Assembly: GCA_009837395.1 (NCBI GenBank) | Contig: VXTP01000006.1 | Location: forward strand, 248,001-312,000 | Source: Gemmatimonadota bacterium | GTDB lineage: Bacteria > JAAXHH01 | Direction: 5' to 3' | Length of the DNA: 64,000 nucleotides | Shown here: one piece after another, positions 1 to 64,000 of the stretch | How positions within the stretch are numbered: position 1 is the stretch's first letter | Layout: every line of letters starts with the position of its first letter | Program-made: the position numbers and the translations under genes | The notes under the pieces: generated by a model | What the model saw: the letters and a program-made list of their open reading frames with translations, nothing else | Told to the model about the DNA's origin: nothing | Database searches by the model: none

Positions 1-1026
1 ACCGGCATCGTCACCACGGTCCTGGGCGGCACCACGGTGCACGACGGCGAGTTCGCCACGGCAGGCTTCCTGAACGGGCCCGGCGGTCTGTCGGTCGGTC
101 CCGACGGCACATTGGTTGTCGCGGACGTCTGGAACCAGCGCATCCGGGCCATCGACCCGGAAACCGGGGTGATCCGGACGATCGCGGGAACGGGCGCACG
201 GGCCTACGGAGGCGACGGCGGTCCGGCGGTCGATGCTCATCTCGGCAACCCCCACGACGTGTCCGTGGACCGCTCCGGCCGGGTGGTCATCGCCGATACC
301 CGCCACGGCCACGTGCGGCGCGTGGACCGGGACGGCGTGATCCGAAACGTCGCGGGCGCGGCCTTCAAGTGGGACAAGGGCGACGGCGGTCCGGCTCTGA
401 GCGCGTGCCTGATGCACGTCCTTTCGGTGACCCACGGCCCCGATGACGACATATACATCGGCGACGCCGGCTGTGGCCGAATCCGGCGCATTGATGCCGG
501 AACCGGTATCATCACCACGGTGGCAGGCATCGGCCTGCACGGGTATTCGGGTGACGGCGGCCCGGCGACCCAGGCGCGAATCGGTTCGCCCACGGCCATC
601 AGCGTCGATGGGTCCGGGCACCTGTACTTCGCCGATGACCGTTACCATGTGATCCGGCGGGTGGATGGGGAATCCGGGATCATTACCACCGTGGCGGGCA
701 CGGCAAACGAGGGCTTTTCGCCCGACGGGTCGCGGGCTTCGCAGGCCGCAATTTCTTCGCCCCGGGGTCTGGCCCTCAACGTGCGGGGATGCGTGTACTT
801 CTCCGATTCGGGCAACAACCGGGTGCGTCGCATCGCGGAAAACGGCGCGCTCGAGACGGTGGTCGGCAGCGGGGACTACGGCGACTATAGCGACAACGAC
901 CGTCCGGTGCCCGCAACGGAATCACCCTTGAATGAGCCCCATGGCCTTTGTTTCTTTGGAGACGATTTCCTTATCGTCAGCGATCATGGCAACAACCGGT
1001 TGAAGGCCGTCCGGATTGGCGATTGA
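1..1026 (+). CDS. NHL-repeat beta-propeller protein (5' truncated by window edge)
   Basis: The frame is already open at base 1, before the GTG at 37, and the upstream residues (TGIVTTVLGG) fit the repeat pattern, so the gene begins outside the window. At least four repeats of the type VAGxGxxGYxGDGGPA are visible (for example IAGTGARAYGGDGGPA and VAGIGLHGYSGDGGPA), separated by about 55 residues. This is the hallmark of bacterial NHL/SMP-30-like six-bladed propellers, which are usually extracytoplasmic binding or lactonase-like proteins. No catalytic metal ligands are obvious, so the substrate is unknown. The last blade is degenerate (VVGSGDYGDYSDNDRP). A DgoD-like dehydratase follows after 113 nt in the same direction and may be co-transcribed, which would fit a role in sugar-acid or lactone use; that is inference. 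Confidence 0.85.
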   Translation, partial: TGIVTTVLGGTTVHDGEFATAGFLNGPGGLSVGPDGTLVVADVWNQRIRAIDPETGVIRTIAGTGARAYGGDGGPAVDAHLGNPHDVSVDRSGRVVIADTRHGHVRRVDRDGVIRNVAGAAFKWDKGDGGPALSACLMHVLSVTHGPDDDIYIGDAGCGRIRRIDAGTGIITTVAGIGLHGYSGDGGPATQARIGSPTAISVDGSGHLYFADDRYHVIRRVDGESGIITTVAGTANEGFSPDGSRASQAAISSPRGLALNVRGCVYFSDSGNNRVRRIAENGALETVVGSGDYGDYSDNDRPVPATESPLNEPHGLCFFGDDFLIVSDHGNNRLKAVRIGD

Positions 1027-1139
1027 GTGGGGATGCCGGTGGCGTGTCGGCCATTGAGCACGTGATGGCGGTATGGAAGACGGCCCACGTAGCACGCGAC
1101 CTGAAGCCCCGATGAACCCAGAACCAGACAGGAGAAGGA

Positions 1140-2261
1140 ATGAAGATTACCGAGATAAAGACCGCTGATGTGAAGGTGTCGTCCGGATACACGTACCACT
1201 ACGTCCGCGTATACACCGATGAGGGTGTTTACGGTACGGGGGAGACCAGTCACGTCGACCCCGGCTGGCGGGATTCTACCCGCCACATGGCGAAGATGAT
1301 CATCGGCATGGACCCCCGCGACGTGGACGCCTGCTTCGAACACATCCGCCGAAGATACATTTTCATGGGTGGCGCGGGCGGCACCTCCATATCGGCGCTG
1401 ACCGGCATCGAGATCGCGCTCTGGGACCTCGCCGGCAAGGCCCAGGGCGTACCGGTATACCGACTCCTGGGCGGCAAGTTCCGGGACCGGGTCAGGCTGT
1501 ACGTGGACAGCGCGCACGCCGACTACAACGAGCGCGCCGCGGAGGTGAAGGAACGGGGTTTCACGGCGATCAAGTTCGATCTCGACGATGCGCAGAACCC
1601 CCACAAACTGGACCCCTGGAACTGGTCGGTCACGCCCGACGAACTGAAATCGCTCGTGGACCAGGCCTACGCGATCCGGGAGGGGATCGGTCCGTCCCTC
1701 GACCTGGCCATCGATCTGCACGGCCGGTACGACGCGACGGCCGGGATGAAGATGGCCCATGAATTCGAGCCGCTGAACCTCCTGTGGCTCGAGGAACCGG
1801 TGCCGCCGGAGAACATCGATGCCCTGGCCAAGATCACCCGGGCGACAGGGACGCCCATCTGTGTCGGCGAGAACCTCTATCTCCGCCATGGATTCAGGGA
1901 CCTGCTTCAGCAGCAGGCCGCCGACATCATCATGCCGGATATCTCGAAGTGCGGGGGCCTGTCGGAATGCAGGAAGATCGCGAACATGGCCGAGATGTAC
2001 TACGTGCCCTTCGCCCCGCACAACAACTCCAGCGCGCTGAGCACGGTCGGCGACGCCCATGTCTGCGCGAGCGTACCGAACTTCCTCGTGCTCGAGTTCC
2101 ACCGGTTCGACGATCCGACGTGGGACGACGTGCTGGCGACGGAGGAGTCGGTCATCCAGGATGGACACGTGGTATTGACGGAAGCGCCCGGACTGGGCGT
2201 GGAACTGAACGAGGCGTTTCTCGCTTCGCAGATGCCGGAAGGGGAAGCGTTGTGGCAGTGA
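1140..2261 (+). CDS. D-galactonate dehydratase-like enolase-superfamily enzyme
   Basis: A 373-residue member of the mandelate racemase/muconate lactonizing enzyme family, expected to dehydrate an acid sugar through Mg-stabilised enolate chemistry in the cytoplasm. The start ATG follows a strong ribosome site (AGGAGAAGGA). The putative ligands Asp192, Glu218 and Glu244 and the putative acid/base residues His194 (DLHGRYD) and His294 (APHNNSS) have exactly the spacing I recall for E. coli DgoD (183, 185, 209, 235, 285, each shifted by 9). Lys145 (AIKFD) sits where the superfamily KxK motif lies and, as in DgoD, the second Lys is absent. This supports a galactonate-type dehydratase over a racemase, although closely related sugar acids remain possible. 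It follows the NHL propeller gene. Confidence 0.85.
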   Translation: MKITEIKTADVKVSSGYTYHYVRVYTDEGVYGTGETSHVDPGWRDSTRHMAKMIIGMDPRDVDACFEHIRRRYIFMGGAGGTSISALTGIEIALWDLAGKAQGVPVYRLLGGKFRDRVRLYVDSAHADYNERAAEVKERGFTAIKFDLDDAQNPHKLDPWNWSVTPDELKSLVDQAYAIREGIGPSLDLAIDLHGRYDATAGMKMAHEFEPLNLLWLEEPVPPENIDALAKITRATGTPICVGENLYLRHGFRDLLQQQAADIIMPDISKCGGLSECRKIANMAEMYYVPFAPHNNSSALSTVGDAHVCASVPNFLVLEFHRFDDPTWDDVLATEESVIQDGHVVLTEAPGLGVELNEAFLASQMPEGEALWQ

Positions 2262-2329
2262 GACGATCTGCCAGGGCAACCTGGTACAATGTTTGTATCG
2301 ACTAGAGATACGCAATGCGGGGAGGGAAC

Positions 2330-2719
2330 ATGCACTGGTACATTGATGTACTGAAGAAGTACACCGTATTCAGCGGAAGAGCGAGGAGGAAGGAATTCTG
2401 GATGTTTTTTCTTTTCTCCACGATCATTTCGATATTCCTCGCGGTGATTGACGAGTTTATGGGATGGCAGTTCGAGATGGATGGAGAAAGCCTTGGGTTT
2501 CTGAGTACCCTTTACTATCTAGCGGTAATCGTACCCTATCTCGCGGTGATATTTTGACGCTTGCACGATACCGAGCGCAGCGGTTGGTGGATTCTGATCG
2601 CGTTCATCCCGCTTGTCGGTGTCCTGATTCTGCTGGTGTTTCTGATCCTGCAAGGAACGAGGGGCGAGAATCGATATGGACCGGACCCTAAGGATGCTGA
2701 AGTCGCTCCGACCTGGTAG
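2330..2719 (+). pseudogene. DUF805 membrane protein interrupted by in-frame TGA
   Basis: The start at 2330 is chosen because GGGAGGG lies a few bases upstream; an ATG at 2315 is in frame but has no such site. The first part (MHWYIDVLKKYTVFSGRARR, then two hydrophobic segments) is a typical DUF805 N terminus. The frame stops at TGA 2555-2557 after LAVIF. It then continues in the same frame without another stop to 2719 with RLHDTERSGWW, a third hydrophobic segment and ENRYGPDPK, which is the standard DUF805 C-terminal half. Family members have Arg-Arg-Leu-His-Asp here, so the TGA replaces the first Arg, consistent with a CGA to TGA change. A broken gene or a sequence/strain polymorphism is the simplest reading. 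It converges on the TM2-domain gene, 6 nt away. Confidence 0.75.
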
Positions 2720-2725
2720 ACCAGA

Positions 2726-3049
2726 TCAGGCTCTGGACTGGACAATACTGTCCCGGACCTGACGCATGAGCTCGCTGTTATTGAGCCGGGTCGCATCCAT
2801 GATCAGGAACCAGTCGATGATCGTCCAGATGAATAACCCGCCGAGGGTCAGTAACTTGGCGATGCCGAGGCCGATATCGCCAATGTAGAATCGGTCGACA
2901 CCGAGCGAACCGCCGATGATACTGATCGCGAGGGCCGTTCTGGGGTCTTTTCGCCGGGTTGCGAACTGCACGTCGAACTGCAACTGTTCTCCGTTCGCCA
3001 GATCTTGTTTTGCCAGGTTCGCTTCCCGTAATTCCTGTTCATTGGACAT
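2726..3049 (-). CDS. TM2 domain-containing membrane protein
   Basis: A 107-residue protein. The ATG at 3049 is preferred over the longer frame because GGGAG precedes it at proper spacing. The N-terminal 45 residues are polar (MSNEQELREANLAKQDLANG). The rest is a TM2 domain: a basic turn (RRKDPRTALAISIIGG), the characteristic GVDRFYIGDIGLGIAKL segment and a second helix (GLFIWTIIDWFLIMD). TM2 proteins are two-helix membrane proteins, often near other small envelope proteins, with no assigned biochemical function in bacteria. It is convergent with the broken DUF805 gene and divergent from the oxidoreductase at 3229. Confidence 0.85.
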   Translation of the reverse strand: MSNEQELREANLAKQDLANGEQLQFDVQFATRRKDPRTALAISIIGGSLGVDRFYIGDIGLGIAKLLTLGGLFIWTIIDWFLIMDATRLNNSELMRQVRDSIVQSRA

Positions 3050-3130
3050 TGCATGATCTCCCGTGGTTTGTGGTTCGGTGTCTAGGACGGCACGAACTAC
3101 GCCCTGATCACGAACAGTTTGCATAAGGCC

Positions 3131-3160
3131 TTGAACACTTGACCATCGAGTAGTTATAGT
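3131..3160 (+). promoter_or_regulatory. Candidate sigma70-type promoter for the 3229 gene
   Basis: TTGAAC (3131-3136) and TATAGT (3155-3160) are separated by 18 nt and lie about 70 nt upstream of the oxidoreductase start, in the divergent spacer between it and the TM2 gene. Only sequence resemblance supports this. Confidence 0.35.
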
Positions 3161-3228
3161 ACCTGTCATATATTGGACAAGCGAATTCGCATATAAGTTT
3201 CCTTCTGCAAACCACGAAAGGACAAACC

Positions 3229-4227
3229 ATGATCAGGGTGGGTTCTATCGGACTTGGCGGCATGGGTTCGCATCAGGCCAGGGCATTTAACGGGGTTGAG
3301 GGTTGCAAGCTGGTCGCGGGCGCCGATCCGTCCCCGGAAATGCGGGCGCGTTTTGCTGAGACCTACCCGGGCGCGAAGCTGTTTGATTCCACGGAGGCCA
3401 TCGTCAACAGCGGTGAGGTGGACGCCGTCGTGATCGCCGTGCCGACCGGCTTGCACTGCGCCGCGGCAATGACGGCACTCGATGCGGGCATCCCGGTGCT
3501 GGTGGAAAAGCCCATGGCCCGCACGGTGGAGGAATGCCGTCGGCTTAACGAAGCGGCGGATCGCAATAACACCTTCATCATGGTCGCCCACTGCCGCCGT
3601 TTCGACCCTCACTGGAAGTCCTGGGGCGCGTACGTGGCCTCGGGACAGCTGGGGTCGCCCATCCTCTGGCGCAACGCCATGGCCGGGTTCGGTCCCGGAC
3701 GGTGGTACATGGACCACGACATGGGGGGCGGACCGCTGATGGACGGCGCCGTCCACAACTACGACTTCGCGAATTTCCTCTTCGGCGATCCCGAGAGCGT
3801 CCTTTCCAGTTCAATCGACCTGGAACCCGAGTCATCCGCCCTGGACACCTGTTCCGCCATCGTGCGCTACGGGAACGGCAACCAGTTGCTCATGTCATGG
3901 AGCTGGGCGGCCCGGGGCAACGGGCTGCACGACATCATCGGGCCGAAGGGGTTCATTCAGTTCGGCACCGGGGATCTGCCCGATCCGGAAGACGCCGATC
4001 CCCACCAGTACTGCTGCTTCACGGACCGTGAAGGCGAACAGACCCTGATCAAGGCGAAATCCGAACCCGACATGTACGCCTTCCAGGCCGAGCATTTCCT
4101 GTCCTGCGTACGCGGAGACGTCACCTGTCTGTCGCCGGGCACGGAGGCGATCAAGGCCATTGCCGTGGCGGATGCGATCCTGCAGGCCGGACCCGGAGGA
4201 GAAGCGCGGGAGGTGGTCTGGACGTGA
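3229..4227 (+). CDS. Gfo/Idh/MocA family NAD(P)-dependent oxidoreductase
   Basis: A 332-residue cytoplasmic dehydrogenase of the glucose-fructose oxidoreductase/inositol dehydrogenase family. The N-terminal Rossmann fold has GLGGMG at residues 7-12, and the family's EKPMA nucleotide/substrate-binding motif follows the fifth strand. The C-terminal half contains MGGGPLMDGAVHNYD, which carries the conserved catalytic-region Asp and His of the family. The length is normal. The start is ATG 3229 with AAAGGAC upstream. It is likely to oxidise a sugar, inositol or sugar acid; the substrate cannot be told from sequence. A GC-rich repetitive spacer follows. Confidence 0.9.
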   Translation: MIRVGSIGLGGMGSHQARAFNGVEGCKLVAGADPSPEMRARFAETYPGAKLFDSTEAIVNSGEVDAVVIAVPTGLHCAAAMTALDAGIPVLVEKPMARTVEECRRLNEAADRNNTFIMVAHCRRFDPHWKSWGAYVASGQLGSPILWRNAMAGFGPGRWYMDHDMGGGPLMDGAVHNYDFANFLFGDPESVLSSSIDLEPESSALDTCSAIVRYGNGNQLLMSWSWAARGNGLHDIIGPKGFIQFGTGDLPDPEDADPHQYCCFTDREGEQTLIKAKSEPDMYAFQAEHFLSCVRGDVTCLSPGTEAIKAIAVADAILQAGPGGEAREVVWT

Positions 4228-4230
4228 CGG

Positions 4231-4300
4231 ACCAGCATAGCCCGGCCTGGTCCGGCCGGCATAGCCCGGCTCGTCATAGCCTGGTCCGACCAGGCCGGCC
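4231..4300. repeat. GC-rich spacer with inverted and direct repeats
   Basis: Just after the oxidoreductase stop, the motif CATAGCC followed by CGG or TGG occurs three times. CGGCCTGGTC (4243-4252) is the exact inverted complement of GACCAGGCCG (4288-4297). A tight palindrome CCTGGTC-C-GACCAGG spans 4280-4294. No T-run follows, so a classical intrinsic terminator is not clear; it could be a terminator-like hairpin or a REP-type element. Confidence 0.5.
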
Positions 4301-4404
4301 CGTTCCGGATATCGCATTCACACCATCCCGCTCGATATCGCGTGCACTTGCTTTTTTGCTGCATCATTTCAACATGAATTCACCCAATCCACGGGGATAA
4401 CCAC

Positions 4405-4857
4405 ATGAACAGACTGATGTGCTTCCTTACGAAGAATCTCGGCATGACCGACCTCGGCCTGCTCATCATCCGCATCGTGATCGGATTCAGCATGGCGGCC
4501 TATCACGGATGGGGCAAGATTTCCAATCCCGGGCGCTGGGCCGCCATCGGCGGCAACATGGAACTGGTCGGCATCAGTTTCCTCCCGGCGTTCTGGGGTT
4601 TCATGGCCGGGTTTGCGGAGTTTTTCTGCTCGATCCTCGTGATGCTCGGCGTGTTCTTCCGGCCCGCGACGACGTTGCTCGCGCTCACCATGCTAATGGC
4701 CATGCTGCGTCACCTGTCGCTGCCGGCGGATGATCCGGCTTCGGGACTCAACGGCGCATCGCACGCCATGGAACTCTGCGCCGTGTACATCGCCCTCTGG
4801 TTTGCCGGTCCGGGCAAGTACAGCCTGATGCCGGGTACCCCGAAAGACCAGGCCTAG
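4405..4857 (+). CDS. DoxX family membrane protein
   Basis: A 150-residue integral membrane protein with four predicted helices. It shows the DoxX/DoxD-like pattern: an N-terminal helix LGLLIIRIVIGFSMAAYHGW, a short loop with GWGKISNP, a second helix around FWGFMAGFAEFFCSI, a third around PATTLLALTMLMAML and a C-terminal helix AMELCAVYIALWFAG. The family includes putative quinone- or thiosulfate-linked subunits and stress-related membrane proteins; a specific role cannot be assigned. The start ATG 4405 follows GGGGATAACC. A phosphoesterase lies 35 nt downstream and may share the transcript. Confidence 0.85.
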   Translation: MNRLMCFLTKNLGMTDLGLLIIRIVIGFSMAAYHGWGKISNPGRWAAIGGNMELVGISFLPAFWGFMAGFAEFFCSILVMLGVFFRPATTLLALTMLMAMLRHLSLPADDPASGLNGASHAMELCAVYIALWFAGPGKYSLMPGTPKDQA

Positions 4858-4892
4858 CGGCCCCGGAGCATACGAAACGGACGCGGAGGTCC

Positions 4893-5366
4893 ATGAGACA
4901 GAACGTCGAGATAGGGGTGATTTCAGATACCCACGGCCTGTTGCGGCCGGAGGCCCTGGACGCGCTGGATGGGGTGGAAAGGATCATTCACGGAGGGGAC
5001 GTGGGCGGCGAAGACATTCTGGACGACCTGTCTGCGATCGCACCGGTAACCGTCGTGCGGGGGAACACGGACTACCAGCCCTGGGCGGCGCGCCTGCCGG
5101 TGACCGAACTGCTGGAGGTTGGGGGCCGGACCATCTACGTGGTCCACGATATCGAAGACCTGAACGTGGATCCGGCCGCGGTAGGAATCGATGTGGTCAT
5201 TTACGGCCATTCCCACCGGCCGGTATGGGACCAGCGCGGCGACGGGGTATGGCAACTCAATCCCGGTTCCGCGGGACCCCGCCGTTTCAGTCTTCCCGTC
5301 TCGGTTGCCCGTTTACAGGTATCGACAAAGTATATACGCGGTGAGATCAAGTACCTGGAGGTCTAG
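4893..5366 (+). CDS. YfcE/MJ0936-type metallophosphoesterase
   Basis: A 157-residue single-domain calcineurin-like phosphodiesterase. The metal-binding blocks appear in order: VISDTHG (Asp-x-His), HGGDVGG, VRGNTDY (GNxD) and YGHSHRP (GHxH), followed by NPGSAGPRR, the usual C-terminal block of the YfcE group. Family members hydrolyse phosphodiesters with Mn or another divalent metal in the cytoplasm; the physiological substrate is unknown. The start at ATG 4893 is preceded by GGAGGTCC. It follows the DoxX gene at short distance and converges on the enolase-superfamily gene at 5429. Confidence 0.92.
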   Translation: MRQNVEIGVISDTHGLLRPEALDALDGVERIIHGGDVGGEDILDDLSAIAPVTVVRGNTDYQPWAARLPVTELLEVGGRTIYVVHDIEDLNVDPAAVGIDVVIYGHSHRPVWDQRGDGVWQLNPGSAGPRRFSLPVSVARLQVSTKYIRGEIKYLEV

Positions 5367-5428
5367 TTCGCGGGCTGTCGTTTCTTGCGACGGGTGACGG
5401 CAAGCGGCTGCGGGCGGCAAATTCGGTA

Positions 5429-6556
5429 TCAGTATTCGGCCACGGTCATGGCCTCGAAGCGTTTGGAATCCCACTCCGCGCCCCAGCCCGGACCATCGGG
5501 CGGCACGATGTGGCCGTCCACTATGAGCGGCTTGTTGACCATGCCCCAGGTGCTGGCCGTATCTACGAATCCGTGGGCTCCGGTCTCGTAGAAACCGGTG
5601 TTGTCGATACAACATCCGAGATGGGCGTGGACGAGTCCGAAGAGGCCGCCCTCGGCGTTCAACTCGATGTTGGTGTCGTACATCTCGGCGAAATGGGCCA
5701 TCTTGAGGACCTGCGTGGTCCCGTGCCGTGCGTTGGCGCGCAGCAGGTCGGTCGCCCCTGAGATCAGCCGCTGGGTCGAAATGCCCAGGTCGTGCATCAG
5801 CGTTTCGTTCCCCATCACCGGTATGGTCAACTCCCGGCACAGTTCCCGGTACTGATGCTCCTTGTGTTCGTGCATCGGTTCTTCCAGCCAGACGAAATCC
5901 AGTTCCTCCATGACCCGTCCCACCTCGATGGCTTCCTGCAGCGTGTAGGAACAGACCGGGTCGTTCAGCAGCAGGTAGTCGGGGCCGACGATCCTCCGGA
6001 CTTCCCTGAAGATCGGGATGTCCGCCTTGCCGCCCTTGTAGGTGTGGAACTTGTAGGCGTTCACGCCGTATTCCCTGCCGTCTTCGATCATCTGCAGGTA
6101 GGTCCCGATATCGGAATCTCCACCGGTCAGATACGCCGGGAACCGGTCCCGGACCCGGCCGATCAGGGCGTAGACCGGCAGGCCCGCCTTCTTGCCCGCG
6201 ATGTCCCACAGGCAATTGTCGAAGTCCCCGAACCATCCGGGTTTCTGGTAGAGCCAGCGCGTGCCCTTGTGCAGCAGTTGGAACAGCTCTTCGCGGTTCA
6301 GCGGGTTCTTGCCCATCACCTGCGTCCGCAGGATCTCCACCTGCTCGCCGTCCATCGTGGTCGTGCACGTGCCTTCTATGCCCTCATCGGTCTCGACCCG
6401 GATGAAGTGCTGACGGAGCTTTCCGGTTTTGGGGTGGGATCTGCTGCCGTGGGTATACTGCGTGCGCCTCAGGCCGGGGACCTGCTTCAATACGTGATAG
6501 TACTGCGGCTGGTCGGGGTCTTCGAGTACGAATAGCCTGATGCCGGTGATTTTCAT
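5429..6556 (-). CDS. Mandelate racemase/muconate lactonizing enzyme family protein
   Basis: A 375-residue enolase-superfamily enzyme beginning MKITGIRLFVLED. Recognisable barrel motifs are AYKFHTYKG (strand 2 Lys region), LLNDPV (first carboxylate), FVWLEEPMHEH (second), VMGNETLM (third) and ELNAEGG near the end of the barrel. The motifs differ from the DgoD-like paralogue at 1140, so another acid-sugar or carboxylate substrate is likely. The start ATG overlaps the stop of the upstream fatty acid desaturase by 4 nt (ATGA), so the two are translationally coupled at the end of a minus-strand run. The biochemical reaction is not determined. Confidence 0.87.
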   Translation of the reverse strand: MKITGIRLFVLEDPDQPQYYHVLKQVPGLRRTQYTHGSRSHPKTGKLRQHFIRVETDEGIEGTCTTTMDGEQVEILRTQVMGKNPLNREELFQLLHKGTRWLYQKPGWFGDFDNCLWDIAGKKAGLPVYALIGRVRDRFPAYLTGGDSDIGTYLQMIEDGREYGVNAYKFHTYKGGKADIPIFREVRRIVGPDYLLLNDPVCSYTLQEAIEVGRVMEELDFVWLEEPMHEHKEHQYRELCRELTIPVMGNETLMHDLGISTQRLISGATDLLRANARHGTTQVLKMAHFAEMYDTNIELNAEGGLFGLVHAHLGCCIDNTGFYETGAHGFVDTASTWGMVNKPLIVDGHIVPPDGPGWGAEWDSKRFEAMTVAEY

Positions 6557-7773
6557 GCGGATTTACGAGGTGCCGGAGGGGTCTCGGGTGCGGGTGATGA
6601 TCCGGTCGCCGGAAGTTCGGCGATGAACTGGTAATCGGGCTCCACCGCCTGGCGGTCCATGATCTGGATGATCTGCTTCCAGGTTTCCCATAACCCACTG
6701 GTGCAGTAGGGCATTTCGTGCTTGATGAGCCGGTGAAGCCTGCCCAGTTTGTAGCAGGGAACCGCGGCGTACATATGGTGTTCGGTATGGTAGTTCATGT
6801 GCCAGTACAGGAACTGCAGGACGGGGTTGATATAGAAGGTCCTGCAGCACAGGCGAAAGTCCGGGATTTCGTCCTGCAGGCCCACGTGCTGGGTCGCGTT
6901 GCACAGGAACTGCAGCCACGCGCCGATCATCTTCGGAAAGGTGATGACCAGGGGCACGACCCAGAGACCGAAGAGGAGGGACACGCCGGCAATCAGGACG
7001 TGGCCGGTGAACATCACCCTTTCCCAGTTTGTATAGGCACGGCGCCGCTCCGGGTCGCTTTCCGGAAAAAGCTCCTGTGACCACTTATCATCCGGTATCT
7101 TGCCCGCGACGGCCGCCAGCCTGCCCTTTACCAGGTCGTAGGGATAACGGTAGTTGACGATCGACGACTTCCACAGGTTCCGCATGTCGAACTTCGCGGG
7201 AAGGACCACCTCCTGGTCGTCCGGGTGGTGCAGCGTATACTTGTGGTGTTCGGTGTGGCTCGCCCAGAAGTGGTGGTGGTTGTGCCATCCCAGGAAGGAA
7301 TACACGCGGAGGAAGAAGCGGTTCAGCCAACGGGTCCTGAAGACGGAATCATGGACCAGTTCGTGAAAGCCGTTGACCAGGAAATGCCAGAAATGGCCGT
7401 TGATGAATACCAGGAGTATCGTAATATACCACGGCCAGTAGAGGGAGGAGTAGATGGCGGCGCCGGCGCCGGCGGCCAGGACGGCGAGGTAGCCCAGGGT
7501 CTGCACGAATCCCAGGAAATCGCTGCGTTTGTTGAGGCTGGCCAGTTGTTCCCGCGTGACGCGGCACCGGTACCACTTCACGCGCTTCTTCGGGGGCGGC
7601 GCGTTGTACTGAGGTCCCTCGGTCAGCACTTCCTCGTCGGAAAGCACGGTGTGATCCGGACCGACGACTTCCGGGGAGTCGCCCGATTCGCTGGAAGATT
7701 CAACCGGTCCGCTGATGTGCTTGTCCGTTTCGCTCACGATTTCATCCCGCATCAACGATGTGGTGGGGAACAT
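6553..7773 (-). CDS. Membrane fatty acid desaturase
   Basis: A 406-residue di-iron integral membrane desaturase/hydroxylase. The three histidine boxes are present: HELVHDSVF, HNHHHFWASHTEHH and NYHTEHHMY, separated by hydrophobic helix pairs (for example LGYLAVLAAGAGAAIYSSLY and HVLIAGVSLLFGLW). The N-terminal 70 residues are acidic and polar with no counterpart in minimal desaturases. The C terminus is a Pro/Ala-rich tail. The family introduces double bonds or hydroxyls into fatty acyl chains, or acts on carotenoid-like lipids. It sits 30 nt downstream of an esterase gene and overlaps the following enolase-superfamily gene, which hints at a shared catabolic substrate rather than housekeeping lipid modification. 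Confidence 0.88.
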   Translation of the reverse strand: MFPTTSLMRDEIVSETDKHISGPVESSSESGDSPEVVGPDHTVLSDEEVLTEGPQYNAPPPKKRVKWYRCRVTREQLASLNKRSDFLGFVQTLGYLAVLAAGAGAAIYSSLYWPWYITILLVFINGHFWHFLVNGFHELVHDSVFRTRWLNRFFLRVYSFLGWHNHHHFWASHTEHHKYTLHHPDDQEVVLPAKFDMRNLWKSSIVNYRYPYDLVKGRLAAVAGKIPDDKWSQELFPESDPERRRAYTNWERVMFTGHVLIAGVSLLFGLWVVPLVITFPKMIGAWLQFLCNATQHVGLQDEIPDFRLCCRTFYINPVLQFLYWHMNYHTEHHMYAAVPCYKLGRLHRLIKHEMPYCTSGLWETWKQIIQIMDRQAVEPDYQFIAELPATGSSPAPETPPAPRKSA

Positions 7774-7803
7774 GGTGAAGGTAAGGTCGGTCTGCCATGA
7801 TCG

Positions 7804-8817
7804 TCAAGCGTAATCGCCCTTGAGAAACCGGTCGAACCAGTCCACCATCCACTCGAAGTACTCGAACCGGAAGACGTGGTTGCCATCGGGCTGGTATACG
7901 CGGAAGTGGTCACCGGCGCCGGCGTCCCGGTATACCGGCGCCACCGTGCGAATGAGGGCGTCGACCCCGGACTTCGGCATGTCTTCGTCCGACGTGGGGG
8001 CCACCATCATGAAGGGCCGGGGCGCGATGCAGTGCGCGACGATATCGGGATGGTCGAAGTAGCGGAGCATGTGGGGCACGTAGAAGTAGGCGCTGTGGCG
8101 GTACAGGTCGCCACCCCGTATGACGCTCTCCATCTGTCCGACGCCACCGCAGATGGGCACGCCGGCCGTCAGCCACGGGGCGCAGGCCATGGCGTACCAC
8201 GTCGCGTTGCCGCCCAGGGACATGCCCGTCAGTCCCACCTTGTTGCGTCCGATCCGGTCCTGTACCTGGAGCACGCGGACGCCCCTGAGCGCTTCCTCCA
8301 CGAGGAGTCCCATCTGCGAGATGCCGTAGGCGAGCAGGTGCTTGAGCTCGATGTACCAGGACTCCTCGTTCGTACCCCGGCCGTGGCAACCCTTGGGCGA
8401 GATGGCCAGCGTGACGTATCCCCGTCGTGCAAGCTCCCGGGCCCATCCATAGAGGGGCGGGTCGTTCGGATCGTCCTTGTAGTACCGTTCGAGGACCATG
8501 CGCTCGGCCGATCCTCCTGTGCCCGGTAAGCAAACTACGCCCGGAAGGTGTTCGGCCGGGTCGTCCAGCGGCTCGATCAGGATGGCCGGGACCGTCTCCG
8601 CATGGGAGTTGGCGTAGGTCAGGTCCGTGAGCCACATGCCGTCTTCCACCCGGGAACGGCCCACGGAATAGTCGACCTGTTCCGGGATGTCCGCCATGCC
8701 GAACAGCTCGAGCAGCTTCTCGCGGATCTCCCTGGGCGGAATCGATTCGGGATAGCGGGGTCGCAGTCCCCTGCGGTCGTAAGTGGGCTCGAAAGGCCGT
8801 TCCATGTCGTACCTCAC
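7804..8817 (-). CDS. Alpha/beta hydrolase (acetyl-xylan-esterase/dienelactone-hydrolase-like)
   Basis: A 337-residue serine hydrolase. The nucleophile elbow is GMSLGG with Ser200. An oxyanion-region CLPGTGGS precedes it, the acid is probably in APTSDEDMP, and the histidine in GNHVFRFEYF near the C terminus completes the triad. The fold is that of the large bacterial AXE1/DLH-like esterases that deacetylate sugars or cleave carboxyl esters. There is no signal peptide, so it is cytoplasmic. It lies 11 nt after the sulfatase in a minus-strand run, consistent with stepwise removal of sulfate and ester groups from a polysaccharide or other natural product. ATG 8817 and ATG 8805 are both possible starts. 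Confidence 0.83.
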   Translation of the reverse strand: MRYDMERPFEPTYDRRGLRPRYPESIPPREIREKLLELFGMADIPEQVDYSVGRSRVEDGMWLTDLTYANSHAETVPAILIEPLDDPAEHLPGVVCLPGTGGSAERMVLERYYKDDPNDPPLYGWARELARRGYVTLAISPKGCHGRGTNEESWYIELKHLLAYGISQMGLLVEEALRGVRVLQVQDRIGRNKVGLTGMSLGGNATWYAMACAPWLTAGVPICGGVGQMESVIRGGDLYRHSAYFYVPHMLRYFDHPDIVAHCIAPRPFMMVAPTSDEDMPKSGVDALIRTVAPVYRDAGAGDHFRVYQPDGNHVFRFEYFEWMVDWFDRFLKGDYA

Positions 8818-8828
8818 CAGGAATTCCG

Positions 8829-10292
8829 CTACACGGCGTAGGGCGGAAACTCGTGGGTGTGTCTTCGCGCGACTTCGTTGCTTAAGTCCCCGTCGCGCAT
8901 GAAGTCTCCCTCCCGGCCCTGGTCCACGATCAGGCCCCGCAGCTGGTCGCGCAGGGCCCGGGCTCTGGGCTGGTCATCGTCGTACAGGTTCCGGCACTCG
9001 AGCGGATCTTCCTGGAGATCGTAGTACTCGAACTGCCCGGTCCGGTAATGCCAGATGAACTTGTCCCTGTGGCCGACCAGGTAGTGGCCGAATTCGAGGT
9101 GTTCGGCGTGCAGTCGCTCCCGGTCCAGCCGGTCTGTCTCGCCCCGCACGAGGGGCATGAGCGATCGGCCGTCCATGCGGCCCGGCGCGGGCAGTCCGCA
9201 CACATCGAGCAGCGTGGGCATCAAGTCGGCCAGGCCCACGGTCGCTTCAGGATGCCGGACGCCCGCGGGGAGATCCATCTGCGCGGGGAAGTTCAGGACG
9301 AAGGGCACGCGGATCGAACCCTCGTACCCGTACGACTTGGCCCAGTAATGGTGATCACCCAGCATGTCTCCGTGGTCGCCGACGAAGGCGAAGACGAGAT
9401 TGCGCAGTTGCAGCATGCGCCACATGTGATAGGTGAACCGCGTGATCTGGGTGTCCACGTGGTCGATGCAGCCGTAGTATCCCGCCCGGGCCCGCCGGAC
9501 GTTCTTGAGGGACAGGGGGAGATACTCGGCTTCCGGAAAGGGACCGTGGGCCTTGACGAAGGACATGCGTCCGCCCACGTAACGCGACGGATCGCCGATG
9601 ACCGGATCGGGCAGGTCGGGATCATCGGCGTACCGCTCGTAGAAGAACGCGGGCGGGTCCCAGGGCGGATGGGGCTTGCTGAAGGACACGAACAGGAAGA
9701 AGGGCGTGTCCCGGCCGTGGTCCCGGACGTGCTCGTCCATGACGCGTATGGCCTGCGTGGCCGTCCAAGCGGTCACGTGGAATTCCTCGGGAAAGACGCA
9801 GGGCCGGGAGGTGTACCCGTTGTTGGTCACGCCCGCGTTGAACAGGCCGAAGTCGCCCCAGCCCTGCTCTGCGAGCCAGTCCAGGTAGTCGTCGCGGTAT
9901 CCTGGAGACAGGAACCGGCCTTCCTCGTGGGCGACGATCCGGTCAAAGCCGTAGGGCTCGTCCTGGGGATAGACGTGTCTTTTCCCGATACAGTAGGTCT
10001 TGTAGCCGCTGCGCTGGAAAACCCGGCAGAGCGTGTCCGGCTCGTCCCACGGCGCCATGTCGTCGAAACCGACCATGCCGTGAGTGACCGGCCACTGGCC
10101 GCTGAAGAGCGTCCGGCGGGCGCCCACGCAGGAGGGAACTTCCGAGACCGCGCGGGGAAAGTAGTGTCCTGTATGGGCGAGGGCGTCGATACCGGGTGTG
10201 TGGACCACGGGATGGCCCGCGATGCCCAGGGAGTCGCCGCGAAGCTGGTCGGCGCAGATGAGGACGACGTTGGGACGGCTATGGCGTTTCAT
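8829..10292 (-). CDS. Sulfatase (alkaline phosphatase superfamily) with atypical CxGxR active-site motif
   Basis: A 487-residue type I sulfatase. Metal-ligand regions are recognisable: ICADQLRGD near the N terminus, FVGDHGDMLGDH in the centre, then YEGSIRVPFVL. The segment at the formylglycine site reads VPSCVGARRTLFSGQ with Cys55. The usual maturation signature is Cys/Ser-x-Pro/Ala-x-Arg, but here the third position is Gly, so maturation by a formylglycine enzyme is uncertain. No signal peptide is evident. It is second in the minus-strand run with a PhyH oxygenase upstream and an esterase downstream. The substrate may be a sulfated sugar, but related phosphonate or choline-sulfate hydrolases cannot be excluded. 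Confidence 0.9.
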   Translation of the reverse strand: MKRHSRPNVVLICADQLRGDSLGIAGHPVVHTPGIDALAHTGHYFPRAVSEVPSCVGARRTLFSGQWPVTHGMVGFDDMAPWDEPDTLCRVFQRSGYKTYCIGKRHVYPQDEPYGFDRIVAHEEGRFLSPGYRDDYLDWLAEQGWGDFGLFNAGVTNNGYTSRPCVFPEEFHVTAWTATQAIRVMDEHVRDHGRDTPFFLFVSFSKPHPPWDPPAFFYERYADDPDLPDPVIGDPSRYVGGRMSFVKAHGPFPEAEYLPLSLKNVRRARAGYYGCIDHVDTQITRFTYHMWRMLQLRNLVFAFVGDHGDMLGDHHYWAKSYGYEGSIRVPFVLNFPAQMDLPAGVRHPEATVGLADLMPTLLDVCGLPAPGRMDGRSLMPLVRGETDRLDRERLHAEHLEFGHYLVGHRDKFIWHYRTGQFEYYDLQEDPLECRNLYDDDQPRARALRDQLRGLIVDQGREGDFMRDGDLSNEVARRHTHEFPPYAV

Positions 10293-10358
10293 GGTATCCT
10301 CAAGCAGGACCGTGCCGGCGGCCGGCGGCCGGATCGGGGTTCGTTCCGATGAGCAAGC

Positions 10359-11189
10359 CTAGGAAGGCAGGACCTGCTGCCCGATGACGATGTGGTGGAA
10401 CAGGGGCCTGGTGCGTTCGGGCAGCGCTTCGTACTGCTCCGGGGTCAGCGGTACGACGTCGTCCGGCCTGAATCCCCGGTTGGCCGCATCGCGTTCGAAG
10501 TCCGATAGGCCGGGTACAATCGGGTTGAGGTTGAACCACCACGCCGCGTAACGGGCGATGATGGCCATGCGGTTCTCGTCGCTGTTGTTGTGTCCGTTTA
10601 TATGCCAGGTCCGGCTGTCGAAAAGCAGCACGCTACCTGGTGCCCCTTCGGCCTGGATTTCCGATGGGTGGGTCGTTCCCGGCACCAGGCTGCTGTCGCC
10701 CGTCGGGTTATTGCTCGCCCTGTGGCTTCCGGGTACCAGTACCGTGCCGCCGTTTCCCCGGGTAAAGGGCGTGAGCATCCAGAGGCTGGTCAGCAGCAGC
10801 GGCGCGTCGGGATAGGGCGCCGGGATGCTATAGTCGTAGCCCTGTCCAAAGGGCCAGTCCGAGTGCAGGCCCCCGCCCGGCTTGTCCGTCCTGGGATATC
10901 CGGGGTGGAGAATGACGCCCGTGGTCATGGATATGCGGACGTGCTTGCCGAAAAACGCTTCGGTGACGCCCAAGATCCGGTCGTCGGACAGGTAGGGGGC
11001 GATCGCCTGGTCGTAGGCGATGATCCCGCGAACGGCATGCCGGCCGTTTTCCAGGTCCTCGGGCCGGCCATCGGCCGTGGCGACCAGGCTGTCGCGGACC
11101 TTCACCACTTCGTCGGGGGGAATCACACCGTCTACGACGCACCAGCCCTCGATCCTGATCCGTTTTACTAGATCTTCGACGGTTGACAT
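10359..11189 (-). CDS. Phytanoyl-CoA dioxygenase (PhyH) family protein
   Basis: A 276-residue Fe(II)/2-oxoglutarate-dependent oxygenase. The iron triad is His109 and Asp111 (LHSDW) with His196 (TWHINGH), and Arg207 (ENRMA) is the likely 2-oxoglutarate carboxylate ligand. Environmental bacteria carry many PhyH paralogues, and each hydroxylates an unidentified small molecule. It is the first gene of the minus-strand run ahead of the sulfatase (66 nt gap) and is divergent from the aldo/keto reductase at 11340. Confidence 0.9.
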   Translation of the reverse strand: MSTVEDLVKRIRIEGWCVVDGVIPPDEVVKVRDSLVATADGRPEDLENGRHAVRGIIAYDQAIAPYLSDDRILGVTEAFFGKHVRISMTTGVILHPGYPRTDKPGGGLHSDWPFGQGYDYSIPAPYPDAPLLLTSLWMLTPFTRGNGGTVLVPGSHRASNNPTGDSSLVPGTTHPSEIQAEGAPGSVLLFDSRTWHINGHNNSDENRMAIIARYAAWWFNLNPIVPGLSDFERDAANRGFRPDDVVPLTPEQYEALPERTRPLFHHIVIGQQVLPS

Positions 11190-11339
11190 GCCCGTACCTT
11201 CCGCTTAGAGTTTATCCAGTGTATCGATGTTTTGACCGACGTGGTTTCTACCGCTGGGTTCGCGGTTCACGATCGATACGTAAAACAGATTGTTTTGTAA
11301 AGTCGATTCTCGTCATATGTAACACCGGCAGGAGTTGGT

Positions 11340-12305
11340 ATGATTTCATACCGCCCCCTGGGACGCACCGGCCTGAACGTATCTACCCTGAGCATGGGAT
11401 CCGGCGGCTACAACCGGCTGGGGCAGACCAGCGATCCTCCCCTGACCGAACCGGAGATGCATCGGCTGGTCCACGGGGTCCTGGACCTGGGCATCAATCT
11501 CTTCGATACGTCTCCGGGCTACCTTGAAGCCGAGGCGATCCTCGGGCGGGCCTTTCGAGGCGTACCGCGTGACCGTTTCTACATTGCCACGCGGGTAGTG
11601 CTCTCGCAGTTCAACGAGGATAGTGGACCGGTGCTGATGACACCGGAGCAGATCACGGAATCCATCGAGACCAGCCTGCGCCGCCTGGGGGTCGACGAGA
11701 TCGACGTGGCACTGATCGCGGCGACCGAGAAAGCCGACTTCGATTACATGATCAACGAGTTGTTCCCCGTGCTCGAACGACTGTGCCGTCAGGGCAAGAT
11801 CCGTTTCCTCGGATCCAGCGAGACCGCGTTGACGGACGGCGCCCATGCCTGGTTGCAGGCTGCGGTGCCCACCGGAAAGCTGGACGTCATCATGATCGCC
11901 TACAGCATGCTCAACCAGTCGGCCCGCCATACGGTCTTTCCATACTGCACAGCGCACGATGTCGGCATTATGAACATTTTTTCGGTGCGCAACGTCTTCA
12001 AGGACTCGGCGCGCCTCACTGCGACGATCGAAGACCTGCAGCGGCAGGAGTTGCTGGACGAGTCAATCGACCCCCGATCGCCGTACGATTTCCTGCTCGA
12101 AGATCCCGACATTGCATCGCTGGTCGAAGCGGCCTACCGGTTCGTCGTCTACACCGAGGGCGTCACCACCGCCGTCTGCAGTGCGGTGACCCTGGACAAG
12201 ATCGAACAGAACATCGAGAGTATCGCCAGGGGACCGCTTCCCGAAATGCACGTGAAGCGCATACAGCGGTTATTCGGCCACATCAGCGAACCCGTCGGCA
12301 ACTAG
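11340..12305 (+). CDS. Aldo/keto reductase superfamily protein lacking catalytic Lys and His
   Basis: A 321-residue protein with the full AKR barrel layout: ISYRPLGRTGLNVSTLSMG at the N terminus, GINLFDTSPGY, LRRLGVDEIDVAL, GKIRFLGSSE. Of the catalytic tetrad, Asp56 (FDTS) and Tyr61 (GYLE) are present. The Lys position reads Arg85 (IATRVV instead of IATKV), and the His position, usually at the end of DxxxxH, is Ala127 (VALIAAT). Reduction chemistry is therefore doubtful; it may be a divergent reductase, a lyase-like derivative or a nucleotide-binding regulator. The start at ATG 11340 is preceded by CAGGAG. Its last 23 nt overlap the convergent gene on the minus strand. Confidence 0.85.
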   Translation: MISYRPLGRTGLNVSTLSMGSGGYNRLGQTSDPPLTEPEMHRLVHGVLDLGINLFDTSPGYLEAEAILGRAFRGVPRDRFYIATRVVLSQFNEDSGPVLMTPEQITESIETSLRRLGVDEIDVALIAATEKADFDYMINELFPVLERLCRQGKIRFLGSSETALTDGAHAWLQAAVPTGKLDVIMIAYSMLNQSARHTVFPYCTAHDVGIMNIFSVRNVFKDSARLTATIEDLQRQELLDESIDPRSPYDFLLEDPDIASLVEAAYRFVVYTEGVTTAVCSAVTLDKIEQNIESIARGPLPEMHVKRIQRLFGHISEPVGN

Positions 12306-12618
12306 CTATCGACGTTTCGTCATTCAACTTCCGTTCGACGCTCTCGATCTTCTCTTCCATGGTCTGCGCACGGTCGGTTCGCGTACCCAGGCGGATGGTC
12401 GTCGAAATCCGCGGAGCGCCCATTTCGTGCACCGTCTCGTGGCACGATCTGACAGCTGCGAAGACTTCCTCCCATTCGCCTTCGATATTGGTGCCATAGG
12501 CGTGCATGAAGGTCTTGAGTCCGGCCTCCCTCAGCACCCGTTCACAGGCCGTGACGTATTCGGAAACCGATACGCCGACCCCGATGGGTACCACGCACAG
12601 ATCGACGATAACTATCAT
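12283..12618 (-). CDS. MTH1187/YqgV-type thiamine-binding protein
   Basis: A 111-residue protein of the DUF77 (MTH1187 family) ferredoxin-like fold. The family pattern is clear: VIVDLCVVPIGVGVSVSEYV at the N terminus, GLKTFMHAYGTNIEGEW in the centre, and a VHEMGAPRISTTIRLGTRTD strand followed by a charged helix. Family members bind thiamine or related pyrimidines and form tetramers; the physiological role is not established. The extra C-terminal 15 residues overlap the aldo/keto reductase gene on the other strand. It lies 17 nt downstream of the SelA-like PLP gene and probably shares its transcript. Confidence 0.85.
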   Translation of the reverse strand: MIVIVDLCVVPIGVGVSVSEYVTACERVLREAGLKTFMHAYGTNIEGEWEEVFAAVRSCHETVHEMGAPRISTTIRLGTRTDRAQTMEEKIESVERKLNDETSIASCRRVR

Positions 12619-12635
12619 GGCGTGCTCTCCCTGGA

Positions 12636-13742
12636 TTACTTCACCCGCGGTTCAAGGATCTCCCTGAGCCGTGCGGCCACCAGGGCATCCTCGCCGGGCT
12701 CCATCATATAGGGCATGATGGACAGACCGGCGCCTCCGCCCATTTCGACGCGGGGTTCGCCTTCGGACAACAGGCGCACGACTTCGTCCGGCTCGATGCC
12801 GACTTCCGAGGTCTCCCAGTGCATGTGCAATACCGGCGCGACGTTGGATCGGCCCGGTTGCCGGATCGACGTCCGCATGGACGGAAGCGCCCCGACCGCA
12901 TCGATCACGGTCAGGAGGTATCCTTCCCATTCCTTCCATTCCGCTTCGTGATCTCTCTGTGCCCACTGCTCCACGGCGGCCAGCAGCCCCATGATCTCCT
13001 CTTTCCCCGCCTTCATCGGGCGCGCGATGGAGTGGTGCGGGGCGCCGTTCATGAAGGCAGCCCAAAGCAGGTCGCGCCGGCCGAGGACCAGCCCGGAGGC
13101 CTGCGGCCCCCTGAGGCACTTCCCTCCGCTGTAGGCCACGGCGTCCACGCCGTCTATCAGGTACGGATTGGGCACATCGGGTCGTTCGGCTGCCGCGTCG
13201 ACGAAGACCGGAACGCCGTGATCATGTGCGATATCGACGATCTCGGCCACGGTCATTACCCCGTCGCCCGCGCGGTCGCCGAACAGGGCGACCATGGCGG
13301 TGCGTTCGTTGAAGGCAGCCCGGAGGCTGTCCGGATCGTCGTCCACCTCGACGAGCATGATCCCCACCATGCGAATGGCGTGGTCGTAGACATGGCGGTG
13401 GGCCTTAAGCGTAATGACCTCGTTCTTCATGCCCGAGGTGTCCGGCAGGCTGGCGATCCGGCCGGGGTCCGTATCGGCCACGCAGGCGGCGGTAACCTGG
13501 CAGAGCGCCGCCGCGCACCCGTTGGTCACAAGTCCGAATTCCGCCTGCATGACTTCGGCTATACGCCGGCCGACGCCTTCCATGAGTTCTTCGATATGCA
13601 CGTACTTCCTGGACGCTTCGGTCATGGCCTGGTGGACCTCAGGCAGCATGACCGACCCGCTGTACATGGTCAGCGTGCCCTTGCAGTTGATGAGCGGGCG
13701 GACACCTATCCTATCGTAGGTCGGGTATTCCTGTAATGGCAT
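12636..13742 (-). CDS. SelA/DgaE-like PLP-dependent enzyme (aminotransferase fold type I)
   Basis: A 368-residue PLP enzyme. The predicted Schiff-base lysine is Lys208 in AYSGGKCLRGPQ, and the cofactor-binding aspartate is Asp182 in VFVDAAAE. The N-terminal PLINCKGTLTMYSGS block and LVTNGCAAALCQV are characteristic of the family related to selenocysteine synthase SelA and D-glucosaminate-6-phosphate ammonia-lyase DgaE. It lacks the extra N-terminal region of authentic SelA and is about 100 residues shorter, so it is more likely a lyase/dehydratase acting on an amino acid or amino sugar. It is upstream of the thiamine-binding protein gene on the minus strand. Confidence 0.82.
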   Translation of the reverse strand: MPLQEYPTYDRIGVRPLINCKGTLTMYSGSVMLPEVHQAMTEASRKYVHIEELMEGVGRRIAEVMQAEFGLVTNGCAAALCQVTAACVADTDPGRIASLPDTSGMKNEVITLKAHRHVYDHAIRMVGIMLVEVDDDPDSLRAAFNERTAMVALFGDRAGDGVMTVAEIVDIAHDHGVPVFVDAAAERPDVPNPYLIDGVDAVAYSGGKCLRGPQASGLVLGRRDLLWAAFMNGAPHHSIARPMKAGKEEIMGLLAAVEQWAQRDHEAEWKEWEGYLLTVIDAVGALPSMRTSIRQPGRSNVAPVLHMHWETSEVGIEPDEVVRLLSEGEPRVEMGGGAGLSIMPYMMEPGEDALVAARLREILEPRVK

Positions 13743-14033
13743 CGTGGGCTCCTCGTAGTAGCTCCGGATCTTTTATCTTCGATAATTGCGATTTGCGCCA
13801 TGCGAAGAGTTTGCAGTGCAAATTCGTGCGGGAGCGTGCGGTCCAGGATAATCTACCTTACTCCCGCAGCACCTGTCTAACTTTTAATGTTGTAATTAAC
13901 GATTATTCATTTGCAATAATACCTCATTCAAGTAGTTTCCTTTGATTTGTATTTTAAATGATCAGACTGTCATCCATGAATTGGGTACTTGGTGGTTCTC
14001 TGTCAAGTATCCTTCGAGAAAAGGGTGGAAATC
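13743..14033. other. AT-rich divergent spacer
   Basis: This 291-nt stretch between the divergent SelA-like gene and the collagen-like protease lipoprotein is markedly AT-richer than its surroundings and presumably carries promoters for both. I see no convincing coding frame, repeat or clear consensus promoter in it. Confidence 0.5.
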
Positions 14034-15149
14034 GTGCGAGCAGTAATCATGATGGCCATGGCTGTTGTCCTGGCTTCCTGCAAGGGCGACCCGGGACCGG
14101 TCGGTCCTCAGGGTGCCCAGGGTATTCAAGGAACCCACGGGGTCCAGGGGGTCCAGGGAGAACAAGGTGTGCAGGGGGTCCAGGGGGATCAAGGCGTGCA
14201 GGGTGAGCAAGGTTTGCAGGGAATCCAGGGCGAAACCGGTGAAATGCTCAACTGGGCGAAGGTGATCGAGAAAGGCAAGCTGCGGGATGCGATCTATCTC
14301 ATCTCCGTAGTCGTCGACGGTGAAATAAGACGATCCGGTACCGGATTCAGCGCTTATTTCAATGACAAACTATGGACAAACGCGCATGTGGTGGAGAGCA
14401 CATTGGAGGTCTACAACGATCCTGAAAACGCGGAAAGTCTGCGGTTTCTTCTCGCTACACGTACGGGCACACTGCTTGGAGGAGACGAAACCTATCTGTG
14501 GGAGCCCTACGTTCTCCATCCCGAATACGATACCGACGAAAGCTGGTCACCGGATATTGCCCTGATTCAACTCATCGGCGGCGAGATCACCCACGACTCG
14601 CCCGAGTTCCTGCCGCGGGAGTTTAACGACGATCTGCGCGAAGGTCAACCGATCGGCACCCTTGGTTTCCCTGGACTGCTTCCTGTTTTCAACTTACTCC
14701 CGATCGCCAACTTCAGGGAAGGTACGATCGGCGCCATCAGACCCTTCTACAATGAGGCTTTTTTAGCCAGTCCCATAAATACGGGCCAAATTATCCACTC
14801 TAATCTGGGGACTCTTGGCGGTACAAGTGGCAGTCCGATTTTCGATCATGAAGGGTATATCATAGCCATCAACTTCGCGGGACTCGTTAATTCTATCAGG
14901 CTGCCCGATGAAGATGAGGAAGACGAGGAGCCGGGAGAGCTTATAGGAAGAGTGGATCTTGCCGAAGACTTCGGTATCAATATCTCGGCGGCGTGGGATC
15001 TGCTGGACTATCTGGAAAACCAGAACGATCCAAGTGTCATCGCGTCGACAGTTTCCATCGAAGATGCTTCATTTGACGACCGATCCTATCCCCACGAGGA
15101 GTATCAGCCAGAACCGCATAACTGGAATGGGGAGACCGTCCTACCCTGA
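14034..15149 (+). CDS. Lipoprotein with collagen-like Gly-X-Y stalk and trypsin-like serine protease domain
   Basis: The GTG at 14034 is taken as start because AAGGGTGGAA precedes it, and it gives a short lipoprotein signal [15 protein letters not shown] with lipobox Cys16. Residues 18-71 are about 18 uninterrupted Gly-X-Y triplets, many being GVQ, GEQ or GIQ. The rest is an S1-type protease domain with His118 (WTNAHVVE), Asp174 (SPDIALIQL) and Ser265 (GTSGSPIF); the fold order and spacing match trypsin/DegP-like proteases. No PDZ domain is seen; the last 90 residues are acidic (a DEDEEDEE run). The protein would be lipid-anchored to the envelope, with the collagen-like stalk holding the protease outward, possibly as trimers. 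The combination is unusual. Confidence 0.88.
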
Positions 15150-15537
15150 CGGACACCCTGTCCGGTGGAATGTGACAAAAAGTGTAAGCGGAAGTGGTCC
15201 AGATCGGCCTGAAGTTTCCGTGACCGGATGTACAAGGTCTAACTAAAGGTATTTTTGTGTCACTATGTACGGAGTGGGGTTAATCGTCCTCGACGAATAA
15301 TTGCTCCTTGAACACCCATCATTGCCTTCACGTGACCTGACCAGTGCATTGTGCGTCGGTCAACCCCTGGGATAGCTCGTCTTTCCAGTCTATCCCACCT
15401 TGCAGATTGACGTATAGCCGCTGGCTATCTACCCGGACCGCGACCATCGTGGAGCGTGGGTCAGCATGGTTTGACGGTGTTTCCGGGCTGCCGCAGGACG
15501 CTGTTAGTTACTACCAGCATTACCTGCTACTTGAGCA
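15150..15537. other. Non-coding spacer, nothing recognised
   Basis: 388 nt between the protease lipoprotein and a small membrane protein gene. Short open frames exist but show no family resemblance or ribosome sites. No tRNA-like fold, terminator with T-run or repeat was recognised. Confidence 0.5.
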
Positions 15538-15843
15538 ATGAACCGATTACTCCCTGTAGTCCTGCTCCTGTTCATCTGCTTCTGCATCGTCGTGATTCTG
15601 GCGCTGCCAGGAACGTTTTGGGGACTGATCCTGAAGGGTTTCTTCGGATTGTTCGTCCTTGTCCTGTTCAAGGTCGCATACAACAAGATGGTCCTGCCAG
15701 GTACTTGCATTAGCGCCGTCTTCTTCACGCTGGCGTGGTGGTACGCTCCGTCGTGGCCGATGTACCTCTTCCTTGTCCTGATGTTGGGTGCCTTGATTGT
15801 CACCTGCAAAACGGCGGAAGCGTTCTACAACCGTTCCGAATGA
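15538..15843 (+). CDS. Small hydrophobic membrane protein of unknown function
   Basis: A 101-residue frame dominated by hydrophobic residues, with about four predicted helices (residues about 5-24, 28-45, 55-69 and 73-91) and a polar C terminus TAEAFYNRSE. No family was recognised. The ribosome site is weak (only TTGAG upstream), so the start and even expression are uncertain. The consistent helix/turn pattern with charged residues at loop positions favours a real gene. The MBL-fold gene follows after 135 nt. Confidence 0.45.
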   Translation: MNRLLPVVLLLFICFCIVVILALPGTFWGLILKGFFGLFVLVLFKVAYNKMVLPGTCISAVFFTLAWWYAPSWPMYLFLVLMLGALIVTCKTAEAFYNRSE

Positions 15844-15978
15844 CAAACGGTATAATACCCATGACAGCCCCATGCATGATGCGTATACTCGTAATGCCGG
15901 CCTTCCGGCTGCACGAGGGGGTCTGGAAGGATTGTTGCGTCCGGGAAGCATCGAACATAATAGAGTTGGAGCGAAACC

Positions 15979-16869
15979 ATGAAATGGATATTCACCGTCA
16001 CGGCCGCCGCCTTGTTCCTGGTGTCCAACCCGGTCGATGCACAGCAGAATTGGGATGAGGTGGTCGTCGAAGCCCATCCCGTCGTCGGAAACATCTACAT
16101 GCTGACCGGCAGCGGCGGGAACATCGGCGTTTCGGTCGGCGAAGACGGCATATTGATCATCGACGACCAGTACGCGCCGCTGGCCGACAAGATCAAGTCA
16201 GCTCTGCGGGGTCTGCACGCGGGGCCCCTCAAGTTCGTCCTGAACACCCATTTTCACGGCGATCATGTCGGCGGCAACCCTATCTTCGGCCTGGAGGCGA
16301 CCATCATCGCCCATACGAACGTCCGAAAACGGGTCTCCACGCGACAACAGCGGGGCGCCCAGATCATCCCCGCCATGGTGGAGGACGGCTGGCCCGTGAT
16401 TACCTTCGACGAGGAGGTCTCGGTCCACTTCAACGGGGAAGAGATCAGGCTGGTGCACCTGCCCAATGCCCACACGGATAACGACAGTTACGTTTACTTC
16501 ACGGGATCGGACGTGGTGCACATGGGGGATACTTTCTTCAACGGTCGGTTTCCCTTCGTAGACCTGGGCAGCGGTGGTTCGGTAAACGGATTGATCCACA
16601 ATATCGCCGAAGTGCTGGAACTGATCGGACCGGACACCCGGGTCATTCCGGGACACGGCGATCTGGGTGGCCGGGCGGATTTGCAGTCGTACCACGACAT
16701 GCTCGTCGCGACCACGGAGACCGTCCGTACGATGATGGCGGAGGGGAAAACCCTCGACGAGATCACGGCGGCGGGCCTGCCGGATGAGTGGTCCGGCTAC
16801 GCGAGCGACTTCGTCCCGGAAGCGCGCTGGATCGAGACGATATACAACAGCTACAATTCGGCGGAGTAA
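15979..16869 (+). CDS. Secreted metallo-beta-lactamase-fold hydrolase
   Basis: A 296-residue protein with a signal peptide (MKWIFTVTAAALFLVSNPVDA, cleavage near residue 21). The dinuclear zinc motif is THFHGDHVGG, followed by a His in LPNAHTDNDS, an Asp in HMGDTFFNG and a His in IPGHGDLGG. These are all ligands of the class B3/SoxH/cyclase-like group. It acts in the periplasm, but its substrate is unknown; members range from lactamases and lactonases to sulfur-metabolism proteins. The start ATG 15979 has GGAGCG upstream. The lactonase-like amidohydrolase begins 23 nt downstream, so the two probably form a transcription unit. Confidence 0.9.
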   Translation: MKWIFTVTAAALFLVSNPVDAQQNWDEVVVEAHPVVGNIYMLTGSGGNIGVSVGEDGILIIDDQYAPLADKIKSALRGLHAGPLKFVLNTHFHGDHVGGNPIFGLEATIIAHTNVRKRVSTRQQRGAQIIPAMVEDGWPVITFDEEVSVHFNGEEIRLVHLPNAHTDNDSYVYFTGSDVVHMGDTFFNGRFPFVDLGSGGSVNGLIHNIAEVLELIGPDTRVIPGHGDLGGRADLQSYHDMLVATTETVRTMMAEGKTLDEITAAGLPDEWSGYASDFVPEARWIETIYNSYNSAE

Positions 16870-16892
16870 CGTTCGAAAACGGGAGGTGTTAT

Positions 16893-17735
16893 TTGCAGAT
16901 CATCGATGCGCATCAGCATCTCTGGGATACGGCCGAACTGAGCTATCCCTGGCTGGAAGGATTCGACGCCCTTCGGCAGCGGTATGGACCGGAGGACTAC
17001 CGGGCCGCGTTCGAAGGCATCGATATCGCCCGATCCGTACACATTGAAGCGGACCCCGCCCCCGGCGCCGAGGTGGCCGAGGTGGACCGGCTCGTGCGCA
17101 TCGCCGCCGAGGACGGCATGATCGGCGCGATCGTCCCCACGGCGCCCCTGGAATCGGAGGGCCGCGAGAAGACCCTGGAGCGGCTGGCCGCGGACTATCC
17201 CATGGTGGTCGGCATTCGCCGTATGGCCTGGCATCACGAAGATCCTTCGTTCTACAGCTGGCCGTCCCTGATCGAAGGCGTCAAGGCGTTGCCGAAGTAC
17301 GGGTACACCTTTGAGTTATGCGCCAACGTCACGCAGCTGGACGCGGCGGTGACCCTGGTTCGCGCAACCCCCGACGTGACCCACGCCATCAACCACTGCG
17401 GAGGGCCGGATATCGCGGCGGACGGTTTCGCGCCGTGGGCGGACTACATGAACCAACTGGCCGGGTGTCCCAACACGGTCTGCAAGATCTCCGGACTCGT
17501 GACCCGGGCGAAGGAAAACTGGACCGCGGACGACCTGAGACCCTACATCGACCATCTGATCGACATCTTCGGGTTCGACCGGGTGATGTACGGCAGCGAC
17601 TGGCCGGTCTGTACGCTCGCGGCGACCTACCGGGCGTGGTTCGAAACGCTCGTTGCAGCGGTGGAGAGTGTCTCCGAGGAGGACCGCCGCAAGTTGTTCC
17701 ACGACAATGCCCGTCGCTTTTACAAGTTGGGATGA
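16893..17735 (+). CDS. Amidohydrolase-family protein, L-fuconolactonase-like
   Basis: The start is TTG 16893, chosen because GGGAGGTG lies 7 nt upstream and the resulting N terminus MQIIDAHQHLWD is the canonical one; a longer frame from 16788 would overlap the MBL gene. The 280-residue protein has the amidohydrolase-2 barrel: the DAHQHLWD metal motif, YPWLEGF (typical of fuconolactonase-type members), a His in AINHCGG and the C-terminal metal Asp in MYGSDWPVC. The family hydrolyses sugar lactones (for example L-fucono-1,5-lactone) in the cytoplasm. Several sugar-acid enzymes in this window make that plausible; the exact lactone is inference. Confidence 0.87.
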   Translation: MQIIDAHQHLWDTAELSYPWLEGFDALRQRYGPEDYRAAFEGIDIARSVHIEADPAPGAEVAEVDRLVRIAAEDGMIGAIVPTAPLESEGREKTLERLAADYPMVVGIRRMAWHHEDPSFYSWPSLIEGVKALPKYGYTFELCANVTQLDAAVTLVRATPDVTHAINHCGGPDIAADGFAPWADYMNQLAGCPNTVCKISGLVTRAKENWTADDLRPYIDHLIDIFGFDRVMYGSDWPVCTLAATYRAWFETLVAAVESVSEEDRRKLFHDNARRFYKLG

Positions 17736-17766
17736 ATGACGCCGGAAAAGGCAGGAGTCTCGAAAC

Positions 17767-18579
17767 GTGTCTGTAGTGACACAGCCTGGTACGCTACCCG
17801 GTACGCAGCCCGATACGCAAACTGAACAGCTGGAACCGGAAGTAAGGGATCGGGAATGGGTACGTGTCCCCGGCTCCGGTGGCGGGCATACCGGATCAGA
17901 CCGGCGCGAAACCGGAACCGGCGGTGGTGACGGCCGCGGTGACGGTCGGGAAGGTGACGGCCGGGGCGGTGGCGGCCGGGGCGGTGGCGGTGACGACGGA
18001 CCGCCCGGCTCCCCTTCCGCGGCGCCATCGGCCATGGGGACCAACGTACTGGGCATGCTGGTGTTCATTGCCAGCGAGGCCGTCCTATTCCTGACGCTGA
18101 TCGTCACGTTCGCCGTGGTACGGGCGGGCTACCCGGAATGGCCGCCGTCGGACCAGCCCAGGCTCCCCGTGATGTTGTCCTTCTTCAACACTTTTGTCCT
18201 GCTGGGCAGTGGCGCGGCCATGTTCGGAGCGTGGCGGTCCATCCGGCGTGGGCGTGTGGCCTATTCCAGACGTCTGCTGAATACGGCCACGCTGCTCGGT
18301 ATCCTGTTCCTGGTGGTGCAGGGCGTGGAATGGATCCGGCTGATCGATTTCGGCCTGACCGTGACCCAGAACATCTACGGCGCGGTATTCTACGTAATGA
18401 TCGGGATGCACGCGCTGCATGTCTTCATCGCCGTCCTGGGACTGCTCTACGTATCACGCAGGTTCGGCAAAGGCGCGTATACCCGCGAAGTACACGACGG
18501 TTTGACCATGGGCGGGATGTTCTGGGGATTCGTCGTGCTCGTCTGGCCCTTGCTATTCGTTTTCGTCTACCTCCTGTGA
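17767..18579 (+). CDS. Heme-copper oxidase subunit III with Gly/Arg-rich N-terminal linker
   Basis: A 270-residue protein starting at GTG 17767. Residues 1-85 are low complexity, with blocks of Gly, Arg and Asp (for example GRGGGGRGGGGDDG). From about residue 90 the sequence is a five-helix COX III domain: GMLVFIASEAVLFLTLI with the conserved Glu, FFNTFVLLGSGAAMFGAW, LLGILFLVVQGVEWIRL, MIGMHALHVFIAVLGL and a final FWGFVVLVWPLLFVFVYLL. Subunit III supports proton-pumping terminal oxidases of the inner membrane. No subunit I or II is in the window, and the flanking genes are unrelated, so it is a stand-alone copy. The Gly-rich extension is not a family feature. Confidence 0.85.
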   Translation: MSVVTQPGTLPGTQPDTQTEQLEPEVRDREWVRVPGSGGGHTGSDRRETGTGGGDGRGDGREGDGRGGGGRGGGGDDGPPGSPSAAPSAMGTNVLGMLVFIASEAVLFLTLIVTFAVVRAGYPEWPPSDQPRLPVMLSFFNTFVLLGSGAAMFGAWRSIRRGRVAYSRRLLNTATLLGILFLVVQGVEWIRLIDFGLTVTQNIYGAVFYVMIGMHALHVFIAVLGLLYVSRRFGKGAYTREVHDGLTMGGMFWGFVVLVWPLLFVFVYLL

Positions 18580-18626
18580 GCCTTCCGTCTTTAGCGTTTC
18601 CTTCCCGGAATAGAAACGGAGCGAGC

Positions 18627-19841
18627 ATGAAACCGTCCTTCGGCACCGCCGTACTGCGAACGGCGGAAGCGTTGAGCGCCCAGGGCAAGGACGCCAACCA
18701 GATCGCGAAGTTTGTATGCGACCAGGACCCCGATGGGTACAACTACGGCATCGGCATCGTCGTGGACGGGAAGGGCCGGGCGTGGCCGACCTCCGAGACG
18801 CTGCTCAACCATGCCAGGGCCGAAATAGACCACAGCCTGGCAGGCGAGTACATGAGCACCGCGTCCCTTTCTGATCCGTTGAAGGAGGCCGTGCTGCGCT
18901 GGCAGCGCATCCCGGAGGACCACTGGGGCCGTTTCTCGCTGCTGATTCCCTCCGACGCGGGCACCGGTGCGGTGAAGACCGCGGTCGAGATGGCCCTGCA
19001 GCTCTATCCGGATCTGCAGGCGATCGGCGTGGAAGAACTGTCCTGGCCCGCCTACAAGGCGATCGCCCGGATGAGCAGGATAGCGTGCCGCGAGTTTCCC
19101 ATCGGTGACGTGATGGACGCCTCGGATCTACTGCGGATCTACCAGGCCGGCCCGATGAACACGACCGGCCGCGTCCAGTCCCTCGAGACCATGAACGAAC
19201 GGGCTTCTGCGTCGAAAGGCCGCCCCGTACTGCTGGACCGGGCGTATTCCGGATTCGAGTATGCCCGCCTTCTAGATTCCCACGGGTATGACGAGATCAT
19301 GGCCATGAGTTATGACGACCAGATCCGGCCCTTCATCGAAAACGACGTGCCCTTCTGGATTTCCGTCAGCCCCACCAAGTCCTTCGGCACCTTCGCCCTG
19401 CGTCCCTGCGGGATGCTCCTGGTGCACCTGCCGGACGCGTCCCGGTCGGGAGAAGTGGCGGCGCTGTCCAATACGGTGACGCGCGCCCGAGGTTCGTCAT
19501 TCGAACATCCGGTAACGCGGGCGTTTGTCTCCGCGCTGGTCAACGACCTGGCGTCCCTGGAACGTGAACACGCGGACATCCTGCGTCGCGTAGCCGCGGC
19601 GGAGCAAGCCTGGAAGGACCGATGCGCCGGTTCACCGCTCTCCGAGCTGTTCACGGACCGCTATGCCGGCCTGTTCCGCAATCCACGCGTCGAGGACGAG
19701 GCCCAGGCGGTGATATACGATGCCCATCTGTATCCTGTTTTCACGCCCGGACGTTGCAGGCTGAACGTTACCGGCCTTCCGGAGGACGAAGACATCGCCG
19801 GTGACCACGTGAAGGTTTTCGCCCGGTTTTGCCGTGGATAG
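18627..19841 (+). CDS. Aspartate-aminotransferase-like (class I fold) PLP enzyme, divergent
   Basis: The start ATG 18627 has GGAGCGAGC upstream; the frame is open further back but overlaps the oxidase gene. The 404-residue protein resembles the AspC/TyrB group. Parallels are SDAGTGAVKTAVEMA (cofactor phosphate region, compare GGTGAL), PVLLDRAYSGFEYA (the PLFDFAYQGF block), SPTKSFGTFALRPCG with the presumed Schiff-base Lys251 (compare SYSKNFGLYNERVG), and a C terminus YPVFTPGRCRLNVTGLP. N-terminal conservation is weak. It is probably an aminotransferase with unusual substrate or a paralogue with altered reaction. It stands between the COX III gene and the RidA-like gene, which would fit an enamine/imine-producing PLP enzyme beside a RidA-type deaminase. 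Confidence 0.65.
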   Translation: MKPSFGTAVLRTAEALSAQGKDANQIAKFVCDQDPDGYNYGIGIVVDGKGRAWPTSETLLNHARAEIDHSLAGEYMSTASLSDPLKEAVLRWQRIPEDHWGRFSLLIPSDAGTGAVKTAVEMALQLYPDLQAIGVEELSWPAYKAIARMSRIACREFPIGDVMDASDLLRIYQAGPMNTTGRVQSLETMNERASASKGRPVLLDRAYSGFEYARLLDSHGYDEIMAMSYDDQIRPFIENDVPFWISVSPTKSFGTFALRPCGMLLVHLPDASRSGEVAALSNTVTRARGSSFEHPVTRAFVSALVNDLASLEREHADILRRVAAAEQAWKDRCAGSPLSELFTDRYAGLFRNPRVEDEAQAVIYDAHLYPVFTPGRCRLNVTGLPEDEDIAGDHVKVFARFCRG

Positions 19842-19955
19842 GATGGCCGTCCATTACTTTTCCCGCTTGTTTTTACCGGTCCGACCGTTTAGTTTCTACG
19901 GCCTGAATCATTGGAATATCCGCCATTTCAATCCGATCCGAAAGGAAGTCTCCGC

Positions 19956-21152
19956 ATGGCACAGGTCAGCATCGTCAGGCATAATCCCATCGCCATCTTT
20001 TCCAATCCCACGGAAGTGCTCGTCAAGGACGATCGCAACCACGTATTCCGCCTGGTCGAACCGAGCGGTAATGTGGGTACGCAGTATCCCAATGACGTGG
20101 GCTCCGAGTGGTTCGGCACGATCGAGAACCTGAACAAGAACCTGGCGATCTGTGGCGTGAATTGGTCCGACGTCTACAAGACGGACGTGCTGTGGACGAC
20201 TCCTTCCGGCGACCGCGAGGACTGCGACCGGCTCAAGGACGACTACAACGCCGTGTACGCTCCGATGATCGAGGCGGTGACCGGCGGCCCGCTGCGTTCC
20301 AACCGCATGGCGCGGTTTACGCACCCCGAGGGCTTCCCGGATCCCGTGGCGCTGTTCGAGGTCCAGATCAAGGCCGTCAGCGGCGAGCACGTCAGCATCG
20401 GCAACGGCGTGATCGACTACGGATACTGGCAGGACCACCAGCCGAGCGGCGCGTCGGTCATGCACACCCGCGACGGCAAGGTCGTCACTTCTCTCGGGTC
20501 CGACCTGGCGGAGGAAACGGCTTTCGTGCTTGACGAACATTATGAAAAGCCCTTTGCCGAAGCCGGCATCGATTTCCGGAAGCAGACCGTTTGGATGGAA
20601 ATCCTGGTCGCCGTCGACGACGCGCCCGGGAAGACCTGGGAGCGGATCGATACGGTACGTCGGGTCTTCGAAGACTACTACGGCGACGACCGGCCGGCCG
20701 GGCTGATCTACCCGGTCTCCCGCATCCCGAACCTGGACGGCATCGTGGAACCCCAGCCCAGGGTGGTCTCGGGCGACGTGAGCATCACGCGGTCCGGTGA
20801 ACTGGAGGACGGTTTCAGCACATGGACATCCATTCACTATGGCGGCGTGACCGAAGTCATGACCAGCGCCGTGGGCGGTGACGACGCCGGCCTGCAGCTC
20901 TCCACGCTGGACGCGCGCATCCAGGCAGCGGGCGGAAGCGGACTCAAAGAGGACGGCATCTTCAACAACGCCTACGTGGTGGCCGGCGACGACACCGAAG
21001 CGAACCGGGCCTGGATACAGGAGTTCAACGCGTCGTTCAGCGCGTGGTACGAAGGTTTCGCGCCGGCGGGCCGCACCGCACAGTTCATCGGCGGCATTCA
21101 ACAGGCGTCTTACCGCTCGGGCATCTCCAACCGCGCCATTTTTGCCGGATAG
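19956..21152 (+). CDS. Protein with apparently three tandem RidA/YjgF-like domains
   Basis: The start ATG 19956 is preferred (AAGGAAG upstream) over an in-frame ATG at 19911. Three segments of the 398-residue product each resemble the RidA pattern of a helix, a 'vk-Thr-x-V' strand and an 'N-x-x-Y/F-x-x-x-F/Y' helix. They are residues about 40-125 (TIENLNKNLAICGVNWSDVY, then LKDDYNAVYAP), about 150-250 (FAEAGIDFRKQTVWMEILV, then VRRVFEDYYG) and about 285-395 (LDARIQAAGGSGLKEDGIFN, then FNASFSAWYEG and PAGRTAQ). RidA proteins are homotrimers that hydrolyse reactive enamines/imines from PLP enzymes; a three-in-one chain would be an intramolecular trimer. Domain boundaries are estimated by eye, and activity residues cannot be confirmed. 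Confidence 0.5.
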   Translation: MAQVSIVRHNPIAIFSNPTEVLVKDDRNHVFRLVEPSGNVGTQYPNDVGSEWFGTIENLNKNLAICGVNWSDVYKTDVLWTTPSGDREDCDRLKDDYNAVYAPMIEAVTGGPLRSNRMARFTHPEGFPDPVALFEVQIKAVSGEHVSIGNGVIDYGYWQDHQPSGASVMHTRDGKVVTSLGSDLAEETAFVLDEHYEKPFAEAGIDFRKQTVWMEILVAVDDAPGKTWERIDTVRRVFEDYYGDDRPAGLIYPVSRIPNLDGIVEPQPRVVSGDVSITRSGELEDGFSTWTSIHYGGVTEVMTSAVGGDDAGLQLSTLDARIQAAGGSGLKEDGIFNNAYVVAGDDTEANRAWIQEFNASFSAWYEGFAPAGRTAQFIGGIQQASYRSGISNRAIFAG

Positions 21153-21227
21153 CACGGAAAAGGCCAGGTCGGGACTGGTCAGGCCGGGAATGGCGTTTCA
21201 GACCCGCAGCGCCACGGGGAGGTACGC

Positions 21228-22931
21228 ATGAATCCCGGCCTTCTGCTGTGTTTTCTACTTCTCTTCTTTCCGGTATTTCAAGTCGATCTAGACGGTGCAG
21301 ACCAGTCCAGGGCCGCGGCGCAGTCCGGGGTCGCGGCGCAGTCCGTCAATTCGGTGGGCAGGACCATGCCCCCGGATGCGGCGCCCCTCGCGCGACAGGT
21401 CTATTCCTTACACCTGCCCGAACCCACGACGCTCGACATCGGAATCGCCGTCTACGAGGCGACCGGTGCGGTGTTTTCCTTCGAAGGCCTCACTCGGCTG
21501 GATCATAACAACGAACTCACGCCGGCCGCGGCCGATCGATGGGAGGCGTCCCCCGACGGTACGCGCTGGACCTTCCACCTGCGACGCGGCGCGAAATGGA
21601 GCGACGGCCGGCCCGTCACAGCCCACGATTTCGAGTATGCCTTCAAGCGGATGGTCGATCCGGCCAGCGCGAATCGAAACGCTTCCTTTTACTATGAAAT
21701 CGAAGGCGCGAAGGCCTTCAACCAGGGACAGAACCGGGACGCGGATTCCGTCGGCGTCCGGGCCATAGACGACCACACGCTGGAAATCCGGACCACGCTG
21801 CCCTGTCCCTATCTCCCCTACATCGCTTCTTTCCCCACCTCCGTTCCGGTGCCCCGCTGGCAGGTGGAGAAATTCGGTCCGGGCTGGTCCGAACCCGGCC
21901 GTTTCGTGACCAACTCGACCTTCAAACTGGCGTCCTGGGATCACGGCGCCCGCTTCGAATTCGTTCTGGACCCGAACTACAACGGTCCCCACAAGGGATT
22001 CGTGGAGCGGATCATCGGGAAATTCCTGGATACCCGCATGATGGCCGGCGGCACGCTGTCCTACGAGAACGACGAGATCGACCAGCAGGACGTGACCCCC
22101 ATCGACCTGCCGCGCATCCGAAGCCATCCCGGGCTTTCAAGGGAACTTCACGTCAGCAAGGATTTCATGACCCATTTTCTCTTCTTCAACGCGGACTTTC
22201 CCCCCTTCGACAACCTGAAGGTACGCCAGGCAATCAGCCACGCGATCGACCGGGAGGCCATCTGCCGCGTACTGCTCCAGGGCATGGGCATGCCGGCCTG
22301 GTCGATGCTGCCGCCGGGGTTCCCCGGCTACGCGGACGGAAAGTTCCGGGACATTCAGCGCTTCGACCCGGAACGGGCCAGACAGCGCCTGCGCGAAGCG
22401 GGATACCCGGAGGGGCGCGGGTTTCCCAGGATCGAGATGTGGATCAACAACATGGCCCGGCAGCAGGTCGGGCAGGCCATACAGGAGATGCTCAAATCCC
22501 ACCTGGGGATCGATATGACGATACGCGTCGTGGAGAACATCTCCTACCGGACCGCCCAGTACCAGCGAAAGATCCCCTTCAGCCTCATCCAGTACCACTA
22601 CGATTATCCCGACCCGAACAACATGCTCGCTATGGTGTGGCGCTCCCAGCCGGCCGGATACAGCCGACATCCCTGGATCAACGCCGAATTCGACCGCCTG
22701 GTCGACGAGGCGGCATCGGAAATGGACGCAGCCCGGCGGTTCCGGCTGTACGACCAGGCCCAGCGGATTCTCGCCGAGGACGTGGGCGCCGTGTTTCTCT
22801 ACTACGGCATGAAGGCTTCGTTGCGGAAACCCTGGCTCAAGGGCATCAAGCGCGACCATGACGGCGAATACCCCTTCTGGGGCAACAACACGGGTTATTT
22901 CGACATTTACATCGGCGATGACAGACCCTGA
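21228..22931 (+). CDS. Peptide ABC transporter substrate-binding protein (SBP family 5)
   Basis: A 567-residue periplasmic binding protein. It has an N-terminal hydrophobic signal (MNPGLLLCFLLLFFPVFQV) and an Ala/Gln-rich spacer. The family body has LTPAAADRWEASPDGTRWTF, LRRGAKWSDGRPVTAHDFEY, VRQAISHAIDREAI and the C-terminal FLYYGMKASLRKPWLKG. It resembles OppA/MppA-type oligopeptide binders. It precedes the alcohol dehydrogenase and the complete permease/ATPase set that follow on the same strand, so it may be an alternative receptor for that transporter. Confidence 0.88.
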   Translation: MNPGLLLCFLLLFFPVFQVDLDGADQSRAAAQSGVAAQSVNSVGRTMPPDAAPLARQVYSLHLPEPTTLDIGIAVYEATGAVFSFEGLTRLDHNNELTPAAADRWEASPDGTRWTFHLRRGAKWSDGRPVTAHDFEYAFKRMVDPASANRNASFYYEIEGAKAFNQGQNRDADSVGVRAIDDHTLEIRTTLPCPYLPYIASFPTSVPVPRWQVEKFGPGWSEPGRFVTNSTFKLASWDHGARFEFVLDPNYNGPHKGFVERIIGKFLDTRMMAGGTLSYENDEIDQQDVTPIDLPRIRSHPGLSRELHVSKDFMTHFLFFNADFPPFDNLKVRQAISHAIDREAICRVLLQGMGMPAWSMLPPGFPGYADGKFRDIQRFDPERARQRLREAGYPEGRGFPRIEMWINNMARQQVGQAIQEMLKSHLGIDMTIRVVENISYRTAQYQRKIPFSLIQYHYDYPDPNNMLAMVWRSQPAGYSRHPWINAEFDRLVDEAASEMDAARRFRLYDQAQRILAEDVGAVFLYYGMKASLRKPWLKGIKRDHDGEYPFWGNNTGYFDIYIGDDRP

Positions 22932-23049
22932 CGGACCAACCCGCGCAGCCCCGTCCGTTTCGGTTTGACAATACCCGGCGGTCAGGTACATTCAGGAAGA
23001 TGCATCCACTACCAGGTTGCATCACGCCGGAGGCCAGAAAGGAAAACCG

Positions 23050-24039
23050 ATGAAAGCGGGACAAATCGTCGCACCGGAACGCATCGAAATCGTGGAAGCC
23101 GAACGGCCGGACCTCGCGCTGGAACGAACCGATCCGGACGGGCTGAAGGACCTGGTGCTCGTTCGAACCGTAAACGCCGCCATTTGCGGCAGTGACCATC
23201 CGGTTTTCACGGGTCCGGCGAACTACCCCGCGCCGCCGGGGGTGTCTCTTCATGAGAGTATAGGCGTTATCGAAAAGTCCTGGTCGAACGGATGCCGGGA
23301 AGGGGATCTCGTCCTGGCCCTGCCCACCGGCTCGAGCGCCATGGCCGAGTATTTCCTCGGACTGGGCTCGTCCGTGACACCATTGCCGGAGGGACTGCCC
23401 CAGGAACAGCTATTGATGGCCCAGCCCCTGGGTACCGTGTTGTATTGCCTTCGTAAAATGGGCCACTTGATCAACGCGGAAGTCGCCATCGTCGGCCAGG
23501 GTCCCATGGGACTGCTCTTCACGGCCATGATGCGTAACCTGGGCGCGGCATTGATTGTCGGTATCGACCAGTACGACAACCGGCTTGCCGCCGCGAAGGA
23601 GATGGGGGCGACCCACATCGTGAACTCGGCAAGTACCGATCCGGTGGAGGCCGTGAACGAGATCACCGCCGGTCGTATGGCCGACGTGGTGATCGAGGTC
23701 GTGGGCGTCGAGGAGACCTTCAATCTGTGCGTCAAACTGGCCCGCCGCAACGCGCGGTTCATCAACTTCGGCGTCCCGAAGACAACGCAGTACACGGCCG
23801 ATATCTTCGATCTCTTTCGCAAGAACATCCAGTTGACGACTTCGGTCGGACCGGATATCCATATCGACTTTGCCAGCGCCATGCGCATGATCGGTGAAGG
23901 CCGCGTCGATGTTTCGCCCATGATCTCGCATAAACTGCCCTTCGCCAGGGTCCAGGACGGTTTCGAAATGGCCACCGGGCGCAAGGGAGCGTGCATCAAG
24001 ATCGTCATAGATTTCGAGGAGAAGGGCCTGGGCAGGTAG
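23050..24039 (+). CDS. Zinc-type medium-chain alcohol dehydrogenase
   Basis: The start is ATG 23050 (AGAAAGGAAAACCG upstream); upstream in-frame extension is not needed. The 329-residue MDR protein has the catalytic zinc Cys in AICGSDHP and a His-Glu pair in LHESIG. The coenzyme-binding GQGPMGLL and IVGID (Asp ending strand 2, suggesting NAD) follow. The structural-zinc four-Cys loop is absent, which is common in sorbitol/threonine-DH-like subgroups. It lies between two SBP genes of the peptide transporter with about 118 and 71 nt gaps; whether it acts on a product of the imported substrate is unknown. Confidence 0.87.
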   Translation: MKAGQIVAPERIEIVEAERPDLALERTDPDGLKDLVLVRTVNAAICGSDHPVFTGPANYPAPPGVSLHESIGVIEKSWSNGCREGDLVLALPTGSSAMAEYFLGLGSSVTPLPEGLPQEQLLMAQPLGTVLYCLRKMGHLINAEVAIVGQGPMGLLFTAMMRNLGAALIVGIDQYDNRLAAAKEMGATHIVNSASTDPVEAVNEITAGRMADVVIEVVGVEETFNLCVKLARRNARFINFGVPKTTQYTADIFDLFRKNIQLTTSVGPDIHIDFASAMRMIGEGRVDVSPMISHKLPFARVQDGFEMATGRKGACIKIVIDFEEKGLGR

Positions 24040-24110
24040 CCGCCCGGAGGATCATTGGACCGTGTGCGGGTAATTCATCGCGCACAGGAAACGCCTGGAG
24101 GAATAACGTC

Positions 24111-25970
24111 ATGCATAAGACCCTGAGTGCTGCGGCAAAGACCGCTGCAGTCTGTCTGCTCGCCGCCCAGATCGCCTGCGGCGGCGGCGAAACGACGGAA
24201 GATCCCTGGAACAAGGTCCAGGATATCCTGTCCGAATCGAGGGATACGGTGGTGCTGGACGGGACGGAGAAGGCGGCGTTGAAGTACACGGGTACGGACG
24301 AACCCCTGTACGGTGACTGGATGGTGCGCCACGCGCTTTCCGATCCCGAAAACTTCAATCCCTATACGTCGAGCGACCAGGGCGCTACGCAGGTTCATGC
24401 CTACGTCTTCGAGTCGCTGCTGGAACCGGAGTACGATCCGCCCTACGTGCAGCGGGGTTTCATCGCGGCGGACTATCCCGACGTATCGGACGACAAGCTG
24501 ACCTATACCTTCCGGCTTCGCGAGAACGTCCATTTCTCGGACGGCGTTCAACTGACGGCGGACGACGTGCTTTTCAGCATGAAGGTCATCCAGACGCCCA
24601 CGGTACGGGCGCCTCACCTCAGAAACTACTACTCCTCCATTCAGGACGTCAAAAAACTCGGGGAATACGAGATCAGTTTCGAATGCCGCCAACCCTACAT
24701 CCTGAACGATCTCTTCCTCGGCGGTTTCGATATCCTCCCGCGGCATTTCTACGATCCGGACGGGCTGCTCGATCCGGTGCCGATCGGCAGCCTCATCGAC
24801 GGCAGCTGGGAAGCGGGGGAACACGCGGACCGGGTACGGCAGTTCGGCGAACGGTTCAACCAGGATTTCAACCGGCGCATGTTGGGAAGCGGGGCCTATT
24901 ACGTGGCGGACTGGGAGGACGACGTGGTCACGGGACAGCGGGTCGTGCTCACCCGCAACGAGAACTACTGGGGCCGGGACGAGGCAGAGATTCCCGCCGC
25001 CGGACACGTGGACAGGGTCGTCTTCAAGATCATCAACAACCTGGACGCCGCCTTCATCGAACTGACCAACGGCAACCTCGATATCCACGGAATGAAACCC
25101 CTGGAATTCAAGGAGAAGAGCTGGTCCCCCGGCTTCGTCGACCGGTTCATGAAGGGCATTCAGTACGCTGGAGGGTACACGTATATCGGGTGGAACAACG
25201 AACACCCCATATTCCGGGACCGGCGGGTCCGGCAGGCGATGACCCACCTCACCGACCGGGAATCCATGGTGCGCAACCTGCTCTTCGGGCTCGCGGAGAC
25301 GGTCGAAAGCCCCATTCACAAGTTCCGGCCCGAGTATAATCTCGACCTGCAGCCCTACGCCTACGACCCGGACCGGGCCCTGGTCCTGCTGAACGAAGCC
25401 GGATGGTCGGATACGGACAACGACGGGATTCTCGACAGGGAGATCGACGGCGAGCTAACCCCCTTCCGTTTCGAGTTTCTCGTCAACTCGGGCAATCAGC
25501 TGAGGAAGGACATCGCGCTTACACTGCAGAGCGCGTTGGAGGACCTCGGCATCGACTGCCAGGTCCGCGAACTCGACTGGTCCATATTCCTGGAACGGGT
25601 GAAGAACAAGGACTTCGCGGCCGTGACCCTCGGCTGGACCGGCGGTACGGGCCTGCGTTTCCCACCGGATGCCTACCAGATCTGGCATTCGTCCCAGATC
25701 GCGGGGAACGGATCGAACTTCATCAGTTTCCGCAACGAAGAATCCGATGAGATCCTCGAGGTCTACCGGACGGAATTCGACATGGAAAGGCGGATCGAAC
25801 TGTACCGCCGGTTCCAGGAGATCCTGCACGAGGAACAGCCCTATACCTTTCTCTGGAAATCGCGTGTCGCCAGTGCGTACAGCCGGCGCTTCCAGGGCGT
25901 CAACTGGTATCCGGCCGGCGCCGTGAACCAGGAGTGGTGGGTGGAGCCCACAGACCGCATGTACCAGTAG
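24111..25970 (+). CDS. Peptide ABC transporter substrate-binding lipoprotein (YejA/DppA-like)
   Basis: ATG 24111 follows a strong GGAGGAATAA site. The 619-residue product begins with a signal ending at CLLAAQIAC, with Cys24 followed by GGGE, so it is probably a lipoprotein, although the lipobox is imperfect (Gln at -3). The body is SBP family 5: LTYTFRLRENVHFSDGVQLT, VRQAMTHLTDRESMVRNLLF and a C-terminal EEQPYTFLWKSRVASAYS. The length matches the long YejA-like receptors. A Ca-loop-like insertion DTDNDGILDRE occurs near residue 435. The permeases and two ATPases follow directly, so this is the cognate receptor. Confidence 0.9.
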   Translation: MHKTLSAAAKTAAVCLLAAQIACGGGETTEDPWNKVQDILSESRDTVVLDGTEKAALKYTGTDEPLYGDWMVRHALSDPENFNPYTSSDQGATQVHAYVFESLLEPEYDPPYVQRGFIAADYPDVSDDKLTYTFRLRENVHFSDGVQLTADDVLFSMKVIQTPTVRAPHLRNYYSSIQDVKKLGEYEISFECRQPYILNDLFLGGFDILPRHFYDPDGLLDPVPIGSLIDGSWEAGEHADRVRQFGERFNQDFNRRMLGSGAYYVADWEDDVVTGQRVVLTRNENYWGRDEAEIPAAGHVDRVVFKIINNLDAAFIELTNGNLDIHGMKPLEFKEKSWSPGFVDRFMKGIQYAGGYTYIGWNNEHPIFRDRRVRQAMTHLTDRESMVRNLLFGLAETVESPIHKFRPEYNLDLQPYAYDPDRALVLLNEAGWSDTDNDGILDREIDGELTPFRFEFLVNSGNQLRKDIALTLQSALEDLGIDCQVRELDWSIFLERVKNKDFAAVTLGWTGGTGLRFPPDAYQIWHSSQIAGNGSNFISFRNEESDEILEVYRTEFDMERRIELYRRFQEILHEEQPYTFLWKSRVASAYSRRFQGVNWYPAGAVNQEWWVEPTDRMYQ

Positions 25971-26069
25971 TCGCGCGCGCCGGCAGCTGAGATCGCGCGT
26001 GGCGGCCCCGTCTTTTTCCGCAGTGACACGCGAAACCGACCATGATCCAGGCCGGGGTCACAAGCGCCT

Positions 26070-27371
26070 ATGATCGGTTACATTCTTCAACGTTCGCTTC
26101 TCATGGTCCCCACGCTCGTCGGGATCACGGTGATCTCCTTCTTCATCATGCACCTGGCCCCCGGCGATCCCGTGGACCTGTTCCTCGGCGGCGTGGCCGG
26201 CGGCGAGGGGCTCGCGTCCGACCGGCAGCAGGACATCGAAAAGACCCGCGAGGAACTGCGCAGACAGCTCGGCCTGGACCGGCCGGTCCACGTGCAGTAC
26301 TTCAACTGGGTTACGGCGCTGTTCCTGAAAGTCGAGACCATCAGCGCGTTCGACCGGAGCGCGCTGCTGGCGGACGGGTTGCTGGAACGGCTCGAGCCGG
26401 CGCAGCGCCAGGCGCTGGCGGGGCTGGACCGGGAGGAACAGAAAGAACGGTTCCTCGTCCTTGTGCGCGAACGCGCGCCAGGGGAAGCGAGCGAACTGGA
26501 ACGATCCTCTTTCTGGGAAGGCAGGACCTTCAGCGCGGAAGGCAACTACACCTACCGGGGCGCGGGGATCGAACTCCTGACGCTCGCGGAATACCGTTTC
26601 GTCACGCTTGATTTCGGCCGTTCCTTCAAGGACAACCAGCCCGTCATTGCCCGGGTCATGGAGCGGCTGCCCGTCACCCTCGAAATCAACGTCATTGCCA
26701 TCATCATCGCCTACCTGGTGGGCCTTCCCCTCGGCGTCTGGCTCGCGGTCAAGCAGAATACCTTGACGGACCGGGTGCTTACGACCGGTACCTTCGTCCT
26801 CTGGTCCATGCCCTCCTTCTGGGTGGGCATGCTGCTGATCATCTTCCTGTGCAACCGGGAGTTCTTCTACTGGTTCCCGGCCTCGGGCATACAATCGCTG
26901 GACGCCTCCAGCGACTGGAGCACCTGGCGGCTGCTCACGGACCACATGTACCACATGTTCCTGCCCGTGCTGGCCTCCGCCTATATCAGCTTCGCGACGA
27001 TTTCACGCTTCATGCGGACGAGCATGCTGGAGAACCTGCGCCAGGACTACGTGCGGACCGCCCGGGCCAAGGGCCTGTCGGAGAAAGTCGTTGTCCTGCG
27101 CCACGTCTACCGCAACTCGCTGATCCCGATCGTTACTACGTCCGCCGGGTTGCTCCCGGCCCTGATCGCGGGATCCGTGTTCATCGAAACGATTTTCACC
27201 ATTCCCGGCATGGGGCTGCTCGGATTCGAGTCGGTACTGACCAGGGACTACCCCATGGTCATGGCACTTTTCACCATAGGCTCCCTGCTTTCGCTGCTGG
27301 GCATCCTGGTGGCGGACATCCTGCTCAAGGTGGTTGACCCCCGGATCACCTTCGACCAGTTGCAGGGATAG
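26070..27371 (+). CDS. Peptide ABC transporter permease (DppB/YejB-like) with periplasmic insertion
   Basis: A 433-residue inner-membrane permease. TM1 is IGYILQRSLLMVPTLVGITV followed by LAPGDPVDLFLGG. About 110 extra polar residues then separate TM1 from the usual FGRSFKDNQPVIARVMERLP block. Five more helices follow, with the EAA-loop-like YVRTARAKGLSEKVVVLRHVYRN and SVFIETIFTIPGMGLLG. Typical DppB proteins have about 320-340 residues, so the insertion after TM1 is notable; it probably contacts the receptor or substrate. It is the first permease of the operon, 99 nt after the SBP lipoprotein gene. Confidence 0.9.
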   Translation: MIGYILQRSLLMVPTLVGITVISFFIMHLAPGDPVDLFLGGVAGGEGLASDRQQDIEKTREELRRQLGLDRPVHVQYFNWVTALFLKVETISAFDRSALLADGLLERLEPAQRQALAGLDREEQKERFLVLVRERAPGEASELERSSFWEGRTFSAEGNYTYRGAGIELLTLAEYRFVTLDFGRSFKDNQPVIARVMERLPVTLEINVIAIIIAYLVGLPLGVWLAVKQNTLTDRVLTTGTFVLWSMPSFWVGMLLIIFLCNREFFYWFPASGIQSLDASSDWSTWRLLTDHMYHMFLPVLASAYISFATISRFMRTSMLENLRQDYVRTARAKGLSEKVVVLRHVYRNSLIPIVTTSAGLLPALIAGSVFIETIFTIPGMGLLGFESVLTRDYPMVMALFTIGSLLSLLGILVADILLKVVDPRITFDQLQG

Positions 27372-27417
27372 GAGATTGGCATTGGGAAGGAGACCGTCAC
27401 TGTGAAGGAGACCGACT

Positions 27418-28500
27418 TTGGGATCGGACCCGGCCAACCGAAACGAAATTGAGGCGGTGAACGGTACGCAGGCCGATGCCGTGATGAACGAGGGCGGCGA
27501 GAGCTTCTGGCGGCTGACGCGCAAGGAGTTCCGCAAGAACCGTCCGGCGCTTTACAGCCTCTACGTCCTCGTGGCCATGGCCTTCCTCGCGCTGACCGCG
27601 GACCTGATCGCCGGCAACAAGCCGTACTACATGGTCTACGAGGGGAAGACCTACTTCCCGGCTTTCAGGCAATACGCGGTGTATACCGGCCTGATGGACT
27701 GGCCGGAGGAGTTGCGGACGCGGAGGAATTTCAAGCGGTACGCGTACAGCGAAGCGGTGTTTCCCCTGATCCCCTACGCGCCGGACGAGATCCGTCTCGG
27801 CGCCCGCTACGAGCGGCCGGGAGGCGACCACCTGTTCGGTACGGACCGGCTGGGCCGCGACGTGCTGTCCGGACTCATTCACGGCACGCGGTATTCGCTG
27901 ACCATCGGGCTCGTATCGGTGGGCATCTCCCTGCTCATCGGCGTGGGACTCGGCGCGCTGGCGGGATACCTGGGCGGGTGGACGGACCTGATCCTGTCCC
28001 GCGTATTCGAGCTCTGGGCGGCGATCCCGCCCTTCTTCCTGATCATCACGGCGGCGGCCTTCTTCCCGCCGAGTCTCTTCTGGATCATGATCATCATCGG
28101 ATTCACGGGATGGGTGGGCATCGCCCGGCTGACCCGGTCCCAGTTCCTCCAGGTCCGGGCCTTCGACTACATCGCGGCCGCGCGGGCCCTGGGCTGTTCG
28201 AACCTGCGCATCATGGCCGTGCACATCCTTCCCAACGCCATCGCGCCCGTACTGATCCCCGCGGCCTTCGGCGTGGCCGGCGCCATCCTGGCCGAATCGG
28301 GGCTGAGTTTCCTCGGCATCGGCGTGCCCGCCGAGGTCATCACCTGGGGATCGCTGCTCGCCGGCGCGCGCAGCAACATCGCGGCCTGGTGGCTCGTGAT
28401 CGTGCCCGGATTCGCCATTTTCATCACGGTAACCCTGTACAACCTGCTGGGAGACGGGCTGCGCGACGCCCTGGACCCCAGGCAGCGCGGCACCGCATGA
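27418..28500 (+). CDS. Peptide ABC transporter permease (YejE/DppC-like)
   Basis: The start is TTG 27418 with AAGGAG 8 nt upstream; a GTG at 27454 is the alternative. The 360-residue permease has a cytoplasmic N terminus, TM1 at about residues 45-65 and a periplasmic insertion with [20 protein letters not shown], which closely resembles the YejE insertion. [20 protein letters not shown] and five further helices follow, with [20 protein letters not shown] as the ATPase-coupling loop and [13 protein letters not shown]. This makes a Yej-type transporter more likely than plain Dpp. The ATPase gene follows 7 nt after the stop. Confidence 0.9.
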
Positions 28501-28507
28501 GAGACCC

Positions 28508-29503
28508 ATGACGAATACGATCCTGCGCGTAAACGATCTGAAGACCTGGTTCGACACCGATAGCGGCGTGGTGCGGGCTGTCGACGGCGTCAGCTTCGAG
28601 GTGGAGGCCGGCCGGACGCTGGGTATCGTGGGCGAGTCGGGATGCGGCAAGAGCATGACCGCCTACTCCATCCTGGGGCTGGTCCCGCAGCCGCCCGGGC
28701 GCATCGCCGGAGGCGAGGTCTACTTCGAGGACACGGACCTGCTTAAGCTTACTCCCCGGCAGATGCGGGGAATTCGGGGTAACGACATCGCCATGATCTT
28801 CCAGGAACCCATGACGTCCCTGAACCCCGTATTCACCGTCGGCGAGCAGATCGCGGAAGCAGTCCGCCTGCACCAGGGCGCAGACCGGAAGGACGCCTGG
28901 TGGCGGGCCGTCGAGCTGCTGGACCTGGTGGACATCCCGCAGCCGGAAGAACGGGCCGCAAGTTATCCCCACGAGCTCAGCGGCGGCATGCGCCAGCGCG
29001 CGATGATCGCCATGGCGATCTCCTGCGACCCGAAGCTGCTGATCGCCGACGAACCGACCACGGCACTGGACGTTACCATCCAGGCGCAGATTCTCGACGT
29101 GCTGCGCCGCCTGCAGGAAGAGCTGGGCATGGGACTCATGCTGATTACCCATGACCTGGGCATCGTGGCCGAAATGGCCCACGAGGTACTGGTCATGTAC
29201 GCTGGGCAGGTCGTGGAACGGGCCGACGTGAAAACGCTCTTCGGAAGTCCCCGCCATCCTTACACCCGCGGACTGCTCGCTTCAGTGCCGACAATGAGTT
29301 CGGGTACGGAGGAGCTTTCGACCATCGAGGGGACGGTACCCGATCCCGTGGGCTTCCCGGCCGGATGCCGCTTCGCCCCGCGCTGTGATTTCGCGGTGGC
29401 AGCCTGCGGCCGGCCGCAGGCGCTGGAGGACGCGGACGGCCGCCACCTGGTCCGTTGCGGCGAATGGCAGCGGGTCGTGCAGGCGGAGACGGCACAGGGG
29501 TAG
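28508..29503 (+). CDS. Peptide ABC transporter ATP-binding protein (DppD/OppD-like)
   Basis: A 331-residue ATPase. Walker A is GESGCGKS, the Q-loop is in [10 protein letters not shown], the signature is LSGGMRQR, and Walker B is [13 protein letters not shown] with the switch His in LITHDLG. The C-terminal oligopeptide-transport extension is present ([13 protein letters not shown] and a Cys-containing [17 protein letters not shown]). It works with the DppF-type partner encoded immediately downstream to power peptide import. It is preceded by the permease gene with 7 nt between. Confidence 0.94.
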
Positions 29504-29508
29504 ATCGT

Positions 29509-30513
29509 ATGACAGAAGGAAACGAAATGTTACTGCAGGTCCGGGGACTGAAGAAACACTTCCCCGTGGGCGGCGGACTGCTGCGGCGCCACCGGGCGGC
29601 TATCAAGGCCGTCGACGGGGTCGACCTGACCCTGGAACGGGGCGAAACGCTGGGCCTGGTGGGCGAAAGCGGTTGCGGGAAGACCACGATCGGACGGGCG
29701 ATCCTGCGCCTGGTCGATCCCTCCGCCGGAACGGCCACGTTCCATACGGCCCTTGAAGAAGGGGAAGCGCGCAGGCCGCACGCGGTCTTCGACTTGAAGA
29801 AAGGCGATCTCCGGCGGTTGCGGCGCCAGATGCAGATCGTGTTCCAGGACCCCTACGGCTCTCTCAACCCCCGCATGACCGTCGGCGCCCTGCTGAAAGA
29901 ACCCCTGACCGTGCACGGATTGAGCACGCGGGGAGAAGCGGGTGACCGCGTGACCGAGCTGCTCGAAACGGTGGGCCTGAATCCCGCGCACGCCCGGCGG
30001 TATCCCCACGAGTTCAGCGGCGGCCAGCGGCAGCGCATCGGCATTGCCCGGGCCCTGGCCGTCCGGCCCGAGATGATCATCGCCGACGAACCCGTCTCGG
30101 CGCTCGACGTATCGATACAAGCGCAGATCATCAACCTGCTCAAGGTGCTGCAGGACCGGTTCCGGCTCAGTTACCTGTTCATCTCCCACGACCTTCGCGT
30201 GGTGCGCCACATCAGCGACCGGGTGGCCGTCATGTACCTCGGCAAGATCGTCGAGACGGCCACGCGGGACCAGTTGTATGCGAAACCGCTGCACCCCTAC
30301 ACCAGGGCTCTGCTCTCGGCCGTGCCCCTTCCCGATCCCACGCTCGGCCGCGACCGGATTATCCTCAAGGGCGACGTCCCCAATCCGGCGAACCTGCCCC
30401 CGGGGTGTCCCTTCCATCCCCGGTGTCCCCTGGCTGAGGCCCGCTGCAAGACCGAAGTCCCCGTGCTTGAAGACAAGGGCAGCGGCCACAAGGCGGCGTG
30501 CCACCTGGTGTGA
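29509..30513 (+). CDS. Peptide ABC transporter ATP-binding protein (DppF/OppF-like)
   Basis: A 334-residue ATPase taken from ATG 29509, 5 nt after the DppD stop; ATG 29527 with AGAAGGA upstream is an equally good start six codons later. Motifs are Walker [20 protein letters not shown], signature FSGGQRQR and Walker [14 protein letters not shown]. The C-terminal extension is [27 protein letters not shown]. The domain [14 protein letters not shown] near the N terminus is typical of DppF. It ends the nine-kilobase peptide transporter unit and converges with adenosine deaminase, 13 nt away. Confidence 0.94.
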
Positions 30514-30526
30514 TCAACGGGTCCGG

Positions 30527-31564
30527 TCAGCCGACCAGATCCCGCAACGCGCGCATTTCATTGCGAAATTCGGTCTCCATGGACTTTCTCCGGGCGTCCG
30601 GCAGAAAGCTGAAGCGAATCCCGTTCAGCAGGATATCGTCGATGGTTTCCCTGGAAAACCCCCAGGGGTCGGCGAGCAGGCAGGCTTCGTCGGTCAGCGA
30701 GGTGTTGAACAGTGGGGGATCGTCCGAGTTTACGGTAACGGTTACGCCCGCCTCGTGGAGTGCTTTCAGGGGATGAGACGCCGCGTCGGGGTAGAGGCCC
30801 AGGCTGATGTTGCTCGTGGGGCTGATCTCAAGCGGAATCCGACGGTCCGCAAGGTAATCGACGAGTTCCGGGTCCTCTATGGCCCGCACCCCGTGGCCGA
30901 TGCGCTCGGCGCCCAGGTCGTGGATCGCACTCCAGATGCTTTCGGGGCCGGCGTGCTCACCGGCATGGGGGGCGCTGTGCAGTCCCGCGGATCGCGCCCG
31001 GTCGAACCACGGAACGAACGGCGCGGGAGGGTATCCCTCCTCCATCCCGCCAAGGCCCAGGGCGACGACCCCGTCGTCCATCCCCTCGATGGCCACATCG
31101 GTCGTATAGTCGAACCGCCCCCGCTCGGGGTAGTCGTTGCGCACCAGGTCGAAGACCCAGTAGATTTCGCAGCCGAAGGACTCCTTCACCCGACGACGCC
31201 CTTCTGTCAGCCCGGTGAACCAGACGTCCTGGTCGACCCGGTTGATCCAGAGGTGGGTACTCGGCGAGAAGGTCACTTCGGCGTACCGGATGTTCTGGCG
31301 GGCCATGTCGGCGCCGAATTCGTACACGATCAGCTCGAAATCCTCCACGGTGCGTAGGCACTTCGTGATGGCGACATAGACCTCGATGAAATGGTGGAAG
31401 TCCCTGAACCGGTACCAGTTACGCAATCCCTCCTCCGTGTCTGCCGGCAGGTCGACACGGTGCCGTTCCGCCAGCATCAGCAGCGTGGACGGTTGTATGG
31501 ACCCTTCCAGGTGCACGTGCAGGTCCGCCTTCGGTACGGCGGCGATGTAGTCGTAAATAGACAT
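30527..31564 (-). CDS. add: Adenosine deaminase
   Basis: A 345-residue metal-dependent deaminase converting adenosine to inosine in the cytoplasm. The zinc motif is DLHVHLEG with His16 and His18 near the N terminus. Other family blocks are HAGEHAGPE (His ligand and catalytic Glu region), GAERIGHGVRA and TVNSDDPPLF with the Asp ligand. Length and order are normal for Add rather than the adenine-deaminase paralogue, although the two cannot be separated with certainty. It is on the minus strand, convergent with the peptide transporter, and 63 nt downstream of the Cys-rich hypothetical gene. Confidence 0.88.
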   Translation of the reverse strand: MSIYDYIAAVPKADLHVHLEGSIQPSTLLMLAERHRVDLPADTEEGLRNWYRFRDFHHFIEVYVAITKCLRTVEDFELIVYEFGADMARQNIRYAEVTFSPSTHLWINRVDQDVWFTGLTEGRRRVKESFGCEIYWVFDLVRNDYPERGRFDYTTDVAIEGMDDGVVALGLGGMEEGYPPAPFVPWFDRARSAGLHSAPHAGEHAGPESIWSAIHDLGAERIGHGVRAIEDPELVDYLADRRIPLEISPTSNISLGLYPDAASHPLKALHEAGVTVTVNSDDPPLFNTSLTDEACLLADPWGFSRETIDDILLNGIRFSFLPDARRKSMETEFRNEMRALRDLVG

Positions 31565-31627
31565 AGTGGTAATCTGCGTAGTCGTTGTGAGTTTCGACTC
31601 GATTATGGATGGCGCGACCGCGGTTCG

Positions 31628-32212
31628 TCAGGAAGTGTCAGGTTTGCCCGGTTGCCCGCCCCGATTCTTTTCTACGGCGGATTGGATGCGCTCGATCACG
31701 TTCCGGATCCCGTCCGGCTCTTCCCCCTTCTCGCGAAGGTCCTTTGCGATTTGCTCCAGAATGGGGATGGCGCGGGGTTCCCGTAGCCGCTCGAGCTCGT
31801 TGACCACCTCGAGACCCAGGTGCTTCCCGTGCCAGGGGTAGCTGTCGGAGAGTAACTCGAGTTCTTCCAAAAACCGAAGAAGCTGCGTACGGACTTCCTC
31901 GGTGTCCGGGGCGTCGACCCACGGTATTCGGTTCGATACAGGGACTCGCACGCCGTCGGAGTTTACGACGTGATTCCACTCGTGCACGTAGACCGGACCC
32001 AGTGGTACAGAATACCCTCGTTTCATGCGTGACGTATGATTGGCGCAGTAGGTCCAGAACGGGTTTTCAATATCCAGCCCCCTGATCTCGCAGTGGCTTG
32101 CTTCGTGCACGCAATCCATGTCTTCGCGGTACAGTGGACCGTGATCTCCAAGTCCGGCATTGGCTCTGTTGAACCGGCAGGTACCGCAGCAGTCCGAACC
32201 GCCATTGGGCAT
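31628..32212 (-). CDS. Cysteine-containing protein of unknown function
   Basis: The start is ATG 32212 with TAGGAG upstream; a longer frame to 32428 lacks a site and reads as non-coding. The 194-residue product begins with a cluster of cysteines (SDCCGTCRFN), then CVHEASHC and YCANHTSR, giving about six Cys and several His within 65 residues. That suggests a metal site or disulfides. The C-terminal half is helical and charged (HEAT-like EQIAKDLREKGEEPDGIRNV). No family was recognised. It is upstream of adenosine deaminase and divergent from the MBL hydrolase. Confidence 0.7.
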   Translation of the reverse strand: MPNGGSDCCGTCRFNRANAGLGDHGPLYREDMDCVHEASHCEIRGLDIENPFWTYCANHTSRMKRGYSVPLGPVYVHEWNHVVNSDGVRVPVSNRIPWVDAPDTEEVRTQLLRFLEELELLSDSYPWHGKHLGLEVVNELERLREPRAIPILEQIAKDLREKGEEPDGIRNVIERIQSAVEKNRGGQPGKPDTS

Positions 32213-32431
32213 GGAATTGACTCCTAATCGGGTGGTCCGCAATAGCCTTGGCGTTTTTTTGCGGACCACGGACGCGATGCGCGGATTCGCGTAACTGCGT
32301 TTCACGTGAATGTAACGGAAAACCTGCAGGGCGTAAAGCGCGAGCACATTTGCCATGACATACAGCTGGCCGGCAACTATTTTGTGAGGGCAAATAAAAC
32401 GGTTCAAAGGCGTGTAAAAAAGGAGCACGAA

Positions 32432-33271
32432 GTGGAACTGTCTGTCGTCAGCGGCGGCGTATTCAAGTTGGACGGCGGGAGCATGTTCGGGATCGTTCCT
32501 AAACCGCTCTGGGAGAAGGTCTGTCCCCCCGACGAGAAAAACCGGATCACAAACGACACGAACTGCCTGCTGATCCGGAAGGACGGCCGGCTCATTCTGG
32601 TCGACACGGGCTACGGCGACAAGATGACCGACCGGGACCGGGGCATCTACGGGATGTCGGGTTCCACCATCCTGGGGTCTTTATCGGCCCGGGGCGTATC
32701 CGCGGGGGACATCGATCTCGTCGTCTTGAGCCACCTTCATTTCGACCACGCGGGCGGCGCGACTCGGTTGGACGAGGAGGGCCGGGCCGTACCCGCGTTT
32801 CCCAACGCACAGTACGTGGTTCAGAAAGGCGAGTGGGAGGACGCGCTGAACGATTACGGCACCATGAAGACCACCTATCGCTCCGAAAACTACCAGCCGC
32901 TGATGGACCGGGGCGTGCTGAACCTGGTGGAGGGAGACGTGGAGATCGAGGAAGGGATCCGCGTTGAGGTGACCGGCGGCCATACCCGGTACCATCAGCT
33001 GGTGAAAGTGGAGTCCGGCGACACAAAAGCGGTCTACTCGGGTGACATCCTGCCCATGACGACCCACCTTCGCGCCCCGTACAACATGGCCTACGACCTG
33101 TTTCCCTACGATACGATGGTCGCCAAGATGCGTCTGCTACGTCAGGCGGCCGACGAGGGCTGGATCATCGCCCTGGATCATGATGCGAACGTATCTTCGG
33201 GCAGGATTTCGTGCGAGGGGGAAGACCGGTACGTAATCGAACCGGTGGCGCTGGGGCAGCAGTCTCCCTGA
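32432..33271 (+). CDS. MBL-fold hydrolase of the AHL-lactonase-like group
   Basis: The start is GTG 32432 with AAGGAG at ideal spacing; the longer frame overlaps the divergent gene. The 279-residue protein carries SHLHFDHAGG (HxHxDH), a His in TGGHTRYHQ, the bridging Asp in YSGDILPM and a final His in ALDHDANV. This is the order seen in N-acyl homoserine lactonase-like and related cytoplasmic MBL hydrolases. No signal peptide is present. Quorum-signal lactonase activity is possible but not implied; many homologues act on other lactones or esters. Confidence 0.88.
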   Translation: MELSVVSGGVFKLDGGSMFGIVPKPLWEKVCPPDEKNRITNDTNCLLIRKDGRLILVDTGYGDKMTDRDRGIYGMSGSTILGSLSARGVSAGDIDLVVLSHLHFDHAGGATRLDEEGRAVPAFPNAQYVVQKGEWEDALNDYGTMKTTYRSENYQPLMDRGVLNLVEGDVEIEEGIRVEVTGGHTRYHQLVKVESGDTKAVYSGDILPMTTHLRAPYNMAYDLFPYDTMVAKMRLLRQAADEGWIIALDHDANVSSGRISCEGEDRYVIEPVALGQQSP

Positions 33272-33365
33272 TCCGGGTCGTCCGTCCGGGCTCCGGTCGA
33301 TCGCGGCCGTTAAACCGGCAGTCCGGCGACCGGCCGTCCGCGGGTCGCGCTTAATTCCACGCCGT

Positions 33366-34172
33366 CTAACTCGTACCCTCGCCGAACACCTGCGTGCGCC
33401 ACATGACCCGGCGTTGCCGGTCGTCGAAGGGCGTGCGGCGGTGCATGGTGCAGCGATTGTCCCACATGATCAGGTCGCCCACCTGCCAGCGGTGTTTCCA
33501 TACGAATCGCGTGTCGGTAGCATGGGTGATCAGCTCGTCCAGCAGGGCCTGGCCGCCTTCCCGTTCCATGTCCGCGATGTGATGCGTCAGGTGGGGACTG
33601 ACGTAGATCAACTTGCGTCCCGTTTCCGGATGGATGCGGACGACCGGATGCATCGTCGGTTCCGGGGTATTCAACGTATCGATGGGATGCCGGTGGACCG
33701 CGTTCAGGCCGTCGATGCGGGCCTTCATGTCGGGGTGCAGCGCTTCGTAGGACGCATAACCGTTGGCCCACATCGTCTCGCCCCCCTCGTCCGGTATTTC
33801 CAGCGCATACAGCAATGAAATCGTGCCCGGTTCGGGAAGGTAGGACAGGTCTGAATGGAAGGGGATTTCCTCGCTGCCGAGGGCCCCGATGGGCTTGCCG
33901 TCCTCGGTCACGTTCGAGATAACGAAGATTTCCTCGATGGGGCGGTCCGGTTGCGGCCGCACGTGCGGTACCGGTCTTCCGAAATACCGGGTGAAGCGGA
34001 CCAGGTCCTCCTGGCTGATCTCCTGGTTGCGAAAGAACAGCACGCAGTGATCGAGAAAGGTGCCGCGCAACACACGTACGGTCTCCCCGTCCAGTTTACT
34101 GCGCAGATCCAGGCCACGCACTTCAGCGCCGAGTGCGCCACCGGTCGGTATGACTTCAAACGAATCCATCAT
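33366..34172 (-). CDS. TauD/TfdA family dioxygenase
   Basis: A 268-residue Fe(II)/2-oxoglutarate dioxygenase. The start MDSFEVIPTGGALGAEVRGLD is typical of the TauD/TfdA family. The iron motif is FHSDLSYL (His-x-Asp), and the distal His lies in MHRRTPF, followed by the 2-oxoglutarate-binding Arg in RRVMWRTQV. Members hydroxylate taurine, phenoxyacetates, carnitine precursors and other acids; the substrate is unknown. It precedes the selenoprotein candidate by position but is downstream of it in transcription, with a 62-nt gap. Confidence 0.9.
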   Translation of the reverse strand: MMDSFEVIPTGGALGAEVRGLDLRSKLDGETVRVLRGTFLDHCVLFFRNQEISQEDLVRFTRYFGRPVPHVRPQPDRPIEEIFVISNVTEDGKPIGALGSEEIPFHSDLSYLPEPGTISLLYALEIPDEGGETMWANGYASYEALHPDMKARIDGLNAVHRHPIDTLNTPEPTMHPVVRIHPETGRKLIYVSPHLTHHIADMEREGGQALLDELITHATDTRFVWKHRWQVGDLIMWDNRCTMHRRTPFDDRQRRVMWRTQVFGEGTS

Positions 34173-34234
34173 GCCTCGTAAACACGGATCTCCCGTCCAA
34201 CACTGATATTACGTAATGGTCACGATGCGGATGC

Positions 34235-34798
34235 CTAGACATTCGTCGCGTCCGGATCGTCCCAGAACGCTTCCAGTTCCACACCCAGGCCGTCCACAGT
34301 TCGGTTGCACCAGGCGAAGAAACCCGTGATCTGGTTGATCTCCAGGATCGCCTTGTCGCCGAACCCGACCTCCCTCAACGCAACGATATCCGACTCCGAC
34401 GTCGAAGCGGGCGCCAGGGTCAGCTTTCGGACGTAGTCCAGCATGGTGCGGTCGGCGTCGTCCAGGTCCGCCTCGCGGTAGTCCTTCTTGATCGCATCCA
34501 CCAGTTCCTGGTCGTTGATCTCTCTGAGGAGCCCCTCCCCATGGTGGCGGATTCAGTACTCGCACTCGTTCAGGGCCGAGACGGTCGTCGCGATCATCTC
34601 CCGCTGTCCCAGCGTGAGGTCGCAGTCTCCGTGCATGAGGCCCTTGTAGAAGACCATCACCGCACGCATCGCCTGCACGTTCAGGCTGTGGACCTTGATG
34701 ATGTTGTCCACGCCGCCCCACGAGCGCATCGAGCCGTCGTAAATCCTTTTCAGCGGACCTTCCGCTTCCGATTCGTCAATGGTGCGTATCCAAGCCAT
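34235..34798 (-). CDS. AhpD-like peroxidase-related selenoprotein candidate (CxxU)
   Basis: Read through one TGA, this is a 187-residue member of the peroxidase-related branch of the carboxymuconolactone decarboxylase/AhpD family. The N-terminal part (MAWIRTIDESEAEGPLKRIY, MHGDCDLTLGQREMIATTVS) runs to NECEY. The TGA at complement 34553-34555 (codon 82) is followed in frame by IRHHGEGLL, LDDADRTMLDYVRKLTLAP and GLGVELEAFW, ending at 34235. In the family this site is the second Cys of Cys-x-x-Cys, with His residues just after. Here it reads Cys79-x-x-TGA82, as expected for selenocysteine. The frame is clean for 105 sense codons after TGA, and a SECIS-like hairpin follows. It would reduce hydroperoxides or act as a thiol/selenol redox enzyme. 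A single nonsense mutation is the alternative. Confidence 0.8.
34525..34541 (-). promoter_or_regulatory. Candidate bacterial SECIS stem-loop
   Basis: Immediately downstream of the TGA codon, the mRNA can form a 7-bp stem, UGGGGAG paired with CUCCUCA (one G-U pair), closed by a GGG loop at 34532-34534. There are 18 nt between the UGA and the loop, within the roughly 16-37 nt spacing used for bacterial SECIS prediction, and G occupies the first loop positions. The element lies inside the coding frame, as bacterial SECIS elements do. Folding was done by eye. Confidence 0.6.
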
Positions 34799-34818
34799 GC
34801 AGGTCTCCTGTGGGTTGA

Positions 34819-35667
34819 TTACAATCCGAAATGTCGCCGCATGCGGGTCACGGCGGCTTTCTCTTCCTTGCTCAATGATTCCAGTTCGTACTCCTCTTCG
34901 GTGATTTGATCCCGGTATTCCTCCAGGGGCAACCCGCTCTTGCCGGTTTCGTTGAAGTAGGCGCTCAGCTGGTAGCGCTGGAAGATGTTCATCCTTGGAT
35001 AGTCCCGGGTCCAGACGGCGGCGTCGTGCAGAAGGTGGGTCGAGAACACGAGGACATCACCGGCGTCCATGGGCACGGTGATGGAGACGGGCGGGTCGTG
35101 GCCGACCTTCAGCCCATCGGGCGGTGCGAAGGCCGACTTGTGGCTGCCGGGCACCAGGCTGAATCCCGTCCCCTCGGGCACGTCGGCCAGCGCGACCCAG
35201 GTGGCCAGGTGGCTGCAGTAGATCTCGCCGCTTGCCGCCTGGTAATCGTTGTGCGGATTGCGGAATCCCGGCGGGAACTTGAACCCGCTGTCGTCCCGGT
35301 GGTAGCCCTGGTGGTCCTCGTCGCCCGGCGTCGCCGGGTCCATTTTCGTGAAGTTACAGTGAAACAGTCGCGGCGCGCCCATGGTGAGCCCCGCGACGAC
35401 GCGGATGATCTCCGGATCGGCATTCAGTTCCTGGAACAACCGGTGGCCGTACTGGATGTGGTCCAGGTGCGTCTTGTACGGTTCCTGACGGTGCCTGAAT
35501 ACCGGCGCGGGGATCTCGGGCTCGTCCACGGAGAGCCAGTAACCTACGACCTCCAGGATGCGCGCCAGGCGGTCCGGCGCGATCACGCCGCGCAGGTGCA
35601 GGTAGCCGTGCAGGTCGAAATGCCACTTCTCTTCTTCAGTCAACAGATGGGCATATTTCGACGGCAT
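34819..35667 (-). CDS. Phytanoyl-CoA dioxygenase (PhyH) family protein
   Basis: A 282-residue putative Fe(II)/2-oxoglutarate oxygenase. It starts MPSKYAHLLTEEEKWHFDLH. The iron motif is GYHRDDSGF (His-x-Asp), and the distal His is probably LLHDAAVWT, followed by an Arg in YPRMNIFQRY. The PGSHKSAF block is typical of the family. It is followed after 20 nt by the selenoprotein candidate and then by a TauD-type dioxygenase, giving a three-gene minus-strand oxygenase/redox run. It is not closely similar to the paralogue at 10359, so the substrate probably differs. Confidence 0.88.
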   Translation of the reverse strand: MPSKYAHLLTEEEKWHFDLHGYLHLRGVIAPDRLARILEVVGYWLSVDEPEIPAPVFRHRQEPYKTHLDHIQYGHRLFQELNADPEIIRVVAGLTMGAPRLFHCNFTKMDPATPGDEDHQGYHRDDSGFKFPPGFRNPHNDYQAASGEIYCSHLATWVALADVPEGTGFSLVPGSHKSAFAPPDGLKVGHDPPVSITVPMDAGDVLVFSTHLLHDAAVWTRDYPRMNIFQRYQLSAYFNETGKSGLPLEEYRDQITEEEYELESLSKEEKAAVTRMRRHFGL

Positions 35668-35752
35668 GGACGGACCTCTGACGGTTCAGTCGACAAACAC
35701 CGTGGGTGCGTGGAATCCTTTTCGGTTCCGGGCGCCCTACCGGCATGGTGCC

Positions 35753-36523
35753 CTATCGCCCCAGCCAACCTCCGTCGACGGCCAGTACCGCACCGTGGAC
35801 GTAGTTGGAAGCGTCCGAACTGAGGTAGACGACGGCGCCGCCCAGGTCGCTCGGCCCACCCCACCGGCCGGCGGGGATACGTTCGGATATGGACCTGGAA
35901 CGCTCCTTGTCGTTCTGCAGGGCCGACGTGAGGTCGGTGGCGATATAGCCCGGTGCGATCGCGTTGACGTTGACGCCCTTGGAGGCCCATTCGTTGGAAA
36001 GGGCCATGACCAGTTGTGCGACGGCCCCCTTGGACGCCGCGTAACTGGGCACGGTGATGCCGCCCTGGAAGGACAGTACGGACGCGGTGAACACGATCTT
36101 CCCACGGCCCCGGGCGACCATGTCCCGTCCGATCTCCCGGCTCAGGATGAACGGCGCGTTGAGGTTCACGTTCATGACCGTGTCCCAGTATTCGTCGGAA
36201 TGTTCGGCGGCGGGCGCCCGCAATGTAAGCCCGGCGTTGTTGACGAGGATATCGATGACCGGGAAATCGTTCTTGACCTGGTGAATGAAATCATTCAGCG
36301 CGTCCCGGTCGTTCAGGTCGACGCTGTAACCGGTAAACCGGCGGCCCATGGCCGTGACGGCCCCTTCAATTTCGCTGCCGGACGACTCCATCGACGCGCT
36401 GACGCCCACGATATCCGCGCCTGCTTCGGCGAGCGCTTCGGCCAGTCCCCTGCCGATTCCCCGGCGGCAGCCGGTTACGAGGGCGGTTTTGCCGTCCAGT
36501 TTGAATGCGTCCAGTATGGACAT
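35753..36523 (-). CDS. SDR-family dehydrogenase, 2-deoxy-D-gluconate 3-dehydrogenase (KduD)-like
   Basis: A 256-residue short-chain dehydrogenase. The cofactor motif is TGCRRGIGRGLAEA, LVNNAG follows, the catalytic Ser is in TASVLSFQGGI, and Tyr-x-x-x-Lys is YAASK. The segment LSFQGGITVPSYAASKGAV is nearly the KduD signature, so conversion of keto-deoxy sugar acids is likely. The C terminus VHGAVLAVDGGWLGR is typical. It is on the minus strand; the GH32 gene lies upstream with a 242-nt spacer. The PhyH gene follows after 85 nt. Confidence 0.88.
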   Translation of the reverse strand: MSILDAFKLDGKTALVTGCRRGIGRGLAEALAEAGADIVGVSASMESSGSEIEGAVTAMGRRFTGYSVDLNDRDALNDFIHQVKNDFPVIDILVNNAGLTLRAPAAEHSDEYWDTVMNVNLNAPFILSREIGRDMVARGRGKIVFTASVLSFQGGITVPSYAASKGAVAQLVMALSNEWASKGVNVNAIAPGYIATDLTSALQNDKERSRSISERIPAGRWGGPSDLGGAVVYLSSDASNYVHGAVLAVDGGWLGR

Positions 36524-36765
36524 GAAGTCTCCGTTTTTAAGCGTGAACCGTTGAGGGCAGTGGTTCCCGGAACGCGGCCACGGGAATGCTTTCAGCAGGC
36601 CGCTTATTGACGATTAGAAAAAGTTGCGGCGCGCATGGTTTGTCAACCGGGAAAGTGTGCATATCGATAGGAGCAGCGGACTATTTCAAGCCGGGGAAAA
36701 GATGCTCGACGATCTTCAGAAGGATGATCGTGATAATGGGAATCGCACCGATAATAGCGAAGCCG

Positions 36766-38292
36766 TCACATGCGCGTCGGTGCCAGGTTCCAGGCCTGCA
36801 GCGACTTGAACCTTGCCGCGCCGCCACGTGCGAACAGGCTGATGCCCGTGCTGTCGGTTCGCGTCGGATAGATGCGCTGGGTCACGCATTGCCGGCGGTT
36901 GGCGAAAACCTCGAGGATCGATCGATCCAGGAAGATGCGCAGGACCAGCGGTTCGCCCGGCGCCAGTTCGAAAGGCCCCTCCTGCGCGGTGACGTACTGC
37001 TCGCACTCTGGCAGGTGCGGCTGCAGGCTTCGGTACCGGGTGTAACGTATTTCGCGGTCGAGCGACGACCGGCTGACGTCGACGCGGAGGACAGCGGCCG
37101 CCACATCGCAGGAGACCGCGGTTTCCTCCTCGCCCCCCGGGGAGCGCCGCACTTTCACGCCGACCTCCCGCGCCTCCCGGGGATCGATCTCGATCGCCAG
37201 TTCCAGGCAGTCCCCGCCGATGCCCTCGACGGCCACTTCGGAATCGGCGGATACTTCGATGGACCCATGGCGGCGGGCATCCAGCCGCAGCACTTCAAGC
37301 TCCGGCACGGGATCGATCTGCAGGTGTCCGCCGGGCCCCGGCGACAGCAGGCGGGGTACGGTCATTGCGCCCGACCACCCGGATTCGCGCTCGCGATCGT
37401 TTCCGCGCAGCTCGCGGACCCAGTCGAAGAAGACGCGCCGCCCGTTCGGATCCAGCAGCGTCCGCGGACCGCCCAGATGACCTCCTTCCCAGCTCATGCG
37501 CCCGTGTATCTCGGGAAAAAACCGTTCATCCCGCACCTCGCCGATGTAGTACTGGCTTCCCTGCAGATGGCTGCAGAAGAGTAATATGTGCCGGTCGCCG
37601 AAGGGGAAGAAATCGGGCACGGCGCAGTCCTCGCCGCCTTCGGTCCACGGCCGCCTCGATTGATAAAACACATCGACGTACTCCCAGGTGCACAGGTCCT
37701 CCGATTTAAAGAGAAACGCGGCGTCCCCCCGGCCTTTCGGGTCCCGGTTGTTGACGGCGGCGTAATACTGGCCGTTCGCCAGCCACCCGCAGGGGTCGTG
37801 CATGGTGTAGCGGCCGAAATCGGCGCTTCCCTCTTCCGGCTCGGGGATCACCGGATTGCCCGGGTCTTTCGTCCACTCGATCAGCAGGTCGTCGCTGCTG
37901 CGGGCGAGACAGAGTCCGTCGGGGTTGCCGTAGTAAATCAGTACCGGAACGCCTTCCTTGCTGACCAGGGCGCCCCCGCTGAAGCAGCCCTTCCGGTCCG
38001 GTCCGTCCGCATCCGGTATCAGCGCCACAGGATGGTGGACCCAGTGCACGAGGTCGGTGCTGGAGGCATGGCCCCATTGAATGAGATGCCAGTAGGCGCC
38101 GTGCGGATTGTACTGGTAGAAGATGTGATAGCGGCCCTTCCAGTACAGGGCCCCGTTGATATCGTTCATCCAGGCCGCCGGCGGCGTGAAGTGGTAGGCG
38201 GGCCGGTGCGGGTCGCGAGCCAGCGCGGCAGTGAGCGCGCCGGCTGCCCGGATACGGGCTTCCATCTGTTCAATCCGGTTGTCGTCGGTCAT
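36766..38292 (-). CDS. Glycoside hydrolase family 32 (beta-fructosidase-like)
   Basis: A 508-residue GH32 enzyme. The nucleophile block is AAWMNDINGALY (family WMNDPNG, Pro replaced by Ile). HIFYQYNPHGAYW and WGHASSTDLVHW follow, then MHDPCGW at the RDP position (Arg replaced by His) and GGEDCAVPDFFPFG carrying the Glu/Cys of the acid-base motif. The C-terminal beta-sandwich ends with SILEVFANRRQCVTQRIYP, as in invertases/levanases. There is no signal peptide, so it should act in the cytoplasm on short fructans or sucrose-like glycosides. Two of the three motif positions deviate, so specificity may be atypical. Confidence 0.88.
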   Translation of the reverse strand: MTDDNRIEQMEARIRAAGALTAALARDPHRPAYHFTPPAAWMNDINGALYWKGRYHIFYQYNPHGAYWHLIQWGHASSTDLVHWVHHPVALIPDADGPDRKGCFSGGALVSKEGVPVLIYYGNPDGLCLARSSDDLLIEWTKDPGNPVIPEPEEGSADFGRYTMHDPCGWLANGQYYAAVNNRDPKGRGDAAFLFKSEDLCTWEYVDVFYQSRRPWTEGGEDCAVPDFFPFGDRHILLFCSHLQGSQYYIGEVRDERFFPEIHGRMSWEGGHLGGPRTLLDPNGRRVFFDWVRELRGNDRERESGWSGAMTVPRLLSPGPGGHLQIDPVPELEVLRLDARRHGSIEVSADSEVAVEGIGGDCLELAIEIDPREAREVGVKVRRSPGGEEETAVSCDVAAAVLRVDVSRSSLDREIRYTRYRSLQPHLPECEQYVTAQEGPFELAPGEPLVLRIFLDRSILEVFANRRQCVTQRIYPTRTDSTGISLFARGGAARFKSLQAWNLAPTRM

Positions 38293-38505
38293 TTTATCGC
38301 TCGTGGAATGTCTGCCCGGGTTATCTTCGTGCGGGTCTATGCATGGCCTGGGTCACGATTCGCGGGCTGAACCGGTCCGGGCGAGTGGCCGCTAACGGGC
38401 GCCATTCGCCGATTCGTTGAAGATATGCTTGATATATGGAGAACCTATGGGCGTAATTTACATACACAAACGAGGCCCCGCCAGTTCGTCGATCGTGGAG
38501 ATACC

Positions 38506-39207
38506 ATGGTCATTGAAACCCCCCGATACACGATTCGTTCGCTCAATTCGAACCGGACCTACTGGGAGCAGGACGTGTTCCCGGATTGGACCGCCCTCAA
38601 CTGCTATCGGCACTTTCCGGACGGCGGGATCGGGACCGGGGTCGAACCCCATTACCACGACAACGACGAGCTTTGGCTGTTCACCACGGGCTGCGGGGAG
38701 GTCCGTCTGGACGGCGTAAGACACGAGATCACGCCGAATACGCTGGTCTATACGCCCATGGGCTGCGTCCACCAGTTCCAGATGTTCACGCCCTACGAGA
38801 ACAACGCCATCGTGACGCGCCTGGAGCGGGCGGGCAGGCCGCTGCACCTCACCGTGGAGAAGTATGGCCCCCCTGCGCCTACCGTGCCCGGATTCGCCGT
38901 ACCGGGCAGCATGAATACCGGCCCCATACGGGATCCCGGCCCAAGGTGCCCCATCTCCGAATGGCGGCTGCAGCGATATGAAGAGGTGAACGCCCAGGGA
39001 GACACTCAGCATGACACCGTGCTGAACCGGAACGAGCACTGGATAGTACTGAGCGGGGCCGTGCAGCTGTCGCTGGACGGACGGGACGTTTCGCTCGAAC
39101 CGGGGGATATCGCGCTGATCCGGGCGGGAATCGTCCGCCGGTTATCCGCGGAAGACCGAAGTACGCGGGCGGTTGTCGCGCGGGAGCATCCGGTAGAAGC
39201 AGCCTAG
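38506..39207 (+). CDS. Bicupin protein
   Basis: The start is ATG 38506; the upstream in-frame start at 38425 has no ribosome site. The 233-residue product contains two cupin domains. Domain 1 at about residues 40-110 has VEPHYHDNDELWLF (HxH..E metal motif) and MGCVHQFQMF (distal His). Domain 2 at about residues 165-225 has LNRNEHWIVLSGAVQLSLDG and LEPGDIALIRAGI, with a poorer metal site. Proteins like this include sugar-phosphate isomerases and metal oxygenases; no substrate can be named. It is divergent from the GH32 gene and is the last GC-rich gene before the AT-richer island. Confidence 0.8.
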   Translation: MVIETPRYTIRSLNSNRTYWEQDVFPDWTALNCYRHFPDGGIGTGVEPHYHDNDELWLFTTGCGEVRLDGVRHEITPNTLVYTPMGCVHQFQMFTPYENNAIVTRLERAGRPLHLTVEKYGPPAPTVPGFAVPGSMNTGPIRDPGPRCPISEWRLQRYEEVNAQGDTQHDTVLNRNEHWIVLSGAVQLSLDGRDVSLEPGDIALIRAGIVRRLSAEDRSTRAVVAREHPVEAA

Positions 39208-39280
39208 TCTGAACCCACCGCTTGGTGGATCCTGCAGTCATCTGAAAACTATGCAACTTGACACGGAAGCAGGATATAAT

Positions 39281-39292
39281 TACATTCCATAG
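39281..39292 (+). repeat. Left copy of a 12-bp direct repeat flanking the DUF5131-TcmP module
   Basis: TACATTCCATAG occurs here, 110 nt before the DUF5131 start, and again at 41442-41453 where it encodes the last three codons and stop of TcmP. The two copies bracket the AT-rich module. The left copy could be an attachment- or target-like site, or a remnant of a former tcmP 3' end. Confidence 0.5.
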
Positions 39293-39401
39293 TAAACAAG
39301 CGTTTAGTAGTTTCTAGTAAGGATTCTGAGAGGAACTTGAAGAGTATAGATTCAGTCTAAGGTGTCTGTGCAAGTAAACTTTACACGATGTTGGAGTCAA
39401 C

Positions 39402-40157
39402 ATGGCTAACAATTCGGCAATCGAGTGGACTGATGCGACTTGGAATCCTGTAACAGGTTGCAACAAGATATCACGTGGCTGCGATAATTGTTACGCAGAA
39501 CGATTCGCAGAACGGTGGCGTGGTGTCTCGGGTCACCCATACGAGCAGGGCTTCAACTTACGCCTGTGGCCATCCCGTCTCATCCAACCATCACGATGGC
39601 TTAAGCCTAGAATGATTTTCGTAAATTCGATGAGCGATTTGTTCCATAAACGCATCGACCCCAAGTATATTGACTTAGTATTCAGTACTATGGAAACCGT
39701 TAATTGGCATGTCTATCAGATACTAACAAAACGAAGTTCGCTCATGAAGGCATACTTACAAACTAGATATGCAGATCGCCTTGTTCCTGATCATATATGG
39801 TGCGGTGTATCCGTTGAAGACCATTCGGCAATTTCAAGGATTAACCACCTTCGTTCGACACCAGTAAGCGTTCGGTTTTTATCGTTAGAACCACTTCTAG
39901 GTCCTATCAAAAACATCGATCTTGAAGGGATTTCTTGGGTAATCGTCGGTGGTGAGAGTGGTCCTAACGCAAGGCCCATGAGGCCAGAATGGGTACGTGA
40001 TATTCGGGACTGTTGTGCGAAAGCTGGAGTACCTTTCTTCTTCAAACAGTGGGGAGGACGGACTCCTAAAGCCGGAGGTCGTGAATTAGAAGGCGTAGAG
40101 CATAACGCTATGCCTAGAGAACCTTTAGAGAACGCCCAAAATAGCATCCCCGCGTAA
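39402..40157 (+). CDS. DUF5131 (phage Gp37/Gp68-like) three-Cys-motif protein
   Basis: A 251-residue protein of the Gp37/Gp68 family, typically found on phage and mobile regions. The family signature IEWTDATWNPVTGCNKIS opens the protein, with Cys20, Cys27 and Cys30 (Cx6CxxC), FVNSMSDLFHKRI, WHVYQILTKRS, WCGVSVED, RFLSLEPLLGP, WVIVGGESGPNARPM and a C-terminal FFFKQWGG. The three Cys have been proposed to bind an Fe-S cluster in a radical-SAM-like fold; this is not proven. It is AT-richer than the surrounding genes, has GGAG before the ATG, and is followed after 180 nt by its usual partner TcmP. Confidence 0.92.
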   Translation: MANNSAIEWTDATWNPVTGCNKISRGCDNCYAERFAERWRGVSGHPYEQGFNLRLWPSRLIQPSRWLKPRMIFVNSMSDLFHKRIDPKYIDLVFSTMETVNWHVYQILTKRSSLMKAYLQTRYADRLVPDHIWCGVSVEDHSAISRINHLRSTPVSVRFLSLEPLLGPIKNIDLEGISWVIVGGESGPNARPMRPEWVRDIRDCCAKAGVPFFFKQWGGRTPKAGGRELEGVEHNAMPREPLENAQNSIPA

Positions 40158-40337
40158 TCCTGATGAGGAAACCCCTCAGATCCTACCGTTTAGAACCATA
40201 GTACATTAAAGAACATACGTTGCTTTTACCGTGCTCGCAGGTCTGCTGCCTGTTTGTTGCTGTCAAATTAGCAGTCCGTTGATGCACTGCGGATATACTA
40301 GATCCAGTTTCCAAACGTATAGCGCTAAGGAGAAGGC

Positions 40338-41453
40338 ATGGAATCGACTTTTTTTTCGGGCAAGCGTCCGTGGTCCAAGATTAAAGATCAGATTCTTAGT
40401 CAGTATATGCCGGCGTACCTTTCAAAGGTAGCGAAGCTGGGAAAACCGATCATTCTCATCGACGCATTTGCCGGCCCAGCGAAGTTTGATGATGGTTCAG
40501 CAGGCTCGCCACTGATTATCTGCCATGCAGCTGAAAAACACGTAAAAGGAAGGTATCAAGCGATTTTCGTTAACAGCCAGCAGGACCACCACGACAAGTT
40601 ATCGTATGTACTTTCCAGTTTCATTGAACAGAACAAGGTAGTTGCACTCCACGGAACTGCTGACGAGCTTCTAACAAAGGTACGTGATGTACTCGACGAT
40701 CATACAGTGTTTCTGTACCTTGATCCTTTTGGTTTAAAGGGCTGCGAGTTTTCAATTATCGAACCATTCCTGCAGCGAAATAGGACTTACAGTACAGAAA
40801 TAGTTGTCAATCTCAACATTCCAACGATGCATCGCCTTGCATCACGCCATGCTGTATCTGCAGGTCGGTCCGAAGTTGCTCAAATACGTGCTTTTCACAA
40901 TCAACTTACAATGGTTCTTGGTGGTAACTATTGGAAGGACGTACTTTTGGCCGACTCGATAGAGCCAGAGAAGAAAGCCGACCTGGTAATGGCAATGTAT
41001 CGAGATAAAATCCTAAGTATTCGAGAACCAAGAGCTTACAGTGGATCTTGTCCGGTTCGAGAAAAGGTTCACAGTAGCATAAAGTACTACGTCACCTTCT
41101 TCTCACGTCACCAGGATGCAATGCTTCTAATGAACGACGCAATGTGTACAGCTTATCATCAGAGGATGTATGAGTCTTGGACAGAAGGCACGTTGTTTGA
41201 GGACTCGAACTGGCAGGATATTCGTGATCTACAAAAACTTGAGGAAATCGTCATCAACTCGGTTAGCGAAGCTTCCCGTAAAAAAAGCCGTCTGGAGTTA
41301 TGGGTCGATATCGTGCAGAAGAACTTTATGCAGTTCACCTCCAGTGAGTATAGAAAAGCGATTAGGAAACTAGTTAAGGAGAATAACCTAGCATTTGATG
41401 ATGTTAGAGGCACGGGAAAACTTAATAACGACATTCGACTCTACATTCCATAG
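40338..41453 (+). CDS. tcmP: Three-Cys-motif partner protein TcmP
   Basis: A 371-residue TcmP protein, the usual neighbour of DUF5131 genes. It begins MESTFFSGKRPWSKIKDQIL. The characteristic blocks are IILIDAFAGPAKFDDGSAGS (methyltransferase-like glycine loop) and VFLYLDPFGLKGCEF, which place it near Rossmann-type nucleic-acid methyltransferase folds; the biochemical function is unknown. The C-terminal half is helical. A strong AAGGAGAAGG site precedes the ATG. Like its partner, it is clearly AT-richer than the chromosome around it. It ends on the right copy of the 12-bp direct repeat. Confidence 0.92.
   Translation: MESTFFSGKRPWSKIKDQILSQYMPAYLSKVAKLGKPIILIDAFAGPAKFDDGSAGSPLIICHAAEKHVKGRYQAIFVNSQQDHHDKLSYVLSSFIEQNKVVALHGTADELLTKVRDVLDDHTVFLYLDPFGLKGCEFSIIEPFLQRNRTYSTEIVVNLNIPTMHRLASRHAVSAGRSEVAQIRAFHNQLTMVLGGNYWKDVLLADSIEPEKKADLVMAMYRDKILSIREPRAYSGSCPVREKVHSSIKYYVTFFSRHQDAMLLMNDAMCTAYHQRMYESWTEGTLFEDSNWQDIRDLQKLEEIVINSVSEASRKKSRLELWVDIVQKNFMQFTSSEYRKAIRKLVKENNLAFDDVRGTGKLNNDIRLYIP
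41442..41453 (+). repeat. Right copy of the 12-bp direct repeat
   Basis: TACATTCCATAG, identical to 39281-39292, forming the Tyr-Ile-Pro-stop end of TcmP. Flanking bases differ from the left copy, so identity is limited to 12 bp. Confidence 0.5.
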
Positions 41454-41574
41454 ACGCATAGTCAACAGAAAGTAGGTATAGACCCGAACAAGTGTTTCTG
41501 TCTCTCTGTACAAACATCTACGAAAAACCATTACACCATAGTTGTAAAACCTAAGGAGTCATTTTCAATATCGA

Positions 41575-42558
41575 CTAGTCTTCGCCAATCGCCTGGTGGA
41601 TTTCGTCGAGCCACACGACCATTTCGGCCGTGATATCGTTGTGGGGGCCCTGAATGCCCATCTCCGGCCACGCCCATGCCCCGTTAACCAGTTGGGTTTC
41701 GACCAGGTTGTTTCCGACCCTGACCGCCATGTCGCGGTACTTCGCTTCCCCGGTGAGCGTGTAGAGCATCGCGCCGGCCCAACCGACCTTGCCGGCGCGC
41801 AACAGGCTGAAGTGGTAATCCCCAACGTGCTCGCAGAACCGCATGTACGTTTTCGCCAGGTCCAGCCATTCTACCTCGCCCGTAGCCATGTACAGCCGGC
41901 AAAGGAAACCCGCCGCGATGCCGGGATGGTAGAAGGACTGGTCCCGCGACTCGTCTCGCGTCAGCACGTACCTGAAGTCGTCGCCGTCCATCACCTCGGT
42001 GATCAATCCGCGTTCGCGGCTGTAGACCGTCCACAACTCGTTAGGGAAATCGGGCTGTTCCTTCATCATTCGCCGCATCCAGGCGCCCACGCCCCTGGCC
42101 ACGTCCAGCCGGCCGGTGTAGACGGCGCACCAGCCACAGCCGCTTACGACCCATAGATCCTGTTCGGTGCTACTGCCGCGCGCTGTCGGATGGGAGTAGA
42201 AGCCGCCGCTGGCGGGGTCGCGGAACCCGATGAGGAAGTCCATGCCGCGCCAGGCCAGGTCGAAAGCGCCCATGCGGTGGGCCGCCTTGATGACCCAGGC
42301 GTTGTGGTAGGTGTAGTAGTAGCTGTCGAGCTCGTGGGCGGGACGCGGGCCGAAGTCGCCGTCGGGGAGGAACCCGTGGTGTCTGATCCACCGGAGCATG
42401 CGGCTTGCCGCGTGAGACAGGCCGCACACGAGCAACGCGGCCGGCACCTTGTAGTATTCGGTGACACCGAGACCAGGGTCGCCAAAACTGCCGTCCGCGT
42501 GCAACTGGCCGAGCAGGTAAAGGCCGCCGCGGTCTCTCGCTTCCCTGAAGGTGCTCAT
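41575..42558 (-). CDS. Alpha/alpha-toroid protein (terpenoid cyclase/glycosidase-like fold), function unknown
   Basis: A 327-residue protein rich in repeating helix pairs such as GLYLLGQLHADGSFGDP, YHNAWVIKAAHRMGAFDLAW and PGIAAGFLCRLYMATGEVEW, ending WAWPEMGIQGPHNDITAEMV. The pattern is that of the (alpha/alpha)6 toroids of prenyltransferases/squalene cyclases and some glycosidases (GH88/105/127-like). The QW and DxDD motifs of triterpene cyclases are not seen, so cyclase activity is not claimed. There is no signal peptide. It is a stand-alone minus-strand gene next to the AT-rich island. Confidence 0.7.
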   Translation of the reverse strand: MSTFREARDRGGLYLLGQLHADGSFGDPGLGVTEYYKVPAALLVCGLSHAASRMLRWIRHHGFLPDGDFGPRPAHELDSYYYTYHNAWVIKAAHRMGAFDLAWRGMDFLIGFRDPASGGFYSHPTARGSSTEQDLWVVSGCGWCAVYTGRLDVARGVGAWMRRMMKEQPDFPNELWTVYSRERGLITEVMDGDDFRYVLTRDESRDQSFYHPGIAAGFLCRLYMATGEVEWLDLAKTYMRFCEHVGDYHFSLLRAGKVGWAGAMLYTLTGEAKYRDMAVRVGNNLVETQLVNGAWAWPEMGIQGPHNDITAEMVVWLDEIHQAIGED

Positions 42559-42804
42559 TCAGTACTCTGGCGTGAAGCGTTTGACGATCAAGTCCATCGG
42601 GCCCGAACCCATTCAGTTATTCATATTGATTCGTGTTGAGAAAATCCGAACCCGCTTCCTGATTGAATTCTACGCCGAATTCATTACATTGTAAACCCGA
42701 ACAAGAAGTGTTCCGCGGCAATTTACCTCATCATTGCGCACCATCGTACTCGGCTTTCAATCTCAAACACAGCGTTGCTGCATGCAATGCGGATGGAATC
42801 GGAC

Positions 42805-43680
42805 ATGAAGAAAACGAGTGTTACGCGGTTGTGTTTGATTTGGATGCTCTCGATATGTATCCCCGGTTGTTCGAACGTCATCTTTGTGGAATCGGCGAAC
42901 CAGAACAGCCGGGTCGATTACGTGGTGATTCACGCCACCTCGGCGAATTTCGCGGAATCGGTAAGATTGCTCACCACCCGGACCGGGCGTCCGGTCAGCG
43001 CACATTACCTGATTCCCGACGAAAACGACCCTACCTACGGTCACAGCCGGCTGCGTTTGCATCAATTCGTGAAGGAAAGCCAAAGGGCATGGCACGCCGG
43101 TGTCAGCTACTGGGCCGGGGATAGGGGGCTTAACGCCCGATCCATCGGGATCGAGATCGTAAACGAGTTCAGTTGCGTCTCGGATACGTCAGCTGTCGAG
43201 GATAGCGGTCCGGACGCGCTCGTTTGTGATTTCCCGCCATTCAGCGAAGCGCAGATCGAGATGTTGATCGAATTGCTTCGGGACATTCAGCGACGACACC
43301 CCCGTATTGGGCCGCTCGATTTCGTCGCGCACTCCGATATAGCGGTCCCACACCGGCGCCGATCGGATCCGGGCCCCCTCTTTCCCTGGCGACGGCTGTA
43401 CGACGAAGGCATAGGCGCCTGGTATGACGAGGAAACCAGGTTGCGTTACATGGCACAATTCGAGGACCAGCTACCTACGGTCGAAAGACTGCAGGCCGCG
43501 TTGCTAAGGCTCGGATACCTGGTCGAACCGACCGGCGAACTCGACCACCAGACGCGCTTCGCCCTACGCGCGTTTCAATTGCACTTTCGCCCCTCGGACT
43601 ATCGTGGCTTGCCCGACGTGGAGACCGCGGCCATTCTCTGGAGCCTGATCGATAAATACCGCGGCGGATACCTGCCTTGA
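42805..43680 (+). CDS. AmiD-like N-acetylmuramoyl-L-alanine amidase lipoprotein
   Basis: The start is ATG 42805 (GGAATCGGA upstream), giving 291 residues with a lipoprotein signal MKKTSVTRLCLIWMLSICIP and lipobox Ile-Pro-Gly-Cys. The amidase_2 zinc domain has VVIHATS (first His), AWHAGVSYW and HSDIAVPHRRRSDPGPLFPW (second His and Asp region). SIGIEIVNEF carries the catalytic-region Glu. The C-terminal LQAALLRLGY with a TRFALRAFQ repeat is a peptidoglycan-binding domain. It should trim murein peptides at the outer membrane, as E. coli AmiD does. Confidence 0.9.
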   Translation: MKKTSVTRLCLIWMLSICIPGCSNVIFVESANQNSRVDYVVIHATSANFAESVRLLTTRTGRPVSAHYLIPDENDPTYGHSRLRLHQFVKESQRAWHAGVSYWAGDRGLNARSIGIEIVNEFSCVSDTSAVEDSGPDALVCDFPPFSEAQIEMLIELLRDIQRRHPRIGPLDFVAHSDIAVPHRRRSDPGPLFPWRRLYDEGIGAWYDEETRLRYMAQFEDQLPTVERLQAALLRLGYLVEPTGELDHQTRFALRAFQLHFRPSDYRGLPDVETAAILWSLIDKYRGGYLP

Positions 43681-43803
43681 CTGTGCGGTGTAAGGTAAAT
43701 CCATCGCAGTTAAAAAAACGTCGAGAAACGTAATTTGGAACGCGACTAATCCGTAAAACCGGCATGACCGCACGACCAAAGCATCAGGTAAGGAGGAATG
43801 GAA

Positions 43804-44046
43804 ATGAATCAGGAGTCGTGGTTCCAACGTAACGGGGCTGTCTTCACCGGTGCAGTAGCGTTAATCGCTTTATTGACTTATTTGCATGTTACTTTAGGTG
43901 AGATAAGAACTGAATTCAGGGAAGAATTAAGAAACATAACAAATTCATTAGACCGAGTAGAAACCAAAATTGACGAGGTAAGCGGATACCTCAAATTCAG
44001 TGCGTATTCTGAGGAGAATGACACCCCACTGGCTGATCTGAAGTAG
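43804..44046 (+). CDS. Small membrane-anchored coiled-coil protein
   Basis: AAGGAGG at 43790-43796 favours the ATG at 43804 (7-nt spacing) over the ATG at 43798. The 80-residue product has one N-terminal helix (FTGAVALIALLTYLHVTL) and then a charged amphipathic helix with heptad character (LRNITNSLDRVETKIDEV). No family name was recognised. It is AT-richer than its neighbours, like the island genes to its left. It lies between the AmiD-like amidase and the beta-barrel gene; a link to the envelope is plausible only from location. Confidence 0.65.
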   Translation: MNQESWFQRNGAVFTGAVALIALLTYLHVTLGEIRTEFREELRNITNSLDRVETKIDEVSGYLKFSAYSEENDTPLADLK

Positions 44047-44070
44047 TGATGTGGTATAGCGGCGCGGGAT

Positions 44071-44658
44071 CTACAGCTTCCCGAAGATCATCGAAACCCC
44101 CAGGCTCATCCACCTCCAGTCGTCGCGGGACACATTGTACTGCGCCTGGAGGCTGAAACGACCGAGAAGGAGTCCGATCCCGGGGGACACGACCAGGTCT
44201 CTTTCCGTGACGAAGCCTTCTTTCGTGTTCGTGTTTGCGTTGCCTATCTGCCGCGTTCTCTTGTACACTACGCCGGCCGCGCCCTGCACGAACAGTCGTT
44301 CCAACGGATAGAATCGCAGGCCGGCGGTCACCGGAATGCTGGAGTAGTTGCCCTCGATCCGGTCGACGATGGCGTCGAGACCCTGGTCGACCAGGTCTTC
44401 CACCTCGGTACGGGACTTGATCTTCTCGCTGCCGTAGGTGACGTAGCCGCCCGAGCAGACCAACTGGACGCGATAGCTGAACCAGTACGTTATGGCGGCA
44501 TGGGCGCCGTAACCGTAGTCTTCTTCGACCAGATTGGCAAGGCCCGAGGCAGGACGGGCCACCTCGCCACCCAGGTTGAAATTGAACTGGCCGGATGCCG
44601 GCAGCGTGACCGAACTGACCGATGCCGCGAAAATCAATAAACGGAAAGCCTGAATCAT
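44071..44658 (-). CDS. Outer-membrane beta-barrel protein
   Basis: A 195-residue protein with a signal peptide (MIQAFRLLIFAASVSSVTLP, then ASGQ). Alternating-residue strands follow, such as YGYGAHAAITYWFSYRVQL, SIPVTAGLRFYPLERLFVQG, and the C-terminal FSLQAQYNVS and WRWMSLGVSMIFGKL. The layout fits small eight-stranded OmpA/OmpW-type barrels with an inserted helix around residues 82-100. No specific function can be assigned. It is on the minus strand, downstream of citrate synthase by 97 nt. Confidence 0.75.
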   Translation of the reverse strand: MIQAFRLLIFAASVSSVTLPASGQFNFNLGGEVARPASGLANLVEEDYGYGAHAAITYWFSYRVQLVCSGGYVTYGSEKIKSRTEVEDLVDQGLDAIVDRIEGNYSSIPVTAGLRFYPLERLFVQGAAGVVYKRTRQIGNANTNTKEGFVTERDLVVSPGIGLLLGRFSLQAQYNVSRDDWRWMSLGVSMIFGKL

Positions 44659-44755
44659 TTGACTTGTCCCCGATCCGGTCGATTCTTGCTCCGGTGTCCC
44701 GCCGACTTCACCGCCGCACGGGGCGTACCGTGCTCAGGTGGGCTGGCGCCCCCGG

Positions 44756-45877
44756 TCAGGCAGGGCGGTTTTCCATGGGTATGTACCGCGCTTCGGTCGG
44801 TCCGGTATACTCGCCTACCGGGCGGATGATCCGGTTGTCGGCGTACTGTTCGAGGAGATGGGCGGTCCAGCCTGTGATCCGGCTGCAGGCGAAAACGGGC
44901 GTGAACAACCCCGCCGGTATCCCCATGCTGGCATAGACCGATCCGGAATAGAAATCCACGTTGCAGGCGATACCCTTCAGTTCCATCATAGTCTGCTCGA
45001 TCACGCGGGACATTTCATACCACTTCGGGTCGCCCGCTTTACTGCCCAGTTCCTCCGAGAGGCGGCGCAGGTGCGTCGCCCGGGGATCTTCCGTCTTGTA
45101 GACGCGGTGGCCGAATCCGGGGATTTTCTCCCTGGCGGCCAGTTTCTCTCTGACGTAGTCCGCGGCCAGGGAGATCTCCCCGATCTCGTTGAGCATGTCC
45201 ATTACGTCCTTGTTGGCGCCGCCGTGCAGCGGTCCCTTGAGCGTGCCGACGGCCGACGTGACCGCAGAATGCATGTCCGAGAGCGTGGCCGCGGTGACCC
45301 GGGCGGCGAAGGTCGACGCGTTCAGTTCGTGGTCGGCATGCAGGATCAGGGCGACGTCGAAGGCCTTCGCGTGCTCGGGGTCCGGTGTCGTGCCGTTCAG
45401 CATGTAAAGGAAATTCGCGGCGTGGCCCAGGGACGGATTCGGTGCGATAGGATCGCCGCCGCTGGAGATCCGTTGCCAGGCGGCGGTAACGGACGCGAAC
45501 TGGGCGGTCAACCGGACGGCTTTGCGCAGATTCGCTTCGTGGGTGTGGTTCGCCGCGTCCGGGTCGTAGGCGGACAGGAACGACACGGCCGAACGGAGCA
45601 CGTCCATGGGCGCCGTGCGGCGCGGGAGTACCCGCAGTAAGTCCAGGACTGCTGCAGGCAAAGTCCTGCCGGCGAGGAGCTGCTCGTTGAGTTCCGCCAG
45701 CCTGTCCGATCCCGGCAGGTCGCCGTGCCACAGCAGGTAGGCCGTTTCCTCGAAACTGGAATGGGCGGCGAGGTCGTGAATGTCGTGGCCCCGGTAGAGC
45801 ATTCTGCCCTGCTGGCCATCGATGAAACAGACGGCCGTCTGTGCGGCTACGACGCCTTCAAGGCCTGGATTGACCAT
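44756..45877 (-). CDS. gltA: Citrate synthase (short, type I-like)
   Basis: The ATG at 45877 (MVNPGLEGVVAAQTAVCFID) is the start because it matches the family N terminus; the longer frame from 46036 reads as non-coding. The 373-residue enzyme condenses oxaloacetate and acetyl-CoA. The key blocks are HADHELNASTFAAR, GPLHGGANKDV (active-site His), GFGHRVYK and NVDFYSGSVY (catalytic Asp). Its length matches the compact archaeal/Gram-positive-like citrate synthases; a 2-methylcitrate synthase role cannot be excluded. It is divergent from apaG. Confidence 0.92.
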   Translation of the reverse strand: MVNPGLEGVVAAQTAVCFIDGQQGRMLYRGHDIHDLAAHSSFEETAYLLWHGDLPGSDRLAELNEQLLAGRTLPAAVLDLLRVLPRRTAPMDVLRSAVSFLSAYDPDAANHTHEANLRKAVRLTAQFASVTAAWQRISSGGDPIAPNPSLGHAANFLYMLNGTTPDPEHAKAFDVALILHADHELNASTFAARVTAATLSDMHSAVTSAVGTLKGPLHGGANKDVMDMLNEIGEISLAADYVREKLAAREKIPGFGHRVYKTEDPRATHLRRLSEELGSKAGDPKWYEMSRVIEQTMMELKGIACNVDFYSGSVYASMGIPAGLFTPVFACSRITGWTAHLLEQYADNRIIRPVGEYTGPTEARYIPMENRPA

Positions 45878-46072
45878 TCCGTTGCTACCCCGGTGGATAC
45901 GGTTTTGTGCCGTGGACAGAATAGAGATGCGCCCCCCGGGTGTCAAGGTGTTTTTGGTCCGGATTCCGCCGCCGGGAAGGGCGTCTCCGTCGGTTTTTTG
46001 TTTGTCGATGAAGCCCCCCGTATTTATCTTATACACCTTCGATTTTCCGGGCCGATTTCACGGAGCAACGCG

Positions 46073-46492
46073 ATGCCGACACCGCTGAATTCAGACACGG
46101 TCACCCATGGCATACGGGTCCAGGTATTCCCGGGCTATCTGCCCGATCATTCCGATCCAGGCCAGAGCCAGTACGTGTTCGCTTATCGTATCGTCATCAC
46201 CAATGACAGCGAGCGGTGGGTAAAGCTGATCAACCGTCACTGGGTCATCATCAACGCCGACGGCAAGCGCAGCGAAGTCAGAGGTCCGGGCGTCGTCGGA
46301 CTGCAGCCCGAACTCGAGCCCGGAGAAAATCACGAATACCAGAGCCTCTGCCCCCTGGACACGGAATGGGGCACCATGGAAGGCGAATATGAAATGCAGG
46401 ACGCGGACGGCCGTCACTTCGAAGTGGAGATCGGCCGGTTCTATCTCGCGATATCTTCGGACGAAAAGGTGGAGTCATGGCAAAAAAACTGA
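46073..46492 (+). CDS. apaG: ApaG family protein
   Basis: The start is ATG 46073 with CGGAG upstream; the longer frame to 45725 runs into the citrate synthase region. The 139-residue product is an ApaG (DUF525) beta-sandwich: [49 protein letters not shown] and GTMEGEYEM are all family blocks. The role is unclear; it is linked to Co/Mg homeostasis and protein interaction in enterics. Its last 16 nt overlap the start of proS, so the two are translationally coupled. Confidence 0.93.
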
Positions 46493-47904
46493 CCGCGCAG
46501 GCGGAGGATTTTTCGGCCTGGTACAATGAAGTGATCGCGAAAGCCGAACTGGCCGACAACGCGCCGACCCGCGGCTGCATGGTCATCCGGCCATACGGTT
46601 TCGCGCTCTGGGAAAACATGGTGGCGGTGCTGGACCGGATGTTCAAGGACACCGGACACGTAAACGCCTATTTCCCCCTGTTGATTCCCGACAGCTTCTT
46701 CCAGAAAGAAGCGGAGCACGTGGAGGGATTCTCGCCCGAATGCGCCGTGGTTACGCACGGCGGGGGCAAGAAGCTCGAAGAAAGCCTCATGGTCCGCCCG
46801 ACCTCCGAGACCATCATTGCGGACATGTACGCCAGGTGGATCCAGTCCTATCGCGACCTGCCGCTGCTGATCAACCAGTGGGCCAATGTCTTCCGGTGGG
46901 AACTGCGGCCGAGAGCCTTCCTGCGGACGACTGAATTTCTCTGGCAGGAAGGCCACACGGCCCACGCCACGGCGGCGGAGGCCGAGGAGGAGACCCTGCG
47001 CATCCTGGACATCTACCGAACCTTCGCGGAAGACTACATGGCGATTCCGGTGCTGTACGGTCCGAAAACCGACGCCGAAAAGTTCCCCGGCGCGCTGCAG
47101 ACCTACGCCATCGAAGGCATGATGAAGGACGGCAAGGCCCTGCAGATGGGCACTTCGCACGACCTGGGGCAGAACTTCTCCCGGGCCTTCAACATCGATT
47201 TTCAGACGCGGGACGGGTCGCGCGAGCACGTCTACCAGACGAGTTGGGGCATGAGCACCCGGACCGTCGGCGCCATCATCATGGCCCATGGCGACGACAG
47301 GGGGCTGGTACTGCCTCCCCGCCTGGCGCCACACCAGGTCGTCGTCATCCCCATCGCGAAGTCCGACGAGGAGCAGGCCGTCGTACAGGAAGCCGTCGAC
47401 AAGCTGGTTGCGTCGCTGGAAGGCGTGCGGGTGAAGGTGGACGACCGCGAGCAGTTCGGCCTGGGCTGGAAGTTCACCGAATGGGAAACGAAGGGCGTGC
47501 CGCTGCGCGTGGAGCTCGGTCCGCGGGATATCGCGTCCGGCCAGGCGGTGGTTGTGCGCAGAGATACGGGGGAGAAGGAATTCGTTTCCCTCGAGACCCT
47601 GGGCAAGCGGGTCGGGGACCTGCTTGAGACCGTGCAACGGGATATGTTCGAGCGCGCCCTGGAGTTTCGCGAAGCCCGATCCCGGGAGATCCGGGACCGG
47701 GAATCCTTCATGTCGGCCGCGAACGGCGACGGCGGGTTCATCCTCGCGCACTGGTGCGGCGATCCGGCGTGCGAAGCCGCGATCAAGGACGAAACCCGGA
47801 ACACGATCCGGTGCGTCCCCATGGACTGGGAGGCCGATCCGGGCACCTGCGCGTATTGCGGGGGGGCGTCGGAACGAAAGGTCGTCTACGCCCAGGCCTA
47901 CTGA
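46477..47904 (+). CDS. proS: Prolyl-tRNA synthetase, archaeal/eukaryotic-type (ProS type 3)
   Basis: A 475-residue class II synthetase charging tRNA-Pro. The motifs are [57 protein letters not shown] and [20 protein letters not shown]. The C-terminal zinc-binding domain has [10 protein letters not shown] and CAYCGG and ends in Tyr, as in type 3 enzymes. Bacterial type 1 ProS has an INS editing domain between motifs 2 and 3; it is absent here. It overlaps apaG upstream, and its last 7 nt overlap the convergent FAD oxidoreductase gene. Confidence 0.96.
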
Positions 47905-49535
47905 TCCCCGTACATCCCCAGCACTTCCATCGCCGCGTTGCGCCCGTTTATGGCAATCACGCTGCCGCCCGGATGGGTGCATGCCCCGCACAGGTAGACC
48001 CCGGGCATGGGCGTCCGCGGTTCGAGCCGCCTGTCCCACATGTAGGCCGGCAGGATTTCGCCCTGGAAGATATGGCCGCCGGTCAGGCCCACCTTCTTCT
48101 CGATGTCCGGCGGACCCATGACGTCCATGTGCAGGACGACATCGGGAATGTTGCTGCAGAAGCGGCCCAGGGATGACAGGGCCAGCCTCCCCACCTCCTC
48201 CCTCCGTGAATCCCAATCGCCCTCGGAGAACGCGTAGGGGACGAACTGGGCGAAGATGCTCATGGTGTGACGGCCCGCCGGCGCCACGCTCGGGTCGTGG
48301 GCGGTATGGAAGTAGAGTTCCTCCCAGAGGCGCGGGGGTAACCGGCCGTCTGCGGCCATGGCGTGGAATTCGTGCCATTGCCGTGCGGTAAGCGGGATGT
48401 TGACCTGGCCCCGGTGGTGGTCTTCGTCCGTCCCCGGCCGGCTGGTGAAATCCGGCAATTCGGCGAGGGCCACGTTGATCTTGACGGTCGCGCCGGTATG
48501 GGGCACCGATTCCACGCGGTCCTTCCACGCCCCGTCGGCCGCGTCGCCAAGGAGTCGCAGCGTGACCCGGGGATCGGCATTCGATACGACCGCCTTCGCT
48601 CGGACGAGTTCGCCGCCCTCCAGCTCCACGCCCTCCCCGGGCAGGATGCGGGCGACGGGCACGCCCGCGGCCACCACGGCGCCCGAGTCGCGCGCAATGT
48701 CGCACAGAATGAAGGACACCATGCCCATGCCGCCCCGCACGTACCCCCACATGCCGGGCATGCCGGCCATGGTTCCCGTGGAGTGGAAAACGTGCACGGA
48801 GGCGGTCCCGGGCTCGTAGGGGCTGGCGTTCGTCCCGATCACACCCTGGCCGGTCAGCGCCATCCGCAGCCGCTCGTCTTCGAGGTAACGCTCGACGTAT
48901 TCGACCATGGACCATTCGAAGAGCAGGCCGATGGCCTCCCGGTCGCCCTTGAGACGTTCTTCGATCTGATCCCGGGTCGGCGCCCGCCCGATCCAGATAT
49001 CGTCCTCTCCCGGAGGACGCAGAGCCTCCCGTATGCGCCGCATGGGCGCGTACATGGCCTCGAAGCCTTTGACGTCCCGGGGCGACAGGCGGCCGATCTC
49101 CTCCCGGCAGCGGTCGTCGTCCTCCCACAACTGTACGCTCGACCCGTCCTCGAAGGGTACGAACATGCCCGCTTCCGCCGGCGTCCATCGATAGCCGTAG
49201 CGTGCGAAATCCAATTCCTCGATCACCAGGGGATGGAGCAGGCCGGCGAGGTAGGCGCAGGGCGACACGCGGTATCCCGGCCAGGTCTCTTCGAGCGTGC
49301 AGGCGCCGCCCACGCTTTCCCGGGCTTCCAGGACCAGCACCCGTTTCCCGGCACGGGCGAGGTAGGCCGCGCAGGCCAGGCCGTTGTGGCCGGCGCCCAC
49401 GACGACCGCGTCCCAGTCGCGTCCCGCGAGCGAGGACACGGGTTCTGGCAGGCCGATTCGGCCCAGCGTGTCGCGGCAGGACCCGTCCGGTGCGGATGTC
49501 ATGACAGGCGTGGCCTGGATGCGGGTGGTTTTCAT
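47898..49535 (-). CDS. FAD-dependent oxidoreductase (phytoene desaturase/CrtI-like)
   Basis: A 545-residue flavoprotein. The FAD dinucleotide motif is [20 protein letters not shown], followed by [14 protein letters not shown]. The C-terminal CrtI-like block [20 protein letters not shown] positions the isoalloxazine. The family includes carotenoid desaturases and saturases, but many environmental homologues of this [14 protein letters not shown] type act on unknown substrates. No carotenoid genes are in the window. The start [12 protein letters not shown] at 49535 is tentative; a Met eleven residues later is possible. The Gfo/Idh/MocA gene is upstream with a 24-nt gap, so they are probably co-transcribed. 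Confidence 0.88.
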
Positions 49536-49559
49536 GGCGGATCTCTGCCGGCGTCCTTC

Positions 49560-50678
49560 CTAAATCAGGTTCGGCAACAACGGGTGGTCCCGGTTGTCCA
49601 GCGGCAGGGCGATGCGGCTTTCCGCCAGGTGGGCGGCAAAGACGCCGTGGATCATCTCAAGCGCCCAGCGTCCGTCGTAACCGCTGTTCACCGGCCTGCG
49701 TCCGTCCCGCCTCGCCTCGAACACGTCGCGGACGATGGCGGCGTTGGCCGCAGCCTGAAGCGCGCTCATTGAAGGCTGCTCGGGAGGCGCAAGCTCGAGG
49801 GCTTCCGCGGTAACGTCGCGAACCGCCGCGTCGTCGTCCGGATGCCAGACCGGGGATTCGTATATCCTGATCTGCTGGGAACCTTCATGGACGGTCATGA
49901 TGCCCTCCGACCCGTACACCCACATCCCGTACCGCCGGGGGTGAGGAGCCTGGTTGCGGCGCGTTTCGAAAGTGGCCGTCACGCCGTGGCCGAAACCGTA
50001 CATCGCGTGGACGGCGTCGCCCGCGATGAGGCCCAGTTCCTCCGGACCTTCCTCGGCGTCTTCCAGGGTCGCCGGCCGGCCGCCGGTCATGGTCACTGAC
50101 GCCTGCACCCAGGCGGGGTTTCTGCCCAGGAGGAACCGGAGCATATCGAAAAGGTGGGTGCCCAGCACCATGAGGTCCTCGCCGCCTCCGCGATGATCTT
50201 CCTTGCCGTTCATGCGGACGTGGAGAATATCCCCGATGGCGCCGTCGGCGAGCAGTTGACGGGCGTGCCACGCAGCCGCGTGCATGCGGCCCTGGTGGGC
50301 GATGCCCATCATCACCCCGGCCTTCTCGCAGGCTTCGATCATGGCGTCGGCCTCGGACAGCGTGCGGGCCATGGGCTTCTCGAGGAAGATGCACGCGCCC
50401 GCTTCCGCCACGGCCAGGGTCATCGCGGCGTGCTGGTCGAGCCAGCGGGGACAGATGCTGACGATGTCGAACCACTCGTTGCGCAGCATCTCCCGGTAGT
50501 CCGTATACAGGTTCCGCACGCCCAGCCGCCGGCCCGCTTCCCGCAGGCCGTCCGGATCGTCGTCGGCCACGGCGATGATGTCCACGTCATCCATTCCGAG
50601 ATACACCGTGTCCAGGCCATGGCCGTAGTTGCCCCGGCCGGTGCGTCCAATGACCCCCGCCCTGTATCGTCGGTCCAT
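49560..50678 (-). CDS. Gfo/Idh/MocA family oxidoreductase
   Basis: The start is ATG 50678, with CGGAGGAGC just upstream; the longer frame to 50738 would abut the EcfT gene. The 372-residue dehydrogenase has the Rossmann region RRYRAGVIGRTGRGNYGHGL, the ADDDPDGLREAG strand, the CIFLEKPMARTLSEAD motif (Glu-Lys-Pro) and the C-terminal sheet DLMVLGTHLFDMLRFLLG. It is a paralogue of the 3229 gene with low similarity and an atypical glycine motif (GRTGRG). It is likely NAD(P)-dependent with a sugar or inositol-type substrate. Confidence 0.87.
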   Translation of the reverse strand: MDRRYRAGVIGRTGRGNYGHGLDTVYLGMDDVDIIAVADDDPDGLREAGRRLGVRNLYTDYREMLRNEWFDIVSICPRWLDQHAAMTLAVAEAGACIFLEKPMARTLSEADAMIEACEKAGVMMGIAHQGRMHAAAWHARQLLADGAIGDILHVRMNGKEDHRGGGEDLMVLGTHLFDMLRFLLGRNPAWVQASVTMTGGRPATLEDAEEGPEELGLIAGDAVHAMYGFGHGVTATFETRRNQAPHPRRYGMWVYGSEGIMTVHEGSQQIRIYESPVWHPDDDAAVRDVTAEALELAPPEQPSMSALQAAANAAIVRDVFEARRDGRRPVNSGYDGRWALEMIHGVFAAHLAESRIALPLDNRDHPLLPNLI

Positions 50679-50734
50679 TCGATGCTCCTCCGGTATGAGC
50701 AGCGCTCCTCCGGAAGCCTTTCCCTGTGGATCGC

Positions 50735-51490
50735 TCACGGGACCGGCATCAGCCAGCCCGCGATATTCAGGATCACCAGCAACCCCAGAATCGCATAGTC
50801 ACGCCAGACGAAAGGAAAAGCAAGGTACTCCGTTCTCCTGCCCCGCATGCCGAAACCCTTGGATTCGAGGGCCATGGAGAGCAGGTCGGTGTCCCGGATC
50901 GCGTACACGAATATGGGCACCAGCAGCGGCACGTACTTGCGGGCCCGCTGCAATACGTTCCCGCTCTTGAGATCGAGGCCCCGTGCCTGCTGGGCCTGGA
51001 CGACCGTGCCGATACGCGTAAAAAACAGGGGAACGAGCCGAAAGGCAAGGGAGAGCGCGAAACTAACGGCGAAGGGCAGCCCGATGGCCCGGAGTCCGTA
51101 GGCGAATTCCTCCACTTTCGTGCAGGAAACGAAGACCATGCCGGAAACGAGCATCGCCTCGAGCCTGAATCCCATGGCGAACCCGAACCGAATGGACTCC
51201 GTCGAGAGCGTGAACAGGCCAAAGGACCAGAACGGATCGCCGATGCGGCGGAACAGCGACCAGGACACGACGCTGAACACGAGCACGGTGATCATGAGCG
51301 GCAGGATCCGGCGGAGGTTTCTGAACGCGCCGGCCGAACGCGCCAGCAACAGGACGCCTGCCAGGATGACCAGCTGGTACCAGGGCGACTGGAAGGCCAC
51401 CGTGAGGATCAGCAACAGGGCCAGTCCCACGATCTTTGTCGAGGGATGGAGCCGATGCAGCAGGGAATCTGAGGGTATGTAGAGCACCAT
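50735..51490 (-). CDS. ECF transporter T component (EcfT)
   Basis: The start is ATG 51490 (MVLYIPSDSLLHRLHPSTK), matching the family; the longer frame is not supported. The 251-residue membrane protein has about five helices. The coupling motifs are QQARGLDLKSG (Ala-Arg-Gly) and ALESKGFGMRG, which dock onto the two ATPase domains. It couples ATP hydrolysis to uptake of vitamins or metal ions with an S component. It lies 13 nt downstream of the fused ATPase gene, and the Gfo/Idh/MocA gene follows by 56 nt. Confidence 0.9.
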   Translation of the reverse strand: MVLYIPSDSLLHRLHPSTKIVGLALLLILTVAFQSPWYQLVILAGVLLLARSAGAFRNLRRILPLMITVLVFSVVSWSLFRRIGDPFWSFGLFTLSTESIRFGFAMGFRLEAMLVSGMVFVSCTKVEEFAYGLRAIGLPFAVSFALSLAFRLVPLFFTRIGTVVQAQQARGLDLKSGNVLQRARKYVPLLVPIFVYAIRDTDLLSMALESKGFGMRGRRTEYLAFPFVWRDYAILGLLVILNIAGWLMPVP

Positions 51491-51503
51491 GGGCGGTCCG
51501 GGG

Positions 51504-53243
51504 TTATTCCTCCACGCGTTCCAGGCAGTGGGCAATCTCTTGGACGGAACGTGCCACGAGTCCGAATTCATAGCCGAGACGGACGGCCTCGGGCGCCTCC
51601 AGGTACAGCGATTCCAGTAATTCGGGATTGCTGAAACACGTCCGCACGTCTCCGTCCTGGACAACGCGTCCGCCCGACATGATGATACACCGGTCGGCGT
51701 ATTCGGCAACGACCCACATGGAATGGGTGATCATGACCACGGTACGGCCGGATTCGTTGAGCCGCCGGACCAGGTTCAGTATGGCGACCTGTCCGTGGTA
51801 ATCCAGCCCGGTGGTCGGTTCGTCCAGGACGAGAATCCCAGGGTCCGTGGCCAGTACAGACGCCACGGCGAGTTGCTGCCTCTCTCCCCGGGTCAGGTTG
51901 AAGGGGTCCTCGAGATCCCGGCCGGACAGGCCGGTCTCGGCCAGGGCCGCGTCCACTTTCTCCCCGACCTCTTCTTCGGAGAACCCGTAGTTCCGAGCGC
52001 CGAAGGCGACTTCGTCCCGCACGGTATTAGCGAAGATCTGATGGTCCGGATTCTGGAATACGTATCCGACGCGCCGTCCCAGTTCGGGCAGGGTCCAGTC
52101 GGTGATGGACTTGCCCAGGACCCGGACCTCGCCCTCCGTCGGGGCGTGCAGTCCGTTGAGATGCTTGGCGAGCGTGGTCTTGCCGCAGCCGTTCTGTCCC
52201 ACCAGCGCGACGAATTCGCCGGCCGCGATGTCCAGGCTGACCCCGTCCACGGCCGGCGGAGCTTCGCCGTATCTGAAGACCAGGTTTTTGATGTGCACGA
52301 CGGACTGGCGCGAATCATCCAATGGTTCGTGCGGCGGTTCACCCGGTGGATCACACGGCGGTTCACGCCGGCGCGCGCCTTCCAGGCTCTCCTGGGCAGA
52401 CTTCTTGACGCGCCATCCGGCCGAACGGATTCGGGCCGCCGCGTCCTCTATGGTCAGGGCATCGGTCTCCAGGCCCAGTTCGGAAAGCAGCACCGTGGTC
52501 TGGAGCGGCCGGACGCCATGCCGTTCCACGTTCCGGGGATCGGCCAGGATCTCACCGGGCGGCCCCTCTTGGACGATACGCCCCTCGTGCATCAACAGGA
52601 TCCTGTCCGCGCTCAGGACGTGTTCGGTCTCGTGCTCCACCAGGATGATGCCCTCGATCTCGTTCCGCAGGACCTGGGCGAGCGTGAAGATGTCGCGCTT
52701 GCCGACGGGGTCCAGGTCGGTCGTCGGTTCGTCCATGACGACCACCGAGGGACTGCCCGCAAGCACCGAGGCGATGGCCAGCCGCTGCTTCTCGCCTCCC
52801 GACAGGCTGGCGGGGTCCCGCTGTTCGAAGCCCGACAGCCCGACCCGATTCAGCGCCCGGTCGACGCGGGTTTTCATCCGATCGCGGTCCACGGCGAAGT
52901 TCTCGAGCGCGAAAGCCGTCTCGAGTTCCACGTTGGTGGAGAACAGCTGCGCCTCGAAGTCCTGGAATACCAGGCCGACGATCCGTGCCAGTTCGTAGAC
53001 CTGGGGCCGTTCGGAATCCCGGTGCCCGGCTACCTGCAGGCTTCCCTCGAGCCTGCCCTTTGTAAAGGAGGGGATTAACCCGTTCAGGCAGCGGCACAGG
53101 GTGGACTTGCCCGCGCCGGTCTCGCCGACGATTACGGTGAATTCACCGCGGCGATGCCGGTAGTCGATCTGATCGAGCGCGGGCTTCGGGGCGTCGCGGT
53201 AGGTGAACGCGAGGTCGCTGAGCGTGAGGATCGGCTGGTTCAA
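51504..53243 (-). CDS. Fused ECF transporter ATPases (EcfA-EcfA')
   Basis: A 579-residue protein with two ABC ATPase domains. Domain 1 has Walker A GETGAGKST, signature LSGGEKQRLAIAS and Walker B VVVMDEPTTDLDP. Domain 2, after a basic and Pro/Glu-rich linker (residues about 285-310), has Walker A GQNGCGKTT, a modified signature LTRGERQQLAVAS and Walker B LVLDEPTTGLDYHG. It drives the EcfT partner encoded 13 nt downstream. No S component gene is visible nearby, so the transported vitamin or metal cannot be named; the S protein may be encoded elsewhere (group II ECF). Confidence 0.92.
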   Translation of the reverse strand: MNQPILTLSDLAFTYRDAPKPALDQIDYRHRRGEFTVIVGETGAGKSTLCRCLNGLIPSFTKGRLEGSLQVAGHRDSERPQVYELARIVGLVFQDFEAQLFSTNVELETAFALENFAVDRDRMKTRVDRALNRVGLSGFEQRDPASLSGGEKQRLAIASVLAGSPSVVVMDEPTTDLDPVGKRDIFTLAQVLRNEIEGIILVEHETEHVLSADRILLMHEGRIVQEGPPGEILADPRNVERHGVRPLQTTVLLSELGLETDALTIEDAAARIRSAGWRVKKSAQESLEGARRREPPCDPPGEPPHEPLDDSRQSVVHIKNLVFRYGEAPPAVDGVSLDIAAGEFVALVGQNGCGKTTLAKHLNGLHAPTEGEVRVLGKSITDWTLPELGRRVGYVFQNPDHQIFANTVRDEVAFGARNYGFSEEEVGEKVDAALAETGLSGRDLEDPFNLTRGERQQLAVASVLATDPGILVLDEPTTGLDYHGQVAILNLVRRLNESGRTVVMITHSMWVVAEYADRCIIMSGGRVVQDGDVRTCFSNPELLESLYLEAPEAVRLGYEFGLVARSVQEIAHCLERVEE

Positions 53244-53467
53244 GAGACTTGATTCATGGAGGGATTACACCCTAATTTACAGTGGATGAAGAACGCGAAC
53301 AGGTTAGTGATTAGTCCTCCGTTTGTCAATTTTGGTTTTCCATCAATCACATCTGCACAATGGAAAAACGTTCAATTTGTTAATGAATAAGGTTGCTGTG
53401 GTCGTTAAGATGGATATGAATCTGGCCTCTTTTGAATATTCACAGTATAGTAAGTATGTATTCCTTC

Positions 53468-53495
53468 AGATTGTGTTAGATAGATTGTGTTAGAC
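53468..53495. repeat. 14-nt tandem repeat in operon leader
   Basis: AGATTGTGTTAGAT (53468-53481) is followed directly by AGATTGTGTTAGAC (53482-53495), 13 of 14 bases identical, about 80 nt upstream of the outer-membrane factor start. It could be a pair of regulator half-sites. Confidence 0.5.
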
Positions 53496-53508
53496 TATTT
53501 CGATAGTC
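53493..53508 (+). promoter_or_regulatory. Short hairpin with TTCG loop, possible operator or leader element
   Basis: GACTAT (53493-53498), TTCG, ATAGTC (53503-53508) form a perfect 6-bp inverted repeat with a stable tetraloop. It overlaps the end of the tandem repeat and lies 65 nt before the first gene of the efflux operon. As DNA it could be a repressor site. Confidence 0.4.
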
Positions 53509-53572
53509 AAAGACCGGATCTGCAAGTAATGTGTTAAGAACAGTGGATCACGGTCTCGATCATGGAATCGAC

Positions 53573-55102
53573 ATGGTACGCTGCTCCATACTTGCCTCCA
53601 TCTTGCTCCTCTCGGCCTGTTCTCTGGCGCCGAACCGGAACCTTCCGGTGCTCGAATCGGTACCGGAAACGCCCGGCGCGTTTGCCGCCGGCGCGGCGGA
53701 TTCCGGTGCGTACCGGCCCCTGGCGTGGTGGAAGTCATTTGAAGATCCGGTACTCGACCAGGTAATCGAGGAGGTGCTCTCTTCGAATTTCGACCTGGCC
53801 GGAGCGGTCGCCCGGGTACAGCTGGCCCGGAGCCGGGCGGGCGTCGCCCGGGTTGCGGCGTTTCCCCTGCTTCAGCCTTCGTTAAGTGTGAACGACTTCG
53901 ACGGACCGACGAACGCCGGCATCGGAGCGCAACTGGAGGAAGTCGGGCTGGACCCGGAATCCCTGAGTGCGGCGGGCGTGGAGATTCCCGACCGTCTGGG
54001 ACTCACCACCTATACCCTGAGCATGGAATTCGCCTACGAACTCGATTTCTGGGGCCGCAACCGCAACGATACGCGATCCGCCGAGGCCGAATTGGCGGCC
54101 ACGGAGGCGGACTTTCTCAGCGCACGCATGGGGGTGCTGGCCGAGACCGTCCGAACCTATCTGGAGATTTCTAGTCTGCGCCGGCAGCAGGCGCTGTCCG
54201 GCGAGATCGTGGCCGTCCTGCAACAACTGGAATCGCTTGGCGAGTCCCGGTACGAGCGGGGACTGATCGAATTGGAGGATCTCCACGCGGCGCGGCGCAG
54301 ACTGCGCGAAGCCCAGGCTGAATTGCCGCAGATCGAAGCGCTGCGAGCGGACGCCGAGGGACGGCTTTGGATTCTTATGGGCGGCTTCCGGACCGACCTG
54401 GCGCATACGCTGTCCGATTCCGCCGGTCCTTCACCGTCACTCGACCCCGTCCCCGCGGGCATCCCGGCCGATCTCATGGTCCAGCGGCCCGATGTGATCG
54501 CGGCATTGCAGCGGGTGGAGGCGGCGCGGTTTTCGGTAGGCGCGCGGCGCGCCGACCTGCTGCCGAGGTTGTCTCTGCAGGGCGCGATCGGTCTGCAGAG
54601 CACCGATTCGAGCGAATGGTTCGACCCCGATCAGTGGTTCCGGAACCTCACCGCGAACCTGCTGGGTCCCGTATTCCAGGGCTCGCGTATTCGGAACAAT
54701 ATAGCGATCGCGGAGGCGCGGCTGAACGAGGCCGCGGCCGCCTATGGACGCTCCGTGGTCACCGCGGTAAACGAAGTCGAATCGGCCCTGGTGGGACTCG
54801 ACGCCAGCCGTCGCAGACATGCGCTGCTGGCCGCCATCTCCGATGAAACCCGGTCCGAATCGGCGCTTCAGGAGCAAAGATACGTATCAGGCGTGGGCGC
54901 ATACGAAGCGTTCCTGGCAGCGGAACAGACCCGTTTGGCGGCGCAGTCGGTACTGGCGGCGGCGGCGCGGGACCTGGGTTATGCCCGTCTCGCTCTCCAT
55001 CGCGCACTGGGCGGCACCTGGACCGCCACCGGCCGTGAGCGTCTCATGCTGCGTCAGCCCCAGCCGGACGGGCGTCTCTCTGCCCGTCCTCCAACGGAGT
55101 GA
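53573..55102 (+). CDS. RND efflux outer-membrane factor lipoprotein (NodT/OprM family)
   Basis: The start is ATG 53573 (MVRCSILASILLLSAC), giving a lipoprotein signal with lipobox Leu-Ser-Ala-Cys; a longer frame to 53531 is less likely. The 509-residue protein has two OEP repeats. Family features are YRPLAWWKSFEDPVLDQVI, ALSMEFAYELDFWGRNR-type strands (here TYTLSMEFAYELDFWGRNRN) and IPADLMVQRPDVIAALQRVE, with GLQST and FDPDQWF near the equatorial region. It would form the trimeric outer-membrane duct of the tripartite pump encoded next. The adaptor gene starts 7 nt downstream. Confidence 0.92.
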   Translation: MVRCSILASILLLSACSLAPNRNLPVLESVPETPGAFAAGAADSGAYRPLAWWKSFEDPVLDQVIEEVLSSNFDLAGAVARVQLARSRAGVARVAAFPLLQPSLSVNDFDGPTNAGIGAQLEEVGLDPESLSAAGVEIPDRLGLTTYTLSMEFAYELDFWGRNRNDTRSAEAELAATEADFLSARMGVLAETVRTYLEISSLRRQQALSGEIVAVLQQLESLGESRYERGLIELEDLHAARRRLREAQAELPQIEALRADAEGRLWILMGGFRTDLAHTLSDSAGPSPSLDPVPAGIPADLMVQRPDVIAALQRVEAARFSVGARRADLLPRLSLQGAIGLQSTDSSEWFDPDQWFRNLTANLLGPVFQGSRIRNNIAIAEARLNEAAAAYGRSVVTAVNEVESALVGLDASRRRHALLAAISDETRSESALQEQRYVSGVGAYEAFLAAEQTRLAAQSVLAAAARDLGYARLALHRALGGTWTATGRERLMLRQPQPDGRLSARPPTE

Positions 55103-55109
55103 ATAAGCC

Positions 55110-56339
55110 ATGTCGCGTTTAACCAGTTTTCTCGTTGCCGGCGGCATACTCGGAGTTTCCGTGGCATTGGCCGCCCTGTTGGTTTCGCTGGCCCCGCAAC
55201 CGACGCGCACGGAACAGCCGCCCCAGGTACCCTTCGTTCAGACGGGCCTGGTCACCGCGGGATCCGGACCCGTTCCGGTGTTCGGTTCCGGCACGGTAAG
55301 GCCGAGTGCGGAGATCGATGTCGTGTCGCAGGTAGGCGGCAGAATCGCGTGGGTCGACCCGGGATTCCTGAGTGGCGGCCGGATCGCGGCGGGGGATACG
55401 CTCTTCCGCATCGAGGAGGTCGACTACCGGTACCGGGTGCGGGAAGCGGTGGCCGGTCTCGCGGCCAGTCAACTGGCGTTGCTGCGGGAGGAGGAACAGG
55501 CGTCGATTGCCCGTGCACAGCACGATCTCTACACCGCGCGCAAAGGGAATGCGTCTTCGGACGACAACGCAAATCCACTCGCTTTGAGGGATCCGCAACT
55601 GAAGGCGGCCCAGGCCGCACTGGATCGCGATGAAGCCCGTCTCGCCGAAGCCAATCTCGCCCTGTCCAGAACCCACGTAACCGCACCCTTCGACGGCTTC
55701 GTACAGGAAGAGTCCGTAGATGTGGGACAGATCGTTGCCGCCGGCCAGCCGGTCGCAAGCGTTTTCGCCGCCGATGCCGTGGAAGTCGTCGTGCCGCTAT
55801 CCGACTCCGATGCCGCATTGATTCCGGGGTTGTGGTCGCTTTCGGCGGGCGACGGGAACCGGAGCGTCGGAGCGCGGGTAATCGCCCGTTTCGGTGAAGG
55901 ATCCTATGCCTGGTCAGGTTACGTGGACCGAAGCGAGCCATACGTTGACCGGCAAACGCGCACCATCGACGTGATCGTACGCGTACCGGATCCCTTTCGG
56001 TCGGGCCAGCCCATGGACGGCACGGCTCGTCCCGGCGGCAGTCCCCCCCTGCTGGTCGGCAAGTACGTCGAAGTGGAAATCAACGGTCTTGAGCGGGATG
56101 ATGACTACCTGGTTCCGCGAGCGGCGCTGCAATCAGGCAACGAGGTCTGGATCGTGCGTGATGGCGGCGCAGTGCATATCGTTCCGGTGCAGGTACTGCA
56201 GCGTACCGGCGATAAAGCCTATGTGACGGGTGACCTCGAAGACGGCCAGGCCGTCGTCACCGGCGGGATCCGGTTTACGACGGAAGGCATGCGCGTCCAG
56301 ACGGAGACCGGCCAGACGGAGACCGGCCAGACCCCATGA
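55110..56339 (+). CDS. RND efflux periplasmic adaptor (membrane fusion protein, HlyD family)
   Basis: A 409-residue adaptor with an N-terminal membrane anchor (LVAGGILGVSVALAALLVSL). Lipoyl half-motifs flank a coiled-coil hairpin: VVSQVGGRIAWVDPGFLSGG at the first, then a long helix LLREEEQASIARAQHDLYT and AQAALDRDEARLAEANLALS, then THVTAPFDGFVQEESVDVGQ for the second half. A beta-barrel domain and a C-terminal domain follow. The tail has the duplicated TETGQ. Its last 4 nt overlap the RND gene start (ATGA), so translation is coupled. It links inner-membrane pump to outer-membrane duct. Confidence 0.92.
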   Translation: MSRLTSFLVAGGILGVSVALAALLVSLAPQPTRTEQPPQVPFVQTGLVTAGSGPVPVFGSGTVRPSAEIDVVSQVGGRIAWVDPGFLSGGRIAAGDTLFRIEEVDYRYRVREAVAGLAASQLALLREEEQASIARAQHDLYTARKGNASSDDNANPLALRDPQLKAAQAALDRDEARLAEANLALSRTHVTAPFDGFVQEESVDVGQIVAAGQPVASVFAADAVEVVVPLSDSDAALIPGLWSLSAGDGNRSVGARVIARFGEGSYAWSGYVDRSEPYVDRQTRTIDVIVRVPDPFRSGQPMDGTARPGGSPPLLVGKYVEVEINGLERDDDYLVPRAALQSGNEVWIVRDGGAVHIVPVQVLQRTGDKAYVTGDLEDGQAVVTGGIRFTTEGMRVQTETGQTETGQTP

Positions 56340-59300
56340 CCATGGACAACGGCAATCATAAAGAAGCTTCCGGCCCGATCGCCTACATGGCGGGCAACAG
56401 CGTAGCCGCCAATCTGTTGATGTGGGCCATCGTAGCCGCGGGGTTGGTTTCGCTGACCGGCATCGACCGGGAAGCGTGGCCCACCACGCCCTTCTATCAC
56501 ATTGAAGTGTCGATGGCCTATCCAGGCGCCACGCCGGAGGAGATCGAGGAGTCGATCGTCGTCAAGATCGAGGATCAGGTCAGCGGACTGGATGACGTGA
56601 AGGCGGTCAAGTCCGTGGCGGCCCCGGGAATCGCGTCCGTGCGGGTTCAAATGGATTCCGGTACGGACATGGCGCAGGCGTTGAACGATATCGAGTCCGC
56701 GGTCAATCGCATTCAGTCTTTCCCGGCCGGCGCCGATCGTCCCAGTTTCCGGGAGATGGACAACCGCATGAGCTTGATGCGGCTCATCGTCTACGGCGAC
56801 GTGTCCGAGCGCTCGCTGAAGGAACTGGCGTATCAGATCGAGGATAAGCTCGCGGCGCTTCCGTCCGTTTCCCAGGTCGACGTCAGCGGCGTTCGGAAAT
56901 ACGAAATCTCCATCGAGGTACCGCTCCATCGACTGAGGGCCCTTGGCCTGACACTCACCGACATCGCCCATACCATCCGTCGCAGTTCGTTGAACCTGTC
57001 CGCCGGCAGTATCGATACCCGGGAATCCCAGGTGCGGATCCGGACCCTCGGCCAGAACTACGACCAGCAGGATTTCGAAGATATCGTCTTGCTCAGCAGG
57101 CGTGACGGAACGGTCGTTCGTCTCGGGGACATTGCCTCGGTCCGCGACGGTTTTCAGGAGTCCGACCTTATCGTCCGGCATCAGAACCATCCCGCTGTAT
57201 TCGTCGAGGTGTTCCGTGCCGATGGCGAACAGGTGATGGACGTCGCAACAACCGTCCGGGAACATCTGGAAAACGAGGTGATCCCGGCACTGCCGGACGG
57301 CGTGGCCGTCACCATGTGGAATGACGAATCCCAGGTCTATGAGGAACGCGCCGATCTCCTCATCAAGAATGGAATCCTGGGGCTGTTGCTGGTGTTGATC
57401 GCGCTCAGCCTGTTTCTCCAGATCCGGCTTGCGATATGGGTCGCCGCCGGCCTCGCCGTTTCGGGTATCGGCGCGCTGGCCGTCATGAATGCGTTCGGTG
57501 TGTCGATCAACGAAATCAGCCTGTTTTCCTTCGTACTCGCCATTGGGATCGTCGTTGACGACGCCATCGTCGTTTCCGAGCACATTCAATACGAACGCAG
57601 CCGGGGAACGCCCGGCGTTACCGCCGCGATCCGTGGTGTACGACGGATAAAGGTGCCACTGATCTTCGCGGTCCTCACTTCGGTGGTCGCTTTCGTCCCG
57701 CTGCTGTTCATCCCCGGCGGCATCGGTGACGTATGGCGGGCACTGCCGGTCATCATCATCGCCATGCTATTGGTCTCCCTGGTCGAATCGCTGCTGGTGT
57801 TACCTAACCACCTGTCCCATTTGAAGGGTCCGGAATGGGTGCCGGTAAACGTATTCGAGCGTTTCTTCTCTCGAATCCAGGGTCGGGTAAACGAGTTGCT
57901 GAACCGGTTCGTGCAGGGCCCACTGGACCGGGCACTGCGGTTCGCGACGGATCAGCCCTTTATCACGATGGGAGGAGCCGTGGGCATGCTCGTGCTCAGC
58001 ATCTCGCTGTTGCCGGCGGGCATCGTACCCACTACGCTGGCTGCCGACATCGAGGGGGATTTCGCGACGGTCGTCCTGGAGATGCCCGATGGGACGACCG
58101 CCCAGAGAACGTACGAGGTAGCCCGGGAACTGGAGGCCGCGGGTTACCGGGTCATGGAACGGCTTTCGAGTGGCCGGCCCGAGGATGCGCCACCGCTGCT
58201 GAGCGGCGTGACGGTGACCGTCGGCATGGGATCGAGACTCGAGGGCGGGCTTAATCCGGCTCCCACCCTCAATCCTCAGGCCAACATCGCTACCATTGAA
58301 TTTAAACTCCTGAGCGCGCAGCAAAGGCAGATCTCATCCGGAGAGGTCGTGCAGGCATGGCGGGAAGAGGTGGGCGTGCTTCCCTACGTGCGCGGCCTCA
58401 CCTTCAGCGGCGCGGTGTTTGACCTGGGCAACCCGGTCGAGGCCGTACTGTCTCATCCGGACTCCGAGCTGCTCGCCCGGATTGCGAACGGGGTGGTCGA
58501 TGGTCTCCGAGAAGTGGCAGGCGTCCACGACATCCGGTCGGATCACACCCCGGGCATTCCGGAAATGCAGCTTGAACTTCGTCCGGAAGCGCGTACCCTG
58601 GATCTGACGTTGGAAGCGTTGGCAGGACAAACGCGCGCGGCGTTTTTCGGCGCGGATGCCGTCCGGGTCCAGCGCGGCCGGGAAGAAGTCCGCGTCTACG
58701 TGCGCCTGCCCGCCGATGAGCGGAGTGCCATCACCGATATCGAAAGGTACCTGATCCGCACGCCGGGCGGGGCCGAGGTCCCGGTCGTCAGCGTGGCCAC
58801 GCTGAACCCGGGTGTTTCGCCGCCGGCCATTCGGCGGAAGGATGGCCAGCGTGTCGTCACGGTCTCCGCGGACGTGGACGCCGCGGTGATCTCCGGCGAC
58901 CAGGCCAACACCATCCTGGAGGGTTCGATCCTCGCGGCACTGACCGCCGTGTACCCGGATCTGACCTACACGTTCGGAGGTGAACAACAACAGCAGCTCG
59001 ATTCCCTGGATGCGCTGTATCGCGGTTTTGCGATCGCGCTGATCATGATTTTCGCACTGCTCGCCATCCCCTTGCGATCCTATACCAAACCGTTCATCAT
59101 CATGGCGGTGATCCCCTTCGGATTCATCGGAGTGATCCTGGGCCACTGGGTCCTTGGCGTGGCCCTGAGCGCCGTGTCCTTTCTGGGTATCTTCGGCCTG
59201 AGCGGCGTGGTCGTGAACGATTCCCTGGTCATGATTGATTTCATCGATCAGAAACGCAAGGAGGGCAACCCCGTACGGACCGCGATCATCGAGGGCGCAA

Positions 59301-59512
59301 AGGGTCGTTTTCGTCCGATTATGCTCACTTCCCTGACTACGTTTCTAGGTTTTACGCCGTTGATTCTGGAAACCGCCATTCAGGCGCAGTTCCTGGTTCC
59401 CTTTGCCGCATCGCTCGGTTGCGGTATACTCTTTGTTACGGTTATAATCATGATGGTCGTTCCCGCGCTTTCCACCATTCATCTGCGTATGATGAAGGGA
59501 GGGCAGATCTGA
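56336..59512 (+). CDS. RND family inner-membrane transporter (AcrB-like)
   Basis: A 1058-residue proton-driven exporter with twelve predicted helices and two large periplasmic loops. Landmarks are the N-terminal NSVAANLLMWAIVAAGLVS helix, PGATPEEIEESIVVKIED, TM4 FVLAIGIVVDDAIVVSEHIQ with the paired Asp of the proton relay, and TM10 GLSGVVVNDSLVMIDFIDQ. The length is normal. Its stop codon overlaps the start of the P450 gene in the sequence TGATG, so the pump and the P450 are translationally coupled. That ties the pump to the oxidised and methylated product of the downstream enzymes rather than to general drug efflux, and RND-superfamily proteins are known to move bacterial sterols and hopanoids. 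Confidence 0.93.
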   Translation: MTMDNGNHKEASGPIAYMAGNSVAANLLMWAIVAAGLVSLTGIDREAWPTTPFYHIEVSMAYPGATPEEIEESIVVKIEDQVSGLDDVKAVKSVAAPGIASVRVQMDSGTDMAQALNDIESAVNRIQSFPAGADRPSFREMDNRMSLMRLIVYGDVSERSLKELAYQIEDKLAALPSVSQVDVSGVRKYEISIEVPLHRLRALGLTLTDIAHTIRRSSLNLSAGSIDTRESQVRIRTLGQNYDQQDFEDIVLLSRRDGTVVRLGDIASVRDGFQESDLIVRHQNHPAVFVEVFRADGEQVMDVATTVREHLENEVIPALPDGVAVTMWNDESQVYEERADLLIKNGILGLLLVLIALSLFLQIRLAIWVAAGLAVSGIGALAVMNAFGVSINEISLFSFVLAIGIVVDDAIVVSEHIQYERSRGTPGVTAAIRGVRRIKVPLIFAVLTSVVAFVPLLFIPGGIGDVWRALPVIIIAMLLVSLVESLLVLPNHLSHLKGPEWVPVNVFERFFSRIQGRVNELLNRFVQGPLDRALRFATDQPFITMGGAVGMLVLSISLLPAGIVPTTLAADIEGDFATVVLEMPDGTTAQRTYEVARELEAAGYRVMERLSSGRPEDAPPLLSGVTVTVGMGSRLEGGLNPAPTLNPQANIATIEFKLLSAQQRQISSGEVVQAWREEVGVLPYVRGLTFSGAVFDLGNPVEAVLSHPDSELLARIANGVVDGLREVAGVHDIRSDHTPGIPEMQLELRPEARTLDLTLEALAGQTRAAFFGADAVRVQRGREEVRVYVRLPADERSAITDIERYLIRTPGGAEVPVVSVATLNPGVSPPAIRRKDGQRVVTVSADVDAAVISGDQANTILEGSILAALTAVYPDLTYTFGGEQQQQLDSLDALYRGFAIALIMIFALLAIPLRSYTKPFIIMAVIPFGFIGVILGHWVLGVALSAVSFLGIFGLSGVVVNDSLVMIDFIDQKRKEGNPVRTAIIEGAKGRFRPIMLTSLTTFLGFTPLILETAIQAQFLVPFAASLGCGILFVTVIIMMVVPALSTIHLRMMKGGQI

Positions 59513-61539
59513 TGACTGAAACCAATAAAGGCACGAAGCCCCAACCGCTTACGTTGACTCAGGAACTCATCCTGATGCTGCTCAACGAGGAGACCGGCTA
59601 CTTCCACCAGGTGCCCGGCTGGCATTTGCACTGCGCCGTGGTCGGTGCCGTGCTTGCGGAACTCTCACTCAGGTCCCGCATCGACACGGATGTGGAGTCC
59701 CTGTTTCTCCTCGACCAGACGCCCACGGGCAATTCCACCATCGATTTCATACTCGAGGAAATCGCGAGCGAGCCCAATCAGCAGAATACGCAATACTGGA
59801 TCGAACGGCTGGCTCCCCGGGCGGAGACGATTATCGATTCGGTGCTGGATCGCCTGGTAGAAATGAAAGTCCTGGAACACCACGACGGCGAGTTCTGGAC
59901 GCTGGCCCGAGTCGACTGGAAGATGGGATTGTACGAAGAGGACGAAAAGGGCACGGCGAATCAGTTCATCAGAACGCGGATCAGCCGGGCGATCTTCATG
60001 AACGAGATACCCGACCCGAGAGACGTCATCGTCATATGCCTGGTCAATACCTGTGACGTTTTTCGATTCATGTTCCAACTCGACGAAGAGTCGGAGCAGC
60101 GCATCGAGTTCATCTGCAAGATGGACGAAATCGGCCGGTCAATCGCCGAAGCAGTCTCACACAAAATGGCCAGCCCGACGCTTCGCCGGGCCGCTTTTAC
60201 GCGTAAGATCCCGATGGTTTCGCTTCGTAAACTGCTGCGAAACCCGCACGTACGAGACGGCAACCTCAACGCGCTATTTGCGAGCCTGGCAGAGGAGTAC
60301 GGCCCGGTGTTCAAGATCCGTCCTCCGTTCGCCAGGCCCATGGTCTTTATGGCAGGACTCGAGGTAAACCGCTGGGTGCACAAGCACGGACGCATGTACC
60401 TGAGGGCCAGGGATTACTTCAGCGAATTCGAGAAGGTCTACGGGGCATCCGGCCTCTTGCCTTCCCTGGACGGCGCCGATCACTTCCGGCTTCGCAAGTC
60501 CCTGTCGCCAGCGTATTCCCGCGGGAGACTGGGAGGGCAGTTGGGCCAGCTCTACCAACATGCGCGCCGTCACATGGCAAGCTGGAACGTCGGAGACGCC
60601 TATACCGCTTCGACCATGTGCCGCCGGATGATCAACTCACAACTTTCGCCCCTGTTTATCGGCGTCGATTCCCAGGACGTCCTGGACGATCTGATGAAGT
60701 TCAAGGAACGGGCGCTCAGCGTGCACGTCGCCAGGATCCTGCCTAAATTCACGCTGAACACCCCGGGCATGAAACGGCGGGCGAAAGCCCTGGATACGCT
60801 GATGGAACGAATAGAAGGCGTCCATACCCCTGCCCAACGGGCCGACAGCCCGCGGGACCTCGTGGACGAGTACCTCAGCCTCCACGCAAGCGACCCGCAG
60901 TTTCTCCCTGAATCCAACCTGCGGTTTTCCTTTTCCGCGGCGTTGATTGCCAGCGTGTACCTGGGCGATATGTATAGCCTTGTGGTATACGCCATGGTGT
61001 CACAGCCTGCGCTCTACGAGAAAATCCGAGAGGAATCCGATGCCTTGTTCGGGAACGGCGATCCGGAAGCAGAGGCGCTCGCACCACCCGCGATCGACGT
61101 TACGCACCGCTTCCTTATGGAGTGCATGCGCATGTACCCGATCGTGCCCATGTCAATTCGAAACGTAATGAACGTGTGTGTTTTCGACGGGTACGAACTG
61201 CCCCTGGGAGAACGGCTCCATATCGCGCCGACCGCCACGCATTACATGCGCGACATATTTCCAGACCCGTACAAATTCGACATCGACCGCTATCTGCCGC
61301 CGCGCCACGAACATCGCAGTCCCGGATACGCTCCGTACGGACTGGGCACGCACATGTGCCTCGGCACCCGTTGGATGGAACTGCAACTGGCGGTCAATCT
61401 GCTGTTGCTGGCGCATTACTTCAGGCTCGAAATGTCGCCCGCAAACTTCAAGCTCAAGTTCAATCCGTTTCCCTCTTTGAAACCGAGCAAGAAGCTGAAA
61501 TTCGTCATCGCCGAGCAGAGACGCGAGTTGCCTGTCTGA
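59512..61539 (+). CDS. GPP34-cytochrome P450 fusion protein
   Basis: The ATG at 59512 overlaps the RND stop by one base. The 675-residue protein has two parts. Residues about 12-140 resemble the GPP34/GOLPH3 domain: PLTLTQELILMLLNEETGYF, VVGAVLAELSLRSRID, LDQTPTGNSTIDFILEEI, YWIERLAPRAETIIDSVL and MKVLEHHDGEFW. Residues about 225-675 are a cytochrome P450: the ExxR motif is Glu537/Arg540 (MECMRMYP), PERF-like DIDRYLPPR follows, and the heme loop is YGLGTHMCLG with proximal Cys616 (Tyr for the usual Phe). The I-helix has LGDMYS rather than the usual AGxDT. GPP34 binds phosphoinositides in eukaryotes, so here it may dock the P450 on a membrane. The neighbouring sterol methyltransferase suggests a sterol or triterpenoid substrate (possibly CYP51-like); that is inference. 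Confidence 0.85.
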   Translation: MTETNKGTKPQPLTLTQELILMLLNEETGYFHQVPGWHLHCAVVGAVLAELSLRSRIDTDVESLFLLDQTPTGNSTIDFILEEIASEPNQQNTQYWIERLAPRAETIIDSVLDRLVEMKVLEHHDGEFWTLARVDWKMGLYEEDEKGTANQFIRTRISRAIFMNEIPDPRDVIVICLVNTCDVFRFMFQLDEESEQRIEFICKMDEIGRSIAEAVSHKMASPTLRRAAFTRKIPMVSLRKLLRNPHVRDGNLNALFASLAEEYGPVFKIRPPFARPMVFMAGLEVNRWVHKHGRMYLRARDYFSEFEKVYGASGLLPSLDGADHFRLRKSLSPAYSRGRLGGQLGQLYQHARRHMASWNVGDAYTASTMCRRMINSQLSPLFIGVDSQDVLDDLMKFKERALSVHVARILPKFTLNTPGMKRRAKALDTLMERIEGVHTPAQRADSPRDLVDEYLSLHASDPQFLPESNLRFSFSAALIASVYLGDMYSLVVYAMVSQPALYEKIREESDALFGNGDPEAEALAPPAIDVTHRFLMECMRMYPIVPMSIRNVMNVCVFDGYELPLGERLHIAPTATHYMRDIFPDPYKFDIDRYLPPRHEHRSPGYAPYGLGTHMCLGTRWMELQLAVNLLLLAHYFRLEMSPANFKLKFNPFPSLKPSKKLKFVIAEQRRELPV

Positions 61540-61576
61540 AGCCGTTGAGACGAATTCCAGGGGAGATGTCACCGTA

Positions 61577-62629
61577 TTGAAACTGGGTAAACTGTCCAGA
61601 GATCTGCGTGAGGCTTACCGGGGAACGGGCGTCAAGGGTCGTGTCCGGCACTTCGACGGCTGGATCGCGCGGTCGGCCCGGTCGGCCCGGGCGGCGCCGG
61701 AATCCGACGATACGGGCGGATACGACCATGCGTCAACGGTGCAAGAGTACTATGATCTTTGCAGCGGATTCATGGTGTGGGGTTGGAACGAATCCCTGCA
61801 TTTCGTACCACTCACACCCGATGAGAGCCTGGAAGAATCCATCGTCCGTCATCAGCGGTTGATGATCTCGAAGCTGGACTTGAAGCCGGGCATGACGGTG
61901 GTGGACGTTGGTTGTGGGGTCGGCGGCCCTATGCGCCGCGTCGTCCGTGAGACCGGTGTCAAGGTCGTCGGTATCAACATCAGTGAAGTCCAACTCAAAC
62001 AGGCAAGGAAGTTGAACGCCGAGGCGGGAATCGGCCACATGGTCGATTATGAGGCATGCAGCTTCATGAATATGGACGGCATCGAAGACGGGACGTTCGA
62101 CAGGGGCTATGCCATCGAGTCTACGTGCCACGCGCCGGACAAGGTACGCGCGTTCGAGGAGATATACCGCGTACTCAAACCGGGCGCGCTGTTCTGGGGC
62201 CAGGAAATGTGCCTGACCGACAAGTTCGATCCGGAAGACGCCAGCCACCGTGCTATTGAGCAGGAACTCAGGCGTGGTATTGCACTGAACGACATCGCGA
62301 CGTTCGAAGAAGTGAATCGCGCGCTTGAAGCGGTGGGATTCCACGTCATTGAAGGAAAGGACCGGAACATCCAGGAAGGACCGTCCACGCCCTGGTATCG
62401 TACCATGGATAGTCGTCACGGCACGTTGGGGAATACGCTGCGCAGGCTTCCATGGGGCCGTAAAGCCATCATCGCGGGATCGAAGATGGCCGAAATGCTG
62501 CGTCTGCTACCGAAGGGTTCATCGGAAGTCGTCCGGCTCCTTGATCGCACCGCGGACGCCTATGTTTCGGGTGGCAAGACAGGTATCTTCACACCGCTGT
62601 ACTGTTTCCTGGCTCGCAAACCTCTTTAG
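61577..62629 (+). CDS. Sterol C-24 methyltransferase-like SAM-dependent methyltransferase
   Basis: The start is TTG 61577 with AGGGGAGAT upstream. The 350-residue protein aligns by eye over its length with ERG6/SMT1. It has the substrate region YYDLCSGFMVWGWNESLHF, SAM motif I VVDVGCGVGGPMRR (Asp110), the SMT signature YAIESTCHAPDK, then LKPGALFWGQEM and LTDKFDPEDASHRAI. A complete C-terminal sterol-MT domain follows (SSEVVRLLDRTADAYVSGGK, GIFTPLYCFLARKP). SMTs alkylate the sterol side chain at C-24 using S-adenosylmethionine. It lies 37 nt after the P450. The aromatic residues in YY, WGW and the HAP block support a sterol-type rather than a generic substrate. Confidence 0.87.
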   Translation: MKLGKLSRDLREAYRGTGVKGRVRHFDGWIARSARSARAAPESDDTGGYDHASTVQEYYDLCSGFMVWGWNESLHFVPLTPDESLEESIVRHQRLMISKLDLKPGMTVVDVGCGVGGPMRRVVRETGVKVVGINISEVQLKQARKLNAEAGIGHMVDYEACSFMNMDGIEDGTFDRGYAIESTCHAPDKVRAFEEIYRVLKPGALFWGQEMCLTDKFDPEDASHRAIEQELRRGIALNDIATFEEVNRALEAVGFHVIEGKDRNIQEGPSTPWYRTMDSRHGTLGNTLRRLPWGRKAIIAGSKMAEMLRLLPKGSSEVVRLLDRTADAYVSGGKTGIFTPLYCFLARKPL

Positions 62630-62711
62630 ACCCGGCTGGCCCTGCAGGTTGATGCCATTGTAACTACGAGTACCGCACGGGTTAACCTCGCATCCCTTGG
62701 CAGACATACCA

Positions 62712-63578
62712 ATGTCCCTGACTCGTATATTCTGGAAAACAGCGATGGGAGCCCTCGTGTCCTTCGCGGCCGTCACGGCTGGCGCGGCCGGCGCGAACGC
62801 CCAGCCCGGTGCGGACGCCGGGTCCACTGCCAACGCCCAGTCCGACGCGAACGCCCAGTCCGCTGCCAACGCCGAGTCCGGCGCGGACGCCGAGTCCGGC
62901 GCGAACGCCCAGTCGATCGACGAGGCACGGACCGCTTTCAAGGAAGGCCGCTTTCTCGAGGCGGCGGATCTGGCAGAAGCCCTCGGGACCTCCGTGGGCT
63001 ACGCCCTGGCGGCGCAATCGCTCGCGGTGCACGGCCACTACGTCGCGGCCGGTGATGACCGGAAGGGGTTCTTTGAACGTGCGATGAAACTCGGCGAGGA
63101 GGCGGTGCGCGTCGATTCGACCAATCAAGAAGCGTATTACCAGTCCGCGCACGCCGTTGGCCGGTATTCGCTGACGGTAGGCAGGTTTACGGCGCTTCGC
63201 CGGGGCCTGGCGGGCCGGGTCCGCGGACTGCTGGAGAACGCGCTTGCCATCGATCCCGACTTCGCCGAGGCGCACATGGCCTTCGGGAGCTGGCATGCCG
63301 GTATCGCCCGGGCCGGGCGCGTGGCCCGGTTTCTGTACAAGGGAAACCGCGAGAGCGCGGTCATCCATTACGAGCGGGCACTGGAACTCGCACCGGAGTC
63401 GATGATCGTCCTGCTGGAGTACGCGCTCAATTTACCGGAACTCGATAGAGAAGACGGCCGGGAGCGGGCCGGGGAACTGCTGTCGAAGGCGGCCGGCCTT
63501 CCGGCGCGGGACGCCTTCGAAGCGCTCATCCATCAGGATGTGCTGGAAGCCCTGGCGGAACACGAGATCGGCGGGTAG
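62712..63578 (+). CDS. Secreted TPR-repeat protein
   Basis: The start is ATG 62712 (TTG 62697 is in frame); neither has a good ribosome site. The 288-residue product has a signal peptide (MSLTRIFWKTAMGALVSFAA, cleavage near ANA-Q) and then a low-complexity Ala/Asn/Ser/Gln spacer built of six-residue repeats (residues about 27-68). The rest is helical with TPR character: FKEGRFLEAADLAEAL, RAMKLGEEAVRVDSTNQEAY, LLENALAIDPDFAEAHMAFG and YERALELAPESMIVLLEYAL. It follows the methyltransferase by 82 nt on the same strand. A TPR protein (BstC) is part of the bacterial sterol transport set of Methylococcus, which makes a role in sterol handling plausible; homology to BstC is not shown. Confidence 0.8.
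   Translation: MSLTRIFWKTAMGALVSFAAVTAGAAGANAQPGADAGSTANAQSDANAQSAANAESGADAESGANAQSIDEARTAFKEGRFLEAADLAEALGTSVGYALAAQSLAVHGHYVAAGDDRKGFFERAMKLGEEAVRVDSTNQEAYYQSAHAVGRYSLTVGRFTALRRGLAGRVRGLLENALAIDPDFAEAHMAFGSWHAGIARAGRVARFLYKGNRESAVIHYERALELAPESMIVLLEYALNLPELDREDGRERAGELLSKAAGLPARDAFEALIHQDVLEALAEHEIGG
62790..62915 (+). repeat. Seven-copy 18-nt tandem repeat within the TPR protein gene
   Basis: The consensus is close to GGCGCGAACGCCCAGTCC, encoding (Gly/Asp/Ala)-Ala-(Asn/Asp)-Ala-(Gln/Glu)-Ser. The repeats form the spacer between the signal peptide and TPR region and are prone to copy-number change. Confidence 0.75.
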
Positions 63579-63605
63579 CTCATCGGGCAGCGGATGTCGC
63601 GCCGT

Positions 63606-64000
63606 TCAGGCTGACGGACGATCCGGATAAAACTGCCGGCAATAGCGCCGGTACAGGCCGATGGGACCGTCGGCCGCGCACAGCCGGGGCGGCGTGCGAA
63701 ACTGTTTCCGTTCCCAGATTACCACGTCCTGCAGCACGTCCCGTTTCTGCTGCGTCAGGAGGATCTGGTTCATCAACCGCCGCCGCAGCTTCGATGGCAT
63801 GAATCCCATGCCGGAGACGAACCGGCGGGGCTTCCGGATCTCCCGCAGCTGGCTGACCAGCACGAGGTCGATGTACTCGCCGTCGACCGGGGTCGGCAGG
63901 ACCCAGAGCCTGGCGTGCATGTCGATGGTCTTCTCATGGATCTCCACGTAGGAGTACCCCAGTCCGTGGATGTGCGTGACGGCCGAGACTTCGTAGACCA
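63606..64000 (-). CDS. C-terminal part of a probable Rieske non-heme iron oxygenase (truncated by window edge)
   Basis: The frame is open from 64000 down to the stop at 63606, so the N-terminal part, including the Rieske domain, lies outside the window. The visible 130 residues contain HIHGLGYSYVEIHEKT, RLWVLPTPVDGEYIDLVLV, QDVVIWERKQFRTPPRLCAA and DGPIGLYRRYCRQFYPD. The VIWERK...PPRLC..DGPI..YRR...QFY block is typical of the C terminus of Rieske oxygenases of the KshA/DAF-36/Neverland type, which act on steroids. In Methylococcus a Rieske oxygenase (SdmA) removes sterol C-4 methyl groups. The gene converges on the TPR gene, 27 nt from its end, so steroid relevance is supported by location. 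Confidence 0.65.
   Translation of the reverse strand, partial: VYEVSAVTHIHGLGYSYVEIHEKTIDMHARLWVLPTPVDGEYIDLVLVSQLREIRKPRRFVSGMGFMPSKLRRRLMNQILLTQQKRDVLQDVVIWERKQFRTPPRLCAADGPIGLYRRYCRQFYPDRPSA

Follow-up and report, generated by a model that had tools for sequence, protein, structure and literature searches.

The gene at positions 34235-34798 (minus strand) of the window, the 64-kb stretch of DNA analysed here, very probably encodes an AhpD-like selenoprotein of the TIGR01926 type, in which selenocysteine (Sec) would be inserted at residue 82 under the direction of SelB and a hairpin, with Cys79 and Sec82 probably acting as the redox pair in the reduction of a peroxide or a partner protein. 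Translated with TGA as U, the gene yields a product of 187 residues and ends at a TAG stop codon. As judged from sequence comparison, the evidence that UGA-82 is read as selenocysteine is strong. An AhpD-like selenoprotein had been put forward in the initial annotation, and this reading is supported as a whole, with the selenocysteine machinery present and the TGA kept in relatives. Under ordinary annotation, the gene would end at codon 81 or begin past the TGA, and the redox motif would therefore be lost.

The interrupted frame and its hairpin

The frame runs from 34798 to 34235 on the minus strand (MAWIRTIDE...ALNECEY-TGA-IRHHGEG...DATNV-TAG) and contains one in-frame TGA, at codon 82 (34555-34553), followed by 105 sense codons. 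In line with what was first proposed, this TGA stands at the second redox position of a CxxC-type motif, here CEYU, the first Cys of which (Cys79; codon at 34562-34564, minus strand) is invariant in an 18-row alignment. The ATG is located 20 nt past the stop codon of the upstream PhyH gene and is preceded by CAGGAGA, a ribosome-binding-like element, while the third-position GC is 0.85 both 5' and 3' of the TGA. When the window was scanned crudely for further read-through frames, the filter proved too permissive and returned 125 candidates; on visual inspection, no known redox selenoprotein stood out among them apart from the present gene.

A candidate bacterial SECIS hairpin (34525-34541, minus strand; TGGGGAG-GGG-CTCCTCA) starts 11 nt past UGA-82. 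Its stem comprises 7 bp, including one G-U pair, the apical GGG loop (34534-34532) is spaced 18 nt from the UGA, and the minimum free energy (MFE) is -7.6 kcal/mol alone and -8.5 kcal/mol with flanks. Loop, stem, spacing and energy all fall within the published bSECIS criteria, which call for a loop of 3-9 nt with a G in its first two positions, a stem of 4-16 bp, a spacing of 16-37 nt and an MFE <= -7.5 (PMC13188914). No second 7-bp G-loop hairpin occurs in the gene, and the chance expectation for this position, at the window's own rate, is about 0.03.

The hairpin is convincing because of comparative evidence and not because of its folding energy. Stems of other sequence with the pairing retained were observed in L066 (ACGGAGA-GGA-TCTCCGT), in L039, a second copy in the same genome (ACGCAGA-GTT-TCTGCGT), and in L030 (CCGGCGC-GGTCT-GCGCCGG); judging by these substitutions, the stem is maintained through compensatory changes across four subfamilies. 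MAFFT placed the hairpins of different subfamilies one base out of structural register, and the stem pairs were therefore tabulated directly. Moreover, the hairpin falls inside codons 81-91, which show less synonymous change than any other run of 11 codons in the gene (pS 0.154 vs. 0.36-0.41 for the gene's two parts). The earlier description of a SECIS-like hairpin with a 7-bp stem and a GGG loop thus stands, on both the bSECIS criteria and the compensatory changes. A G-loop hairpin of this kind was absent from the Cys homologues tested, and two TGA-bearing homologues, L033 and L027, lack the same hairpin and display a different or weaker structure. The SECIS of the homologues with a CHYU motif (L031 and L033, the latter being the one folded) may take another form. 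The folding energy of the region did not differ significantly from that of shuffled sequences and single-sequence energy controls were at best moderately significant, so folding energy alone was not counted as evidence. An Rfam scan of the 64-kb window returned nothing above gathering scores.

Selenocysteine machinery and conservation of the TGA

The window lies in contig G000:C36 of a 3.8 Mb assembly that is 95.6% complete and carries all four sel genes, as is typical of a genome encoding bacterial selenoproteins: selA (497 bits), selB (346.7 bits; cut-off 242), selD (255 bits) and, directly 3' of selB, the tRNA-Sec gene selC, with anticodon TCA and detected by both RF01852 (70.6 bits) and ARAGORN. 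The absence of selB or selC, named in the initial annotation as evidence that would overturn its proposal, is hence excluded. A 765-aa frame (L047:1399-3696, minus strand) carries SelD as its C-terminal part and has a dehydrogenase-like N-terminal half; Ndh-SelD fusions are a known type (PMC2398784), to which this frame would, by inference, belong. The genome further encodes a full-length SelA-like protein below threshold (L041, G000:C12:59643-61043; 154.9 bits vs. a cut-off of 267.9) and, approximately 1.2 kb from it on the same strand, a ThiL/SelD-like AIRS protein (L048, G000:C12:57711-58469). Most relatives also possess sub-threshold SelA-like copies.

Sixteen genomes of the phylum were compared, namely the present one and 15 relatives. 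A tRNA-Sec match of at least 68 bits was obtained in 13 of the 16 and selA above cut-off in 15. Part of the machinery was not found in G006, G013 and G014, although TGA-bearing AhpD-like genes occur there. In G013, selB stops 18 bases short of the contig end, and selC would be expected to lie just beyond it; missing sequence is therefore the likely reason for such gaps, which are probably due to fragmented assemblies.

In each of the 15 relatives, one or more AhpD-like frames carry a single TGA. Their full-length AhpD-like homologues carry the TGA without exception, the only matches devoid of it being two weak pieces, both in G011. The direct orthologue is present in 13 genomes, the present one included, with at least 72% identity and the TGA in each; a 50% homologue occurs in G013, and in G006 and G015 only the second paralogue type is present. 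The phylum as sampled here shows selenocysteine, the predicted reading of this TGA, to be the usual state of its AhpD-like enzyme. In distant homologues outside the phylum, the same column holds either TGA (L027, L030, L031 and L033) or TGC (L028, L029, L032, L034, L035 and L036), which is the alternation of Sec and Cys that the initial annotation had proposed to look for; L031 and L033, both from Planctomycetota, are the homologues with a CHYU motif. The dN/dS of the 13 orthologues is 0.144 over codons 1-81 and 0.154 over codons 83-187. The part beyond the TGA is therefore selected as protein in the same manner as the part ahead of it, and the clean downstream frame noted at the outset is a conserved one. 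A UGA that falls in frame at the column of a conserved Cys, with coding kept beyond it, is what a bacterial selenoprotein gene is expected to display.

Translation table 11 ends the frame at the TGA, and the codon might accordingly be taken for a true stop, or for the nonsense mutation of a pseudogene, leaving an 81-residue fragment. Such a fragment would lack both the second residue of the redox pair and the C-terminal helices, the same TGA recurs in 13 orthologues whose nucleotide identity falls as low as 70%, and the equality of dN/dS on its two sides speaks decisively against this reading, which is exceedingly improbable. A single metagenome assembly alone could contain a sequencing or assembly error by which TGC or TGT was misread as TGA, and either codon at 34553-34555 would count against selenocysteine. 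The probability of such an error is practically nil: it is refuted by the same TGA in independently assembled genomes, the genes of which differ by 7-30% of bases. Readthrough does occur in some genes, and decoding of the TGA by near-cognate readthrough or as Trp may be envisaged. This is nevertheless very unlikely, given that the aligned residue is Cys and not Trp, that sel genes are in the genome and that the hairpin conforms to the model of bacterial SECIS elements.

Active site, fold and probable function

The product scored 135.9 bits against TIGR01926 (peroxidase-related), passing the curated cut-off of 81.8, and 38.8 bits against CMD PF02627 (cut-off 23), and Sec is the C-terminal redox residue (CEYU), in accordance with an AhpD-like CxxU protein. 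It falls far under the cut-offs of NF041238 (AhpD_rel_CFYUT; 42 bits vs. 175) and NF053654 (GroundWater_YciW; 34.6 bits vs. 310), two related AhpD-type families that include selenoproteins. Glu67, Cys79, Tyr81, residue 82 and His86 are invariant in the 18-sequence alignment (in which Sec is printed as C), and the proton-relay residues of a catalytic AhpD, i.e., Glu, the two redox residues, His/Tyr and His, are all in place. They match the five-residue proton relays reported for Mycobacterium tuberculosis AhpD (Glu118, Cys130, His132, Cys133 and His137) and Pseudomonas aeruginosa PA0269 (Glu36, Cys48, Tyr50, Cys51 and His55) (PMC3141380), and Sec82 is therefore assigned to the position of Cys133/Cys51. 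Both proteins differ from the present one in having Cys at that position and in their low overall sequence identity.

The predicted structure (pLDDT 93.6) matches best, among solved structures, that of Deinococcus radiodurans AhpD (6k40; TM 0.90, rmsd 1.9). The match covers the whole length and brings the CxxC of 6k40 to the same place, with Cys where Sec stands here and approximately 30% identity. D. radiodurans without its AhpD-like protein is sensitive to H2O2 and is rescued much less by variants in which the two Cys are mutated (PMC8945050); 6k40 is presumably this very protein.

A Sec-dependent AhpD-like peroxidase or disulfide-relay protein is the best-supported assignment that the analysis offers. 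SelB loaded with Sec-tRNA would bind the hairpin and direct the insertion of Sec at codon 82, giving the redox motif Cys79-Glu-Tyr-Sec82. In the folded protein, Sec82 would replace the C-terminal Cys of AhpD in a relay with Glu67, Tyr81 and His86. To judge from its homologues in M. tuberculosis (AhpD), P. aeruginosa (PA0269) and D. radiodurans (AhpD), the substrate that the enzyme reduces would most likely be a peroxide or a partner protein, and regeneration would proceed via a Cys79-Sec82 selenenylsulfide.

The flanking genes, all on the minus strand, comprise a PhyH-family dioxygenase upstream (34819-35667; PF05721, 43.2 bits), preceded by a short-chain dehydrogenase (SDR) in the same direction (35753-36523; PF13561, 191.7 bits), and a TauD-family dioxygenase downstream (33366-34172; PF02668, 229.7 bits). 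The order SDR-PhyH-AhpD(U)-TauD is retained in L018-L022 and L025, as well as in the portion covered by L026; PhyH adjoins the AhpD-like gene in all seven of these loci and TauD in L018-L022 and L025. The L023 orthologue has unrelated neighbours without the PhyH/TauD order, and in L024 the only resemblance is a PhyH gene upstream, which is a different one. The two oxygenase flanks described in the initial annotation are thus present, but the role in peroxide handling that it derived from them is weakly founded, the order being conserved only within the genus; it is the protein family, not the neighbours, that speaks for a peroxide role.

It is possible, albeit the less probable option, that an AhpD-fold selenoprotein performs a job other than peroxide reduction here, such as partner-protein reduction or reductive dehalogenation of the Bmp8 kind, a question that bears on function and leaves Sec insertion untouched. 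AhpD-fold proteins have several activities, the neighbouring genes encode oxygenases and a short-chain dehydrogenase, with neither ahpC nor a reductase among them, and the fold is also matched by Bmp8 (6ohi and 6ohj; TM 0.74-0.76), an AhpD-fold debrominase carrying out reductive dehalogenation. The closest solved structures, however, belong to the peroxidase-related branch (TM 0.83-0.90). A broader proposal, that Sec became fixed in the AhpD-like subfamily of this phylum and that its function is not peroxide detoxification (but, e.g., Bmp8-like dehalogenation) and is linked to SDR, PhyH and TauD in one genus, would have to be regarded as a long shot.

Relation to known selenoproteins

Reports of AhpD-like CxxU selenoproteins date from 2005 for the Sargasso Sea and from 2008 for the GOS data, and a 2026 inventory places them under TIGR01926. 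With this family (TIGR01926 / COG2128) the present gene shares the TIGR01926 pass, Sec as the second redox residue and a bacterial SECIS directly downstream, and it is therefore to be considered an added member of a known selenoprotein family. What sets it apart is its probable origin in Latescibacterota. Among its closest named relatives (87-94% protein identity), most records bear the label Candidatus Latescibacterota and some Gemmatimonadetes or Gemmatimonadota, and the host phylum is, going by these labels, probably Latescibacterota. No description of an AhpD-like CxxU selenoprotein in Latescibacterota was found in the literature search. For a lineage known from metagenome assemblies, the selenium use of which is hardly described in the literature found, the gene provides a selenoprotein that is well supported and has a clear SECIS. 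The same genome harbours a second TIGR01926 AhpD-like selenoprotein, L039 (G000:C19:18297-18746, minus strand), with a CVYU motif and a perfect 7-bp hairpin with a GTT loop, and this gene is conserved throughout the genus.
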